Assembly: GCF_000422865.1 (NCBI RefSeq)
Contig: NZ_AUGW01000026.1
Coordinates: 1 to 49,383, forward strand
Direction of reading: 5' to 3'
Origin: Oceanospirillum maris DSM 6286
GTDB lineage: Bacteria > Pseudomonadota > Gammaproteobacteria > Pseudomonadales > Halomonadaceae
Length of the DNA: 49,383 nt
The notes under the pieces were generated by a model. The model ran no database searches, had not been told where the DNA came from, and worked only from the letters and a program-made list of their open reading frames with translations. Both the position numbers and the translations under genes were made by a program. This document shows, one piece after another, positions 1 through 49,383 of this stretch (its first letter is position 1; the number at the start of each line of letters is the position of its first letter).

Positions 1-297
1 TGGCCGTTTACTTCAAGTACCCAGAGCAGGTGCGCAAAGCGATTTACACGACCAATGCGGTTGAGGCAGTACACCGCCAGTTCCGCAAACTGACCAAGAC
101 CAAGGGAGGCTTCGCCAATGAAAACGCGTTGCTCAAACTGCTGTACGCCGGTATGTTAAAAGCATCAGAAAAGTGGACGCATCCGGTGCAAAACTGGAAT
201 CTGACGCTATCGCAGCTGAGCATCCACTTCGAAGGACGGATCGACGGTTACGTAGATCTGTAAGCAATGGGTGACACAGAACTATGAACACCCTCTT
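1..297 (+). mobile_element. Right end of an IS256-family insertion sequence
   Basis: The window opens inside an IS256-type element. It holds the last part of the transposase, then about 35 bases of non-coding end. The sequence around 269-297 (TGACACAGAACTATGAACAC) resembles the terminal inverted repeat of this family, whose ends usually read close to ACACAGAA-TT-TGACA. The left end and the target duplication lie outside the window, so whether the copy is complete cannot be judged. The exact right boundary is an estimate. Confidence 0.75.
3..263 (+). CDS. IS256-family (mutator-type) transposase, C-terminal part
   Basis: The frame is open from the window edge and ends at a TAA at 261-263, giving the last 86 residues of a DDE transposase. 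The signature near the start, KAIYTTNAVEAVHRQFRK, is the conserved segment containing the catalytic Glu of IS256/MULE-type transposases, which cut and paste the element. The tail (WTHPVQNWNLTLSQLSIHFEGR) is also typical of the family. The first two catalytic Asp residues would lie upstream. The gene is cut by the window edge and shows no internal frameshift here. Confidence 0.9.
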   Translation, partial: AVYFKYPEQVRKAIYTTNAVEAVHRQFRKLTKTKGGFANENALLKLLYAGMLKASEKWTHPVQNWNLTLSQLSIHFEGRIDGYVDL

Positions 298-331
298 GAG
301 GAGTGGCAAGAATTGATCTACATATTGTTTT

Positions 332-1201
332 TCAATTTTTTATATATTTGTCTAAAGCTATATAGACCATATGGGCATAAGCCATAAGGTAACGGTTAAG
401 CTCATCTACAATGTTTTTATGATGTCCAGGTAGCCCAGAGTCGATAGGTCTTTCCAGAAGCAGTATCTTATCTTCAAAGTAGTCTCTACCAAAAAAATAC
501 AAAATATAATTCCTATATTCATCTGCTATCTGACCCTTTTTTGATAATCCGCATTTCTCAAATATTTTATTTGAGAAATCATCCTTATTTTTGACCCGAC
601 CGCCATTATGGACAATGATATGCCTAAACATTTCAATCATAGCAATGGCGAATCCAAGATCAATATTAAGACTATTATTACTCTCAGCATCATTAATAAT
701 TGGAAGAACTTTCTTTAAATCTTTAATTATTGCTTTTGGACCACCTTTTTTTCTTTTAGCCTGTTCCAAAAACCATTTGAAATTTTTCCCTTCTATTTCT
801 TGGAACCTTATATTCCCGAAGTCCCCTAAAGGCCATAAATTGTGATTATGATAGGCAGCACATGCGTAGATACCTTCTAGGAAATCTTCAAATTCCTCAT
901 ACGCCTCCGCTAATATCCATTGATACTGACGGTTTTTGTGAACGTATGTTGAGAGTTCTTTTTCTTCAATGCTTCGGTCAACATGGCTATAGAAATAATG
1001 TTCTCCCGTACCAGCAATTCTGAAAAACATATTATGAAGATCAACATATTTACTATCTATATCCGGCTGCTTTTCTCTCTCATTCTTATATAATTCTAGA
1101 GCCTTAATCTCTTTCATAAAAACGTTATCTGCTGACCTTTGCAACAATGTCAGTTGTGTCATTTTTTCTAGAAAATCTTTGAAGATTTTTTCCAGCTCCA
1201 T
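332..1201 (-). CDS. HEPN-like protein (putative RNase), accessory
   Basis: A 289-residue soluble protein, Lys/Glu rich and predicted mostly alpha-helical, with no signal peptide or membrane segment. Residues R193-X4-H198, followed by Asn-Gly-Gly, match the R-X4-6-H motif of HEPN domains, many of which are RNases in abortive-infection and toxin-antitoxin systems. That family assignment is inferred from the motif alone. An AAGGA ribosome site lies before the ATG at 1201. The gene is much richer in A and T than the phage genes and sits between an IS256 end and a Bro-N gene, which suggests separate acquisition. A non-nuclease helical protein remains possible. Confidence 0.6.
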   Translation of the reverse strand: MELEKIFKDFLEKMTQLTLLQRSADNVFMKEIKALELYKNEREKQPDIDSKYVDLHNMFFRIAGTGEHYFYSHVDRSIEEKELSTYVHKNRQYQWILAEAYEEFEDFLEGIYACAAYHNHNLWPLGDFGNIRFQEIEGKNFKWFLEQAKRKKGGPKAIIKDLKKVLPIINDAESNNSLNIDLGFAIAMIEMFRHIIVHNGGRVKNKDDFSNKIFEKCGLSKKGQIADEYRNYILYFFGRDYFEDKILLLERPIDSGLPGHHKNIVDELNRYLMAYAHMVYIALDKYIKN

Positions 1202-1280
1202 AGCCAGCTATCCTTTGTTTATTAGAGATGACAAATGCTTTTCAAGACTAACAAACACAGATCAAACCTAACATCCTAAT

Positions 1281-1799
1281 TTAATATCTCATCTCCAACA
1301 AAAGCTCAAACTGCAGCTGTTTCTGTTCCAGATCACCTTCCAGCACGGGCTTTGCCCGTTTCCAGCTGTTCAGACCTGCTCCGCAGCTGCTTGCCCGGTT
1401 GCGTCCCTCTTCCAGCCGCTCGGCTGCCCGTTGATAAGCTTCGCGGGCTTTCTCTGTGCCGTTGTGAAAGTCATCAATCAGATCCAGTACCCAGCGGCGG
1501 AAGCCTTTGGCTTTTTCGGTACGGGCAAACATGGCGATAAGGTGGGCACCACGAAGGGAGAAGACACGGACTTCACGCATCTGACCTGCACCCGCAATTT
1601 GCGGGTGCAGGTCAGGAAGACTAATCAGCGTTGACATTGTGGCTGTAAATTCATCCTTGTTGCGCTGATAGATCTCACTGACACGATCACCGCCCTTTTT
1701 ATAGCCCAAGGCTGCACCGATCTGGGTACCACGCATCCAGATCTGATTTTCATGGCGGATAAACTCAATTTGGGTGTTATCAAAGGTCATTTTTTCCAT
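1281..1799 (-). CDS. Bro-N domain phage protein (antirepressor-like)
   Basis: A 172-residue protein. The first 110 residues match the Bro-N fold (FDNTQIEFIRHENQIWMRG, then LGYKKGGDRVSEIYQRN and VRVFSLRGAHLIAMFARTEKAKGFRRWVLD). Bro-N proteins bind DNA and commonly act as prophage antirepressors. The start at 1799 is preferred over an upstream one because GAGGAA lies 8 nt before it and homology begins there. The C-terminal 45 residues are polar and lack an identifiable second domain. The Bro-N core carries an unusual insert encoded by a 35-nt palindrome at 1581-1615. Its own promoter would lie in the terminator-rich stretch upstream. Confidence 0.8.
   Translation of the reverse strand: MEKMTFDNTQIEFIRHENQIWMRGTQIGAALGYKKGGDRVSEIYQRNKDEFTATMSTLISLPDLHPQIAGAGQMREVRVFSLRGAHLIAMFARTEKAKGFRRWVLDLIDDFHNGTEKAREAYQRAAERLEEGRNRASSCGAGLNSWKRAKPVLEGDLEQKQLQFELLLEMRY
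1581..1615. repeat. Near-perfect 35-nt palindrome inside the Bro-N gene
   Basis: Two 17-base arms are exactly complementary around a single central base at 1598. The left arm is CTGACCTGCACCCGCAA, the right arm TTGCGGGTGCAGGTCAG. It encodes the residues PDLHPQIAGAGQ, where related Bro-N proteins usually have a short loop. The GC-rich arms would form a very stable hairpin in either DNA strand or in the mRNA. Confidence 0.9.
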
Positions 1800-1913
1800 T
1801 GTGACGTTCCTCGTGTTTTCTGAATAAAGGATGCAGCCGCGCCGGTGGAAAACACCGAGCACCGGCCTTTCGGGAGCTACCCTAGGCTGCATACAAAACG
1901 AACAGGCATAAAA

Positions 1914-1934
1914 AAACCGCCTGAGTGGCGGTTT
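1914..1934 (-). terminator. Rho-independent terminator, distal of a tandem pair
   Basis: Read on the minus strand, an 8-bp stem (AAACCGCC/GGCGGTTT) closes a 5-nt loop and runs into a seven-base U tract. It follows the nucleotidyltransferase operon and precedes the Bro-N gene, so it should isolate the two. It resembles its neighbour at 1998-2020 closely enough to suggest duplication. Confidence 0.75.
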
Positions 1935-1997
1935 GGGTTTGGTGTGTCAGCTGCGTACCGAACATGGGTACACAGGTCTGTTTTGTCCGGACGAAAA

Positions 1998-2020
1998 AAA
2001 ACCGCCGAGTGGGCGGTTTT
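1998..2020 (-). terminator. Rho-independent terminator after the nucleotidyltransferase gene
   Basis: A 9-bp stem (AAAACCGCC/GGCGGTTTT) with a 5-nt loop is followed on the minus strand by a run of U. It begins about 20 nt past the stop codon of the gene ending at 2040. Confidence 0.8.
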
Positions 2021-2039
2021 GTGTCGTCATTTTTCGTAT

Positions 2040-2738
2040 CTAAGTCATGGTGCCTAAAAGCTGTTCCGCTTGAACTTTAATCAGGTCGTCAGCCCAGTCC
2101 GGTTTCATCAGGACGTTTGCAGCGGCTTCCTGATACTTTTCAGGATTTGCCAATACATCCTGTAATGCAGACTTGAGTGCCGGAAGGATGACACGTTCGC
2201 CATATTCAGCCTCTGCGGCTGCAATTGCCACAGCGGGAATCTCACCCCATTGCCGATACATGGCTAAAATATCGAAGATATCTTTATAGGGCGGGTTACC
2301 CCACCTATCGGCATTGGCCATCAGCTTGGTTGCAAAACATGATGTATGATCCAGGCAGGGCACGGGAAATACATCAGGTGCTACCTCCCAGTGGATATCA
2401 CACTGTTTAAAGTTAACGAACTCCAGTTTGATGGTGCAGCCCTCATAATCAATAAGGGTTCGGACTGCATCACGATCCGCCCGAATTTCCCGTGGGTATT
2501 CAAAGTCACTTTTAACCAGTTGCCCCAAACTAACGTTGGTTACCTGTTGCCTGACAGCACGGTAAGACGCTTGGGTTGGGCACAGAAAATCAATATCAAC
2601 TGACTCTCTGAATTCGTCGATTTCAAGCGCGATCCGGGTTCCGCCACCAAAAACGATGTCATTGGCGCAAAAAAAATCAGCATTAAATTGCTTTAATGCT
2701 GATCCGATTATTCTGTGATGTGCTACATCGTATTGCAT
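2040..2738 (-). CDS. AbiEii/AbiGii-type nucleotidyltransferase (putative toxin)
   Basis: A 232-residue protein with the nucleotidyltransferase signature FGGGTRIALEI at residues 30-40, followed by the metal-binding D48-X-D50. This matches AbiEii/AbiGii toxins, which transfer nucleotides to targets such as tRNA ends and stop growth or phage infection. Length is shorter than classical AbiEii (about 300 residues), as in many compact relatives. It starts 6 nt after the stop of the 75-aa gene upstream, so the two are almost certainly one operon. Tandem terminators follow it. Activity as a toxin is inferred from the family only. Confidence 0.8.
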   Translation of the reverse strand: MQYDVAHHRIIGSALKQFNADFFCANDIVFGGGTRIALEIDEFRESVDIDFLCPTQASYRAVRQQVTNVSLGQLVKSDFEYPREIRADRDAVRTLIDYEGCTIKLEFVNFKQCDIHWEVAPDVFPVPCLDHTSCFATKLMANADRWGNPPYKDIFDILAMYRQWGEIPAVAIAAAEAEYGERVILPALKSALQDVLANPEKYQEAAANVLMKPDWADDLIKVQAEQLLGTMT

Positions 2739-2744
2739 AGTAAC

Positions 2745-2972
2745 CTACATAGCAGGCATGAAGCGCCCTTTGCCGTATTCCTGAGTCAGCCTTTCAATCA
2801 GCTGTTGTTCTTCAGCTTCAAGCGCATTTGGATCAACATATTTCCAACGACGCTCATAAATATCAAAGGCAAAATCAGGGTCAATCAGCTTAGCGTGAAA
2901 ATCCCACAAGATGTGGTCAAGTTCAGGGTAACGGGTGCGATCAACCATGTTTTTTAATGCTGTTTTTAACAT
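2745..2972 (-). CDS. Small partner of the nucleotidyltransferase (putative antitoxin)
   Basis: A 75-residue acidic, helical protein rich in aromatic residues, not recognised as a named family. It is preceded by GGGAGG 6 nt before the ATG, a strong ribosome site. It is the first gene of a two-gene operon with the AbiEii-like enzyme and has the size and position of an antitoxin or cofactor. It does not resemble the AbiEi winged-helix antitoxin, which is larger. If the pair is a toxin-antitoxin system it would be a variant with a different antitoxin. Confidence 0.6.
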   Translation of the reverse strand: MLKTALKNMVDRTRYPELDHILWDFHAKLIDPDFAFDIYERRWKYVDPNALEAEEQQLIERLTQEYGKGRFMPAM

Positions 2973-3011
2973 GACAACCTCCCTTGATTTTTCATGCTAA
3001 ACGGTTAACTT

Positions 3012-3033
3012 GAGGCGCTCACCTACGCGCCTC
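3012..3033. promoter_or_regulatory. Inverted repeat, possible operator of the toxin operon
   Basis: GAGGCGC and GCGCCTC form perfect 7-bp arms separated by 8 nt. The repeat lies in the leader between the predicted promoter and the 75-aa gene, where an autoregulating protein would bind. No T-run follows, so a terminator is less likely. Confidence 0.45.
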
Positions 3034-3044
3034 ATTTGTCACTT

Positions 3045-3072
3045 ATCCTAGTCTTAATAACTAATTTGTCAA
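3045..3072 (-). promoter_or_regulatory. Sigma-70 promoter of the nucleotidyltransferase operon
   Basis: On the minus strand a perfect -35 TTGACA (3067-3072) is followed after 16 nt by TAGGAT (3045-3050), which matches four of six -10 bases. It lies just after the portal stop codon and reads into the two-gene operon. The operon therefore does not depend on phage late transcription. Confidence 0.6.
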
Positions 3073-3087
3073 TACAAGTGTTCAGGA

Positions 3088-4596
3088 CTATTCACTATTG
3101 GATGCCTCCGGTTTTACGGGTTCCGGCTCTCGACTCCCGTAATACTCATGGTAAGAATCCGAGTTAAACACCAACCCTAGCGCTCTGTTCTCTTCGATCT
3201 CCCGCGCCCGCTGACGTTTAACCGCCTGCGGGTTTTTACCCTGCCCGCGAATCACTTCGGATTCGGTGCCAAAGCCACCGCGTACCAGCTCCCGGTTGCC
3301 GTTGGCCTCTTTGGCCGGGTCGATCCACGGCATGGTGGGCGGCTGGTAATAGGCCATCAGCACGGTGCGTATATCCAGATCTGCCGGTGGTACGTGCCTG
3401 CCACACAGAATTGAGATCTGCACATAACGACGAAAAATAGGCCGTACCCACTGGTTAATAAAGGCGTTCGACAACACGCCATAACTGATAAAGCTATCCA
3501 CCAATTCTTGCCGTTGGGCGCTGTAGCTGCCTTCGTATTTTTTGGAGACGGTGGAAAAGTTAACACCTCCTGCAGCAGCGCAAATTGCCCGCATCATGGT
3601 GTCCCGAAACGACTGCAGCATGGGGCTAGGCCGATTCGATTCAATGGTGCCTACATCTTCACCGGGGCGTAGGTCATCAAAGATGGTACCCGGTGAGATC
3701 GGTAGTGTACGGCGTTTCTCTGCTTTATCGCCTGGGTCGTCGTAATCCGTGGTATCGCCTTTGCGGATATAAAAGGCCATGGCAGCACTGATTCGGGCGG
3801 CGACCTGTTCGGACTCTTCATAGTTCTGCAGGCCACCAAACCGCTGCAGGGATGAGGCAAAAATACTTACTCCACGGCGACTATGCAGGCGCTTCACCTG
3901 TTTAAGGTGCAGCATGAAGTCTGCTGGTACCGCCCGTGTTTTCAGACTGGTGGCGAACATGCCGCCGGGATGATTCAGGTACAGATGAAACGCCGTGGGT
4001 TGCTGCCACTGGTTCACCTGAATACCCTGATAGATGCCGTTGCCCGGCTCTGTTTTGCCCATTGGCAAAAAGTCCGGTTCCATCACCTGCAGGGTAAAGG
4101 GCACCTGTGTATTGGGGTGATTAAAGCCGGAGATACGGCCAATTAGCTGTTCACCCAGACATTCACCATCCCGCAGCCAGGTACGACAAACCAGCCGTTC
4201 TACTTCTGAGCGTGACCATTGGCCGGTGGTTTCCATCTTAAGAGACCACTCTGCAAAGCCTTCTGCCAGCTCTTTGGCAAAGTCATCATGTACTTGCCCG
4301 GTATGATCCAACGGCATGGGCTCTACGCCGATACCATCTTTACCCACGACATTATTGACCAGCGTAGTCAGCAGGCCGTCTGCCAAATCGCTGTTTTCTT
4401 CTAGGTGTCGCGCCTGATCCCGAATGGATTCCGCTCCACGGGAGATGCTGGCGTTGGCATCTCCCCGTGATCGCTCGACTTTATGCGTCCGTGAGGGCAC
4501 TGCAGCCTGATACGCCGCCAAGCCGGAGCGCATCCGCTGTCGGGACAGCGCCCACTTTGGTGAGACCGCTGCAATTGTTTTATCTAAAAGGTTCAT
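3088..4596 (-). CDS. Phage portal protein, lambda gpB type
   Basis: A 502-residue protein matching lambda-family portals from its start (basic N-terminus, then a segment near residues 60-90 on undergoing head assembly) to the C-terminal region. Lambda gpB is 533 residues, so this copy is close to full length. The portal forms the dodecameric ring at one head vertex through which DNA is packaged. It begins 8 nt after gpW and directly follows TerL and gpW, as in lambda. In lambda the protease/scaffold gene C comes next. Here the phage genes stop and an unrelated operon follows. Confidence 0.9.
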   Translation of the reverse strand: MNLLDKTIAAVSPKWALSRQRMRSGLAAYQAAVPSRTHKVERSRGDANASISRGAESIRDQARHLEENSDLADGLLTTLVNNVVGKDGIGVEPMPLDHTGQVHDDFAKELAEGFAEWSLKMETTGQWSRSEVERLVCRTWLRDGECLGEQLIGRISGFNHPNTQVPFTLQVMEPDFLPMGKTEPGNGIYQGIQVNQWQQPTAFHLYLNHPGGMFATSLKTRAVPADFMLHLKQVKRLHSRRGVSIFASSLQRFGGLQNYEESEQVAARISAAMAFYIRKGDTTDYDDPGDKAEKRRTLPISPGTIFDDLRPGEDVGTIESNRPSPMLQSFRDTMMRAICAAAGGVNFSTVSKKYEGSYSAQRQELVDSFISYGVLSNAFINQWVRPIFRRYVQISILCGRHVPPADLDIRTVLMAYYQPPTMPWIDPAKEANGNRELVRGGFGTESEVIRGQGKNPQAVKRQRAREIEENRALGLVFNSDSYHEYYGSREPEPVKPEASNSE

Positions 4597-4604
4597 AACA
4601 AGAC

Positions 4605-4826
4605 CTATTCAAAACGTGCCAGTGCAGGACTCTGACGATTTGACGAAACAGAAAGACGATTCACGGCTCTTTGCCATTCTTTACGACCGGTGCGGATCTC
4701 TGCCAGATTCGCCCGCTCCCAGGTGCGGCCATCTTTGGTCATGGACTGCCCTTTCAGCACTGCTTTTTCAGCATCGATATAAAACTGCAGCATATCTCTG
4801 GCCTGCTGTAATTCGGTCATAACCAT
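4605..4826 (-). CDS. Head-tail joining protein, gpW-like
   Basis: A 73-residue protein with the compact layout of lambda gpW: an N-terminal helix (TELQQARDMLQFYIDAEKAV), a short beta pair around Ser-Met-Thr-Lys-Asp-Gly-Arg, then a second helix (LAEIRTGRKEWQRAVNRL). gpW (68 residues) fits into the portal after DNA packaging and is needed for tail attachment. The gene overlaps the terminase stop by 10 nt and has GGAG ahead of its ATG. Position between A and B homologues supports the call. Confidence 0.8.
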   Translation of the reverse strand: MVMTELQQARDMLQFYIDAEKAVLKGQSMTKDGRTWERANLAEIRTGRKEWQRAVNRLSVSSNRQSPALARFE

Positions 4827-6874
4827 GAGTCTCCATCTGAGTAGTCGCCCATCCAGTCATCCACTGGCTCTGGGTCGTGTTGTTGTTCCTGTTCATCCTG
4901 CTGGGGCTGTACCTGCGGCAGGGTGAACAAATCTACCTGACTCAGCTCCCGTTCAAGGGCGTCCCACTGCTCTGGCTTCATTAGATGTACCCGTCGTGCT
5001 CTGGCGGCATGCAGGGCGTAAACCTCGCAATCCAACACTTCATGGGGCTGGCCAGACTTTGCCTGCCAGACCATACGACCGCTTTTGTCTGGGGCTTTTA
5101 CTTCCCCTAGAATCTGATCAAAGTAGTCATCTCGGACACCTTCGTAATACAGAAAGCGTTTGATGCCTTCTGTCAGCAGCTTGAGCTTGCCTGCGATCCA
5201 GTCTTTCGCTTTGTTGGTTCCGACGATGTAGACCTTGACCCCTTTCTTATCGGCCTTGGTCGCTTTCTCCGGCTTTCGGTGATCAACAGATTTTGCTTTG
5301 GGCGTTACGAAAATTTCAGGATCAGTTTTGGCGGATGAGCCTTTAATGGCCATCACGAGGGTCTTGGGATATTGCTTGCTGCGGGTTCGCACCCAGTTGT
5401 ACACCGCGTCAGAGGTAAAACCGTCTGAAGAGTCGATGGATACAGCAGACAGAAACATCGGGTAGCCTGCTTCGGTTTTGAACTCTTGGAAGAGAAAGGC
5501 TTCCAGGTCATCCCAAACCGCATCTTTCGGATCAACGGTGGATTTATGAGCCGATAGCTCTCCCCAATAAACCAAGCGGGACAGGTCATTACGGCCCCAA
5601 GCTCTAATCACCACGGCGACACGGGCAGGGTTCCGCTGAACATCGATACCGGCGGTTAGCATCAGGCAATCACGGGGAACCACCATCTCTTCATAGCGTT
5701 GGCACAGCTCACGCAACTGTTCTGCGGTGGCGTGATCACCTTTAAATTCGTACTCTTTACCCAGTTTCTGGTTGATAAAGGTTCGGCGGGAGTTTTCATC
5801 CCCCTTAGCGGCTTTAGCTTCTGCTTCCAGATAACTTTTCACTACATCAGCGAGGCTGGTTCCGTCCATGCAGACGTAAAGCTCAGACAGATCCTGAAAC
5901 CCAACAACACCATCAAATTCTTTGGTTGCGACCCAGCCCGCATTTTTATCACCGGACTTTAAAGCGCCGTAGCAGGTATTGCGGATGTTGTTTTTCCGCT
6001 GGTTGTCATCCCATTCAAAGCCGCAGTGTGGGCAGCGATAGATAGCGGTGTTCGGCAGCGCTGTGCCGTAAATCTCATGCTGTTGGTTCTCATCGTGATC
6101 CCAATGAACATTCGACCAGTCCAGCACATGGCTGGCTTCGCAGTTGTGGCAGATAATCGGCAGTTGACGCTTATCGGACTTCTTTAGGCGCTCCGCTGTT
6201 TTGGACAGCCCCTTGATGGCGGGTGTACCGCCAATCATCATTAGTGATCCGACAAACCGCTTTAGGCGCTCTTCCAGCAGAGTAATTGCATCACCCTGAC
6301 CGGCTACGTTGTCGGTGGTGTCGTCCGGTTCCTCTACAATGGCCAAACCTACTTTGGAGGTCGATTTGACGTTACCAGGTGAGTTCGACCCCACAATTTT
6401 CAGGAATCCGCCGGGGAATGATTTGTTATCCCAGCGATTACCAGAACGCTGAGATACATCCAGCAGGGCAGCCAGTAGCTCACTGGCCTGAACGGCTGGC
6501 TTTAACTTTTCATCGTGAAAGTTTTTGCCATCGGCTGTTTTTGCAAACAGCGCCATGATGGCGATAGGCGATACACCCGCCTCGGTGATCTTTTTGAAGA
6601 TCAGCCCAAGCAACAAATAAGTCCAGCCGATCTGAGCGGCTTTCATGAGGACGATCTCTTTAACTTTAGGATCGTCTATCGCATTGGCGACACCCAAGAA
6701 GTAAGGTGTGTAGTAAAAGTCGTAGAGGCCAAAATCAGGCAGCTCGTAGTGCTCCTGCAGCCAATCAACCGTTGCCTGCTTCGCTTTCGGCTGGAAGATC
6801 TCCGCCACCTCCGACGCCAGAAATTCCAGGGCTTCGCCCATAATCTCCAACTCTTCTGATCGCAGTGGCAGCAT
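4817..6874 (-). CDS. Terminase large subunit, lambda gpA type
   Basis: A 685-residue packaging motor and nuclease. The N-terminal ATPase has a variant Walker A (KAAQIGWTYLLLG) and an acidic Walker B-like segment (VGLAIVEEPDDT). A Cys4 zinc knuckle lies mid-protein (CHNC and CPHC). The C-terminal nuclease shows Asp in GIDVQRNP and SIDSSDGF. Lambda gpA is 641 residues. The gene overlaps the small-subunit gene by about 110 nt if the ATG at 6874 is used. An alternative start at 6841, with GGAG 3-4 nt upstream, shortens the overlap. No frameshift is seen. Confidence 0.9.
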   Translation of the reverse strand: MLPLRSEELEIMGEALEFLASEVAEIFQPKAKQATVDWLQEHYELPDFGLYDFYYTPYFLGVANAIDDPKVKEIVLMKAAQIGWTYLLLGLIFKKITEAGVSPIAIMALFAKTADGKNFHDEKLKPAVQASELLAALLDVSQRSGNRWDNKSFPGGFLKIVGSNSPGNVKSTSKVGLAIVEEPDDTTDNVAGQGDAITLLEERLKRFVGSLMMIGGTPAIKGLSKTAERLKKSDKRQLPIICHNCEASHVLDWSNVHWDHDENQQHEIYGTALPNTAIYRCPHCGFEWDDNQRKNNIRNTCYGALKSGDKNAGWVATKEFDGVVGFQDLSELYVCMDGTSLADVVKSYLEAEAKAAKGDENSRRTFINQKLGKEYEFKGDHATAEQLRELCQRYEEMVVPRDCLMLTAGIDVQRNPARVAVVIRAWGRNDLSRLVYWGELSAHKSTVDPKDAVWDDLEAFLFQEFKTEAGYPMFLSAVSIDSSDGFTSDAVYNWVRTRSKQYPKTLVMAIKGSSAKTDPEIFVTPKAKSVDHRKPEKATKADKKGVKVYIVGTNKAKDWIAGKLKLLTEGIKRFLYYEGVRDDYFDQILGEVKAPDKSGRMVWQAKSGQPHEVLDCEVYALHAARARRVHLMKPEQWDALERELSQVDLFTLPQVQPQQDEQEQQHDPEPVDDWMGDYSDGDSWL

Positions 6875-7292
6875 GTTTTTCTATAACCTCTGGCGGTACT
6901 GTTACACCGCACTGACTCTCTATATCCGCAACCATTCGGCTGACCGCAGCGGAATATTCCCGTACGGCAAAGCTGGCCCAATTCGACAGCAACGCATGGG
7001 CCTCTGCTTTAACAATCAGGTTGCCTGCTTTCTCATGCAGAGATAGTCGCTTCATGGCGGCAGTCGCTTTCATATCTTCGGTGCGGGCTTCCTGAAATCC
7101 TTCCTGATCATTTCGCCCTGCCGCCTGCCGCCTTAACTCTTCAACGTAATCAAGAAGCCAGTGCCAATAAGAATCACCAGGGGTTAACAACCCTGATTTA
7201 ACCCGTTTAGAAACTGACGGCTGAGAGATACCAACCAGACCAGCAAAGCCAGACTGAGTGGCTTCAGCCTCTAGACATTCAAAGCCTGCCAT
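6765..7292 (-). CDS. Terminase small subunit, Nu1-like
   Basis: A 175-residue protein starting at 7292, chosen because AAGGAG lies 6 nt ahead and the N-terminus then resembles a helix-turn-helix (GFAGLVGISQPSVSKRVKSG). Small terminase subunits bind the cos or pac site and recruit the large subunit. The helical middle region and position directly before gpA agree. The C-terminal end, Gly-rich, overlaps TerL in another frame. Confidence 0.75.
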   Translation of the reverse strand: MAGFECLEAEATQSGFAGLVGISQPSVSKRVKSGLLTPGDSYWHWLLDYVEELRRQAAGRNDQEGFQEARTEDMKATAAMKRLSLHEKAGNLIVKAEAHALLSNWASFAVREYSAAVSRMVADIESQCGVTVPPEVIEKHAATAIRRVGDYGRSPGISGVGGGGDLPAESEAGNG

Positions 7293-7342
7293 AAGAAACT
7301 CCTTATCATTCAGAGAGTTATTATTATAACCCCCTCCAAAAT

Positions 7343-7531
7343 TTACCCATCTCCACAAAGCCTGCGGTCTTCTGCCCCGTACACTGTAAATCCGAGAAAA
7401 GGACCCGCTGTTTTCTGGGAGAAGCCCGAGAACAAAAGAGACACCGGACAGCTAAGCCATCCGGTGCCTGCCCAAGCACAGGCAATAGTGCAGAGCAGAG
7501 AAAGAGGCAACAGGATCAGCCGCTTTTCCAA
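7343..7531 (-). CDS. Small lysis-region ORF with signal-like N-terminus
   Basis: A 62-residue ORF overlapping the end of the holin gene by 16 nt. It begins with MEKR, then a hydrophobic stretch ending in Thr-Ile-Ala-Cys, which could be a lipobox or signal-peptide end. In lambdoid phages the slot between lysozyme and terminase holds the spanin genes Rz/Rz1, and Rz1 is a small lipoprotein. The remainder is not Pro-rich as Rz1 usually is, and no Rz-like inner-membrane spanin is visible. The ORF may be spurious. Confidence 0.35.
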   Translation of the reverse strand: MEKRLILLPLSLLCTIACAWAGTGWLSCPVSLLFSGFSQKTAGPFLGFTVYGAEDRRLCGDG

Positions 7532-7815
7532 TGCCGAGCCTTATGCTCGAACAACTCAAACAGCCGCACATTCATAAAGCCCGCACCACCAGCGGCTGCA
7601 CCCGCCGCATAAATGGAGTAGCCCAGCTCCGTGACGATCATCACTGCCAGTGACCCCGTCAGCAGTGCCAGACAAAGATGCAGGATGAACGCTAGAACGT
7701 GCCACTTACGCCGTCCCGTATGAACTCCATGCAGAAAGTCCAACGCACCCGCCACCACCGCAAACATCCCCAGTGCCAACATCTGCAGCCAGTTATTCGG
7801 ATTGCTTGGCATCAT
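7516..7815 (-). CDS. Phage holin, three membrane segments
   Basis: A 99-residue membrane protein with hydrophobic segments at about residues 10-25, 38-60 and 64-82 and a charged C-terminal tail (FEHKARHWKS). This matches phage holin families such as LydA-like proteins. Holins form timed lesions that release the lysozyme. The start overlaps the lysozyme gene by 23 nt, so translation is probably coupled. The Met pair at the start gives a choice of two initiators. Confidence 0.8.
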   Translation of the reverse strand: MMPSNPNNWLQMLALGMFAVVAGALDFLHGVHTGRRKWHVLAFILHLCLALLTGSLAVMIVTELGYSIYAAGAAAGGAGFMNVRLFELFEHKARHWKSG

Positions 7816-8230
7816 TACCCTCCCGCATCATCACGGATAGCTGATAGGCTCGATTAGGCGTCTGTACAGCCCAGCGGCTATTCATCATTTCCATAGCAGC
7901 CTGATCATAGTGCTCAGTTTCAAGAGCCGCCCACATCCGGCGAAACTTCGACAAACCACTAAAACCCAGTTGAAACGCCATATTAGCCAGAACCGCCTGA
8001 CGGGCCGTATCCAACTGATTGAATACCGACACCTCTTGCAGACGCTTCAGCACATCATCCACATCATTAGCCAGCAGATAGAGCGCCTCATCTTCTGTGA
8101 TGCCCCGGTCCTCAAGGTTACGCCCGACACCAATGGTCAACTTCCCTTCAGTGCAGCGATAAGGCTTAAGCCGCAAGCCCTCATGTGCCTTCAACTGAGG
8201 CAGCAAAACATCCTTTACCGACTGACTCAC
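7793..8230 (-). CDS. Phage lysozyme, T4/GH24 family
   Basis: A 145-residue muramidase with the N-terminal active-site block: Glu17 in HEGLRLKPY, then the TEGKLTIGVGRN segment. The T4 triad is Glu-Asp-Thr. Here the Asp position is occupied by Cys26, a replacement seen in a known group of GH24 phage endolysins and tolerated by T4 lysozyme. Thr32 is present. No signal peptide, so export depends on the holin. It starts with GTG overlapping the stop of the preceding gene. Confidence 0.9.
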   Translation of the reverse strand: MSQSVKDVLLPQLKAHEGLRLKPYRCTEGKLTIGVGRNLEDRGITEDEALYLLANDVDDVLKRLQEVSVFNQLDTARQAVLANMAFQLGFSGLSKFRRMWAALETEHYDQAAMEMMNSRWAVQTPNRAYQLSVMMREGNDAKQSE

Positions 8231-8484
8231 AGTGCCCCCTTTGAAGACAGCTTCAGATCATCAATCGCCTGCTCAATCTTCGTCCGCAGTGTTGATTCCG
8301 TTTCCCGCAATACCGCCTGCCCGCCAACGCTCTTAACGTACTCCAGCGCCTGCTGCATCTTCTCTTCACCTTTCAGGCCGGTTGCCTCTGCAACCTCCAC
8401 AGCCTGATAGACAGCACTGCGCAGCGCCTTATCCATCAGAACACGCAGACCAAAGCGAACCAGCCAGCTCAGCAGCGTTTTCAT
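8227..8484 (-). CDS. Small lysis-cassette protein of unknown function
   Basis: An 85-residue ORF; the start at 8484 is chosen because GGGGG lies 5-6 nt ahead. It has a short amphipathic hydrophobic N-terminus (LLSWLVRFGLRVLMDKAL) and a charged helical remainder (GEEKMQQALEYVKSVGGQ). It is first in the late operon after the tandem terminators and overlaps lysozyme by 4 nt. Similar small proteins occur ahead of phage endolysins, but no function is known to me. Confidence 0.6.
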   Translation of the reverse strand: MKTLLSWLVRFGLRVLMDKALRSAVYQAVEVAEATGLKGEEKMQQALEYVKSVGGQAVLRETESTLRTKIEQAIDDLKLSSKGAL

Positions 8485-8526
8485 AGTCACCCCCTGCCCG
8501 TGATCAGGCAGCCAAATCCCAGACAC

Positions 8527-8560
8527 AAAAAAAGCCCAACCCCGTAAAGGGCCGAGCTTA
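8527..8560 (-). terminator. Second late-leader terminator
   Basis: An imperfect GC-rich hairpin (GCTCGGCCC/GGGGTTGGGC on the minus strand) runs into seven U. The flanking CAGACACAAAAAA-GCCCAA is shared with the terminator at 8590-8617, so the module appears duplicated. Confidence 0.6.
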
Positions 8561-8589
8561 TCCATTCATCGCCAAATGTCAGACACAAA

Positions 8590-8617
8590 AAAGCCCAAGG
8601 CATTAACCTTGGGCTTT
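8590..8617 (-). terminator. tR'-like terminator of the late promoter
   Basis: A perfect 11-bp stem (AAAGCCCAAGG/CCTTGGGCTTT) with a 6-nt loop precedes a U run on the minus strand. It starts roughly 25 nt after the predicted late transcription start, matching the lambda pR'-tR' arrangement that Q overrides. Confidence 0.8.
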
Positions 8618-8647
8618 CTCGGGTCGCACTAAGACGACAATGCCTGA

Positions 8648-8677
8648 ACTCTAACGGTTGATTGTCATCTGTGTCAA
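8648..8677 (-). promoter_or_regulatory. Predicted late promoter (pR'-like)
   Basis: The minus strand has a perfect -35 TTGACA (8672-8677), an 18-nt spacer and TAGAGT (8648-8653) as -10. It lies between the Q-like gene and the lysis cassette and reads straight into two terminators. In lambdoid phages Q binds near this promoter and makes polymerase ignore downstream terminators. Confidence 0.65.
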
Positions 8678-8732
8678 ATAGAAATTTCATACACACCGCA
8701 TCAAACCCATCTGGCAAGGCCGCCAAGCCCCT

Positions 8733-9191
8733 CTAGAATGCGGCCTGCATTGAAAATAAAATACGCTGATGCGCCTCTGCCAGACGTCGATAAAACGTCT
8801 TATAGGCACATCCGCAGGCTTCCGCCCGCTGCTGATGAGTCGCTGCCAGATCCAGATACTGCGCCTCAACCACCTGCTGCAGTTTCACCGGCAAACGCTC
8901 CACCGCCCGACCCACATCAAACACCTCATCCGGCATCGACCCCACAGAAGGATCAGTAGAACGAACCAACATACCTCGCCCCTCGATCAGCTTACCCAGC
9001 ATGGATACACCCGCCACCTCACCACCGCCTGAATTCTCATTGCGCAACGTCCACTCACCCCACGCCTTTAGCTTACGATCCACCGACGGGATCAACCCGC
9101 CCCGCTTAGGCCCCAGACGCTTCACCGCATCCTGAACAGACCGACCCTGCCCAGCTAACACCTCATGCATTCCCATTGACACCTCCCGCAT
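8733..9191 (-). CDS. Q-like late antiterminator
   Basis: A 152-residue protein whose C-terminal half (LPVKLQQVVEAQYLDLAATHQQRAEACGCAYKTFYRRL, split by a turn) resembles a sigma-region-4-like helix-turn-helix, as in phage antitermination proteins of the Q (Phage_antitermQ) group. These bind DNA near the late promoter and modify RNA polymerase. Position after P and right before a promoter plus terminator pair is exactly that of lambda Q. It overlaps P by 29 nt. Confidence 0.7.
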   Translation of the reverse strand: MREVSMGMHEVLAGQGRSVQDAVKRLGPKRGGLIPSVDRKLKAWGEWTLRNENSGGGEVAGVSMLGKLIEGRGMLVRSTDPSVGSMPDEVFDVGRAVERLPVKLQQVVEAQYLDLAATHQQRAEACGCAYKTFYRRLAEAHQRILFSMQAAF

Positions 9192-9900
9192 TACCAGCCC
9201 TGTTCAAACTCGACTTCATCTTGCCCAGCCATTGCTGAGCCATTTGTTTTTCCTGCTCAGTTCGTGTCTTAGTGCCCGCCTTGTGCTCCAACGCAGCGGC
9301 ACTCAACACCGGCCCACTCAAACGCTCACCCGCCATTACCCGCTGACAAAAAACCTGATAAACCGTTTCAAACCGAGTCTTAACCCCCCGCAAACCACAA
9401 TGCAGACCATGCCAACCCACCTTGCGCCCAGCGTGATACACCGCCGGATGACTCCACCGCATATCAGGGCTATTCGGCTCATGGGACTTAGCACACGCCT
9501 CACCGTAAGCCGCCTCGAAATCCGGCAGGCCAAAATCCTCATAGGCCGGTTTGCAGCAGCGCACAAACTCCGTCATCGATGGCGGCTTACCGTACTGCTC
9601 AAAACACCGATCAATCCCGTGTTTAAGCTCATCCAGCGTGAAGCCATCCAACGCCTGCGCCCACTCCGCCTTAGCCGCACTCAGCATGTCACCAGAGGGA
9701 AACCGGCTAGACCACAAGTGCCCGTAGTTGCTGGTCATACGCACAAAAAACCGATCGATAACACGACCTGAATACCGGCTACCCGCCACCGCCAAAGCCT
9801 CGCTAGGCTGAGACTCAACGGAATGCCCCAGCACAGCCCTCAGCGAGGATGGCCGCCCCTGAGCGAGATTTTGCAGAACCTGAGGATTGACCTGTTGCAT
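9163..9900 (-). CDS. Replication protein P-like helicase loader
   Basis: A 245-residue protein. Residues 45-115 (IDRFFVRMTSNYGHLWSSRF and the following ELKHGIDRCFEQYGKPPSMTEF split) match the conserved region of lambda P-type proteins, which bring host DnaB helicase to the phage origin. Its N-terminus overlaps the O-like gene by 86 nt in another frame, more than usual. A start farther downstream cannot be excluded. The C-terminus is polar and variable. Confidence 0.75.
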   Translation of the reverse strand: MQQVNPQVLQNLAQGRPSSLRAVLGHSVESQPSEALAVAGSRYSGRVIDRFFVRMTSNYGHLWSSRFPSGDMLSAAKAEWAQALDGFTLDELKHGIDRCFEQYGKPPSMTEFVRCCKPAYEDFGLPDFEAAYGEACAKSHEPNSPDMRWSHPAVYHAGRKVGWHGLHCGLRGVKTRFETVYQVFCQRVMAGERLSGPVLSAAALEHKAGTKTRTEQEKQMAQQWLGKMKSSLNRAGNAGGVNGNA

Positions 9901-10807
9901 GACGTGACTCCTTGAAATTTCTAACCGCCCGCTTCAACTGCTGGGCAAACTTATGCTCCCACTGGCCTTGGGACAGCGCCCGATCCGTCGCCGTATGCCA
10001 GTAACTTCGAAAATCTCCCAACTGATCCACAAACCCCACCTGATCAAACCGAGACAGATCCACCCCCTGCGTTCGACACAACGCCACAAACCGCTCACTC
10101 GGCTGCCAGTCCAAGGTCATCGAGAACGGCTCACGGTCATTCCCAGACACCACCGCTGAATTTATGTCACGCGCGCCGTCGCCGTCAGCTGTAGTCTCTG
10201 TAGTAATCTCTGTTGTAGTCTCTGTATATAGTTTGCAGGATTCTGCAAACTGGGATGCAGAATCCTGCAATCTAAGTGTTGAATCCTGCATACTGCTGAT
10301 TTCATTAGGTTTTTCCGGCTTATCCGGTGGTTTGGGTGCCTCCGGCTCCGGCAAGTTTGCAGAATCCTGCATACTGTTGTTTTTATTGGCTTTTTCTGGT
10401 TCTTCTGCCTTGAGTGCAGAATCCTGCAAACTACGGTTTTTCTTAGGTTTTTTAGCGGCCGGTTTATCCCCTGCCAGCGCCTCAATCAGCGCATATAACC
10501 GCTTCACATTCAGCCGGAAAAACATCTTAGCCGGACGCCCTTGGCGCTTCTCTTCCAGCAACCCTACCGCCTTCAGATCACGCCGCGCACGCTCCTGCTC
10601 AGACCGGCTTAACCGCGTCTCAGCCTCCCACTGTGTACCGGTCTTGTAGAACCAACCGCCACGCTCAGCCGCAATCCGGCCACCGGTAGACCAGTAATAC
10701 GCCTGACTCAGAAACACCCCACCCACCGTAGAACCCGCCACATCACGGAACACCGGATGATAAGCAATCGTCTGCTGTAGCAGCGTAGTAATCAGTTCAA
10801 CACTCAT
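9815..10807 (-). CDS. Replication initiator O-like protein with embedded iterons
   Basis: A 330-residue initiator. The N-terminal about 105 residues look like a winged-helix domain (GGVFLSQAYYWSTGGR, LSRSEQERARRDLKAVGLLE). A low-complexity linker at about residues 120-200 repeats the peptide S-(L/M)-Q-D-S-(A/T). The C-terminal part (SMTLDWQPSERFVALCRTQG, FRSYWHTATDRALSQGQWEHKF) resembles the DnaT-type C-terminal domain. Lambda O binds iterons inside its own gene and recruits P and DnaB. The same arrangement is seen here, because the peptide repeats are the coding trace of DNA repeats at 10231-10428. Confidence 0.8.
   Translation of the reverse strand: MSVELITTLLQQTIAYHPVFRDVAGSTVGGVFLSQAYYWSTGGRIAAERGGWFYKTGTQWEAETRLSRSEQERARRDLKAVGLLEEKRQGRPAKMFFRLNVKRLYALIEALAGDKPAAKKPKKNRSLQDSALKAEEPEKANKNNSMQDSANLPEPEAPKPPDKPEKPNEISSMQDSTLRLQDSASQFAESCKLYTETTTEITTETTADGDGARDINSAVVSGNDREPFSMTLDWQPSERFVALCRTQGVDLSRFDQVGFVDQLGDFRSYWHTATDRALSQGQWEHKFAQQLKRAVRNFKESRHATGQSSGSAKSRSGAAILAEGCAGAFR
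10231..10428. other. Predicted phage replication origin: iteron cluster in O
   Basis: Five copies of a 14-bp near-palindrome TGCAG-(GATT/AATC)-CTGCA occur at 10234-10247, 10256-10269, about 10277-10290 (left arm degenerate), 10358-10371 and 10415-10428. The first three are spaced 21-22 bp apart, two helical turns. Best-conserved copies extend to GTTTGCAG...CTGCAAAC. T-rich minus/plus tracts lie between and beside them, suitable for unwinding. Location inside the O-like gene equals lambda ori. Confidence 0.75.
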
Positions 10808-10935
10808 AAAAAACCCTCCTTTCGGGCGTAGAAAACCCCTGTAGCCCGAACGGCACAGTGAAAAAATCAGAAAAATGTCAGAAGAAAAAAACAGGTAGCC
10901 GCTAAGGGCCGGAATAGAAGCTCATAACCAGAAGC

Positions 10936-11418
10936 CTACCGTGGCTCAAAATAAGAACTGAGAGGCAAATTAGGGTGCCCATCATCAGTGTCATGCACCG
11001 CAACCAGCTCACCAGTATCGGGGTCGTAATAACGGTGGATCACACGTCGTGGACAGCCTTCCGATCCATCACCAAAGACATCAAACACCTCAATAAGAGA
11101 CACCAACTTTGCCCCTAAACAGGACGAACAACGCATCTCAAAAGTTGGCTCACAGGTTTCGACCGGCTCAGGCCATACATAACCAGGATAAAGCGGTGCC
11201 ATAGGGTCTTTGTGCATTGAATCAAAAGCCGCAAGGGTATCCCCTGTTTTAGGGCAGCAGTAACGCGTCACATAACGATGCGTGGGTTTACCCTTCCCCC
11301 GCCCAAAGATTTCTGTCACCTTAACCAGCGACATTAGACGAGCTAAGCCAACGGTTGACGTCACCGCAGTGTCGAAAGAATCGTCATACCCAACATCAGA
11401 AAAGGATTTTTCAGTCAT
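10936..11418 (-). CDS. Hypothetical phage protein with internal duplication
   Basis: A 160-residue soluble protein not recognised as a family. It consists of two similar units: one around residues 27-82 (LMSLVKVTEIFGRGKG ... HRYVTRYCCPKTGDTLAAFD) and one around 103-158 (LVSLIEVFDVFGDGSEG ... HRYYDPDTGELVAVHD). Each unit looks like a small beta sheet. Cys occurs as CC and CSSC but not as a regular zinc pattern. GAGG 6 nt before the ATG supports the start. It lies in the early right operon between CII-side genes and O. Confidence 0.65.
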   Translation of the reverse strand: MTEKSFSDVGYDDSFDTAVTSTVGLARLMSLVKVTEIFGRGKGKPTHRYVTRYCCPKTGDTLAAFDSMHKDPMAPLYPGYVWPEPVETCEPTFEMRCSSCLGAKLVSLIEVFDVFGDGSEGCPRRVIHRYYDPDTGELVAVHDTDDGHPNLPLSSYFEPR

Positions 11419-11722
11419 GAAAACCTCACAAAAAATTCAGGATATCGCTAACGAACTTGATGAAGTCCTCAGCAAACATTGTGTCGCCACCCCTAACGAA
11501 CTCGCAGAGCAGCGCATTAGATTTCTCGCGAACCAGCTCAGCGCCCTAGACAGCACCGCTGCAGAAAAAGCCCGGGAGATGTCTCAATGCGCTGGAAGCT
11601 ACTATCAACTGCCCAACAACAAGAACAAAGGGCACAACGGCGAACTGCTTTACAGCAAGATGAAAAACCAAATAGGCCAGATCACACGGATCGCCAGAAT
11701 AAGAGCTGCAAGAGAGAACTAA
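11417..11722 (+). CDS. Hypothetical small protein on the strand opposite the early operon
   Basis: A 101-residue polar, helical protein (KIQDIANELDEVLSKHC, then ELAEQRIRFLANQLSALD). The start at 11417 has AAGGA about 10 nt upstream. Its ATG shares bases with the ATG of the minus-strand gene ending at 11418, and its stop overlaps the convergent gene at 11719 by 4 nt. It therefore fits exactly between two opposite genes. The protein-like composition argues for a real gene. If so, its transcript would run against the pR operon. Confidence 0.5.
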   Translation: MKTSQKIQDIANELDEVLSKHCVATPNELAEQRIRFLANQLSALDSTAAEKAREMSQCAGSYYQLPNNKNKGHNGELLYSKMKNQIGQITRIARIRAAREN

Positions 11723-11994
11723 AGCCGCGTCGTGATATTGGGCTCTGTCAGATCGTCCAGTTCGGACAGAGCTTCGGATATAACCAGCAATCGTTTATAA
11801 ACCACAGTCTCTTCAAGCTCTGGCCTTGCTACATTGCTCGAACCAAAATACCCGCCACGAATATCAACCATCGCCTTCAGAACACTTTCTTTAGCTTGTC
11901 GAATCTTCTGGTTAACCCCGCCATACCCCACAACCGTTTTCAACTGATCAGCCTTAATAGCCGGAAACTCATTTTTTTTATTTTCATCACTCAT
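11719..11994 (-). CDS. Hypothetical phage early protein
   Basis: A 91-residue soluble protein of unrecognised family, mostly helical with a Gly-rich middle (VVGYGGVNQKIRQAKE, DIRGGYFGSSN). GGAG and AGGTGA precede the ATG. It lies 5 nt after the CII gene in the early right operon, so it is probably cotranscribed from pR. Confidence 0.6.
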   Translation of the reverse strand: MSDENKKNEFPAIKADQLKTVVGYGGVNQKIRQAKESVLKAMVDIRGGYFGSSNVARPELEETVVYKRLLVISEALSELDDLTEPNITTRL

Positions 11995-11999
11995 ATCAC

Positions 12000-12482
12000 C
12001 TACTCCTCAAACTGTTCCGCTAGCTTCTTAAGCACCGTCAACTGACGTTGCGCCTCATGAATCGCCGCATTAATCTTGCCCGACTCCACCCGATCCACCG
12101 CACCGTCATCCAGCGCCTTAATCACCTCCTGAATCGCACGATTAGCACCATCCATCACCGCCGCACCAGAACCCAGTACATCCAGATCCGTCAGCTCATC
12201 CCGCACATCATCCAACCACGTCCAAGTTGCGCCCACCGGCTCACCCAACGCCTGTAAAATGCGCGGGTCTTTGGTCAGCTCTAAAATGGCCGTCACCTCA
12301 TCCGCATTCAGCAGGTGGCTTTTAATGGTGGGATTCAGCTTGTTACCCAGCGTGCGTGGATTCCAACCGAAAACCGCAGACACCGCCTGCGGGCCACCGG
12401 GGTAATCGTAAACCGCGTGATAACACGCCAAAGACAGCGACACCGTGCCGCCATCGTGTTTAAGTCCTGCTCCGCGTCCCAT
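12000..12482 (-). CDS. Phage regulatory protein CII (CP76-type)
   Basis: A 160-residue protein matching the phage regulatory CII family related to CP76. The N-terminal helix-turn-helix region (YHAVYDYPGGPQAVSAVFGW ... TLGNKLNP) is followed by a helical oligomerisation part. These proteins activate lysogenic promoters early in infection. Position directly after cro in the pR operon fits. About 25 nt separate it from cro. Confidence 0.75.
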   Translation of the reverse strand: MGRGAGLKHDGGTVSLSLACYHAVYDYPGGPQAVSAVFGWNPRTLGNKLNPTIKSHLLNADEVTAILELTKDPRILQALGEPVGATWTWLDDVRDELTDLDVLGSGAAVMDGANRAIQEVIKALDDGAVDRVESGKINAAIHEAQRQLTVLKKLAEQFEE

Positions 12483-12508
12483 GTTGTTCTTCTCCTTTAA
12501 TGCACGTT

Positions 12509-12724
12509 TTATCGCGAGGCCGCAGCGGGCAAACTATCATCGGTCAGCACCAACTCACCGCAATAACCCGCACGCAGCACACCACCGCTAACGTGTTCAA
12601 TTTCAAACTGACGGCGCATAGGAACCTGCTCACCCCACTGAGAAACAGCAGACTTGGAAACGCCCAGCGCCTTTGCCAACGCTGAAGCGCTACCAAAAAA
12701 GTCAATGGCAGTTTGTTTATTCAT
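12509..12724 (-). CDS. Cro/YdaS-like repressor
   Basis: A 71-residue DNA-binding protein. Residues 5-30 (TAIDFFGSASALAKALGVSKSAVSQW, here split by its turn) form a helix-turn-helix of the Cro/YdaS type. The start at 12724 is chosen over 12754 because GAGG lies 7 nt ahead and homology starts there. It is the first gene transcribed left from the CI operator region. By analogy it represses cI after induction. Confidence 0.8.
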   Translation of the reverse strand: MNKQTAIDFFGSASALAKALGVSKSAVSQWGEQVPMRRQFEIEHVSGGVLRAGYCGELVLTDDSLPAAASR

Positions 12725-12755
12725 ATACGCCTCAAACAACTTACAAAGAACCAAG

Positions 12756-12820
12756 AGTTTATCCTGCTAAACTTTCAAAGTCTACAAAAGCGAACCATAA
12801 AAGGTTTAGCATTCTTAACC
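12756..12820. promoter_or_regulatory. oR region: two CI-type operators between cro and cI
   Basis: A perfect operator AGTTTA-TCCTGC-TAAACT occupies 12756-12773 and a variant GGTTTA-GCATTC-TTAACC occupies 12803-12820, touching the cI start codon. Centre spacing is 47 bp. The leftward pR promoter would have its -10 within or next to the first site. A plausible rightward promoter for cI uses TTTCAA (12773-12778) and CATAAA (12796-12801). Occupation of the second site would block cI, as in autoregulated repressors. Confidence 0.75.
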
Positions 12821-13453
12821 ATGCATATATCAGAACGAATCAAACAAAGAATGACAGAGCTGAATATCAGGGCCGTTGATATTTCAAAGACCTTGAAAGT
12901 ATCGAAAGGCGCTGTCTCCCAGTGGCTTAATGGCGCAGCCAAGCCCAGCGGCGAAAACCTATTCCGACTTAGCGGACTACTTAAGTGTTCTCAGGAGTGG
13001 TTGATCTCAGGAAAAGGCGAGCCTGAATCCCAGCTGATCCAAGACACAACCCCTGGCCCTGAGTTTAAAAAGAAACTGCCTCTTATTAGCTGGGTTCAGG
13101 CTGGCTCTTGGTCAAGTATCGTGGAGAAGCACCCAAGCCAAGCTCTTCACTACCCTTGTCCGGTTGCCTGTAGCGATCGCTCATTTGTATTGGAAGTACA
13201 AGGTGTCAGCATGGAGCCACAATTCAGAAATGGAGATCTGATTTTCGTTGACCCTGAATCAGAGTGGCGCAACGGATCTTATGTAGTGGCCCGTCTTGAT
13301 GATGAAGATGAAGCAACCTTCAAACAGTTAATCATTGAAGGCGGCCATAAGTACCTGAAACCCTTAAACTCTAATTGGCCTGAGCAAATCATCCCAATTA
13401 ACGGCAATTGCACCATCGTTGGCGTTGTTGTCTTTGCTGGTCGAGCTTTTTAA
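12821..13453 (+). CDS. CI-like prophage repressor, LexA/S24 peptidase fold
   Basis: A 210-residue repressor. The N-terminal helix-turn-helix lies at about residues 18-38 (AVDISKTLKVSKGAVSQWLN). The C-terminal S24 domain has the Ala94-Gly95 cleavage site, catalytic Ser130 (GVSMEP) and Lys168. RecA-stimulated self-cleavage, and hence SOS induction, is expected. The ATG at 12821 is preferred. No good ribosome site precedes it and an operator abuts it, so the mRNA may be nearly leaderless, as for lambda cI from pRM. Confidence 0.9.
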   Translation: MHISERIKQRMTELNIRAVDISKTLKVSKGAVSQWLNGAAKPSGENLFRLSGLLKCSQEWLISGKGEPESQLIQDTTPGPEFKKKLPLISWVQAGSWSSIVEKHPSQALHYPCPVACSDRSFVLEVQGVSMEPQFRNGDLIFVDPESEWRNGSYVVARLDDEDEATFKQLIIEGGHKYLKPLNSNWPEQIIPINGNCTIVGVVVFAGRAF

Positions 13454-13485
13454 TTCTACCGACCAAACTCAATAAAAAAACAGAA

Positions 13486-13538
13486 AGTTTAAATATCTAA
13501 ACTTTTTGTTGACCCCTTATAGTTTACTTGGCTAAACT
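13486..13538. promoter_or_regulatory. oL region: two perfect CI operators over a rightward promoter (pL)
   Basis: AGTTTA-AATATC-TAAACT (13486-13503) and AGTTTA-CTTGGC-TAAACT (13521-13538) are perfect 6-bp inverted repeats, centres 35 bp apart. TATAGT at 13518-13523 matches five of six -10 bases and would start RNA near 13530. Alternatively TTGACC (13509-13514) with TAAACT (13533-13538) would start near 13545. Either way CI would repress the plus-strand transcript. Confidence 0.75.
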
Positions 13539-13712
13539 CTATTCCGAGCTAACAAGCCGGATGAGTTTAGAGCTTTGACCGGCAGCCTCGGAATCAGGTC
13601 AAAGATTTCCCAGCCCCTAACAAGGATCGACTGGCTACCGGCGGTGATCGCAAACCGCCATTGAGTTCTTTAGGCAATAAAAAACCCCGCCTCGGGTGAG
13701 GCGGGGTTTTGA
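13530..13712 (+). ncRNA. Predicted structured RNA from pL with pseudoknot-like pairings
   Basis: No ORF of note occupies this stretch. Perfect 8-bp complements are CTAAACTC (13532-13539) with GAGTTTAG (13563-13570), ATTCCGAG (13541-13548) with CTCGGAAT (13587-13594), and CTTTGACC (13573-13580) with GGTCAAAG (13597-13604). The second and third interlock as an H-type pseudoknot. The first and second also interlock. A further hairpin GGCGGT/ACCGCC lies at 13640-13659 and the transcript would stop at the terminator 13681-13710. Function is unknown. Options are an antiterminator RNA acting in cis, like HK022 put sites, or a regulatory small RNA. Confidence 0.55.
13681..13710. terminator. Strong bidirectional Rho-independent terminator
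   Basis: A perfect 13-bp stem (AAAACCCCGCCTC/GAGGCGGGGTTTT) closes a 4-nt loop, with T-runs in both directions. It ends the DUF2971 cargo operon on the minus strand and the pL transcript on the plus strand. Confidence 0.9.
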
Positions 13713-13718
13713 GATAGA

Positions 13719-14609
13719 TTAGAGCTGGCGGTAGGGGATGTCGCTACATTCGATTTTTACATGCTCAAAGTCACTTCCGAAGGAGCCTAAAAATCTTTGC
13801 AGGCTTTGTTCCGCTAAAGCTTGATCTGCGCAGGGACCAATAATGATCCTCTTTAAATTTTCCGTATTGAAATTAAGCTTTATATATGGAATCAGTATAT
13901 TCATTTTTTCTCTAAAATTAGGGTTTACAATTTCTCTTTTGCAATTTGCTATTATCCGAAATTCACTTTCTTCCATAAAGTGCTTATTCTTAAAAATGGT
14001 TAAATTATTGAAATAAAAAGTGAAAATCTCAAACATTTCATCAATATTTGGCTTGTATTTTCTATCATTAACACCTCTCAAATAAATATTATATATAAGA
14101 TCTAAATAACTATTAATGAAATTTATTGTTGCAGCGTTTTTTTCATGCTCACCATAAAGACAACTGGAATGATAGATATAATATTCATCAGAATTATCAT
14201 CACCTTCATAACCACTAATACTTGATATTGATTCAAGGCCAGAAAAACCTAAGCATAAACCACCTTCGGGAGGGCAATAACCTCTCCACTGACTTAACAA
14301 ATCAGGTTTGGCTGAAAAAGAAATTGAGTAACTGTCTAGTTTTGCTTCATCAAAAAAATCTGGAGATGCGAACTCAATGATTGCAGACCTAATAAAATCT
14401 AGATCCTTTATTAATGACCATAGCTTGCTTTTCTCTACTATTTGTTCAAAATCACTTTGGCATAAGAAATTGTTTATATGGGCTATAAAATCCTTCCCTT
14501 CTTCAGAGTCATTCAGATAATTAATATCTGTCATCCAAAGAGACTGGCTGTCAAGCATCCCTTTAAGACCACCAATGCTGGTGTAGTGGTAAAGTAAATC
14601 ATCTGCCAT
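13719..14609 (-). CDS. DUF2971 family protein, last gene of cargo operon
   Basis: A 296-residue soluble protein with the family landmarks LYHYTS at residues 6-11, LW-T-INYLND near 24-33, LSQWRGYCPPEGGLCLGF near 105-122, EESEFRIIANC and a C-terminal IIIGPCADQ plus DIPYR. Known from family knowledge: DUF2971 proteins are widespread on mobile elements and have no established biochemical role. The conserved His-Tyr-Thr at the start recalls an ADP-ribosyltransferase-like arrangement, but that is speculation. The gene is A/T rich relative to phage genes and follows the DUF6414-like gene by 33 nt. Confidence 0.75.
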   Translation of the reverse strand: MADDLLYHYTSIGGLKGMLDSQSLWMTDINYLNDSEEGKDFIAHINNFLCQSDFEQIVEKSKLWSLIKDLDFIRSAIIEFASPDFFDEAKLDSYSISFSAKPDLLSQWRGYCPPEGGLCLGFSGLESISSISGYEGDDNSDEYYIYHSSCLYGEHEKNAATINFINSYLDLIYNIYLRGVNDRKYKPNIDEMFEIFTFYFNNLTIFKNKHFMEESEFRIIANCKREIVNPNFREKMNILIPYIKLNFNTENLKRIIIGPCADQALAEQSLQRFLGSFGSDFEHVKIECSDIPYRQL

Positions 14610-14642
14610 GATAAATCCTTATTAAAATACACCTTATTTGAT

Positions 14643-15590
14643 CTACAGCTCAAAATATATAGCGATGGGGTCTATAACAACTTCCGATTCGGCCTTACCG
14701 GATATTGAGCAGTCTATGTTGAACATATGCTCAGAGAAGTTATCGACAGCAGCTCTTAAGTTAGAAAGATCCGGCTTATCTAGTTTTTTAATCTTTTGAG
14801 ACTCTCCAAGTCCTTGAGAAACCATCCCAAAAACAACAACATCTTTACCTGTTTTTCTGGCGTACTTGCTAAGAACGCTTTTGTACGTTTCACGTAAACA
14901 ATCTCTATTTAATACAGTCGAAAATTTAACCCCTGAAATTTCTTGAGTTAACATAAGCTGTTTATCAAAACCGAACTCAATCATCCCAGAAAGCCCATTT
15001 AGAAAATCCTCTGAGAGCCGCTCACCGTGGAGGCTTTCATGAACTATAGCTGCAACACCTTGTTTCTCAATCCTTGAAATAAGCTTTTTGTCATCACTGT
15101 TTTTCTTAGGCTTATTTTTCAGCTTTTCAAATTCTATTTTTTTCTCTGCAATTAATTCACGGTGACTAGCATTTGCTATATCAACTGCCAAATTACGATA
15201 ATTTTTCATAAGCTCATAAAGCTCAGCAAAATCAATAAACTTAGCTTTAGATTTTATTTTTACAAAAGAATAATCACTTAAAATCTCTGAAGCCTCTTCC
15301 ATATCAGTTTCAGAATCAATCGTTAATACTTTACCTGACTCATGCATTTCTTTTTCAAATAATGTCATTGAGTAATCATGCAGATACTTTTTCTCTGAAC
15401 TTACTTTTGACTCTCTCATAACATCAGCAATAACTTTACTGCTACCACCAAGCTCTTTCTTTGTGTTCGTACCGCTGTCATCTCGGCCAATAGATTCTTC
15501 GTTAAGCACATACTCCGTAACACCCTCAAAAATCTGAGATGAAAGAGAGAACATTTTGTCATTATCTAAGTAAATAAAGCTCTTAATCAC
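14643..15590 (-). CDS. DUF6414-like protein, cargo operon
   Basis: A 315-residue soluble protein beginning IKSFIYLDNDKMFSLSSQIF, which I associate tentatively with DUF6414. A Lys-rich helical segment lies around residues 130-175 (IAEKKIEFEKLKNKPKKNSDDKK split). The start is GTG with AAGGA 7 nt ahead. It follows a 51-aa membrane protein by 29 nt. No catalytic motif is recognised. The name rests on my memory of the N-terminal pattern, so the family call is moderate. Confidence 0.6.
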   Translation of the reverse strand: MIKSFIYLDNDKMFSLSSQIFEGVTEYVLNEESIGRDDSGTNTKKELGGSSKVIADVMRESKVSSEKKYLHDYSMTLFEKEMHESGKVLTIDSETDMEEASEILSDYSFVKIKSKAKFIDFAELYELMKNYRNLAVDIANASHRELIAEKKIEFEKLKNKPKKNSDDKKLISRIEKQGVAAIVHESLHGERLSEDFLNGLSGMIEFGFDKQLMLTQEISGVKFSTVLNRDCLRETYKSVLSKYARKTGKDVVVFGMVSQGLGESQKIKKLDKPDLSNLRAAVDNFSEHMFNIDCSISGKAESEVVIDPIAIYFEL

Positions 15591-15619
15591 AGTGCATCCT
15601 TATACTTTCATGTTCACAT

Positions 15620-15775
15620 TTATTTTTTTATTTCTTCGTATCTCTTACGCCGCTCTTCTCGCTCAGCCAGGTACTCATCTGAGAATTTTTTTCTCGTATC
15701 TATTACGGTATAGATAGAAAAACCTCCTCCGAGAAGTACAGCCAGCAAGGTTATTAACATCATTGCAGTTTCCAT
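15620..15775 (-). CDS. 51-aa single-pass membrane protein, cargo operon
   Basis: A short gene with one hydrophobic segment (AMMLITLLAVLLGGGFSIYT) at about residues 4-23 followed by a highly charged helical tail (YLAEREERRKRYEEIKK). AGGAG lies 8 nt before the ATG and the gene starts 3 nt from the stop of the 143-aa membrane protein. The tail would face the cytoplasm. Tight spacing with neighbours on both sides and a good ribosome site argue that it is real. Confidence 0.65.
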   Translation of the reverse strand: METAMMLITLLAVLLGGGFSIYTVIDTRKKFSDEYLAEREERRKRYEEIKK

Positions 15776-15777
15776 AG

Positions 15778-16209
15778 CTAATCTCCTGCTCTCTCGGTTT
15801 TCACCTGCTGACTAACGGCCTGATACTTTGAAGCCCTGTAGCTAAAAACCGCACACAGCGTAAATGAGACCCCAGCAATTACCATCAGATAGCTTCTAAC
15901 GACCTGAGCATTGAAATTGGCTACACCGCCCTCAATCGAGACCACCGCAGTAAAGGACACACTGTAAATCGCCAAAAATGCGATCGCGAGTCCATTCGCC
16001 CATGTCTTCCAAGCCGACTGGTCATCGATGTGTTCAAGCTCATTAATGTTGGATATATGAAGGATCAAACCAAACGCAATAATATCCGAGGATGAAATAA
16101 ACTCCACCCCTCCACCTTCAGATATCGAATAGATAAATAGCCTGCCAATCATCGGAATAAGACCAACAATTACGGTATATACAAGCCACTTGTGCATTTT
16201 AAGACCCAT
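15778..16209 (-). CDS. Four-segment membrane protein, first gene of cargo operon
   Basis: A 143-residue integral membrane protein with predicted segments at about residues 8-28, 40-55, 72-92 and 105-127, and a short charged tail (QQVKTERAGD). No family is recognised. AAGGA lies 7-8 nt before the ATG. It heads a minus-strand operon of four genes that ends at the 13681-13710 terminator and runs against the phage left operon. Small multi-pass membrane proteins often act as membrane-disrupting effectors in defence modules. That role is a hypothesis here. Confidence 0.65.
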   Translation of the reverse strand: MGLKMHKWLVYTVIVGLIPMIGRLFIYSISEGGGVEFISSSDIIAFGLILHISNINELEHIDDQSAWKTWANGLAIAFLAIYSVSFTAVVSIEGGVANFNAQVVRSYLMVIAGVSFTLCAVFSYRASKYQAVSQQVKTERAGD

Positions 16210-16262
16210 AGGCTTTCCTTATGTATGTTTCTCAATTCCCAATCAATAAACAAAGGCCAAAT

Positions 16263-16565
16263 ATGACCAAACAACCTAACGAAACTTACTGGGTAATCCG
16301 CGACCAGAATGGAACCCTAACCATGCACCAAATGAAAGGCAAACCCCAAACTGACACCTGCCAAATTCTTAACAGTTTCCCACCCGTTCCGTCACATATC
16401 GCCCTATCGACTCTTAGTGCTGTCATTAACAAACGAAAGATTGCCAAAGAGCTGGTTAACATTGGTGCCCAACTCACAGCCCAGCTTAACGTGAGCAAAG
16501 CTCAATCAAAATCCCCCCAACAAGGACAGCCCCATGAAACCAAATCAGAAAGCCCACTCACATAA
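16263..16565 (+). CDS. Hypothetical small early-left phage protein
   Basis: A 100-residue polar protein starting at 16263, where AAGG lies 6 nt ahead. The N-terminus (ETYWVIRDQNGTLTMHQMKG) looks like a short beta sheet, with a helix after it. Its last codons overlap the next gene by 32 nt. The end shares the peptide QQG-PHETK with the end of the 97-aa gene at 17284, because both run over a repeated ribosome-site block. It is divergent from the cargo operon, so a promoter may lie in 16210-16262. Confidence 0.55.
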   Translation: MTKQPNETYWVIRDQNGTLTMHQMKGKPQTDTCQILNSFPPVPSHIALSTLSAVINKRKIAKELVNIGAQLTAQLNVSKAQSKSPQQGQPHETKSESPLT

Positions 16566-16845
16566 AGAACTTGAGCGAGAGCTGCTGTTAGCTAAAGCCG
16601 AGCTTTGCAAACTTAAAGCCCGCGATTTAGAGGATCACAGTCAGCCCTCTATCTGGCTTGTTGAAGTTGAAGGCGATGCAACGCGCCTGACCCGTTTAAA
16701 GTCAAAACCAACACTGAAGCCTGATCAGGTGCTTGAAAGCTACCCTCTGGTTGATGCCGGGGTAGCTTCTGTTTACCTGTCAGCGATCAATCGTGGTTTT
16801 CAACCACCACGTTGCCTTTCTCATCTTGAAAAGCCGTCCGACTAA
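16534..16845 (+). CDS. Hypothetical small phage protein, paralogue of the gene at 17564
   Basis: A 103-residue protein. Residues 10-32 (HKELERELLLAKAELCKLK, then ARDL) are nearly identical to part of the 82-aa protein at 17564. The C-terminal half (SIWLVEVEGDATRLTRLKSK ... ESYPLVDAG) instead resembles the N-terminal half of the 100-aa protein at 16263 in layout (W-V, L-T-L, K-P, S-Y/F-P). AAGGA precedes the ATG. It appears to be a shuffled fusion of two neighbouring small domains. Confidence 0.55.
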   Translation: MKPNQKAHSHKELERELLLAKAELCKLKARDLEDHSQPSIWLVEVEGDATRLTRLKSKPTLKPDQVLESYPLVDAGVASVYLSAINRGFQPPRCLSHLEKPSD

Positions 16846-16975
16846 ACCCGCAGACGGTCATTTTTGATTGTTGCTTCTTCATACAGCCTCCGTTCTTAAA
16901 GCAAATGTCCTTGTGGGGAAAACCATCATATCAAGGATTACTTTTATACAGCCATAGCAAAAAAGGCGCATGCCA

Positions 16976-17287
16976 ATGCAAACCACTCAAGACCTGACCC
17001 TTAACGGTGTCACGCTGACCCTTTCGGTTGAAGCCTCTCCCGAGGCGTTGCAATCTCTGGTGATTAACGAGATCAGCCTTAAGCGGTTCTACGAACAATA
17101 CGGTGATATTCGGGAGGAGGCTTTCCCAGGTATCACGCAAACCCTTAACAAGGCGCTGATCGATCTGCATGAGCGCACATCAAGCATTCTGTCCATCCAT
17201 ATCAGCCAGCGTATGACGCGGCTGTTTCGGGAGGAGCCTGAATCCAATCGGCAACCCAAACCCACTAAAGAGGATGCTAAGCCATGA
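16976..17287 (+). CDS. Hypothetical small phage protein (TTQ family member 1)
   Basis: A 103-residue protein; the second ATG is chosen because AAAGG is then 9 nt away and the start aligns with its paralogue. The N-terminus (MQTTQDLTLNGVTLTLSVEA) is an evident paralogue of the next gene (MKTTQQLSIDGITVTLAFEA). The middle is helical. It overlaps the next gene by 4 nt (ATGA), indicating translational coupling. Function unknown. Confidence 0.6.
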   Translation: MQTTQDLTLNGVTLTLSVEASPEALQSLVINEISLKRFYEQYGDIREEAFPGITQTLNKALIDLHERTSSILSIHISQRMTRLFREEPESNRQPKPTKEDAKP

Positions 17288-17577
17288 AAACCACTCAGCA
17301 GCTCTCAATAGATGGCATTACAGTAACCCTTGCTTTTGAAGCGCCCCTTGAAGCCGTTCGCACTCTAGCTGAAGACGCGCATGCTCCTGTAACACTCTGT
17401 AATAGCCGTCAAGATGTTCGTCTGACAGCATTACCTGAGGTTGCTCAGGCAATGAGTGCTGCATTGCCTTCATTACTGCAAAGCATCCAGTCAGACCTAG
17501 TTGCAACGGCTTACGAGCTGGAGACCGGGACAAGATCCGAGACACACCAACAAGGACGGCCACATGAAACAAAATAG
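17284..17577 (+). CDS. Hypothetical small phage protein (TTQ family member 2)
   Basis: A 97-residue paralogue of the preceding protein, similar over the first about 35 residues and less so after. The C-terminus (THQQGRPHETK) is encoded by the repeat block that carries the ribosome site of the next gene, exactly as at the end of the 16263 gene. Coupled to its neighbours by overlaps on both sides. Function unknown. Confidence 0.6.
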   Translation: MKTTQQLSIDGITVTLAFEAPLEAVRTLAEDAHAPVTLCNSRQDVRLTALPEVAQAMSAALPSLLQSIQSDLVATAYELETGTRSETHQQGRPHETK

Positions 17578-17812
17578 CCTGATAAAGCAACAGAAAGCCT
17601 TCGCAGAAAGCTACCGTTTACGGGCAAAACACCTCAAAGAAGGGCATCCCGATAAAGAGCTTGAGCGAGAACTACTGCTAGCCAAAGCCAAGCTATGCGA
17701 GCTTAAAGCCCGTGATTTAATCCGCGCTGCCAAGGATCAATCAAACCGAAATTCTTTAGGGATTACCCAATCCTTCGTTTCTTGGCTCAAAAGCAAGCTT
17801 AAATCTTCATAA
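17564..17812 (+). CDS. Hypothetical small phage protein, paralogue of the gene at 16534
   Basis: An 82-residue Lys-rich helical protein starting at 17564 with AAGGA upstream. It shares KELERELLLAKA-LC-LKARDL with the protein at 16534, and its upstream DNA repeats the block CAACAAGGAC-GCC-CATGAAAC. Its end overlaps the convergent gene at 17737 by 76 nt, so the last residues (SFVSWLKSKLKSS) may not be conserved. Confidence 0.5.
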   Translation: MKQNSLIKQQKAFAESYRLRAKHLKEGHPDKELERELLLAKAKLCELKARDLIRAAKDQSNRNSLGITQSFVSWLKSKLKSS

Positions 17813-18006
17813 GGCATATCCCGCACTTGAGCAGGCAGATAATTATGCTTTTGGCACAGGTAATAGTAGATGTTATCCATGCCCTCCAAGCCCTTATAGC
17901 CTTCACGATCCCCAAGATGATCGGCAAACAGCTCTAAAGAATACCTCAGGCCACCTTGGTTCTTATGGAGTTTATGAATAATTTCATAATGTTCTTTAGA
18001 TCGCAT
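17737..18006 (-). CDS. Hypothetical 89-aa protein
   Basis: A soluble protein with balanced composition (YEIIHKLHKNQGGLRYSLEL, GLEGMDNIYYYLCQKHNYLP), not recognised. AGGA lies 8 nt ahead of the ATG. It is on the minus strand within a plus-strand operon and overlaps the preceding plus-strand gene tail by 76 nt. It follows the 172-aa minus gene by 99 nt, so the two may form one small inserted unit. Confidence 0.55.
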   Translation of the reverse strand: MRSKEHYEIIHKLHKNQGGLRYSLELFADHLGDREGYKGLEGMDNIYYYLCQKHNYLPAQVRDMPYEDLSLLLSQETKDWVIPKEFRFD

Positions 18007-18105
18007 CGTCCAATTCCTTTAAAAGTTAAAACCGTATCCCATTATAAGGACATTCCCATGATTCACCTTCGCCCCTCTTTGCCTGTCAGCTGGTCTGACG
18101 AGGCG

Positions 18106-18624
18106 TTAAAAGTGATCCTGAACAATCCGCTCCATCAACTGGTTCATCTCCTGCTCTATCTGAAACGCGACGGTCTCTTTATTGGGCAGGTCGCTTTCCT
18201 CAAGGATGCGGAAGTGCTCATCCGCGCAGGCGATAAAGCGCTTTACGGCGCTATGGCCCGACAGGGGCTTGAACACACTGTTGACCCTTCGGCCTTGGTA
18301 TTGGCGTTTCGGGTCGGGCAGAAAGAGCACCTTGTCCGGCGCTCGGGATCGGGGCGTAAGATCAATCAGTACGCCGTCTTCCCGCTCCCAAATGGTATGG
18401 AACTCTGCTTCGAGCCAGACCTTCCGAAACTCGGTAATCAGCCAGCCGACGTGCTGTTTGCCACCATTGGCGAGCACATGCTGTTCAACAATCGAGAAAC
18501 ATTCCAGAAATGGCTGATCAATCAGGGGCTGGTGGCTGACATACAGCGGTGCCTGACCGAGCACCAACTGACGGCAGAATGACTTTACGTGGGGCTTATG
18601 TTTCGCCGGTGTCCTTGGCTTCAT
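18106..18624 (-). CDS. Hypothetical 172-aa protein, cargo insert
   Basis: A soluble protein whose middle (WLITEFRKVWLEAEFHTIWE ... GVLIDLTPRSRAPDKVLFLPDP) resembles a domain in hypothetical proteins where an Ala-Glu-Phe-His-x-Val/Ile-Trp motif is followed by Asp-x-Thr-Pro. The conserved Glu and His could bind metal, but no activity is known to me. AAGGA lies 8 nt before the ATG. A longer ORF on the opposite strand has poorer composition and is treated as a shadow. Confidence 0.6.
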   Translation of the reverse strand: MKPRTPAKHKPHVKSFCRQLVLGQAPLYVSHQPLIDQPFLECFSIVEQHVLANGGKQHVGWLITEFRKVWLEAEFHTIWEREDGVLIDLTPRSRAPDKVLFLPDPKRQYQGRRVNSVFKPLSGHSAVKRFIACADEHFRILEESDLPNKETVAFQIEQEMNQLMERIVQDHF

Positions 18625-18686
18625 CGCTTATTCCTTAGCTGATTCGTCGCAATACTCTATCAAAAAAACATCATCAGGAGCCACCT

Positions 18687-19478
18687 ATGCGCCCAATCTG
18701 GATGCTGACGACGGCCATTCTTTTTCTGGCCAGTAGTTTTTTTAGTGTGCGTTTGCTGCTGCAACTGGCAGACGATGCCGCTACCGGCTGGGTTTACAGT
18801 GCGGTGGCGGTTGCTTTGGCGTTGGTGCAATACGCGGCTATGCCCTTTGGCCTGCGCCGTTGGGCGCTGGGGTTTCGGGCATCGGCCTTGCTCTACTTTG
18901 CAACATGGGCACTGCTTACGGCGCTGAGTATCGCGGCCAGCGCCGGTGCGCTGATCGGTGATACCCAGCAGCAACAGCAATTCGCTAAGACCAACAGCAC
19001 CGCTTATCAACTGTTGATCAGCCAGATTGAGCAACTGCAGTCCCAAGCAAAGGCCGTACAAACCACCGCTCAGCTGGATACCGAAAACGGCTACCGCGCC
19101 CGAGCAATGACCACGCTGGATAAGCTACCGGCCATTCAGGCGAACATTGCCGACCTACGCCTGCAACTGGATACCTTACCGCCAACCAATACCACCGCCG
19201 CTATGGCGCTGTTTGACCGCATCAGCCAGCCGCTTGGCCTAACCCCAGATCAAACCATGACCGCCGCCTACCTTCTTGTAGCCGTGCTGATTGAGCTGGC
19301 CTTAACCGTTTCAGTCATGGCACTGGCAGAAAACCCGTTACCGGTGGCTGCAAAAACTCCCAAAAGTGCCTCAAAATCCGTCTTTAAAAAATCACTGGAT
19401 TTATATACAGCCTCAAAAGAAAAGGCACGTAAGGCGTTCTGGAAAAGACTGAGGCCACCGGAAATGCACCCGACATAA
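18687..19478 (+). CDS. Membrane protein with coiled-coil loop
   Basis: A 263-residue protein. Hydrophobic segments lie at about residues 6-25, 36-52, 66-92 and 196-213. Between the third and fourth a long Gln-rich coiled coil (residues about 93-170) would lie outside the membrane. The C-terminal tail is basic. AGGAG 6 nt before the ATG supports the start. Such proteins recur in prophages and integrative elements, without a defined role. It may help in membrane-linked exclusion, which is speculation. Confidence 0.6.
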   Translation: MRPIWMLTTAILFLASSFFSVRLLLQLADDAATGWVYSAVAVALALVQYAAMPFGLRRWALGFRASALLYFATWALLTALSIAASAGALIGDTQQQQQFAKTNSTAYQLLISQIEQLQSQAKAVQTTAQLDTENGYRARAMTTLDKLPAIQANIADLRLQLDTLPPTNTTAAMALFDRISQPLGLTPDQTMTAAYLLVAVLIELALTVSVMALAENPLPVAAKTPKSASKSVFKKSLDLYTASKEKARKAFWKRLRPPEMHPT

Positions 19479-19533
19479 TTCAGAAACCAACAGCAAACCT
19501 TTCTTAAAAACTGAATCCGCAAGGAGAAGAGCA

Positions 19534-19596
19534 TTGAAGAGACTGAATACGGCCTGCCTGAATAGCCGCAATTCACTGAAAGGAATCCTCCCATGA
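19534..19596 (+). CDS. Possible 20-residue leader peptide
   Basis: A TTG at 19534 is preceded by AAGGAG with 7-nt spacing, better than most starts nearby. The frame reads 20 residues and its TGA overlaps the ATG of the following gene at 19593. This layout suggests a coupled leader. With only 20 codons and a rare start it could be chance. Confidence 0.3.
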   Translation: MKRLNTACLNSRNSLKGILP

Positions 19597-19994
19597 CCAC
19601 ACAAACACCGCCCTCTCAGGCTGGTGCCGATTTCGTGCGCTCAGCGTCTGAGATTCGCCAAAAAATTCACACCTTAGAGACAAAATCCGCTGATACCCTC
19701 TACCCAAAAACACACGATGGCTGCCACGAATCACACTACGAACTCACCGGCAGGCTAGACGGCCTTTACTTCGTTTTAGGCGAGGATCGGCCTCTTTATA
19801 CCCCGATCTATCTGTTTAATCACCTGCGTAAAAAACACCAATCGCAAAAAGCAGTCGCGCAGATTTCCGAATTTATCAAAAGCGACACAAAAGCGATGGA
19901 GCATCAAACAATAGGTCAGTATAGAAGCACACTACTCAAGATGCTGAAAAAACCCCGCAAGGAGCAAAAACATGAAAATCACCGCACAGCATGA
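19593..19994 (+). CDS. Hypothetical phage protein
   Basis: A 133-residue soluble, helical protein of unrecognised family (SASEIRQKIHTLETKSADTL, YELTGRLDGLYFVLGEDRPL). AAAGGA lies about 7 nt before the ATG. It overlaps the next gene by 23 nt in the early-left operon. Confidence 0.55.
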   Translation: MTTQTPPSQAGADFVRSASEIRQKIHTLETKSADTLYPKTHDGCHESHYELTGRLDGLYFVLGEDRPLYTPIYLFNHLRKKHQSQKAVAQISEFIKSDTKAMEHQTIGQYRSTLLKMLKKPRKEQKHENHRTA

Positions 19995-20238
19995 TGATCA
20001 AAAACCCGTTTATTGGTTGGCGGAATTTCGCGTTAAAGGCCGGTTAATGCTCTGCGAAGGGCAAAGTTACAAAGAAGCGCTTCATGGCGCAATCACCCTT
20101 CTTATTGAACAGAGTGAAGCGAAAGCTCGACAGCGGTTCCACCCTTACCCTTCAACACCTAAACCGTCAACACCCAAGCAATACCAACCAAGCCCCTGCC
20201 CATCAGGGGCTTTTTTTATGTCAGGAGACACTGCATGA
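19972..20238 (+). CDS. Hypothetical phage protein with terminator inside its 3' end
   Basis: An 88-residue protein. The first about 50 residues (VYWLAEFRVKGRLMLCEGQS ... AITLLIEQSEAKARQR) look like a small beta-alpha domain. The Pro/Ser/Thr-rich tail is encoded by sequence containing a classical terminator hairpin at 20191-20217. AAGGAG precedes the ATG. The stop overlaps the next start by 4 nt. Confidence 0.55.
   Translation: MKITAQHDDQKPVYWLAEFRVKGRLMLCEGQSYKEALHGAITLLIEQSEAKARQRFHPYPSTPKPSTPKQYQPSPCPSGAFFMSGDTA
20191..20217 (+). terminator. Rho-independent terminator within a coding end
   Basis: An 8-bp GC-rich stem (AGCCCCTG/CAGGGGCT) with a 5-nt loop is followed by seven T. It lies inside the last codons of the 88-aa gene and 18 nt before the next start. 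It should cut transcription into kil/xis/int unless translation or antitermination prevents folding. Confidence 0.75.
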
Positions 20239-20507
20239 ACGCACTCACCAAAACTCTGCCCTCTAAACGCTCAGACGCTGTTAAGGCAGACGGCAACTAC
20301 TACGCCTACACCGAACAGCAGCTACGACAGCATGACATTCGTATCGGCTACTTTGAAATGGCCGCCCAGCGCGACCAAAACAACCGCGTATTTTGGTTTC
20401 TAACCGGCTGCGAAACCACCACCTGCAAACGCACCGCCCGTAAAGAAGCCATGCAAGCCAGCAAGTTGATGACCTCAGGAGCCTATCATGAGTCTCTTAA
20501 CCGTTGA
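20235..20507 (+). CDS. Hypothetical phage protein
   Basis: A 90-residue protein, unrecognised (ADGNYYAYTEQQLRQHDIRI, VFWFLTGCETTTCKRTARKE). AGGAG is 7-8 nt before the ATG. It overlaps the neighbours by 4 and 20 nt, so it is cotranslated with them. Confidence 0.55.
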   Translation: MNALTKTLPSKRSDAVKADGNYYAYTEQQLRQHDIRIGYFEMAAQRDQNNRVFWFLTGCETTTCKRTARKEAMQASKLMTSGAYHESLNR

Positions 20508-20793
20508 AGAAGCCGCTAAGAAGCTGAACTTCCCAGGAGGGCGCAACGCCCTGTACAAGTTTTTGCGTCAACACGCCGGCTTTCAGGGAACCGTGCCACC
20601 TTACAACCTCTGCCACTTACAGCCGTTTTTCATTGTGAAAGACGGCGTGTACGAACAGGGCCGCAAGAAGGTGTACACCCAAACCACCAAAGTCACTAAT
20701 GAAGGCCTGACGTTTATTGCACAACTGATGAATGAACGGCTACCCCAGAATCAACCAAACTCTAAGGAGAATGCTCATGGAACACATGCCTAA
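20488..20793 (+). CDS. KilAC-domain phage antirepressor-type protein
   Basis: A 101-residue protein matching the KilAC domain: LTVEEAAKKLNFPGGRNALY at residues 4-23, aromatic middle (PFFIVKDGVYEQG), then TTKVTNEGLTFIAQL. KilAC domains are found at the C-terminus of phage antirepressors and bind DNA. Here the domain stands alone, without an N-terminal Bro-N. A separate Bro-N gene lies at 1281-1799, so the two halves of a typical antirepressor are split across the prophage. Confidence 0.7.
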   Translation: MSLLTVEEAAKKLNFPGGRNALYKFLRQHAGFQGTVPPYNLCHLQPFFIVKDGVYEQGRKKVYTQTTKVTNEGLTFIAQLMNERLPQNQPNSKENAHGTHA

Positions 20794-20989
20794 ACTCATG
20801 CCTCTTGAGAAGTGGAGAACAGAGCGATTCACTCACCCACCGGGTAAGTCTACTGTTCGGAAATGGGCCAATAGGGGTGATATTCCAGGAGCCAAAAAGA
20901 TTGGTGGCAGCTGGTTCGTCGATATTATTGAGGAACAGCTCACCACAGGGGATGAATTGGTTGATTCGGTATTGAGAGCAGGAAGATGA
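20777..20989 (+). CDS. Excisionase-like protein (Xis)
   Basis: A 70-residue protein with LMPLEKWRTERFTHPPGKST, WANRGDIPGAKKIGGSWFVD: the winged-helix pattern of excisionase-like proteins (residues 7-50). Xis bends attachment-site DNA and drives Int toward excision. The start at 20777 has AAGGAG 7 nt upstream. Its stop overlaps the integrase start by 4 nt, the usual xis-int coupling. Confidence 0.8.
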   Translation: MEHMPKLMPLEKWRTERFTHPPGKSTVRKWANRGDIPGAKKIGGSWFVDIIEEQLTTGDELVDSVLRAGR

Positions 20990-22095
20990 ATACCCGCAAA
21001 CAAGGCAGAAGAAACCAAGGGCTTGAGCCCAATCTGTATAAAAATGGCGACTACTACCGCTATCGTCACCCCATCACTGGAAAGTTTCACGGTATGGGTA
21101 CAGATAAGACGAAGGCAAACGTGGCCGCCCGTAAGCTCAATGCCATTCTGACCGCCAATACTGATCTGGCCAAACGCATCCTAGCTAACTCAAGTGCAGA
21201 TACGTTTGGCAAGCTGATCGATCGGTACAAGAATGATTATCTGCCCACCAAAAACCTGAAACAAAAGACCCTTCAAATCGTTAACTACCAACTGAACCGC
21301 CTTGATCAAGATCTTTCAACTAGCCCACTGGACGGGATGACCGTCCACTTTATTTCCAACTACCTTGATGAAGGCTTTAAAAACAACGCCTATATCAAAA
21401 TGCGTATTCTAATGATCGATGTATTCCGATACGGCAGAACCAAGGGATTGGTAAACGAAAACCCAGCAGAACATACGCTCAAGAAGACTCCAGATGCCAA
21501 AAAACGAAGAGCAATGACCCAGCGCGACTTTGACCTTATCTATCGCCAAAGCCCAGAATGGCTACAGATAGCAATGGATCTTGCTCTGGTGACACTGCAG
21601 CGCCGTGGCGACCTCTGCAAAATGCGCTATGAGGATATTCGAGAGGACTGCCTTTATATCATTCAGCAGAAAACAGAAAAACACGGCCTGCGGGCAAGGC
21701 TGCGCATCAAAATGACCGATACCTTGGCTGATATCATTCATAGAAGCCGCGCTGATGGTATCGCCTGTCCTTTTGTCATTCACAGAAGACCTTACAGAAT
21801 TAAACGCAGCAATATTTTAGAGCACTGGGCACAGGTAAGGGACGAACTCCTATCAAAAGAGTTCGCGAAATACCGAGACAAGGTTTCGACTATTGCAGCC
21901 CTTCCCGCTGAAGAGCGCCCCACTTTTCATGAGATCCGCGCGTTGGGTGGGCATTTGTATTTACAGGCTGGTTTTGATCCAGAATACGTACAAACCCTGA
22001 TGGGTCACAGCACCGGAAAAATGACCGCACACTACACTGACAGGCATGAAGACTGGACTGAGTGCAGAGCTGATTTCAGCTTAAAACGTAATTAA
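20986..22095 (+). CDS. Phage integrase, lambda-type tyrosine recombinase
   Basis: A 369-residue integrase. The N-terminal about 60 residues form the arm-binding domain (NLYKNGDYYRYRHPITGKFH). The catalytic domain shows Arg206 (LQRRGD), Lys229, His315-x-x-Arg318 (HEIR), His341 (GHS) and nucleophile Tyr350 (HYTDR). All key residues are present. It abuts a tRNA-Val gene, its likely attachment target. Length equals lambda Int (356) within normal range. Int should be functional. Confidence 0.95.
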   Translation: MNTRKQGRRNQGLEPNLYKNGDYYRYRHPITGKFHGMGTDKTKANVAARKLNAILTANTDLAKRILANSSADTFGKLIDRYKNDYLPTKNLKQKTLQIVNYQLNRLDQDLSTSPLDGMTVHFISNYLDEGFKNNAYIKMRILMIDVFRYGRTKGLVNENPAEHTLKKTPDAKKRRAMTQRDFDLIYRQSPEWLQIAMDLALVTLQRRGDLCKMRYEDIREDCLYIIQQKTEKHGLRARLRIKMTDTLADIIHRSRADGIACPFVIHRRPYRIKRSNILEHWAQVRDELLSKEFAKYRDKVSTIAALPAEERPTFHEIRALGGHLYLQAGFDPEYVQTLMGHSTGKMTAHYTDRHEDWTECRADFSLKRN

Positions 22096-22097
22096 GT

Positions 22098-22127
22098 TTT
22101 GCCAAAACTTTGCCAATTTTTTGCCAA
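22098..22127. repeat. Three phased TTTGCCAA repeats, probable Int arm sites
   Basis: TTTGCCAA starts at 22098, 22109 and 22120, an exact 11-bp period, so all copies face the same side of the helix. They lie between the int stop and the attachment tRNA, where arm-type integrase or Xis sites are expected. Confidence 0.65.
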
Positions 22128-22132
22128 AAAAA

Positions 22133-22171
22133 AACAGCCACCCGAGCTGTGCCCGTAAGTGACTGTTTTTT
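22133..22171. terminator. Bidirectional terminator between int and tRNA-Val
   Basis: Arms AACAGCCAC (22133-22141) and GTGACTGTT (22159-22167) pair over 9 bp with one G-U, flanked by an A-run on the left and a T-run on the right. It can end int on the plus strand and the tRNA transcript on the minus strand. Confidence 0.75.
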
Positions 22172-22180
22172 ATAGCGTTT

Positions 22181-22257
22181 TGGTAGACATGACTGGACTC
22201 GAACCAGCGACCCCTACCATGTCAAGGTAGTGCTCTAACCAACTGAGCTACACGTCT
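22181..22257 (-). tRNA. tRNA-Val (anticodon GAC), prophage attachment site
   Basis: The minus strand gives a 77-nt cloverleaf: acceptor AGACGTG paired with CATGTCT, D-arm with AGCTCAGTTGGTTAGAGC, anticodon stem CTACC/GGTAG with loop TTGACAT (anticodon GAC), T-arm with GGTTCGAGTCC, and encoded CCA (TGG at 22181-22183). The 3' end faces the integrase, so integration restored an intact tRNA at this junction. The other half-site, a copy of the tRNA 3' part, was not found in the window. Confidence 0.95.
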
Positions 22258-22371
22258 TTGATGGGGCGTATTATAAGGATAAGGTTCTGTTACGCAAGCA
22301 CTTTTTGAAAAAAATTGCGCATCCTTTTAGTCCCTCTATTTTACAACCTTATATTTCACCCCAAAACCTGC

Positions 22372-22848
22372 TTAAAGTTGGGCGAGAATGGTCTCTGCGC
22401 TACTTTTTTCAACGCCTTTGTCATCCACCCCAAGATAGGTCACTACGCCGTCGTCTAAAATCATAGCGTAACGTTGTGAGCGAACACCAAATTGTACTTC
22501 GGTAAGGTCTTTTTCAAGGCCGACGGCTTCAGCTAAGATGCCTACGCCATCCGCTAGCATGATGATCTCGTCTGCATTTTGGTTTTTGCCCCATGCATCC
22601 ATCACAAAAGCATCGTTGACGGAGGTACAGATAATAGAATCTACGCCTTTCGCTTTAATGACATCAGCCTGAACAACAAAACCCGGCAGGTGAGTTAGGG
22701 AGCAGCCAGGAGTAAAAGCACCAGGAACAGCAAATAGAACAACTTTTTTGCCGGTGAAAAGATCATCCGTTTGTACAGATTCAGGGCCTTTATCGCCCAT
22801 TACTTTTAGTTCTACATTAGGTAGTTTTTCACCGATTTCAATAGACAT
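22372..22848 (-). CDS. Peroxiredoxin, Prx5 subfamily
   Basis: A 158-residue cytosolic thiol peroxidase reducing hydrogen peroxide and alkyl hydroperoxides. The peroxidatic Cys49 lies in VPGAFTPGCSLTHLPGF, the diagnostic Prx5 motif. The start at 22848 has GAGG 6 nt ahead. An earlier TTG would overlap that site. It is the first chromosomal gene next to the prophage, reading toward the tRNA. About 215 nt without a gene separate it from the next one. Confidence 0.93.
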   Translation of the reverse strand: MSIEIGEKLPNVELKVMGDKGPESVQTDDLFTGKKVVLFAVPGAFTPGCSLTHLPGFVVQADVIKAKGVDSIICTSVNDAFVMDAWGKNQNADEIIMLADGVGILAEAVGLEKDLTEVQFGVRSQRYAMILDDGVVTYLGVDDKGVEKSSAETILAQL

Positions 22849-23065
22849 ATAAAGCCTCAATTTTTCAATGGATTATTTTGATATAAAATAAGATCTTTTG
22901 ATAAAGACCTCTGTATTTCTGGCCAATTGGCATCCTTCCTCCACTCAATCAGGCTCGCAGCCATAATTCGAACAGGCTTGGATTCATTAACGTCTTTGAA
23001 GATAATATCTACGTGAGCGCATTCGACCTACGCCTGTAGTCATGGCCTAGTTTGTAATCAAAAAT

Positions 23066-24526
23066 CTAACGGCCTGAACCAAAAAACCGCTGCAACAGAC
23101 GCAATGGCCAATAACGGTAAGGTGGGTAGCTCAACTTAGTTGAATTAATACGTCCTTTCTTAAAAACAGATCGACTGTGCGATAGACGCAGAAAACCTTC
23201 ATGTCCATGATAATGACCGATACCGGAATCACCTATACCGCCAAAAGGTAGGTCATCTTGAGCCACATGCAGCAGCGTATCATTAATACAAACACCGCCG
23301 CTATGAGTCCTGAGTAAAAAGCGCTCTTGAATCTTCGGGTCATCACTAAATAAGTACAATGCTAAAGGTCGCGGCTTTTGATTAATATGTTCAACCACCT
23401 GGTCCAAATGCGTATACGTTAATATTGGCAGAAGCGGCCCAAAGATCTCCTCCTGCATAATACTTGATTCAAGATCAGGGTTTAGCACCAAATGCAGCGG
23501 CATTCTTCTATGGTTGGCCTGACCTTCAGTATGAGCTGAATCAGAAACCATAGAGCTAGAGTCAGAAACCATAGAAAAAACTGTGCCACCACCATGTTCT
23601 GCGTCTGCTTTCAACGTCATCAAACGTACCCTATGATTTTCGGTAATAATACCTGTCACATCAGGATTACTGTAAAAATTCGGGTACATTTTCTGGTAAG
23701 TTTTTTTAAATATTTCAACAAGAGTCGCTAATTGATTCTCATGGCAAAAGAGATAATCCGGTGCAATGCACGTTTGTCCAGCATTCAGGGTTTTACCAAA
23801 AAGAATGCGTTCAACAGCCGTCTCTATAGGGTATTCCGGTGTAAGAATTGCGGGTGATTTGCCGCCCAGCTCAAGAGTCACAGGGGTTAGATTTTTAGCG
23901 GCACTGGACATCACATGTCGCCCAATAGCCGTAGAGCCAGTAAAAATCAGGTGATCAAACGGTAGTGCTGAAAATGCAGCACTAAGCTCAACGTCGCCTT
24001 CGATAACAGCAACCTCATCAGAAGAAAATACCGATTCCACTAGCTGCTTAATAACCTGATTTGTCGCCGGAGTGTATTCCGATAACTTGATCATCCCTCG
24101 GTTGCCCGATGCCAAAGCGGTCACTAACGGGCCAAGCGCCAAAAAGATCGGATAGTTCCACGGCACAACAATACCTACCACCCCTAACGGCTGATAATGA
24201 ACCCAAGCTTTGGCAGGCTTAAACAACAAACCAACATGTCGTTTAGAAGGTTTCATCCAGTCTTTAATACGCTTCTTGCTATAACCAATAGCCTGTAGGG
24301 TTGGCATAATTTCTGCCAACTCGGTTTCCCAATGACTACGGTTGGTAAAATCCAAATCCAAAGCTGTTTTTAATGCAGGAGTGTTGGCTTTAAGAGCACT
24401 TTCAAGCAGAGTAAGCTGGGCGATACGCTTGTCTGCTGAGGGGTACGGCTCTGCAAGAAATGCTACTTTCTGGGCTTCAAATCGTTGTTTTAATTGATCT
24501 TTTTGGTTATTTTTATTATTTGGCAT
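23066..24526 (-). CDS. Aldehyde dehydrogenase, coniferyl-aldehyde type
   Basis: A 486-residue NAD(P)-dependent aldehyde dehydrogenase. VVPWNYP (cofactor site), LELGGKSP (general base Glu) and NAGQTCIAPDY (nucleophile Cys) are intact. The C-terminal hydrophobic/basic tail (YRYWPLRLLQRFF) is typical of this subgroup, often annotated coniferyl aldehyde dehydrogenase. True substrate is unknown and may be a medium or long aliphatic aldehyde. An insert around residues 320-335 contains the direct repeat SMVSDS-S-SMVSDS, encoded by a 21-bp DNA repeat at 23541-23574. Confidence 0.9.
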   Translation of the reverse strand: MPNNKNNQKDQLKQRFEAQKVAFLAEPYPSADKRIAQLTLLESALKANTPALKTALDLDFTNRSHWETELAEIMPTLQAIGYSKKRIKDWMKPSKRHVGLLFKPAKAWVHYQPLGVVGIVVPWNYPIFLALGPLVTALASGNRGMIKLSEYTPATNQVIKQLVESVFSSDEVAVIEGDVELSAAFSALPFDHLIFTGSTAIGRHVMSSAAKNLTPVTLELGGKSPAILTPEYPIETAVERILFGKTLNAGQTCIAPDYLFCHENQLATLVEIFKKTYQKMYPNFYSNPDVTGIITENHRVRLMTLKADAEHGGGTVFSMVSDSSSMVSDSAHTEGQANHRRMPLHLVLNPDLESSIMQEEIFGPLLPILTYTHLDQVVEHINQKPRPLALYLFSDDPKIQERFLLRTHSGGVCINDTLLHVAQDDLPFGGIGDSGIGHYHGHEGFLRLSHSRSVFKKGRINSTKLSYPPYRYWPLRLLQRFFGSGR

Positions 24527-24553
24527 TAGAAAATCAACTCTTAAATCAGCAGG

Positions 24554-25402
24554 CTAATACCTTACAGCCTCTTCTAAGCGCTGAGACATTAGTTCGTCAT
24601 TTAGTGTTTGATGGCTTGCATTCAATAGACCTTTATCCTTCATCTTCTTAAACCCTCTATTCAGAGCCTGAAGAATATCAGGACGGTCTTTATCGACCCA
24701 CAACCCTAGCGGTATTGAGATAAGCGGCTTAAAGTTAAACTCATCTTCCAGCCCAAGCTTTTGAAGATACCAATGGAAGCTGTCGCCACCCCACATATAC
24801 TCCGCTCGATCTCGCTGTAGCATCCGAATAGCCCCTAGGCTATCTTGTGCCACCGACAGTTTAACCAGTCCATTGTCAGACAAACGCTGAAGATTAGGGA
24901 AGTAACGAAAATTAGAGCGCCACCCCCGTATAATAATCATCTTATGGTATTTTAGCTCATCTTCAGTTTCTGCAATCATTGATTCCGGTGCTCGGGAATA
25001 AATACCGGCGGACCAAGGGTATTGCCATTGAGCTAAACGACAACAGGCATCAAAACTGGGGTGACTACCGGTCATAATGACCTGGGCATCGCCGCTAATA
25101 ACACTACGGTAAACACGGGCAACGGGTAATAATCGAAAGTGACAGTTAAGCCCCGCCTGAAAGCAAATCTCACGAACCGTTTCAACCGCAGTACCGGAGA
25201 TACGCCCTGATCGTGCTAAATGCCCCAACGGAGGGTACTCAAAAAAAGCGATATTAATACGTTCCTGTTCAGGAAAGGCAGAGTTCTGCTCTTTTGGTCT
25301 GTTTTCCTGAGTGACGGATATGGATATGTCCGCAAAAGAAAGTGAGTACGAAATGCTTAAAACAAGAAAAACGATGGTTTTATATGGCAGACTCAATTGC
25401 AT
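24554..25402 (-). CDS. Periplasmic solute-binding protein, family 3-like
   Basis: A 282-residue secreted protein. The start at 25402 gives a signal peptide (MQLSLPYKTIVFLVLSISYS then SLSFA-DI). The mature part resembles transporter substrate-binding proteins of the amino-acid type (INIAFFEYPPLGHLARSGRI, GTAVETVREICFQAGLNCHF). No transporter genes lie nearby, as is common for such orphan proteins in marine gammaproteobacteria. It follows the glycerate kinase gene by 32 nt on the same strand. Confidence 0.75.
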   Translation of the reverse strand: MQLSLPYKTIVFLVLSISYSLSFADISISVTQENRPKEQNSAFPEQERINIAFFEYPPLGHLARSGRISGTAVETVREICFQAGLNCHFRLLPVARVYRSVISGDAQVIMTGSHPSFDACCRLAQWQYPWSAGIYSRAPESMIAETEDELKYHKMIIIRGWRSNFRYFPNLQRLSDNGLVKLSVAQDSLGAIRMLQRDRAEYMWGGDSFHWYLQKLGLEDEFNFKPLISIPLGLWVDKDRPDILQALNRGFKKMKDKGLLNASHQTLNDELMSQRLEEAVRY

Positions 25403-25434
25403 TACATATCCTAAATTGCATAGAACGATAGCCA

Positions 25435-26568
25435 TCAAACCATGAGCTGGCGTACAACCTGTATCGTTGAGTCATACAGATGCTGTTCAGCCTGCTCTAA
25501 AGCCTGTTCCAGCGGCTGGCCTTCTGGAGTGATGCACAAAATAGTATCAACACCTTCATTATAAACACCTTGATAGCCTTTTCCTAACTTACCGGCCAAT
25601 GCAACCACGGGAACCCCAAAGTGCTTTGCTCGCCTTGCAACCCCCACTGGCGTTTTTCCCGCAAGAGACTGGCCATCAATCGCACCTTCTCCGGTTATAA
25701 CCCAGTCGGCATCTTGGCAAAGGCGATCAAAATGAACGCTTTTAAGTACCTGATCAATTCCCGGCTTTAAACTCGCCTTAAAAACAGTATGAAATACAGC
25801 ACCCAAACCACCGGCAGCACCGCCACGGGGTAAGGTTTCAATGCTGTTCCCAGAAGAACCATAGAATCGATTAAGCTGTTTAGCCCAATGGGACATACCT
25901 TGATCTAGAAGAATTACTTGCTCTGGTGTCGCGCCTTTTTGCGGCCCAAAAACCGCGCTAGCACCGTCAGAACCTATTAATGGATTAGTTACATCACAGG
26001 CCACCATAAAAGAACATTGCTTCAGGCGCGGATCTAAAGCACTGAGATCTAAGTTTGCCACCAACCCAAGGGACTGACCTATAGGAGAAAGTGCCTGACC
26101 TGATTTATCGTATATTTTCGCCCCTAACGCTACCAGCAGACCAAGACCACCATCGTTGGTGGCACTGCCCCCTAAAGCTACCAAAAAGCGACGAATGTTT
26201 TGATCCAACATACGTTGTATTAACTCGCCGACCCCGAAAGTCGTCGTTTGCTCTGGGTTACGCTGCGAAACAGGCACAAGATGTAAGCCTGCCGCTTCGG
26301 CAATTTCAATAATGGCGGTATTGTCTTGAATAAGGCCGACGCTTGCTTTAACAGGTTCAAACAACGGCCCTGTCACTTGATATTGCTGCTTACAGCCCTC
26401 TAAGGCATTAACTAGAACATCCATCGTGCCTTCACCGCCATCCGCAAGGGGAAGCTCAAGGGTAATCGCTTCTGGTAAGCAGGCTTTAATACCTCTAGCG
26501 ATGGTGTGAGCGGCGACTGAGGCGGTCATACTCTCTTTGAATGAATCTGGGGCAATAAGAAATTTCAC
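25435..26568 (-). CDS. Glycerate kinase, GarK/GlxK type
   Basis: A 377-residue class II glycerate kinase converting D-glycerate to 2-phosphoglycerate. Family blocks are visible: PDSFKESMTA at residues 7-16, ADGGEGT, ALGGSATNDGGLG, and VITGEGAIDGQSLAGKTPVG. Full length. It is likely cotranscribed with the downstream binding protein. Role in serine/glyoxylate or sugar-acid use cannot be decided from context. Confidence 0.92.
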   Translation of the reverse strand: MKFLIAPDSFKESMTASVAAHTIARGIKACLPEAITLELPLADGGEGTMDVLVNALEGCKQQYQVTGPLFEPVKASVGLIQDNTAIIEIAEAAGLHLVPVSQRNPEQTTTFGVGELIQRMLDQNIRRFLVALGGSATNDGGLGLLVALGAKIYDKSGQALSPIGQSLGLVANLDLSALDPRLKQCSFMVACDVTNPLIGSDGASAVFGPQKGATPEQVILLDQGMSHWAKQLNRFYGSSGNSIETLPRGGAAGGLGAVFHTVFKASLKPGIDQVLKSVHFDRLCQDADWVITGEGAIDGQSLAGKTPVGVARRAKHFGVPVVALAGKLGKGYQGVYNEGVDTILCITPEGQPLEQALEQAEQHLYDSTIQVVRQLMV

Positions 26569-26594
26569 GATAAACCCTCCATGCTTTGATCCTC

Positions 26595-26640
26595 GCTTCT
26601 GAACGTCTCGCTTCTTAACATCTCTGCTCTTAACATCTCT
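26595..26640. repeat. 15-16-bp tandem repeat upstream of glycerate kinase
   Basis: Three units of GCTTCTTAACATCTC-like sequence lie in tandem at 26595-26609, 26610-26625 and 26626-26640, the first diverged. They sit between the start of the glycerate kinase gene and the next divergent gene, so they fall in its upstream region. Confidence 0.75.
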
Positions 26641-26767
26641 ATAGTCGACATTCCGCTAGGATTTTGCGATGCAATCACTTTTAGTGACAAGGCTGGACAT
26701 TTAGTAACTTGAGACTCTGGCGTCAAGTCAGTAACCTAGGCTATATCGTCAATATTAGGTTTACATC

Positions 26768-27073
26768 ATGATCAGCTTTAAAAAGTCCTTGGCAATAGTA
26801 TCTACACTCGCTTCAATTCTATTGAGTACCACAGCCATAGCGGAGTGCCCAGATTATCAGGCAAAAATGGCAGCGGATGAGTTATCAAAAGCGTTTCTTG
26901 GAAAGAACAGCGAGGTATTCCAAGCTGCTGTCGTGCTGAAAAGACATCACCCAAGCCATCAAAAAGAAGTGGCAAGCTATATTAAAACAGGTGAACGCTA
27001 CTACACCATGTATTCCATTGTGAACGGTAGCTGTAAGGCTCTCTTTATCAAGCGGACAGGCCCTCGCTCTTAG
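26768..27073 (+). CDS. Small secreted hypothetical protein
   Basis: A 101-residue protein with a signal peptide (FKKSLAIVSTLASILLSTTA then IA, cleavage near Ala-Glu-Cys). The mature 75 residues contain two Cys that could form a disulfide (near residues 27 and 89) and many Lys and His. Not recognised. It is flanked by a strong terminator at 27097 and is transcribed alone. Confidence 0.65.
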   Translation: MISFKKSLAIVSTLASILLSTTAIAECPDYQAKMAADELSKAFLGKNSEVFQAAVVLKRHHPSHQKEVASYIKTGERYYTMYSIVNGSCKALFIKRTGPRS

Positions 27074-27096
27074 TCTTATTGTCTTTTTAACCGTTA

Positions 27097-27143
27097 AAAA
27101 AAACGCTATAGCGCCACTTCACAGTGATCTATAGCGTTTTTTT
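27097..27143. terminator. Bidirectional Rho-independent terminator
   Basis: A perfect 15-bp stem (AAAAAAACGCTATAG/CTATAGCGTTTTTTT) closes a 17-nt loop between the convergent secreted-protein and RND pump genes. Confidence 0.9.
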
Positions 27144-27151
27144 GAGCATTG

Positions 27152-30100
27152 TTAAACCATATTCATTTTAGGGTGTGGTTTGTACGGGATTCTAAAGAAC
27201 ATCGCATAAAACACGGGCACTGCAATCAAGGTTAATATGGTTGCAAAGCCTAAGCCAAAGGCAATAACCACCGCCATACCTTGGAAGAAGGTATCAAACA
27301 ATAAAGGTACCATGCCTAAAATTGTAGTAATGGCGGCCATACACACAGGTCGCACACGACTAACGGCAGAATGAAACACCGCTTCAAAAGGTTCAACACC
27401 CTTCGATAGCTCATAGTTGACCTGATCAATTAAGACGATGCCATTTTTAACAATCATACCTGATAAGCTTAAGAAGCCTAGCAGTGCCATAAAGCTAAAG
27501 GCGGCGTCCATAATCAGCAACCCTTGGGAGACCCCAATCAGCGCCAGCGGTACACAGAGCCAGATAACAATCGAAGCTTTGAATGAATTAAAGAGCAATA
27601 CCGTGATAATAAACATAAACAGATAGCCCAAAGGTAAAGAGCTAAAGATATTTTGCTGTGCATCACGGGAGTTCTCGTACTCACCACCCCATTCAAGATC
27701 ATAGCCACGGGGCAGCTCAATCGCTTCTACCAAAGGCTGAATACGCTTAAAGACCGTATCCGTTGTTTCATTCCCCATAATCAGCGGATCACCCATTACG
27801 GTAAGCGAACGTTTTCGGTTACGGCGCTCGATAATAGGATCTTCCCAAACCACCTCAAAGTCTGATACCAAACTACTTAAAGGCACATAGCTATTCGTTG
27901 CCTGACTAAAGACCTGAAGGTCACGCATCTGCTCAACGGACAAGCGCTCCTGTGCCGGTGGCTGCATGATAATCGGTATCTGCTTAGTTCCTTCCCGATA
28001 AACGCCCACCTGCGCACCGGAGAAATTCATTAAGAGTACGCGGTTAATCTCTTTCTTGGTAATCCCTAGACGACGGGCATGGGATTCATCAAACACAGGT
28101 CGCAGCACTTTTACCCGCTGACGCCAGTTATCCTTAATCCCTTCTATGCCACCATCTTGCTCAAAGATATGCTTAGTTTGTGCTGACAGTCGACGCAGTA
28201 CTTCTGGGTCAGGGCCAATAAAGCGCGCTTCAATCTTAGATCCTGAGGCAGGGCCTAACATTAATCGCTCAAGTTTAACGTCTAAATCACCATGATTTTC
28301 CTGTAAGTAACCGTGTAGACGCCCAATTAAATCGGGAATATCTTCACCGTTCTTAGCTCTGACCACTATTTGCCCGTAGCTATTATTCGCCTGAGCCGCA
28401 TTATAGGTCAGCATAAACCGTGGCATACCTTTGCCTGTTGTTGATGACGCATAGAGCACCCGTTCATCTTCTAAGGCGTAGGCCTGTATATCCTGAATGC
28501 GCTTATAGGTTTCATCAAGATGACTTCCCTCGGGCATCTCCACCGTAACAAAGAATAAAGGTGTCGGTGATGGTGGGAAAAAAGCTTGCTTAACAAACTG
28601 GAAAGCCCAACCTGCGACAACAAGCGCTATAACCAAAATGAATACCGTAGACTTACGGTAATGCAGCGCTCTAGCCAATAGCCATTTATAAGCCGTAAAA
28701 AGAATACCTTTGTAAGGATCTTCTAGCTCATGCTTCGCTTTAATTTCTTCTTTAAAGAAAAGATCACAGAAAAAGGGTGTTAATGTAATCGCCGTGATCC
28801 AGCTTAAAAACAGAGAGATTAAAAGTACTTGGAATAACGAGCCAACAAACTCACCCACCGAATCGGGAGATAGGCCAATAGGTGCAAAAGCGGCAATAGC
28901 AATAATCGTTGCCCCAAGTAAGGGCCACTTAGTTTGCTTAACAATATCTTCTGCGGCTTCTAACTTACTATAGCCCCGCTTAAGGCCAATAAGTATCCCT
29001 TCTGTAACCACAATCGCATTATCAACAAGCATCCCGAGGGCGATAATCAAGCCCCCTAACGAGATACGCTGTAAGTTGATATGCATATATTCCATAACGA
29101 TAAAGGTACCCAAGATCGTTAGCAGTAGAATCAGGCCGATTAAAATCCCCGAACGTACCCCCATAAACAACAGGAGAACGATAATAACAATACCAACCGC
29201 TTCAAACAGATTGAGCAGGAAAGAGCTGACAGAATTATCGACTTCATGGGATTGGAAATAGATCGTGTTGAGTTGAATACCGAGGGGCTGCTGATATTTA
29301 AGATCCTCCAAACGGGCTTCAAGTTGCTTACCAATATCAACAACGTTGACACCAGATGCAAAGGAAACACCCACCAACAGAGAACGTTCACCATTAAAGT
29401 CTACTTTTTGGCTAGACGGCTCTTTATAGCCACGGCGAACTTCTGCCACATCACGTAGATAAACAATTTCGCCATTAGGTGCGGGCAACATTAGGCTTTC
29501 AAGGGCGGTAATATCTTGAAATTCACCCGTGGGGCTGATACGGATATATTCACTGCCTACCTTAACACGACCAGCATTAGACACCGCGTTTTGGCTGCTG
29601 AGTAACTGATCAAGCTGACCGGTTGTGATACCTAAAGCGGCAAGGCGCGCCCGAGATATCTCAATAAAGATTTGCTCTTCTTGTTCCCCAGCAATAGTGA
29701 CTTTACTCACACCATCAACCAATACCATTTCTCGACGAAGGAAGTCGACATAGGATTTAAGATCGTTATAGCGATAGCCATCACCGGTTACGGCCAGAAG
29801 AACCCCATAAACATCACCAAAATCATCAACCACATAAGGCGCAGAAGAGCCTTTTGGTAGTGAAGGGCCTAAATCACGCATTTTCTTACGCAACTCATCC
29901 CAAATCTGGTTCAGGTCTTTGCCACGATAAGTGTCTTTAACTGTCAACTGAACCTTTGAATAACCCGCTTTACTGGTTGAGACAAGCTTATCAACGTAGG
30001 GCAGGTTCTGAATCGCCTGCTCGATGGGGTAGGTGACTTCCTCTTCAACCTGTTCGGGGGAAGCTCCGGGGTAATAGGTAATAACGAGAGCATCTTTAAT

Positions 30101-30223
30101 GGTAAAAGCAGGGTCTTCTAACTGGCCTAATTTACCAAAGGAGACAATGCCTCCAATAAGTAAAATAAGAGTGATCATCCAGCTAGAAACTTTCTTCTCA
30201 ATAAAATACTTGGCAATACTCAT
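27152..30223 (-). CDS. RND efflux pump, inner-membrane permease
   Basis: A 1023-residue permease of the HAE1/AcrB-like superfamily, twelve membrane segments in two halves with two periplasmic loops each. Seen: FGKLGQLEDPAFTIKDALV, the YPGASPEQVEEEV porter motif, GGLIIALGMLVDNAIVVTEG (segment 4 proton-relay Asp) and the repeat-half GMIVKNGIVLIDQ. It exports substrates with proton import. It follows the adaptor gene by 3 nt. No outer-membrane channel is encoded nearby, so it probably borrows a TolC-type partner. The substrate cannot be read from sequence. Confidence 0.93.
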   Translation of the reverse strand: MSIAKYFIEKKVSSWMITLILLIGGIVSFGKLGQLEDPAFTIKDALVITYYPGASPEQVEEEVTYPIEQAIQNLPYVDKLVSTSKAGYSKVQLTVKDTYRGKDLNQIWDELRKKMRDLGPSLPKGSSAPYVVDDFGDVYGVLLAVTGDGYRYNDLKSYVDFLRREMVLVDGVSKVTIAGEQEEQIFIEISRARLAALGITTGQLDQLLSSQNAVSNAGRVKVGSEYIRISPTGEFQDITALESLMLPAPNGEIVYLRDVAEVRRGYKEPSSQKVDFNGERSLLVGVSFASGVNVVDIGKQLEARLEDLKYQQPLGIQLNTIYFQSHEVDNSVSSFLLNLFEAVGIVIIVLLLFMGVRSGILIGLILLLTILGTFIVMEYMHINLQRISLGGLIIALGMLVDNAIVVTEGILIGLKRGYSKLEAAEDIVKQTKWPLLGATIIAIAAFAPIGLSPDSVGEFVGSLFQVLLISLFLSWITAITLTPFFCDLFFKEEIKAKHELEDPYKGILFTAYKWLLARALHYRKSTVFILVIALVVAGWAFQFVKQAFFPPSPTPLFFVTVEMPEGSHLDETYKRIQDIQAYALEDERVLYASSTTGKGMPRFMLTYNAAQANNSYGQIVVRAKNGEDIPDLIGRLHGYLQENHGDLDVKLERLMLGPASGSKIEARFIGPDPEVLRRLSAQTKHIFEQDGGIEGIKDNWRQRVKVLRPVFDESHARRLGITKKEINRVLLMNFSGAQVGVYREGTKQIPIIMQPPAQERLSVEQMRDLQVFSQATNSYVPLSSLVSDFEVVWEDPIIERRNRKRSLTVMGDPLIMGNETTDTVFKRIQPLVEAIELPRGYDLEWGGEYENSRDAQQNIFSSLPLGYLFMFIITVLLFNSFKASIVIWLCVPLALIGVSQGLLIMDAAFSFMALLGFLSLSGMIVKNGIVLIDQVNYELSKGVEPFEAVFHSAVSRVRPVCMAAITTILGMVPLLFDTFFQGMAVVIAFGLGFATILTLIAVPVFYAMFFRIPYKPHPKMNMV

Positions 30224-30226
30224 CGT

Positions 30227-31330
30227 TTATAGCCCTCGCTCTTTAACCCAAGGGCGCACTTCCATACCATCTTTAATAGCATAAACACCGGCAACGACAA
30301 TCTGTTCTTCTGCTTTTAAACCGGAAGTAATCTGAACATTATTACCTTGCAGCTCGCCCATCGTTACCGCTCGCTTACTTAAGCGATGGTTCTCTGGGTT
30401 ATAAACCCATACAGAGCGATCAGGGTTATCAAGGGATTTACTTTCATCTACAAAAACCGCTTCAACGGGCACCAACCAAAAGGCGGGGTCACCTAGCATC
30501 TCATTAATATTAACCTTAACCTCTGCGGTCATTCCCGGTAGCAAGGTAAGGCTTGCTGGGTCAGGTCGCGGCATCGTCAAGATCACATCATAGCCTTTTG
30601 TGCTAGGGTCAGGGTTGGTGCTGTGCTCCTTATAACGCGCTTCGAAAACCTTGCCTGGAGCACTTTCAACCGTGACCTGTGGCAGATATTTCGTATTATC
30701 TTTACGGATGCGTGAAATAAGATCTTCCGGCACCTGAAAACGCACATCAATAGTCTCGGCATTTTCCAGCTTTAAAACAGGAACGGTAGCCCCTACAAAC
30801 TCATAGTTATCCGCGTAGACCTTAGCAATGACACCATCGTAGGGCGCACTGATCGAACTATAGGCAAGCTGATTTTTAGCCTGTTGCAAAGCGGTTTCAG
30901 CTTGGCGCATGGTTGTTTTAACTTCATCAAGTTGCGACTGTGTGGCCGCTCGTTGATCAACCATGGTACGGATTCGCTGATACTGTAATTTGCTCAAGTC
31001 GTAAGCCGTTTGGCGCTGCTCAACGTTAAGTAGAAAATCTTGATCATCCAAGGAAGCAAGCAACTGACCTTTTTTGACCATCTCGCCTTCGACTATCGGC
31101 AGCTTGAAAAGCTCGCCTGACACACGAAAAGCCAGATCGGTTTCCTGACTGGCCACAAACGCCGCAGGAAAATACCGAATGGACACACTTTGGTCTCCAA
31201 TTTTGGCGAGCTTAACAGGTCGAATAACGTCAGCGGTTACTTGAGTATCTTCTTCTTTCTGGCACCCGCTAAGTAGCAAACAGGATGTTAGAGCACTGGC
31301 GATCACAAGTGAACGTGATGGGGCAAACAT
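30227..31330 (-). CDS. RND efflux periplasmic adaptor lipoprotein
   Basis: A 367-residue membrane-fusion protein with a lipobox LLLSGC (Cys23). It has the usual order: barrel-lipoyl start (DLAFRVSGELFKLPIVEGEM), coiled-coil hairpin (about residues 95-145), lipoyl return (SSISAPYDGVIAKVYADN) and beta-barrel/membrane-proximal parts. It joins the permease to the outer-membrane channel. First gene of a two-gene operon. No regulator gene is adjacent. Confidence 0.92.
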   Translation of the reverse strand: MFAPSRSLVIASALTSCLLLSGCQKEEDTQVTADVIRPVKLAKIGDQSVSIRYFPAAFVASQETDLAFRVSGELFKLPIVEGEMVKKGQLLASLDDQDFLLNVEQRQTAYDLSKLQYQRIRTMVDQRAATQSQLDEVKTTMRQAETALQQAKNQLAYSSISAPYDGVIAKVYADNYEFVGATVPVLKLENAETIDVRFQVPEDLISRIRKDNTKYLPQVTVESAPGKVFEARYKEHSTNPDPSTKGYDVILTMPRPDPASLTLLPGMTAEVKVNINEMLGDPAFWLVPVEAVFVDESKSLDNPDRSVWVYNPENHRLSKRAVTMGELQGNNVQITSGLKAEEQIVVAGVYAIKDGMEVRPWVKERGL

Positions 31331-31699
31331 CGGTTGAATTCCTCAAGTTTAGGAGCAAATCGTTCAGTTTTTATGCAACCTTTTTCACACGAACTCATAC
31401 CCAATATCAGAGAGTCAATCACCTAATATCAGAGATACAATATTCACGTTTGAATAGGGTCATTTAAAAGACATGATGATAGAACAATATCAAGCGGAGA
31501 ATATTAGAGCAAAAACGTAAACATTAAAAATCTAATTATTCATCATATTAAAACGGTTGATTAACTTTTCTCTTTTTCCAAGAAAAACACCATAAAATAA
31601 CGCCAAAACACCACTAAAAAGGCACTAATACGGCACTCTATCCTTGAGTCTGCATTCCTGAGTGCCGTATTAAACTGATCCACCTTAACCTATCGCCAG
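31331..31699. other. Intergenic region with AT-rich promoter zone and inverted repeat
   Basis: No coding frame is convincing in these 369 bases. The part next to the adaptor gene is AT-rich and should hold the pump promoter. Near the sbcC end, TAATACGGCACTC (31626-31638) and GAGTGCCGTATTA (31660-31672) form a perfect 13-bp inverted repeat with a 21-nt loop, about 28 nt after the sbcC stop. It is followed by CTTTTTAG on the minus strand and probably serves as the sbcDC terminator. Confidence 0.65.
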
Positions 31700-34600
31700 T
31701 TACGCCAATCGGTAACAGGGTTCCAGCTCGCTAACCCCAAGCCCTGATTTCTTCGTGACCTTAATTTGTACCGGAATACGTTCTTTCATTGCGGAAACAT
31801 GGCTAATAACACCGATCATTTTTCCGCTCGCATTCAGATTATCAAGCGCGTTAAGTGCCATATCTAAGGTTTCGGCATCAAGGGTGCCAAAGCCTTCATC
31901 CAGAAACAGCGAGTCTATACGCACCTTATGACTGACCAGGTCAGACAACGCCAAAGCCAGCGCCAAACTCACTAAAAAGCTTTCCCCACCGGAAAGGGTT
32001 CGGGTATCTCGCACCGCATCGGCCTGCCAAGTATCAAGCACTTCCAGTTCAAGTTCGGCATTGCTCTTGCGCTGTAGCTGGTAACGGTCGTGCAGTTGTA
32101 ATAACTGCCGATTCGCCAGCTCCGTTAGGTATTCAAGTGTTAGCCCTTGGGCAAAACGCCTGAAGTTAGCGCCATCCGCTGAGCCAATCAGCTGTTTAAG
32201 CTGCGCCCAAAGATCGGCTTTCTCCTGTTGGGTATCAATTTGCTGGCTCAATTCGACCAACCCAGCCCGACGGGTGCTGTCTTGACGAATCAGCTGTTTT
32301 AACTCTGTTTGTTCTGTTTTCAGTTCGTCTAAATGCCCTTGCTGTGTTGCAAAATCCTGTTTTATTTTGGTACGTTTACCCAGACAACGCTGAATTCTTT
32401 TTTCCGTTAGCGATTTAACCTCAAGGGTTTCTGTTGTTAAACCTAAGTGAGTTAAACCGATAAGATCCTGTATAAAAACGTGCTGCTGCACAAACTCAAG
32501 CAACTCTTGATGGGCGATATCCTCACCAACCTGGGCGCTATGGAGCTGTTCATCCAGCTCTGTTTTCAGGCGTTGCCATTGCTCAAGGCATCCCGCATCC
32601 GGTAGCGCACGTTCAAAGGCTTGCTCATCCTTAAAAGGGCTTCCAGCTAAAGCCGTTTGCCAAGCGTGGTTAGCCGTAAGCTGTTGCTCTAGGATATTAC
32701 TGCGATGTTCTGACTGCTGGGCGATACGGGCTTTTGTGCCTTCGAGCTGCTCCCGACAGGTCGCCAAAGCACTGCGCGCCCGATCAAGAGCCGCTTCGGA
32801 GTGCTGAATCTGCTCTTTAAGCCGTAAACGTTCTTCTGCGATAGTTGTGCTGCCAAAGGTTAGATGGCGCTCCTCTTTAAGCGCTAGCCATTGTGATTCC
32901 GTTGTTTTTAAGGCGGATTCTAGTGTCTGGCAACGCTTCCGCTGATCTTCAATTTGCGACCATAATAGTTGGCTGTGGTGCTGCAGCTGTTCTAACTTTT
33001 GCTCTATGCTTTGATGTTGCTCACGGGTTTGCTGCCATTGGCTGACCTGTTCAATCAACCCTTGTAAAACCTGATCTTGCTCTTCAAGTTTAGGCAGTAC
33101 TAACCCAGCGTGCCCCATCTCATCCGTAAGCAGTTGCTCCAGTGTACAAAGAGCGTCTTTAAGCTGTTGTTCGCGGCTTTGGTTTTGCGCCAGATTATTC
33201 TGCTCAATACCGATCTGCGCTGTCTTCTGCTGCTGTTGCTCTAAAGCCCTTTGATGCTGCCCGTGCTTTTCTTGTCGCTGATGATGTAAGGTTAAAATCT
33301 TGTTTTTCAGCGCGTCCTTAACGGCAAGCCCTTGCTGAAGCGTCGTTATCTCGGTTTCTAATTTGGTGTTTAACGCTGCCAGCGCGTGAGCAAGCTCTGC
33401 GTTAACAGTCTCTAAGCTAGTAAGTTCTGAGTTAGCAAGTTCTGAGCTAACAAACTCGGATATTAGAAACTCCGCAGGCAAAACATTCATCGGCAGAGCT
33501 TCGATCTTTTGCATAACCACGGCCAAGTGCTGCCGCCACTGCTGGGTTTGCTCTGTTAGTTGCTTTTGCTGCTCAATATGATCTTTGCCGAGGGATTCAA
33601 TACGGGCATCGTGGTGCTGTATCTGACGGTTTAACTGCTCACCATCACGCTTCAGCTCTTCTTGCTGCTGCACCATCGTTTGAAATCGCTGCTCTGTGGC
33701 AGAAACCTCTATTCCAGCGTATTGTTCGATGGCGGGATGCTCTGTCGACCCACATAACGGACAGGGCTGTTCAGCTTGCAAGCGATCTCGGGCATCTTTT
33801 AAGGCGGTAATCTGCCGCTCTTGAACGAGAAGCTGCTCAATATCCTGTAGGTGTCGCTGCTGGGTTTTATACTGCTCCCTTAAGTGATCCCGCTGATTCA
33901 GAAGTGGGGCACGCTGCTCTCGGTGCTGCGTAAGCTCTTGCTCATAACGTTGGCATTTGGCATGGGTTTGTTGAATCTGTTGTTGGCTAAAGCTGAGGTT
34001 TTTCCCTTGCTCCAGAAGCTGCGTCAGGGCTTCAAGTAACGCCCTAGCACCGGCGTCATCCTGTAGCGGGTGTTGGTCAATCTGTTGCTGTAACGAGTCA
34101 AGTTGATGCTGATAGGCCTGCTGCCCAGCACTAAACTGAGAGACCGCTTGTTCTAACGGCGCCAGCTCTAGTTTTAATGCCGTAATATTTTTCTGTAAGG
34201 CTCGCCCTTGCTGCCGGTGGTTATGCAGTTCATCCCCCAGTTCTTTACGACGACTGAAATGACCTTGCCAATGGGCGATTTGATCGGCAATTTTTGGTAT
34301 CTGATCTTGCTGATTTAACCAAAGAGCCAACTCCCTAGCTTGTTGCCGCTGCTGATTGAGTTGCTCAAGCTGCTCTTTATGCTGCTGCTCTAACGTTTGA
34401 AGCTGCTCTTGATCAGGCTTGAGGGCCAAGCGTTGCTGTTTAACCTGTTCAGCACGGTGGCGAATGTTCTCATCTAAGGGGGCCAGCTCTTTTTCTAAAC
34501 GGGCCTCTTCCTGCTCGCGGTGTTTACGATCGGCGTTTAGGGCGGTTTCAGCGTTGTTAAATCGGTGCTGTGTTTTTTGCAGTAAATCCTGCTCGGTTGC

Positions 34601-35548
34601 CACTTGCGACTGTAAGGCTTCCAGCTGATCGTCTGCTTGGGCTATCTGTTCCGTTATCTCATTAAGCCGTTGAAAATTAGGTAATATTTTTCCCGCAGGC
34701 AACGCTTTTTCAAGCGCCTTTAAGCTCTCGCCGTTTGCTTTAATCGCCTCTTCGGCCTGTAGCCGCTGTAGTTTAGTTTTCTGGGTTCTGCCCGCAAGTG
34801 TCTCAAGCTGGTCGAGTGCATTGATCTGTTGAGCCAGCTGCTCTTGATCTGCGCTAAGCTTGGTCATGGCCTGATCAAGTGTTTGCTGCCTTTGCTCGTA
34901 GTCGTTCAAGGTGTCACGGCTAAGCAACTCCACACCATCAAGCTTATATTGCAGCTTTTTGACAGCATCCTGTTCATCTTTACTGCGCTGGAAAACCTTT
35001 TGAGATAACGTGCCGTAGATCTCTGTCCCGGTTAATTTCTCCAGCAGCTCTGCCCGCTCGCTTTCTTTGGCATTTAAAAATGCGGCAAATTGCCCCTGGG
35101 AAAGCAGCATTGATTTAGTGAATCGATTGAAATCAAGCCCGGTCAGCTCTTCCGTTAGCCTTAATTTATCCCGTACTTTATCCGCCAGAATATTCCCTTC
35201 ACTATCCGATAACTCGACTTTGATTCCCTGCAAGCGCTGTGTTTTAGCCGCTCGTTTTTGCGACCAAAAGGCACGATAACAGGTATCGTTAACGGCAAAC
35301 TCAACTTCAGCCAGACAATCCTGTGTATGGTGGGTCATGAGTTGGTTATCACTGGCAGATAGCTGTAACCGTGGGGTTTCGTGATACAGCGCTAAACAGA
35401 TCGCATCCAATAATGTCGTTTTACCGGCACCTGTCGCACCAATAATGGCGAATAGACCGCTTTCATTAAAAGGGGCTTGGGTGAAATCTATCTTCCACTC
35501 GCCTTTAAGCGCATTAAGATTTTTAAGCCGAACCGATAATATTTTCAC
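31700..35548 (-). CDS. sbcC: Exonuclease SbcCD, ATPase subunit
   Basis: A 1282-residue Rad50-type protein. Walker A GATGAGKT is at residues 37-44. Two long Gln-rich coiled coils flank the zinc hook CPLCGS near the middle. The C-terminal head has the signature LSGGESFLVSLALALALSD and Walker B SLFLDEGFGTLD. With SbcD it cuts DNA hairpins and blocked ends. It overlaps sbcD by 4 nt. Longer than E. coli SbcC (1048). Part of the excess is a pentapeptide-repeat stretch at 33408-33467. Confidence 0.95.
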   Translation of the reverse strand: MKILSVRLKNLNALKGEWKIDFTQAPFNESGLFAIIGATGAGKTTLLDAICLALYHETPRLQLSASDNQLMTHHTQDCLAEVEFAVNDTCYRAFWSQKRAAKTQRLQGIKVELSDSEGNILADKVRDKLRLTEELTGLDFNRFTKSMLLSQGQFAAFLNAKESERAELLEKLTGTEIYGTLSQKVFQRSKDEQDAVKKLQYKLDGVELLSRDTLNDYEQRQQTLDQAMTKLSADQEQLAQQINALDQLETLAGRTQKTKLQRLQAEEAIKANGESLKALEKALPAGKILPNFQRLNEITEQIAQADDQLEALQSQVATEQDLLQKTQHRFNNAETALNADRKHREQEEARLEKELAPLDENIRHRAEQVKQQRLALKPDQEQLQTLEQQHKEQLEQLNQQRQQARELALWLNQQDQIPKIADQIAHWQGHFSRRKELGDELHNHRQQGRALQKNITALKLELAPLEQAVSQFSAGQQAYQHQLDSLQQQIDQHPLQDDAGARALLEALTQLLEQGKNLSFSQQQIQQTHAKCQRYEQELTQHREQRAPLLNQRDHLREQYKTQQRHLQDIEQLLVQERQITALKDARDRLQAEQPCPLCGSTEHPAIEQYAGIEVSATEQRFQTMVQQQEELKRDGEQLNRQIQHHDARIESLGKDHIEQQKQLTEQTQQWRQHLAVVMQKIEALPMNVLPAEFLISEFVSSELANSELTSLETVNAELAHALAALNTKLETEITTLQQGLAVKDALKNKILTLHHQRQEKHGQHQRALEQQQQKTAQIGIEQNNLAQNQSREQQLKDALCTLEQLLTDEMGHAGLVLPKLEEQDQVLQGLIEQVSQWQQTREQHQSIEQKLEQLQHHSQLLWSQIEDQRKRCQTLESALKTTESQWLALKEERHLTFGSTTIAEERLRLKEQIQHSEAALDRARSALATCREQLEGTKARIAQQSEHRSNILEQQLTANHAWQTALAGSPFKDEQAFERALPDAGCLEQWQRLKTELDEQLHSAQVGEDIAHQELLEFVQQHVFIQDLIGLTHLGLTTETLEVKSLTEKRIQRCLGKRTKIKQDFATQQGHLDELKTEQTELKQLIRQDSTRRAGLVELSQQIDTQQEKADLWAQLKQLIGSADGANFRRFAQGLTLEYLTELANRQLLQLHDRYQLQRKSNAELELEVLDTWQADAVRDTRTLSGGESFLVSLALALALSDLVSHKVRIDSLFLDEGFGTLDAETLDMALNALDNLNASGKMIGVISHVSAMKERIPVQIKVTKKSGLGVSELEPCYRLA
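33408..33467 (-). repeat. 15-bp tandem repeat within sbcC
   Basis: About four units of 15 bp related to AGTTCTGAGCTAACA run in tandem. On the coding strand they give the five-residue series EFLIS-EFVSS-ELANS-ELTSL-ETVNA-EL inside a coiled coil. Confidence 0.75.
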
Positions 35549-36906
35549 GATTTAGCCTCTGGCGTTATTGTCGATGTTAACGGGTTCTGCTCAAGCTCTT
35601 GACTCGATAGCACCTGATTAAAACAAGCGGTTAAAGCCTCGGCGCGCTCAGGCGTCAGTGTTTCTAGACTTAAACGCCGCTGAAAAACTTCCTCAGGGCT
35701 TAGCTCATCCAGTTGCACTTTAGGAACTTGATCCGCTAAGGTTTGACGCTGCGTTTTCTGTCGACGAAGGCGAAGCACCTCAATAGGGCGATCGGCAATC
35801 ATATCGTCTATTCGCCGCTGCAGATCGGAGAGATAGTCTTGAGTCGTTATACTCATCTCCACCCAGACGGTCTGTTCTTTACCCATTTTTTGTTGATCTA
35901 TCAGTACAAGCTGATCAAGCTGCCGTTTGATTTCATCTAAATCACCATTAATCCTCGCTAACGGCTGGAATATCGGCACAGACAAAGGCTCCGCCTGAAT
36001 AAAGCGATCTGCATCCAAGGTTACCACTAGCACCTGTTTCTCTCGGCTAATTTCATCAAAACTCAGAGGATAGGGAGAACCGCAGTAACGAATATGTTCT
36101 GTTTTTGCTACCTTTTGTGGCCGATGAATATGGCCCAACGCAATATAGTCCGCTGGGGGAAATGCAGCGGCTGGAAAGGCTTCAAGCGTACCGATATAAA
36201 TATCTCTGACGGATTCAGAGCTAGAAGCCCCAACGGTTGTTAGATGGCCGGTCATCACCACCGGTTTATTTGGATACAGTATTTGAGCCGCTTGGTAGAG
36301 GTTCTGGTAATACTCACTAATTTGCTGCTGTAACTGCCGTTGACGATCATCCGCTGATAACTCGGCTCGGCTGCGCATTAAATCACTCGATCGAAGAAAA
36401 GGAACCGCGCAAAGCACTGCCTCAACATCACCGGCCTTATTATTTAACGGAATAACCGCTTCGAGCGGTTCTAACAAAAAAGAGGCCTCTGAAGGGGCAT
36501 CTATTATTCTAGGGCTCTTTTCATCGCTGTTTTTAGGAGCGTTTTCAGCGATCCACTCTGCCAGTCGCTCAGGGTTAGCACCGGCAATAACCCGTGTATT
36601 TAACGCTTTTAGCAAGCCCTTTGATTCGTTCAAGACGGCAACGGAATCATGATTACCTGCAAGAAGTATTAACTGGCAGTTTGGGCAGGTTTGCTGCAAT
36701 TGAACAATAAAATGGTTATACAACGAACGGGCATAACTAGGCGGTGTACCGGTATCAAAAAGATCCCCTGCCACCAAAACAACATCAATATCCTGTTGCG
36801 CGACCTGTTCAACTAACCAATGGAGAAAAGCAGACTGCTCCCGCTCTCGGCTTTTTCCATAAAACAACTGGCCCAGATGCCAGTCTGAGGTGTGCAGTAT
36901 TTTCAT
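35545..36906 (-). CDS. sbcD: Exonuclease SbcCD, nuclease subunit
   Basis: A 453-residue Mre11-type calcineurin-fold nuclease. Metal-binding motifs are intact: ILHTSDWHLGQ at residues 3-13, VAGDLFDTG, LLAGNHDS, MTGHLT and ALGHIHRP. The ATG at 36906 is chosen since the conserved start MKILHTSDWHLG begins there. No strong ribosome site is visible. The pair repairs DNA ends and degrades palindromic DNA, which matters in a genome containing the long palindrome at 1581. Confidence 0.95.
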   Translation of the reverse strand: MKILHTSDWHLGQLFYGKSREREQSAFLHWLVEQVAQQDIDVVLVAGDLFDTGTPPSYARSLYNHFIVQLQQTCPNCQLILLAGNHDSVAVLNESKGLLKALNTRVIAGANPERLAEWIAENAPKNSDEKSPRIIDAPSEASFLLEPLEAVIPLNNKAGDVEAVLCAVPFLRSSDLMRSRAELSADDRQRQLQQQISEYYQNLYQAAQILYPNKPVVMTGHLTTVGASSSESVRDIYIGTLEAFPAAAFPPADYIALGHIHRPQKVAKTEHIRYCGSPYPLSFDEISREKQVLVVTLDADRFIQAEPLSVPIFQPLARINGDLDEIKRQLDQLVLIDQQKMGKEQTVWVEMSITTQDYLSDLQRRIDDMIADRPIEVLRLRRQKTQRQTLADQVPKVQLDELSPEEVFQRRLSLETLTPERAEALTACFNQVLSSQELEQNPLTSTITPEAKS

Positions 36907-36959
36907 AGTCAATTCGCAAACTAAAAACGTGAGCTAAAAAGGAGGAACACCGACCTAAC

Positions 36960-37433
36960 TTAAGGTTTTAAACCTATGCGCATTTGGCCGTTATCAAAGA
37001 ATTGAGCCACTTGTTTGCGCTTGCGGCCAATGATTAAGGTGCCATCATCCATAAAAAGAAAGTTCTTCCAAGCGCGCTGAAAAACACCCCAAGTGGTTTC
37101 TATAACGTTCTCGCTGTCATAGCACACATACACTACGGTATTTTGTTCCCAGTCAAAATGCTCCCGCATCAGTTCGGGTAGATCATTATCGTTACTGTCC
37201 CAAGCGGACTGCCAGGGGCCAGTTTCTAGCCAGCTTTTACTATTACCCGCCCAGTCATCTGGCTGAAAGAAACTATAGTCAAGGCTCTGGGGGCTGACTT
37301 GAGCTTGCCAAAGCTGCAATGAACGCTCAGGTGTCATCGGTTTAATGGCAGAAAGGTCTTCTGATGCTAGGGGGAGATCTTTATGGCGAAAAATCCACTG
37401 TTTTGAATAATCTTGTAGCGCTATATAGCTCAT
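36960..37433 (-). CDS. DUF2947 family protein
   Basis: A 157-residue soluble protein, Trp rich, matching DUF2947 of gammaproteobacteria (DYSKQWIFRHKDLPLASEDL, CYDSENVIETTWGVFQRAWK, NFLFMDDGTLIIGRKRKQVA). Function is unknown. The gene stands alone 54 nt upstream of sbcD and after a 16-bp inverted repeat. Confidence 0.8.
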   Translation of the reverse strand: MSYIALQDYSKQWIFRHKDLPLASEDLSAIKPMTPERSLQLWQAQVSPQSLDYSFFQPDDWAGNSKSWLETGPWQSAWDSNDNDLPELMREHFDWEQNTVVYVCYDSENVIETTWGVFQRAWKNFLFMDDGTLIIGRKRKQVAQFFDNGQMRIGLKP

Positions 37434-37448
37434 TAAAATAGGAGGCCT

Positions 37449-37500
37449 TTAAAGAAACTGTTACCGGTTTATATTCCGTTTATTGTAACAGTTTCTTTAA
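37449..37500. repeat. Perfect 16-bp inverted repeat
   Basis: TTAAAGAAACTGTTAC (37449-37464) and GTAACAGTTTCTTTAA (37485-37500) enclose 20 nt. It lies between the cytochrome gene stop and the DUF2947 start, on the same strand. It may be the cytochrome terminator, though the T-run is weak, or an operator. Confidence 0.8.
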
Positions 37501-37518
37501 GGTAATCGCAGAGGGGGC

Positions 37519-37863
37519 CTATTTGTATCGTTGCTTCTCTTTTAGTTCCCGAAGATAAGACACTATTTTATGTCCCTGGCTAAATGATATTTGAGGAAAG
37601 GTCGGCATTCGAGAATAACGAGGATCACCCTCTCTAATCAGCTTAACCACTTCCGCCCGTGATAGCTCATGGGCGAATGCAGGGGGAACCCCCATAAAGA
37701 TCTTACCCACACCACTCGCTTTATGGCAGCCAGCACAATAATCCAGATACATCTGCTGGCCCGTTGCACTCAGCGCAGGCGGCTTATCATTATAGCAACC
37801 TGATAAGACAACAAGCATGGATAACAAGACGATTCGACTAAACGGAATGTTTAATGGCCACAT
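37519..37863 (-). CDS. Cytochrome c lipoprotein, single heme
   Basis: A 114-residue protein with signal and lipobox VVLSGC (Cys23) and one heme motif Cys43-Ala-Gly-Cys46-His47. A Met in YSRMPTFPQ is a likely distal ligand. It should be a small membrane-anchored electron carrier in the periplasm. It stands alone and no oxidase lies next to it. Confidence 0.88.
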   Translation of the reverse strand: MWPLNIPFSRIVLLSMLVVLSGCYNDKPPALSATGQQMYLDYCAGCHKASGVGKIFMGVPPAFAHELSRAEVVKLIREGDPRYSRMPTFPQISFSQGHKIVSYLRELKEKQRYK

Positions 37864-38030
37864 AAGATAACTCCTTATATCCGCGAGACGGTATCCGCGA
37901 AGGGCATCTATATTGATTAACGGTAAAACTTAAAACCCTTACAATTAAGATTCAAAGTTCCATATAAGCCAAGCCCTACCGTTAAACAATAACCTATACA
38001 ACAAAAATTTGCCGAAATAATAAACGCCGT

Positions 38031-39608
38031 TTAAGTATTCTGACCAAAACGTTGAATAAGACTCGCCAGATCATTGGCCTCGTCAATAAGATGTAAACTA
38101 GACTGCCGTGTTGATTTGCTGGTGCTTGATGTCTGTTCTGCGGATTGCTGAATAGCCGATATTCTTTCTTTCATCTCGTTAGCCGCTGCAGATTGCTCCT
38201 CTGTGGCGGAGGCGATCTGAATATTCATCTGCCCTACCTGAGAAATAATACCCTGCAGCTCCGCTAGGACAGATTCCGACTGTTTGATCTCATCAACGGT
38301 TTCAATCGCCTGGGTTTCAGAGGCCTGCATCGTCTCAACTACTTTTTGGGTTTGGCTTCTGAATTGGGACAAAATACCCTGAATATCAACGGTTGATTGC
38401 TGGGAGCGATGGGCAAGATTGCGTACTTCATCGGCAACAACGGCAAAGCCACGACCTGCTTCCCCCGCACGGGATGCTTCAATGGCAGCATTAAGCGCCA
38501 GCAGATTCGTTTGTGCAGCAATACTGCTGATCTCATCCAGAATCTGATCTATATTTTCACTTTGCTTTTTTAGCAGTTCGAGTTGAACCGTAGAGCTTCT
38601 TACAGAATCGCACAGCTCCTGAATCGTCTGCTCGCTACGCTCTACGCTTTCTTGACCTAGCAGGCTGATACGATCCGCATTTTTAGCCGCCTCCGCCGCC
38701 GTATCACAATTTCTAGCCACTTCTTCTGTGGCAACAGAAACCTGTTCCATTACTGCGGCAGCTTGGGTTAGCTCATCCAGCTGATGCTGGGCTTGCTCGC
38801 TGACTTCGGTAACCTGATCAGAAACCGCTTCAATATGATGATGGAAATGATTTGAGGCATTATCCAACCGATTAACAACGGTCTTCATCGTTCGGTCCAG
38901 ATAATGCAGAGCAAGGTCAACCTCGCCGACCTCATCATGGGCATTACTATAGACTTTCTGTGATAACGTATTGCTATAGATTTTACGACTCTTAGCCGCA
39001 AGACGCCGGTATTGAGCCGACTGCCGAATACCCGCAAAACAAACACCTAAAGCTCCCACCCCTAGAATCTCAAGACTGCTTTTTAATGGCACATCAACCG
39101 CCCAAAGCACCAAGGCTAATAATGGAAGCACGGTGATCAAACCATGAAAAATTGTAATTAACGAGCGACTCTTACTTTTAAAATAATGGCTTAGCGGTGT
39201 CGTTTTAAGTTTAACGGATTGATAGAGCGCATCTGCACGCTCAACATCAGGTTCATCGGGACAGTGTCGTACCGATTGATAACCTACAATATCATTGTCT
39301 TGATAAATAGGCGTTACATAAGCATCAACCCAGTAATGATCACCGTTTTTAGTACTGTTCTTAACCAGCCCCATCCAGTTACCACCCTTTGATACCGTAG
39401 TCCAAAGGTCTTTAAAAGCCTCTGAAGGCATATCAGGATGGCGAATAATGCTATGAGGCGCACCAATGAGCTGCTCTTTCTGATGTCCAGACAAAGTAGC
39501 AAAATAGTCATTACACCCCTGAATAACCCCTTTCTTATCGGTTGTTGAGATAATACAACGCTTAGGGTCTACTTTAATTCGATGCTGGGTTGCGCTCACT
39601 AGAGTCAT
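38031..39608 (-). CDS. Aer-like chemoreceptor with N-terminal PAS domain
   Basis: A 525-residue methyl-accepting protein. An N-terminal PAS (residues about 20-120: [36 protein letters not shown]) is of the redox-sensing Aer type. Two adjacent membrane segments lie near 150-195. The C-terminal signalling tip [20 protein letters not shown] followed by [15 protein letters not shown] is intact. It signals through CheW/CheA to the flagella, probably for energy or oxygen taxis. It sits 9 nt after the GGDEF-EAL gene, likely one operon. Confidence 0.93.
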
Positions 39609-39617
39609 GGTTTAAAT

Positions 39618-41756
39618 CTATATCCTTGTTGTTGTCATAGTTGGGATGTTTGTTGTGGTTGTTGTAATAGCTGGAGTGCTTGTTGTTGTCATAGCTGGGG
39701 TAATAAATGATAGAAACGCCTGCGCCGGTAACGGCTTACTGATGAGATAACCCTGCAAGTAATCACACTGCAATAGGGCTAAAGCTTGACGTTGCTCAAC
39801 GGTCTCAACCCCTTCGGCGACAATGGTCATACCCAAACTTTTAGCGAGCTGAACAATTGCTTTTGTTACCAAACGCTCTTGGGGCTGCTCGGTCATTTTC
39901 TGCACAAAGCAACGATCAACCTTCAACTTATCCAGCTGAAAGCGCGTTAAATAACTAAGACTGGAGTAACCCGTGCCAAAATCATCAATAGATAACAAGA
40001 AGCCCGCTTCTTTAAGGTCGGTCACAACCGATATAGCGGAATGGGCATCGTGAATCATCGCCGTTTCTGTAATCTCAAGGGCGATTCTTGCTACAGGTAT
40101 ATCATATTTCGCTAAAATAGAAAGCAACTGCTCAGCAAGCCCTGCATACTGCAGCTGAAGAACCGATAAATTAACAGCAACACTACCGGTGAAATCTTCA
40201 CCCCATTGATTTAGCTGCCGACAAACCTCTTCAACCACCCAGCGGCCAATACTGTGAATAAGCCCTGAATGCTCCGCTATCGGGATAAAACGATCAGGGG
40301 GGACAACACCCAGTTGAGCAGAATTCCAGCGCAGCAGCGCTTCTGCAGAAACCACCGCTCCGCTTTCAGTATTAATGATAGGCTGATAATGCAGCGAGAA
40401 CTCCCCCTTATCTAAAGCGGAGTGCAAAGCTTGTTCCAGTAGAACACCCTCTTTAGCTTCCTGCTGCACACCACTATCAAAGAAATGGGCCGAGTTTCCT
40501 CCCTGTTCCTTGGCATGATGCATCGCAAGATGGGCTTTTTCGATCGCCTCCGAGGGACGCTGCGAAGGCTGCAACAGCGTTATGCCAATACTGACCGATA
40601 AGCGCCATTCAATAGACTGATGCTCAATACTGCTTTGCAGCGTTTTAAGCAAACCTTGGGCTACGGACTCAGCTTGATCCGGCGTAGAAATATGAGGGGC
40701 TGCAATAATAAATTCATCGCCAATAGAACGCGCCACCATACCACCAGGGGTAAAGGTTTCGGTTAAGCGTTGAAGTAACACCCGAACCACATGATCGCCA
40801 AGGGCCATACCACCATGTCGATTAAGCCGTCCCATATTATCAACACCAATATAGAACACGGTAATACCCTGTTGATGGGTATGTCGCTTAGCATTAAGGC
40901 GCTCAATTAATCCCTGTTGCCCCATAATGCTATTGCTTTGGCCAGAGGTAATAGAGCTAACCAGAGTTGGCGCATCGTTATGTAAAACAGGCTCACCGGA
41001 TGAGAAATAGTGCGTAACCTGCCCAGCATCATTACTGACGGAATAGATTGTTTTTTGCTCTGGGTATTCCCGCCCATCTTTACGGCGGTTCCAAATAATA
41101 CCCGACCAATAACCATCAACCATCAAGCTTTGCCATAGCTGTCGATAAAAGGCTTTATCCTGACGCCCAGAGCTAAAATAGCCGGGGTCAAAACCTAAAA
41201 CTTCACTGGCGGTATACCCTGAAATATCTTCAAAACGCTTATTGGCCAGCACAATGCGATTGCTTGCATCGGTGATCACAACGGATGCTCTACTTGAGTT
41301 ATAGATACGCTCAAACAGCGTCCATTGATCTTGATATTTTTGTCGCCAACGGATATCCCGCAAAAAACACAACGCGGTTGAATCCGGCAGTAACTTTAAT
41401 GACCATTGAAAATTAAACGTTTGTCCATCTAAGGAGTGACCTTGGCTTTCCGCTTTTAAAGCCTGATCTTTTATCAAGGCTCCAAGCAGGTCATCTTGAG
41501 TTGGATACAGCCCACTTTTGAGCCAAGAACTCAATTTTTTTGCAGGTAAGTGGTACAGGTTAGCAAGTTGGTCAAGATGTTCATTGGCGGTAATTACCGT
41601 CAAATCTTCATCCAGTTTGATGTGGGCAAAAGCCATATCAATAAGATCCATGCCCTGAGCGACACCAACCAAAGGGGACAATAGATCGGTATTTATTGCT
41701 GAACACTCCAACTCGACACTCCAATTTGACCATTTAAAAAGCAGCAAAATGCACAA
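39618..41756 (-). CDS. PAS-GGDEF-EAL protein, degenerate GGDEF
   Basis: A 712-residue cytosolic c-di-GMP protein. PAS lies about residues 145-260 (SSRASVVITDASNRIVLANK). The GGDEF motif reads Arg-Ser-Ile-Gly-Asp-Glu-Phe, so the first Gly is replaced by Ile and cyclase activity is doubtful. The EAL domain is intact: EALLRW, NLSV, EITETAM, DDFGTGYSSL, DKLKVD, AEGVET. Phosphodiesterase activity is expected. The true start is uncertain (TTG at 41756, or TTG near 41711, or ATG at 41651). The C-terminus is a Thr-rich repeat tail. Confidence 0.9.
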   Translation of the reverse strand: MCILLLFKWSNWSVELECSAINTDLLSPLVGVAQGMDLIDMAFAHIKLDEDLTVITANEHLDQLANLYHLPAKKLSSWLKSGLYPTQDDLLGALIKDQALKAESQGHSLDGQTFNFQWSLKLLPDSTALCFLRDIRWRQKYQDQWTLFERIYNSSRASVVITDASNRIVLANKRFEDISGYTASEVLGFDPGYFSSGRQDKAFYRQLWQSLMVDGYWSGIIWNRRKDGREYPEQKTIYSVSNDAGQVTHYFSSGEPVLHNDAPTLVSSITSGQSNSIMGQQGLIERLNAKRHTHQQGITVFYIGVDNMGRLNRHGGMALGDHVVRVLLQRLTETFTPGGMVARSIGDEFIIAAPHISTPDQAESVAQGLLKTLQSSIEHQSIEWRLSVSIGITLLQPSQRPSEAIEKAHLAMHHAKEQGGNSAHFFDSGVQQEAKEGVLLEQALHSALDKGEFSLHYQPIINTESGAVVSAEALLRWNSAQLGVVPPDRFIPIAEHSGLIHSIGRWVVEEVCRQLNQWGEDFTGSVAVNLSVLQLQYAGLAEQLLSILAKYDIPVARIALEITETAMIHDAHSAISVVTDLKEAGFLLSIDDFGTGYSSLSYLTRFQLDKLKVDRCFVQKMTEQPQERLVTKAIVQLAKSLGMTIVAEGVETVEQRQALALLQCDYLQGYLISKPLPAQAFLSFITPAMTTTSTPAITTTTTNIPTMTTTRI
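39625..39705 (-). repeat. 27-bp tandem repeat at the 3' end of the GGDEF-EAL gene
   Basis: Three units begin at 39625, 39652 and 39679, related to CTTGTTGTTGTCATAGCTGG. They encode the Thr-rich tail PAMTTTST-PAITTTTTN-IPTMTTTRI. The outer units match best. Confidence 0.8.
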
Positions 41757-42161
41757 GTATCAACCAGCATAAATTAAGTTAATACTTAAATAGGGCGGCG
41801 GAATTTAACACTACTGGAGACAGAAAAGAAGAGGTGCTTTAAGGACGACTATTAGGGTAATAAAATGATACACATCAAGATATCATCTAACACCGAATGA
41901 TTTGGCACATAACATGATGAAAAAAGGGGTTTTTCGCTTCCTTGTGACGTCAAAAATAATTTTGGCTAGGCTCGAATTTTTTACAAAAATAAACTGATAC
42001 CATTATTCTGTCACATAAACGTCATGACATTCTGTTCACCAGCTTTAAATCTTGATCATCGGCTCAGAAAACCTGCTAGGTTATTGCTGCCTCTTTTTGT
42101 AGAATTACAATTCTCGATAGCTTTTACTTTAATTTTGGCTAATAGATAAGGCGACAGCAAT
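41757..42161. other. Divergent intergenic region, no gene seen
   Basis: These 405 bases separate the GGDEF-EAL gene from hopJ and show no convincing frame. They are AT-rich and should hold both promoters. AGAATT-AC-AATTCT at 42101-42114 is a perfect palindrome about 50 nt before hopJ. CTTTACTTTAATTTTGGCTA and TAATAGATAAGG nearby are candidate promoter elements. No terminator or RNA structure is evident. Confidence 0.5.
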
Positions 42162-42500
42162 ATGACTCTTAATGAATTCTTAGAAAAGCTGAGCTCGGAT
42201 CAAGGCCCTGAGTTTGAAGAAACCCAAACAATCATTGCCAATCTTTATGACTACACACCAAGCGCATTTAGCAACGGCAGTGTGAACAATGAAGCCGGTC
42301 AAAATGAAGGGAGTTGCAAAATATTTGCCTTCGCTAAAGATCAAGGCCTTAACCAGGAAGCAACATTGCGTTGTTTTGGTCGCTTTTATCAGGATGTACT
42401 AAACACGCCTGACGGTGACGATCACGGTAATATTCGAAATTTTATCGCGCAGGGGTGGGATGGGATTCACTTTGAAGGCACAGCACTCACACGGAAATAA
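42162..42500 (+). CDS. HopJ type III effector family protein
   Basis: A 112-residue protein matching the HopJ family throughout (FEETQTIIANLYDYTPSAFS, GSCKIFAFAKDQGLNQEATL, DDHGNIRNFIAQGWDGIHFE). The name comes from a Pseudomonas syringae protein, but homologues are common in free-living bacteria without type III secretion, so a housekeeping role is more likely. No secretion genes lie in this window. Confidence 0.9.
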   Translation: MTLNEFLEKLSSDQGPEFEETQTIIANLYDYTPSAFSNGSVNNEAGQNEGSCKIFAFAKDQGLNQEATLRCFGRFYQDVLNTPDGDDHGNIRNFIAQGWDGIHFEGTALTRK

Positions 42501-42535
42501 ACCTTGGGCTGATTTTGGTCTAATTTAAAGCATTT

Positions 42536-42582
42536 CCCCAGTAGCCGGAATAACCATTAATGGCGATAAACCGATACTGGGG
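42536..42582. repeat. Inverted repeat between hopJ and ppiC
   Basis: CCCCAGTA (42536-42543) and TACTGGGG (42575-42582) pair perfectly around 31 nt. It lies between convergent genes and may act as a weak terminator. No T-run follows. Confidence 0.55.
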
Positions 42583-42609
42583 AGAGTACCTCAATTCTAA
42601 GCCAAACGC

Positions 42610-42888
42610 TTAACTCCGGCTTGTTACTTCCAGCAGGTGATACCCAAACTGGGTTTTCACCGGACCTAGAACCGTATTCAAATCACCAGAGAATACGGCT
42701 GTATCGAACTCTGGCACCATCTCACCGGGGCGAAAGCTCCCTAGATCGCCGCCTTCTGCACCGGATGGGCAAAGAGAGTGTTCACGGGCGACGACAGCAA
42801 AGTCATCACCAGACTCAATTTTCTGTTTTAGCTCTAAACACTGGGGTTCATCAGCTACTAAAATATGACGCGCGGTTGCAACGGGCAT
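42610..42888 (-). CDS. ppiC: Parvulin-type peptidyl-prolyl isomerase
   Basis: A 92-residue single-domain parvulin, same size as E. coli PpiC (93). Active-site features are present: ATARHILV at residues 4-11, SGAEGGDLGSFRPGEMVPEF, and QFGYHLLEV near the end. It catalyses cis-trans isomerisation of prolyl bonds in the cytosol. A strong AAAGGAG precedes the ATG. Confidence 0.93.
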   Translation of the reverse strand: MPVATARHILVADEPQCLELKQKIESGDDFAVVAREHSLCPSGAEGGDLGSFRPGEMVPEFDTAVFSGDLNTVLGPVKTQFGYHLLEVTSRS

Positions 42889-43112
42889 GATCCGTCTCCT
42901 TTAATGGATATAGAACCTCATTGGGGCTCATTTATTATCACTGTGGATGGGCTTAGCAGCAAAATTACCTGACAAATACTACAAATCAACTTATATTGCG
43001 TGCCTATATTGAATCACATAGAGCTTATCAAGAGCTTAAGAACTCAGAAAGTGCATCTAGTTCCCTTATATCCTAGTGCCTTTCTGTTCAATTCTCTTCT
43101 CTAGGAACCTTA

Positions 43113-43382
43113 ATGGCGAAACCCTGCCGCCTCGGCTGTGCCGCTTGCTGTATTGCCCCCAGCATCACCAGCCCTTTACCCAAAATGCCGCAAGGCAAGC
43201 CCGCAGGTACGCCTTGCGCCCATCTAATGGATGATCTGCGTTGCGAGTTATTTGGTCAGCCCGAGCGCCCTAAAGTTTGTGGTGATTTCCAGCCCGCAGA
43301 CTATGTTTGTGGTGAAAACCGTGAACAAGCCCTTAAACTACTAACAGAGCTTGAGCACAGTACAGGCCATATTTCTCTTTAA
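43113..43382 (+). CDS. YkgJ-family cysteine cluster protein
   Basis: An 89-residue protein with the Cys pattern of the YkgJ/UPF0153 family: CRLGCAACC at residues 5-13, Cys35, Cys44, Cys56 and Cys66. These likely bind zinc or an Fe-S cluster. Function is unknown. AGGA lies ahead of the ATG. Confidence 0.88.
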   Translation: MAKPCRLGCAACCIAPSITSPLPKMPQGKPAGTPCAHLMDDLRCELFGQPERPKVCGDFQPADYVCGENREQALKLLTELEHSTGHISL

Positions 43383-43433
43383 ACTAAGCCTCTGCAGATA
43401 TTAAAGCCCATGTCTTTTATTGAGCTAAATGGG

Positions 43434-43880
43434 TTAGACCTGCGGTAAATTTTGCGCAAGCCACTGTTTAAATTGTGGCTTCGGTAACGCACCGGACAAA
43501 CGGGCCACTTCTTTACCGTGATGAAAGATCATTAAAGTCGGGATAGAACGAATATTGTAGCCACCCGCCGTGCTTTGATTCTGCTCCGTATCCAGCTTTA
43601 CAAAACATGCTTGAGTCGACATTTCACCGGCGACTTGCTCAAAAGTCGGCGCAAATTGTTTACACGGCCCACACCATGACGCCCAGAAATCAACCACCAC
43701 AGGCAAGCCATTATCCGTAATATAACGTCTAAAGTTTTGGTCGTTACCCACAATAGGACTTGTTGAAAGAACAGGCTTCCCACACTTCCCACAGAGCGGC
43801 TTATCGCCCAGCTTGGTTTTAGGTAAGCGATTTTTTGTGCTGCAACTTTGGCAAACAATTTGAATAGCTGAATCCGTCAT
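43434..43880 (-). CDS. trxC: Thioredoxin 2
   Basis: A 148-residue thioredoxin with an N-terminal zinc-binding pair (Cys10-x-x-Cys13 and Cys30-x-x-Cys33) and the active site WASWC70-GPC73. This is the TrxC layout. It reduces disulfides and is often induced by oxidative stress. The start at 43880 has GAGG 6 nt ahead. It marks the end of clearly core chromosome in this window. Confidence 0.95.
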   Translation of the reverse strand: MTDSAIQIVCQSCSTKNRLPKTKLGDKPLCGKCGKPVLSTSPIVGNDQNFRRYITDNGLPVVVDFWASWCGPCKQFAPTFEQVAGEMSTQACFVKLDTEQNQSTAGGYNIRSIPTLMIFHHGKEVARLSGALPKPQFKQWLAQNLPQV

Positions 43881-43933
43881 CTTCAACCTCGATAGTTCTG
43901 GGTAATATTTTTGGTGATTTTTGAAGTTTTTAG

Positions 43934-44104
43934 CTAAGGTACTGAAATTTTTATTATTGCGTCAACTCTAATAAACTCTAGTGTTTTCTTGGTTTGTATT
44001 TTTAGCCAACCATCTGACACATCCAATACGTCTCCTTTAACGACATTGCTAAAGTTGGTTGTACCAAGCGCAACTACGACATTTTTCCCTTGAAGTTCTT
44101 TCAA
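43934..44104 (-). CDS. 56-aa beta-rich small protein, partner of the upstream gene
   Basis: A short frame with a TTG start at 44104: KELQGKNVVVALGTTNFSNV, KGDVLDVSDGWLKIQTKKT, EFIRVDAIIKI. Alternating hydrophobics and the Gly-x-Val-x-Asp-Val-x-Asp-x-Trp-Leu core resemble a small SH3/LSm-type barrel, as in DUF6897-like proteins. It lies 58 nt after the 474-aa gene on the same strand. The ribosome site is weak, and ATA at 44125-44123 could be an alternative. Possible immunity or RNA-binding role is hypothetical. Confidence 0.5.
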   Translation of the reverse strand: MKELQGKNVVVALGTTNFSNVVKGDVLDVSDGWLKIQTKKTLEFIRVDAIIKISVP

Positions 44105-44162
44105 AATCGAGCTATTACCGCCTATTGTGAAAGCCCGATTAGTTTTTTATGTTCTTATTCCA

Positions 44163-45587
44163 TTAAGCCGCAATTGCAAGCTTCTCTATAACTTGGCCTG
44201 TTTTTTGTGTCAGCTGCTCAACTGTTGGAAGAGTAATTACTTTTCTTTTTTCAATAATATTTTCGATTATGGGCTTAAGCTTCGCTTTAGCAAAAGATTT
44301 ACGACCACTTGCTGCGTACATATCACGAAGAAAATCAGGAACATCTATAGATTTGAACTCATCAATAGCGGCTTCAGCCTCCTTCTCATTCAACATATAG
44401 TCAGTAGCAAGCTTACCGAATACCTTCTCCACTATTGCTAGCATTTCCTTTGCATCATCTTCAATAAGCCCATCAAGTACCGTACTCGCTGCTGCATTTG
44501 CTGCAGATCCTCCAGCAAAAGCGCCGAATAGACCACCAATAATTCCACCAGCGGCAGTTCCTATAATCGGAATTGCTGACCCTAATGCAGCGCCACCTGC
44601 TGCGCCAGCCATCCAGCCCCCTGTTCCTCCTGCAACACCAGAAGCCGTCGAGGCAATGTTCTTAAATAATTGAGCACCCGAGCATCGTCCTTGGAACATA
44701 TGAACAAAATCAGTAGACGAGATAACCAAAGTAGTAACAACACCCGTGACAATATTTCCACGTAGGAGCTTACTGACGTGATTCATAGCAGCAGCACCAT
44801 ATATAGAGTTACCGGATCGTAAACCCTTAGCGATCCACGCAGCTGCTTTGGGGCCCATTTGCTTAACAACCCAATCAGTAGTTCCTCGCAAACTTTGCTC
44901 GACTCCTGTTCGCCCAAGTTGAGCTGTAATAATACTGCTGGCCCAAGCAACCCCTCCTACCTTTAATCCAACATAGCAAGAAGATTCCAGAGCCTTTTCA
45001 AAGCCTTCTCCGCCCCATAGACTGACAGCAAAAGATACGGCAGCAGAAACTCCCATTGCAGTACCTGCTAATTTTATTCCATTTACAGCATCGTAAGTGA
45101 GACCTTCAATCGTTCCAAATTTCGCAATATTTCTCACTTGCTCATAGGTAAAAGCACCTTTTCTGACAATATCCTTAGCCAAACGGGAGTCGGTCACCCC
45201 TGCCACTTGACCTTTTTGGATTCTGTTTTCCATAGCCTGTACTGCAGAATCATATTGATCAGAAGGAACTTCGATCTGCATAGGACTACCGTCACTATTC
45301 CAATACCGAAAACTTCCCTTATCAAAACATTCACTTATACATTTCGAGCCTGAATTACAGTATTTAGTTTGTATATTTACGCCATTAACGAATCTATCCG
45401 CACCATTTTTAGCGTTATCACCACCCACAATTTTTGCATCTTTGCCAAACATCACATCTTTCATGTGGTTTGCTTTTTCAGCGGCAAAACCATGACCTCT
45501 GCTTGCACCCAAAATAACATTGTCCGCATAATTTTCAGAGCTTCCAATAACCCCAGCAGTAGTTCCAACTTTATCCTTTTTATTCAT
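44163..45587 (-). CDS. Putative nuclease-membrane fusion protein (474 aa)
   Basis: The N-terminal about 150 residues have Glu37 in HGFAAEKANH, Asp64 in KNGADRFVNG and Gln73-x-Lys75 in NIQTK. This E...D...QxK order resembles PD-(D/E)XK nucleases (inference). Conserved Cys lie in KYCNSGSKCISEC. A middle part (residues about 150-300) has amphipathic and hydrophobic helices. Residues about 310-365 are Gly/Ala-rich like glycine-zipper membrane segments. A charged helical tail ends the protein. Homologues of unknown function exist across proteobacteria, as I recall. The start at 45587 has AGGA 8 nt ahead. Confidence 0.6.
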   Translation of the reverse strand: MNKKDKVGTTAGVIGSSENYADNVILGASRGHGFAAEKANHMKDVMFGKDAKIVGGDNAKNGADRFVNGVNIQTKYCNSGSKCISECFDKGSFRYWNSDGSPMQIEVPSDQYDSAVQAMENRIQKGQVAGVTDSRLAKDIVRKGAFTYEQVRNIAKFGTIEGLTYDAVNGIKLAGTAMGVSAAVSFAVSLWGGEGFEKALESSCYVGLKVGGVAWASSIITAQLGRTGVEQSLRGTTDWVVKQMGPKAAAWIAKGLRSGNSIYGAAAMNHVSKLLRGNIVTGVVTTLVISSTDFVHMFQGRCSGAQLFKNIASTASGVAGGTGGWMAGAAGGAALGSAIPIIGTAAGGIIGGLFGAFAGGSAANAAASTVLDGLIEDDAKEMLAIVEKVFGKLATDYMLNEKEAEAAIDEFKSIDVPDFLRDMYAASGRKSFAKAKLKPIIENIIEKRKVITLPTVEQLTQKTGQVIEKLAIAA

Positions 45588-45702
45588 CAATGATTTCCTA
45601 TGATTGATGCGACTAACTTGAAGAAGGAGCTATTGCTAAGCAGACTTTCCCTCTGTTTACTCGTTTTCTATTGTTTATTTTTTGGCAGGTAAAAAACAGT
45701 GA

Positions 45703-45870
45703 TAATGCAGAGCATGCTCAAATGACCCGGGCTGCAACTGATCCAGGTAATTAATGACCACCATCGATGTTTGGTTGTAGTCGTAGTGCTTGAATCGAGC
45801 CATCACCGCCTCCTGCGTTTCAAAACCCAATCAGGCCATAGTTTGGGAGGTTTTTGTACCGCCTGAGCGC
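45703..45870 (-). mobile_element. Transposase-end remnant A (IS1182-like)
   Basis: This truncated copy reads MARFKHYDYNQTSMVVINYL, DQLQPGSFEHALHY on the minus strand, then diverges near 45703. It includes the insertion-sequence end GCGCTCAGGC at 45861-45870. Same end as remnants B and C. The rest of the transposase is lost. The surrounding 45588-45965 holds no other gene. Confidence 0.8.
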
Positions 45871-46279
45871 CCTAATAATGGGCTAAATATTGTTGGCTAA
45901 AATTAGCGACGAAGGAGCAAAAGCCAACTGTATTTTGCCCCTGTTTAATGGCTTGTTATATGCCGCTACAACCCAGCTTGAATCATTTCTTTAACTTTAT
46001 GAGCTTTCACAAAATGATCTAATTTGTGAGTTTGAATCCACCAAGTGGCGGCTTCCATAAGTAAAACCGGATTATCATTTTTATTTGCGAAAAACGCATA
46101 GAATGACAAACCAACATTATCACCTTTACTTAAGATTTTTTTATCACAAACCTCAATAATTTTAGCTCTTAACTCTTCTCTCATTATTTACTCACTACTC
46201 TAAACATTCACAAAACGCTAAAGGCATATAACGCCAACAGCAAGCGCGCCGTTTTTTTGGCGTCGCCTTGGCTGTTTTT
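45871..46279 (-). other. Integron-like gene cassette with attC-like flanks
   Basis: On the minus strand GGCGTTATATGC (end of an attC-like site, near 46227-46240) precedes the 72-aa ORF. After its stop comes GCATATAACAAGCC, a typical attC start. The sequence then runs to TAGCCAACAATATTTAGCCC and is cut by remnant A. Upstream, ACAGC-CAAGGCGACGCC and CGGCGCGCTTGCTGT form an imperfect hairpin like the folded part of an attC. These traits are seen. The cassette interpretation is inferred. Confidence 0.5.
45966..46184 (-). CDS. Hypothetical cassette protein
   Basis: A 72-residue soluble protein (KIIEVCDKKILSKGDNVGLS, LLMEAATWWIQTHKLDHFVK), no recognised family. Typical of short ORFs found singly in integron cassettes. 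The ribosome site is weak (GAGTAGTGAG before the ATG). Confidence 0.6.
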   Translation of the reverse strand: MREELRAKIIEVCDKKILSKGDNVGLSFYAFFANKNDNPVLLMEAATWWIQTHKLDHFVKAHKVKEMIQAGL

Positions 46280-46530
46280 GTGTACGCCCAGCATGGGCAT
46301 GAACTAATGAGGTGAAAGTCCTCTGTAGGAAGGTCACCATCCTTAGCGATTTATGTCGTTATTAGATGTTAACGACTAGCGAATGGCAAGGGCAAGACCA
46401 CGAGGTTTGGTCTGAAGGAAGCCGCTAGCACTCTTGCTAGAAAATTGAGCGAGCTGATGAGCAAGAACATCATATGAGACGTAGGCTGGAGGCTAGATAC
46501 CTCCGGCCACCCGATCATGGTGCAATTCGC
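46280..46530 (+). mobile_element. Truncated group II intron, 5' part (copy A)
   Basis: Begins GTGTACGCCCAGC and contains GAGGTGAAAGTCCTCTGTAG and ACTAGCGAATGGCAAGGGC ... GAAGGAAGCCGCTAGC, as in domain I of bacterial group II introns. It is about 80 percent alike to copy B at 49078. It stops near 46530 with no reverse transcriptase, so it cannot move alone. It abuts an attC-like hairpin, as class C-attC introns do. Confidence 0.7.
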
Positions 46531-46590
46531 AACATATGTAGCAATATGCTACGATCATATTGTTACTAAAACCATATTAGGAGATATATC

Positions 46591-46812
46591 ATGGCTACGG
46601 CAAGTGTGCGAATTGACCAAGATCTTTTTGATAAAGCCACGATTATGGCTAAAGCATTAAATCGTACGACACCAAAACAAATTGAGCATTGGGCGAAAAT
46701 TGGGGAAATGATGGAAGACAACCCTGATTTACCCTATGAATTTGTAAAACAAGCTATTATCTCAAAAGCAGAGAAAGAAGCTGGTAAATTAGAGGCTTAC
46801 ACCTTTGACTAA
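46591..46812 (+). CDS. ParD-like antitoxin
   Basis: A 73-residue protein matching ParD-like antitoxins (TASVRIDQDLFDKATIMAKA, NRTTPKQIEHWAKIGEMMED). The N-terminal ribbon-helix-helix should bind the operon promoter, and the C-terminal tail should block the toxin. AGGAGA lies 9 nt ahead of the ATG. It overlaps the toxin gene by 8 nt. Confidence 0.85.
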   Translation: MATASVRIDQDLFDKATIMAKALNRTTPKQIEHWAKIGEMMEDNPDLPYEFVKQAIISKAEKEAGKLEAYTFD

Positions 46813-47095
46813 CATTACCAATATTCTGCAAACGCCGACCTTCAAGAAAGCAGTTAAGAAGCTACACAAAAACCAAAAAATGGACTTAGATAACGCTATT
46901 CGAGATCTGATGAAAGATCCGTATATTGGCGAACAGAAAAAAGGCGACCTAGCGTTTTTGCGAGTACATAAATTCAAGATGGTCAAGCAGCTAACTTTAC
47001 TTGGTTACAGCTATGAAGATGGAACTGTGACCTTAGAACTGATGGCTCTTGGTTCTCACGAAAACGTCTACCGTGACCTCAAAAAAATCTATTAA
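46805..47095 (+). CDS. RelE/ParE-family toxin
   Basis: A 96-residue protein with the RelE/ParE fold pattern: TPTFKKAVKKLHKNQKMDLD, LMKDPYIGEQKKGDLAFLRV, then KQLTLLGYSYEDGTVTLELM and ENVYRDLKK. Such toxins cut ribosome-bound mRNA or inhibit gyrase. The ParD-like antitoxin leaves the target open. Location next to cassette and intron debris fits integron-borne toxin-antitoxin modules that stabilise arrays. Confidence 0.85.
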   Translation: MTNITNILQTPTFKKAVKKLHKNQKMDLDNAIRDLMKDPYIGEQKKGDLAFLRVHKFKMVKQLTLLGYSYEDGTVTLELMALGSHENVYRDLKKIY

Positions 47096-47096
47096 C

Positions 47097-47120
47097 GAGT
47101 ATGCTAACAGAAGCATACTC
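47097..47120 (+). terminator. Hairpin after the toxin gene
   Basis: GAGTATGCT/AGCATACTC pair over 9 bp around 6 nt, just after the toxin stop. The following CCCTTCTTTATT is only a weak U tract, so this is a probable but imperfect terminator. Confidence 0.55.
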
Positions 47121-47353
47121 CCCTTCTTTATTAGAATCGAGTTCGCTCCGGCACCATAACGAGCCTGTAGAAAACCTATTTCTAACCCGCTTTTCCCACC
47201 AACCACTCGTCTTCTGTGGTTTATTTTCGATGGCTGGTTTTTATCAGCAACCCTTGCTTAATTCTGTGTTTCCAGCCTTTTTAGGCTTTGGTTGTCTGTA
47301 AGCTCGATTCGTACCGCTTTCAGTGCCTGTTCTAAGGCTGTATTTGTTTTGTT
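47121..47353. other. Gene-poor stretch, probable insertion-sequence debris
   Basis: No ORF here is convincing. On the minus strand a short frame (NTALEQALKAVRIELTDNQS then LKRLE) follows the stop of transposase remnant B and may be decayed transposase. Nothing else is recognised. Confidence 0.35.
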
Positions 47354-47735
47354 TTACTGGCTGAGATGGCCGTATTTTGCCAGTTTTTCTACATTGTGCA
47401 CCAGGCAATAAAGTTGCCATTGAATCTCACGGCTGGAGGTGATGCCTTTAGAGTAAGCAAACAGGATGATTTTTAGCAAAATGGCCGGATCGTAGGCCGG
47501 ACGGCCTTCACTATCATTCTTATAAGGCTGGCGAAACGCGGACAGATCCAGCTTTTCAGAAACGAGGTAGTGCAAGGCGTGCTCAAAAGTACCGTGTTGT
47601 AACTGATCCTGATAATTGATCACCACCATCGACGTTTGATTATAGTCGTAGTGCTTAAATCGAGCCATCACCGCCTCCTGCGTTTCAAAACCCGATCAGA
47701 TCATAGTTCGGGAGGTTTTTCTACAGCCTGAACGC
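47340..47735 (-). mobile_element. Transposase-end remnant B (IS1182-like)
   Basis: The longest of three related ends. It spans the insertion-sequence terminus GCGTTCAGGC (47726-47735), the leader GGAGGCGGTG and a 104-codon transposase start. It lies directly against the 3' end of the DUF4879 gene. Confidence 0.8.
47354..47668 (-). pseudogene. Transposase N-terminal fragment, IS1182-like
   Basis: A 104-residue fragment (MARFKHYDYNQTSMVVINYQ, AYDPAILLKIILFAYSKGIT, SREIQWQLYCLVHNVEKLAK) with the DUF772-type N-terminal domain of IS1182-family transposases. The family is normally around 450 residues with a DDE domain, all of which is absent. The start at 47668 has GGAGG upstream. It stops early at a TAA. 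Confidence 0.85.
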
Positions 47736-48140
47736 TCCACTCATCCATGCCGTGCGTAAGGAAGCGTTGCTGTACCCTACTTCCAGAATAACTGATCTTA
47801 AAACTGAACCACCGTGATCACAGCTCGTTGCGAAGGTATTCGCTGATATAGCTTCCCATCCACAGTTTGATGATCCCACAGCAAACACTTGAACTTGAGT
47901 CAGTGCAGGAGCAGAGCCTCTAGTGGCCATTCCAGCTGATTCCAATTGTTGTAGTGGAGTATCAGAAACTTTAACTTTGAACTGGCTAAGATCCAGTTTC
48001 TGAAAAACAGTAACAGAAGGTACAGACGGTGGTAGTTGTTTGTTTCTTAATTGAATATCCTGAGATAATGCACTTAAGCTGGTGACAGTTGTTGTCAGTA
48101 GTATAATACTTTTTATTAAAAGGTGTTTCATAACTCTCAT
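47721..48140 (-). CDS. Secreted DUF4879-like protein, 3' end replaced by IS
   Basis: A 139-residue protein with a signal peptide (HLLIKSIILLTTTVTSLSAL then SQ). The second half (VQVFAVGSSNCGWEAISANT, FATSCDHGGSVLRSVILEVG) matches DUF4879, a family of secreted proteins of unknown function. Two Cys may form a disulfide. The last codons and stop (AFRL) are encoded by the terminal bases of remnant B, so the natural C-terminus is probably lost. AAGGA lies 8 nt before the ATG. Confidence 0.7.
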   Translation of the reverse strand: MRVMKHLLIKSIILLTTTVTSLSALSQDIQLRNKQLPPSVPSVTVFQKLDLSQFKVKVSDTPLQQLESAGMATRGSAPALTQVQVFAVGSSNCGWEAISANTFATSCDHGGSVLRSVILEVGYSNASLRTAWMSGAFRL

Positions 48141-48348
48141 AACTCATTTCCTTTGAAATTTTCAATGCGAATCCTGCGCAGGCAATGAGATATTAATAAA
48201 ATTAAATTTTGTGTCAACCATATTTTTTTGTTCTTTAATATTTAAAATGATTTGCATTTTTATTTGTTTACAGTAAGGTTTTTAAAGTTAAAATAAGTTG
48301 TCATGATTTTTTATGTCTTTAATAAAGTATTTTAAAGGAGTGATATTG

Positions 48349-48828
48349 ATGAAGGTTGAATCAATCAATCAAACAGCTATGGGACAGGCTATTCAAAATA
48401 AATCTCAAGTTGACGGCATAGACAGTCGGTTTCCAGATATCATGGCTAAGTCTAATTCCATTGGCATAGAAGAGTCATCTTCTATCACAGGTGCAGACTT
48501 TACCCATATGACCCGCCGTGAATTGTTAGAATGGGGTAAGTCCCAGCAATCTGCCGGTAATCTATCTCCTGAAGGGGTTGATGCGATTTGGTCTATGGGA
48601 CTGAATATTTCAGGCTTGAAACTAACGGAAAGCGGTCATGTCGAGAGAACGCTAACAACGGAGCAGATCTCGCAACAGGATAGCAAGGAAAAAGTAAACT
48701 TTATCTCTTTTGCGCAGGAGCGTATCAATTATGCCGAGTCTCTCAGCGAGAATAAAACGGCTGAATTCTGGCAGCAGGCATTGTCGATGATGCAGCATTA
48801 TCAGGGCAGCCTTTCTGCAAAGGTCTAG
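48349..48828 (+). CDS. Hypothetical 159-aa protein
   Basis: A polar soluble protein without a signal, start at 48349 with GGAG 8 nt ahead. Residues about 45-75 (GADFTHMTRRELLEWGKSQQ, SAGNLSPEGVDAIWSMG) resemble a short helical repeat seen in some hypothetical proteins. An inverted repeat CGGCGTTTT/AAAACGCCG (48858-48898) follows. The upstream region is very A/T rich. Function unknown. Confidence 0.6.
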   Translation: MKVESINQTAMGQAIQNKSQVDGIDSRFPDIMAKSNSIGIEESSSITGADFTHMTRRELLEWGKSQQSAGNLSPEGVDAIWSMGLNISGLKLTESGHVERTLTTEQISQQDSKEKVNFISFAQERINYAESLSENKTAEFWQQALSMMQHYQGSLSAKV

Positions 48829-48889
48829 TGCACCATCAGCATTGTAATATAGGACAACGGCGTTTTCAGTTAGTGCGGGAGGTTGCTGT

Positions 48890-49038
48890 AAAACGCCGGT
48901 TGTAACTGATCCAGGTAATTAATGACCACCATCGACGTTTGATTATAGTCATAATGCTTAAATCGAGCCATCACCGCCTCCTGTGTTTAAAAACCCGATC
49001 AGACCATAGTTCGGGAAGTTTTTCTACAGCCTGAACGC
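48890..49038 (-). mobile_element. Transposase-end remnant C (IS1182-like)
   Basis: A third copy of the same end: codons for MARFKHYDYNQTSMVVINYL, DQLQP precede a break near 48895, and the terminus GCGTTCAGGC is at 49029-49038. It is directly followed by the attC-like palindrome at 49040-49074. Confidence 0.8.
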
Positions 49039-49039
49039 C

Positions 49040-49074
49040 TAAATCAGATGCGCCGAAGGCGTCACATGGATTTA
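49040..49074. repeat. attC-like imperfect palindrome before intron copy B
   Basis: TAAATC (49040-49045) and GATTTA (49069-49074) enclose GATGCGCC-GAA-GGCGTCACATG, giving a long stem with unpaired bases, the shape of a folded attC site. Intron copy B starts 4 nt later. Confidence 0.5.
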
Positions 49075-49077
49075 CTT

Positions 49078-49383
49078 GTGTACGCCCAGCATGGGCATGA
49101 ACTAATGAGGTGAAAGTCCTCTGTAGGAAGGTCACCATCCTTAGTGATTTTAATATCACTATTAGATGTTAACTACTAGCGAATGGCAAGGGCTTAACCG
49201 CGAAGTTGGGTCCGAAGGAAGCCGCTAGCAAAACTGCGAGCTGATGAACAAGAACATCATAGGAGGCGTAGGCTGGAGGCGAGTTGGCACAAGACGACGA
49301 AGCCATGTGATCTAACGGCCACCGTAAATGATGCAGTTGCGCAGGGAAAGTTCATGTCCTTATCTGGGGAGATCTGCTTAACA
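49078..49383 (+). mobile_element. Group II intron, 5' part (copy B), cut by window end
   Basis: Begins GTGTACGCCCAGC like copy A and continues further, to TTCATGTCCTTATCTGGGG and AGATCTGCTTAACA, sequence usually found just before the intron-encoded reverse transcriptase. Compared with copy A, stem sequences change on both sides (for example GTGAT/ATCAC against GCGAT/GTCGT), supporting a folded RNA. The reverse transcriptase gene should start shortly beyond the window. Confidence 0.75.

Follow-up and report, generated by a model that had tools for sequence, protein, structure and literature searches.

An untranslated leader behind the operator-flanked leftward promoter of a lambda-like prophage in Oceanospirillum maris may act on transcription elongation

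In a lambda-like prophage of Oceanospirillum maris DSM 6286, an untranslated leader that directly follows the leftward promoter (PL) may act in cis on transcription elongation, a reading to which we assign a probability of about 0.5. The window, that is, the whole stretch of 49,383 nucleotides that was analysed, corresponds to contig C22 in a draft genome of 3.7 Mb. Of three same-genus prophages, this is the one whose boxA seat is filled by an unfamiliar leader, which makes the question open to simple reporters. The operators, the promoter match, the position of the leader, its hairpins and what relatives carry at the same seat can be read from the sequence itself and are treated in turn below, together with the readings that compete for them.

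A CI-type repressor, Cro and CII are found in the standard layout of a lambda-like CI/PL control region, and the arrangement of cI, Cro, CII and integrase genes therefore makes the plus strand the "leftward" direction of the switch (Table 1). In lambda, CI operators lie around the leftward promoter, which is followed by an untranslated leader with nutL. When all 49,383 bases were searched, the perfect palindrome AGTTTA-N6-TAAACT was found in three exact copies flanking cI, whereas 200 mononucleotide shuffles gave 0.015 copies on average; with up to three mismatches the pattern was no commoner than chance (32 found, 26.7 expected). The same operators stand at the cI/cro junction and at the leftward promoter after cI, where two of them bracket PL and the -10 hexamer (TAAACT) is part of the second. 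The initial annotation had described two perfect operators overlapping a plus-strand promoter, and this was confirmed by the exact palindromes at 13486-13503 and 13521-13538 and by a 9-of-12 promoter. Such a promoter match is weak alone, since four sites of this quality were present in a 3-kb scan with 5.8 expected. The layout of PL, with TTGACA and then TAAACT within the second operator, recurs in the viral contigs L037 and L040, which in a comparison with 12 window proteins matched only CI and Cro, plus CII weakly in L037. Tandem pairs of such operators were found in five viral contig stretches. One of these (L038) carries a leader identical to that of the window, letter for letter, and is the same prophage. 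As far as sequence can tell, the promoter-operator anatomy at PL is real, and operators, promoter and layout together support well the control of a leftward untranslated leader by CI.

Table 1. Coordinates of the PL leader, its control region and related elements. Positions are those of the window unless a locus is named.
Feature	Position	Strand	Remarks
CII-like activator	12000-12482	-	CP76/CII match
P22-type Cro	12509-12754	-	P22_Cro match
Operator between cI and cro, AGTTTATCCTGCTAAACT	12756-12773		exact palindrome
cI repressor	12821-13453	+	HTH_3 and Peptidase_S24 domains; Pfam/PHROGs scan
Left operator 1, AGTTTAAATATCTAAACT	13486-13503		exact palindrome
PL promoter	13509-13538	+	TTGACC (13509-13514), 18 nt, TAAACT (13533-13538); 9 of 12
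Left operator 2, AGTTTACTTGGCTAAACT	13521-13538		exact palindrome; overlaps PL -10
Untranslated PL leader	13545-13680	+	start presumed from -10 spacing
5' hairpin	13546-13589	+	inner stem GCCGG/CCGGC, 13556-13560 with 13579-13583
Alternative helix, CTTTGACC/GGTCAAAG	13573-13580 with 13597-13604	+	
Hairpin GGCGGT/ACCGCC	13640-13659	+	pair probabilities 0.99-1.00; ends 5 nt before the boxA-like site
Degenerate boxA-like site, GTTCTTTAGGC	13665-13675	+	candidate only; 9 of 11 vs GYTCTTTAANA
Perfect 13-bp hairpin, terminator-like	13681-13710		better T-tract on the minus strand
Opposite-strand cargo	13719-16209	-	DUF2971, DUF6414, further ORFs
Left operon	16221-22095	+	small ORFs, antirepressor-like gene, integrase; putative operon structure
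KilAC-type antirepressor-like gene	20488-20793	+	in left operon
Integrase	20986-22095	+	lambda-type arm-binding domain
tRNA gene	22184-22257		adjoins integrase
Partial copy of leader 3' part plus possible integrase N-terminus	L005:1272-1576		own genome, contig C3, near dusA-like gene
R3 leader RNA	L071-L094, L096-L108 (e.g. L019:2360-2458)		early leftward leader

From the usual spacing to the -10 element, the PL transcript presumably starts near 13545. The description of the leader as non-coding is fair, the sole ATG frame in 13545-13680 being one of five codons. A 42-codon open frame without ATG also runs through it; a coding reading of the leader, with a frame ending DWLPAVIANRH*, was rejected for its missing ATG and few matches, and a 27-residue query against 58 genomes returned, besides the window itself, the copy in the own genome (E 0.004) and eight weak matches (E 0.35-0.99). 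The frame is retained solely within the recombination reading treated below.

Three perfect 8-bp complements in this region (13532/13563, 13541/13587 and 13573/13597) had been proposed to interlock in a pseudoknot or a switch between exclusive folds. All three exist, but only 13573/13597 would be fully transcribed. The pair 13532-13539/13563-13570 includes the -10 hexamer, so that 13532-13539 is absent from the PL transcript, and since +1 is expected near 13545, positions 13541-13544 and with them half of the 13541-13548 arm are probably absent too. Of the interlocked fold, the 13573/13597 helix thus stays available, and each of the other two pairs loses bases to the promoter or the start. The whole window contains 69 complement pairs (at least 8 bp, span of at most 75), and three of them come together within 75 nt in just two regions; the clustering in the leader is unusual. 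In predicted folds, the inner GCCGG/CCGGC stem of the 5' hairpin was kept at all four starts folded (13544-13547), and the outer stem was shortened but kept from 13544 or 13545, gave way to a long-range stem from 13546 and was gone from 13547. The best nested fold with the 13573/13597 helix had -41.9 kcal/mol, 3.4 worse than the optimum of -45.3 when nested folds only are considered.

The folding z of the whole leader, terminal hairpin included, was -4.78. Without this hairpin (13541-13675) it was -2.1, and 8 of 300 shuffles folded as well. The 5' part, 13541-13604, reached -2.6 (5 of 300 shuffles as good), and 13541-13594, the ends of which were picked on the fold and which includes bases before +1, reached -4.2 (0 of 300); 13605-13675 was no better folded than shuffles (z -0.5, 93 of 300). 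As a control, 150 random 135-nt segments of the window had a mean z of -0.5, with 4% under -2.5. The leader without its terminal hairpin appears modestly better folded than shuffles, mostly from the 5' hairpin.

We then compared the seat of the leader in relatives. A relative of CI was detected at E <= 1e-15 in 54 of 275 family genomes, the own genome included. An exact rRNA-type boxA, GCTCTTTAACA, was present in 11 of the 29 CI-homologue loci fetched (L008-L036), in all cases on the cI strand and 142-1309 bases beyond the CI match. In L037 and L040, which have the operator of the window, boxA directly follows PL; an exact boxA is absent from L039 and L041 although tandem operators are present. 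Downstream of cI, the same-genus prophages L055 and L056 have a hairpin, then boxA, a strong hairpin, variable cargo and a left operon related to that of the window, and as in L037 and L040 the boxA occurs once, in this leader. The promoter ahead of the leader is a 10-of-12 match in L056, and only 8-of-12 sites were recovered in L055. Both prophages match the CI, Cro, CII, replication-region protein, antirepressor-like gene and integrase of the window, and L055 additionally its 18687 gene. The window keeps the plan of these relatives, with a hairpin, 5 nt, a boxA-like site, a strong hairpin and cargo. Its three cargo genes have no match in L055 or L056; the cargo of L055 includes an ABC-three-component-like domain (under the Pfam cut-off) and a DUF2326 protein, and that of L056 a D12 methylase and a DndB/DpdB-like protein.

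Two side observations were made on these loci. Unrelated cargo, in part with matches to defence-associated models, separates the PL leader from the left operon in the three same-genus prophages (window 13719-16209, L055:11411-15097 and L056:5641-8272). Another conserved untranslated leader, of about 250 nt and with boxA first, is shared by L037:6802-7050 and L040:11545-11800, at 75% mean column identity, and both contigs carry the operators of the window.

No rRNA-type boxA matching GYTCTTTAANA, the gammaproteobacterial consensus published in passages of PMC5725501, was found in the leader, and the best site, GTTCTTTAGGC, has two mismatches; by our own count it keeps the C4 stressed in those passages. 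The leader also holds no exact boxA and no site within three mismatches of CGCTCTTTAACAA. Such a match is common, with 146 equally good sites in the window where 112 are expected, and the closeness of GTTCTTTAGGC to the boxA GCTCTTTAACAAT is equalled by 1.2% of random 24-nt windows and by 10% of random 139-nt windows. GTTCTTTAGGC is a boxA candidate by place, noticed after the fact. At 15 of 23 distinct boxA places the most stable hairpin of the 45 nt upstream ends at most 5 nt away, a count that has no control. The covariance model of a boxA-linked leader RNA of related prophages (R3, see below) had its best position in the leader at the boxA-like site, with 6.5 bits and E 0.023 for 241 bases searched alone; a wider search gave nothing at the leader at E <= 5, and the own genome had no R3 match at E <= 0.01. 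The word GYTCTTTA occurs 14 times in the window (e.g. at 13665, 27193 and 48230) compared to 4.4 expected from dinucleotide shuffles, and this threefold excess is a caution against reading boxA into single sites. The assembly contains no 16S gene for a comparison with the host rrn boxA, and GCTCTTTAACAA has a single exact occurrence in the genome, at a locus without Rfam match at gathering score.

In the mechanism that we favour, CI would bind the two left operators and shut PL in the lambda-like switch of a temperate phage. Upon induction, RNA polymerase would make the leader from about 13545, and the leader, placed in the seat of an early antitermination site, would render the polymerase resistant to pausing and termination. 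It could then transcribe through the hairpin at 13681-13710 and some 2.5 kb of cargo, antisense and untranslated, and enter the left operon, whose last gene is int. The core would most likely be the 13640-13659 hairpin together with the boxA-like GTTCTTTA at 13665, an rRNA-type arrangement to which the 5' hairpin may add. The start site, the read-through and the binding of Nus factors or polymerase are what we infer here.

The hairpin at 13681-13710 had been called a strong terminator. Its 13-bp stem is perfect, with a T-tract that is poor on the PL side: the tail is TTTTGAG on the plus strand (T-score 3.2), where the hairpin may act weakly, and TTTTTTATT on the minus strand (4.8), and a simple terminator scan listed the hairpin on neither strand. 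The same bias was seen in L008, which is the same place as L055 (1.95 vs 3.86 on the opposite strand), and in L018, the same place as L056 (1.74 vs 4.04). The hairpin faces the convergent cargo gene that ends at 13719 and may act for that gene no less than for PL. For PL to serve the left operon, polymerase would have to ignore termination. PL need not serve it, because 9-of-12 promoter-like sites lie ahead of the left operons in L055 (two) and L056 (one) and the window has six 8-of-12 sigma-70 sites on the plus strand at 15600-16560, compared to 8.6 in shuffles. At 15500-21000, no 9-of-12 sigma-70 site was found, with 5.3 expected. The idea of cis-acting antitermination, raised in the initial annotation, is thus favoured by the boxA seat of the relatives and by this lack of 9-of-12 sites; against it count the lack of a put match, the loss of bases from two of the three pairings at the promoter or start, the poor T-tract and the failure to find a homologue.

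HK022 put had been named as the possible parallel. To our knowledge, put is the sole route past terminators without N that is known in structural detail. As in HK022 putL, an untranslated leader with hairpins and possibly factor-free action directly follows PL in the window, but a put model (R1), built from 12 put sites with HK022 putL and putR among them, gave at most 4.1 bits in the leader with filters off, compared to 92.3 bits for putL and 68.8 for putR. With its eight base pairs this model is mainly a test of sequence. Being put is unsupported; a put-like way of working is possible. In passages of PMC9378689, put is described as acting by RNA alone and via the beta' zinc-binding domain. 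Elsewhere in the window, at 46657-46735 on the plus strand, a 15-bit R1 match was seen (E 0.022 in about 105 kb searched) that is probably due to chance.

The window resembles lambda PL/OL with nutL in that operators around a leftward promoter after cI are followed by an untranslated leader; in contrast to lambda, no lambda-type boxA-boxB site was recognised in that leader. Nor was an N-like antiterminator matched when five left-operon ORFs (16221, 17956, 18687, 20986 and 20488) were compared with Pfam and four of them also with PHROGs. The likeness to the rRNA-type boxB-boxA of rrn leaders and to the suhB boxA treated in passages of PMC5725501 lies in a hairpin just before a boxA-like site, which in the window departs from GYTCTTTAANA at two positions. 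With R3 the leader shares the seat after cI, on the cI strand, but scores 6.5 bits, whereas of the 30 aligned rows 28 reach 72-114 bits and the other two 29.7 and 23.6.

Homologues of the leader proved scarce. By BLAST, 4 of 97 relatives had a match, the three besides the own genome only in the hairpin part, and the own genome contained the window and one partial copy. A model (R2) built from the window leader and the identical viral-contig copy found the own genome only among 275 family genomes under stricter filters. In phage records, searched at E <= 10, the hairpin part only was matched among the 20 of 87 matches listed. Exact leader cores were found in viral contigs only in the same prophage (L038) and at one place in a coding region (L068), and the exact core was absent from genome contigs. 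The leader is without match in the genome of L055 (G003), and the genome of L056 (G002) has only hairpin pieces elsewhere. Relatives of the integrase were found at five loci of genome contigs, none with the operator and none with a CI match; one of them carries GCTCTTTAA. Apart from the partial copy, the 275 family genomes yielded no homologue by which covariation of the leader fold could be weighed.

It seems unlikely that the leader is instead a small RNA of some 165 nt that arises only upon induction, is released at 13710 and acts in trans by pairing with mRNAs of phage or host. Its CI-controlled start, the lack of a gene inside, the stable hairpins and a terminator-like hairpin at the end would suit such an RNA, but the T-tract in the PL direction is short. 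Moreover, when the leader was paired with 27 start regions of the window, one of which was misplaced, its best predicted duplex was equalled by 16 of 60 shuffled leaders, and the leader had no Rfam match at gathering score, a sub-threshold ar14 lying on the other strand at about 13678-13799 (L007:2358-2479) with 31.8 bits vs a gathering score of 58.8.

It is rather improbable that the leader holds a new RNA-only antiterminator, neither put nor boxA, based on the 5' hairpin and the 13573/13597 helix. Such an element, of a third kind and located in the boxA seat of one prophage, would switch between two folds, the 5' hairpin and the CUUUGACC/GGUCAAAG helix, and thereby let CI-controlled transcription either end at the 13681-13710 hairpin or cross the antisense cargo and reach the left operon; we hold this switch to be improbable too. 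The leader does occupy the boxA seat in a prophage without exact boxA, and it has an unusual cluster of complements and a stable 5' hairpin; put itself, according to passages of PMC9378689, acts through its RNA alone. The lack of a homologue, hence of covariation, argues against a new antiterminator, as do the truncation of two of the three complements by promoter or start and the shuffle-like folding of 13605-13675.

Equally doubtful is a functionless leader, in which a sequence, perhaps from the 3' end of a former gene and including its terminator, would have been inserted by recombination between PL and the cargo. This reading draws on 13628-13704, a stretch with a 95% identical copy elsewhere in the genome, flanked by a yccF-like and a dusA-like ORF (named by translation). 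In the copy, the hairpin is present, the boxA-like stretch is more degenerate and one arm of the terminator is damaged. Between window and copy, the two substitutions upstream of the stop codon leave the residues of the frame ...WLPAVIANRH* unchanged, so 13628-13704 may derive from the end of a former reading frame that was moved together with its terminator. The end of a small frame by dusA, MARVQSRKLRDGSTRY, resembles what we take to be an integrase start, and the copy region would then be a decayed element at dusA. A T-tract favouring the opposite strand in all three same-genus leaders and the shuffle-like folding of 13605-13675 also fit a leader without function, but the operators and promoter are intact and the 5' hairpin lies outside the shared stretch. 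We retain a PL leader acting in cis as the preferred reading.

The boxA leaders of the family share a covarying RNA, R3, of about 85 nt after boxA (about 100 nt in all), which is possibly a larger finding than the window leader; the window itself is without it. The R3 model gave 24 matches in 21 of 275 family genomes at E <= 0.01, six of them at places from which it had been built, and among 390 genomes sampled from the order it matched three, all of the same family and already known. No Rfam 15 match was found for R3 members, whether with L019, L025 and L027 at E up to 0.5 or with L071, L072, L080, L082 and L084 at gathering scores. Phage records queried with the L019 leader and with that of L040, which is of a different class, returned nothing, and no description of this RNA was found in the literature as judged from titles and abstract openings. 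On 24 distinct rows, 14 of 19 pairs have changes on both sides in an alignment fitted to the model. Pairing was possible in 95.2% of cells, compared to 32-44% when slid, and none of 500 shuffles reached any of five measures. All but one of the 24 matches retain the core GCTCTTTAA. Upstream on the same strand, a CI-like frame was found in 16 of the 24 genome matches (1.5 kb inspected) and in 9 of 13 viral contigs found by the exact core. The relatives suggest that prophages of this family commonly combine an rRNA-style boxA with a covarying partner RNA into an early elongation signal.

Two further features of the window were recorded. A 475-residue protein with glycine/alanine-rich stretches and without Pfam match is encoded at 44163-45590 on the minus strand, and two group II intron matches (RF02001), one of them barely over the gathering score, lie at 46394-46545 and 49194-49358.
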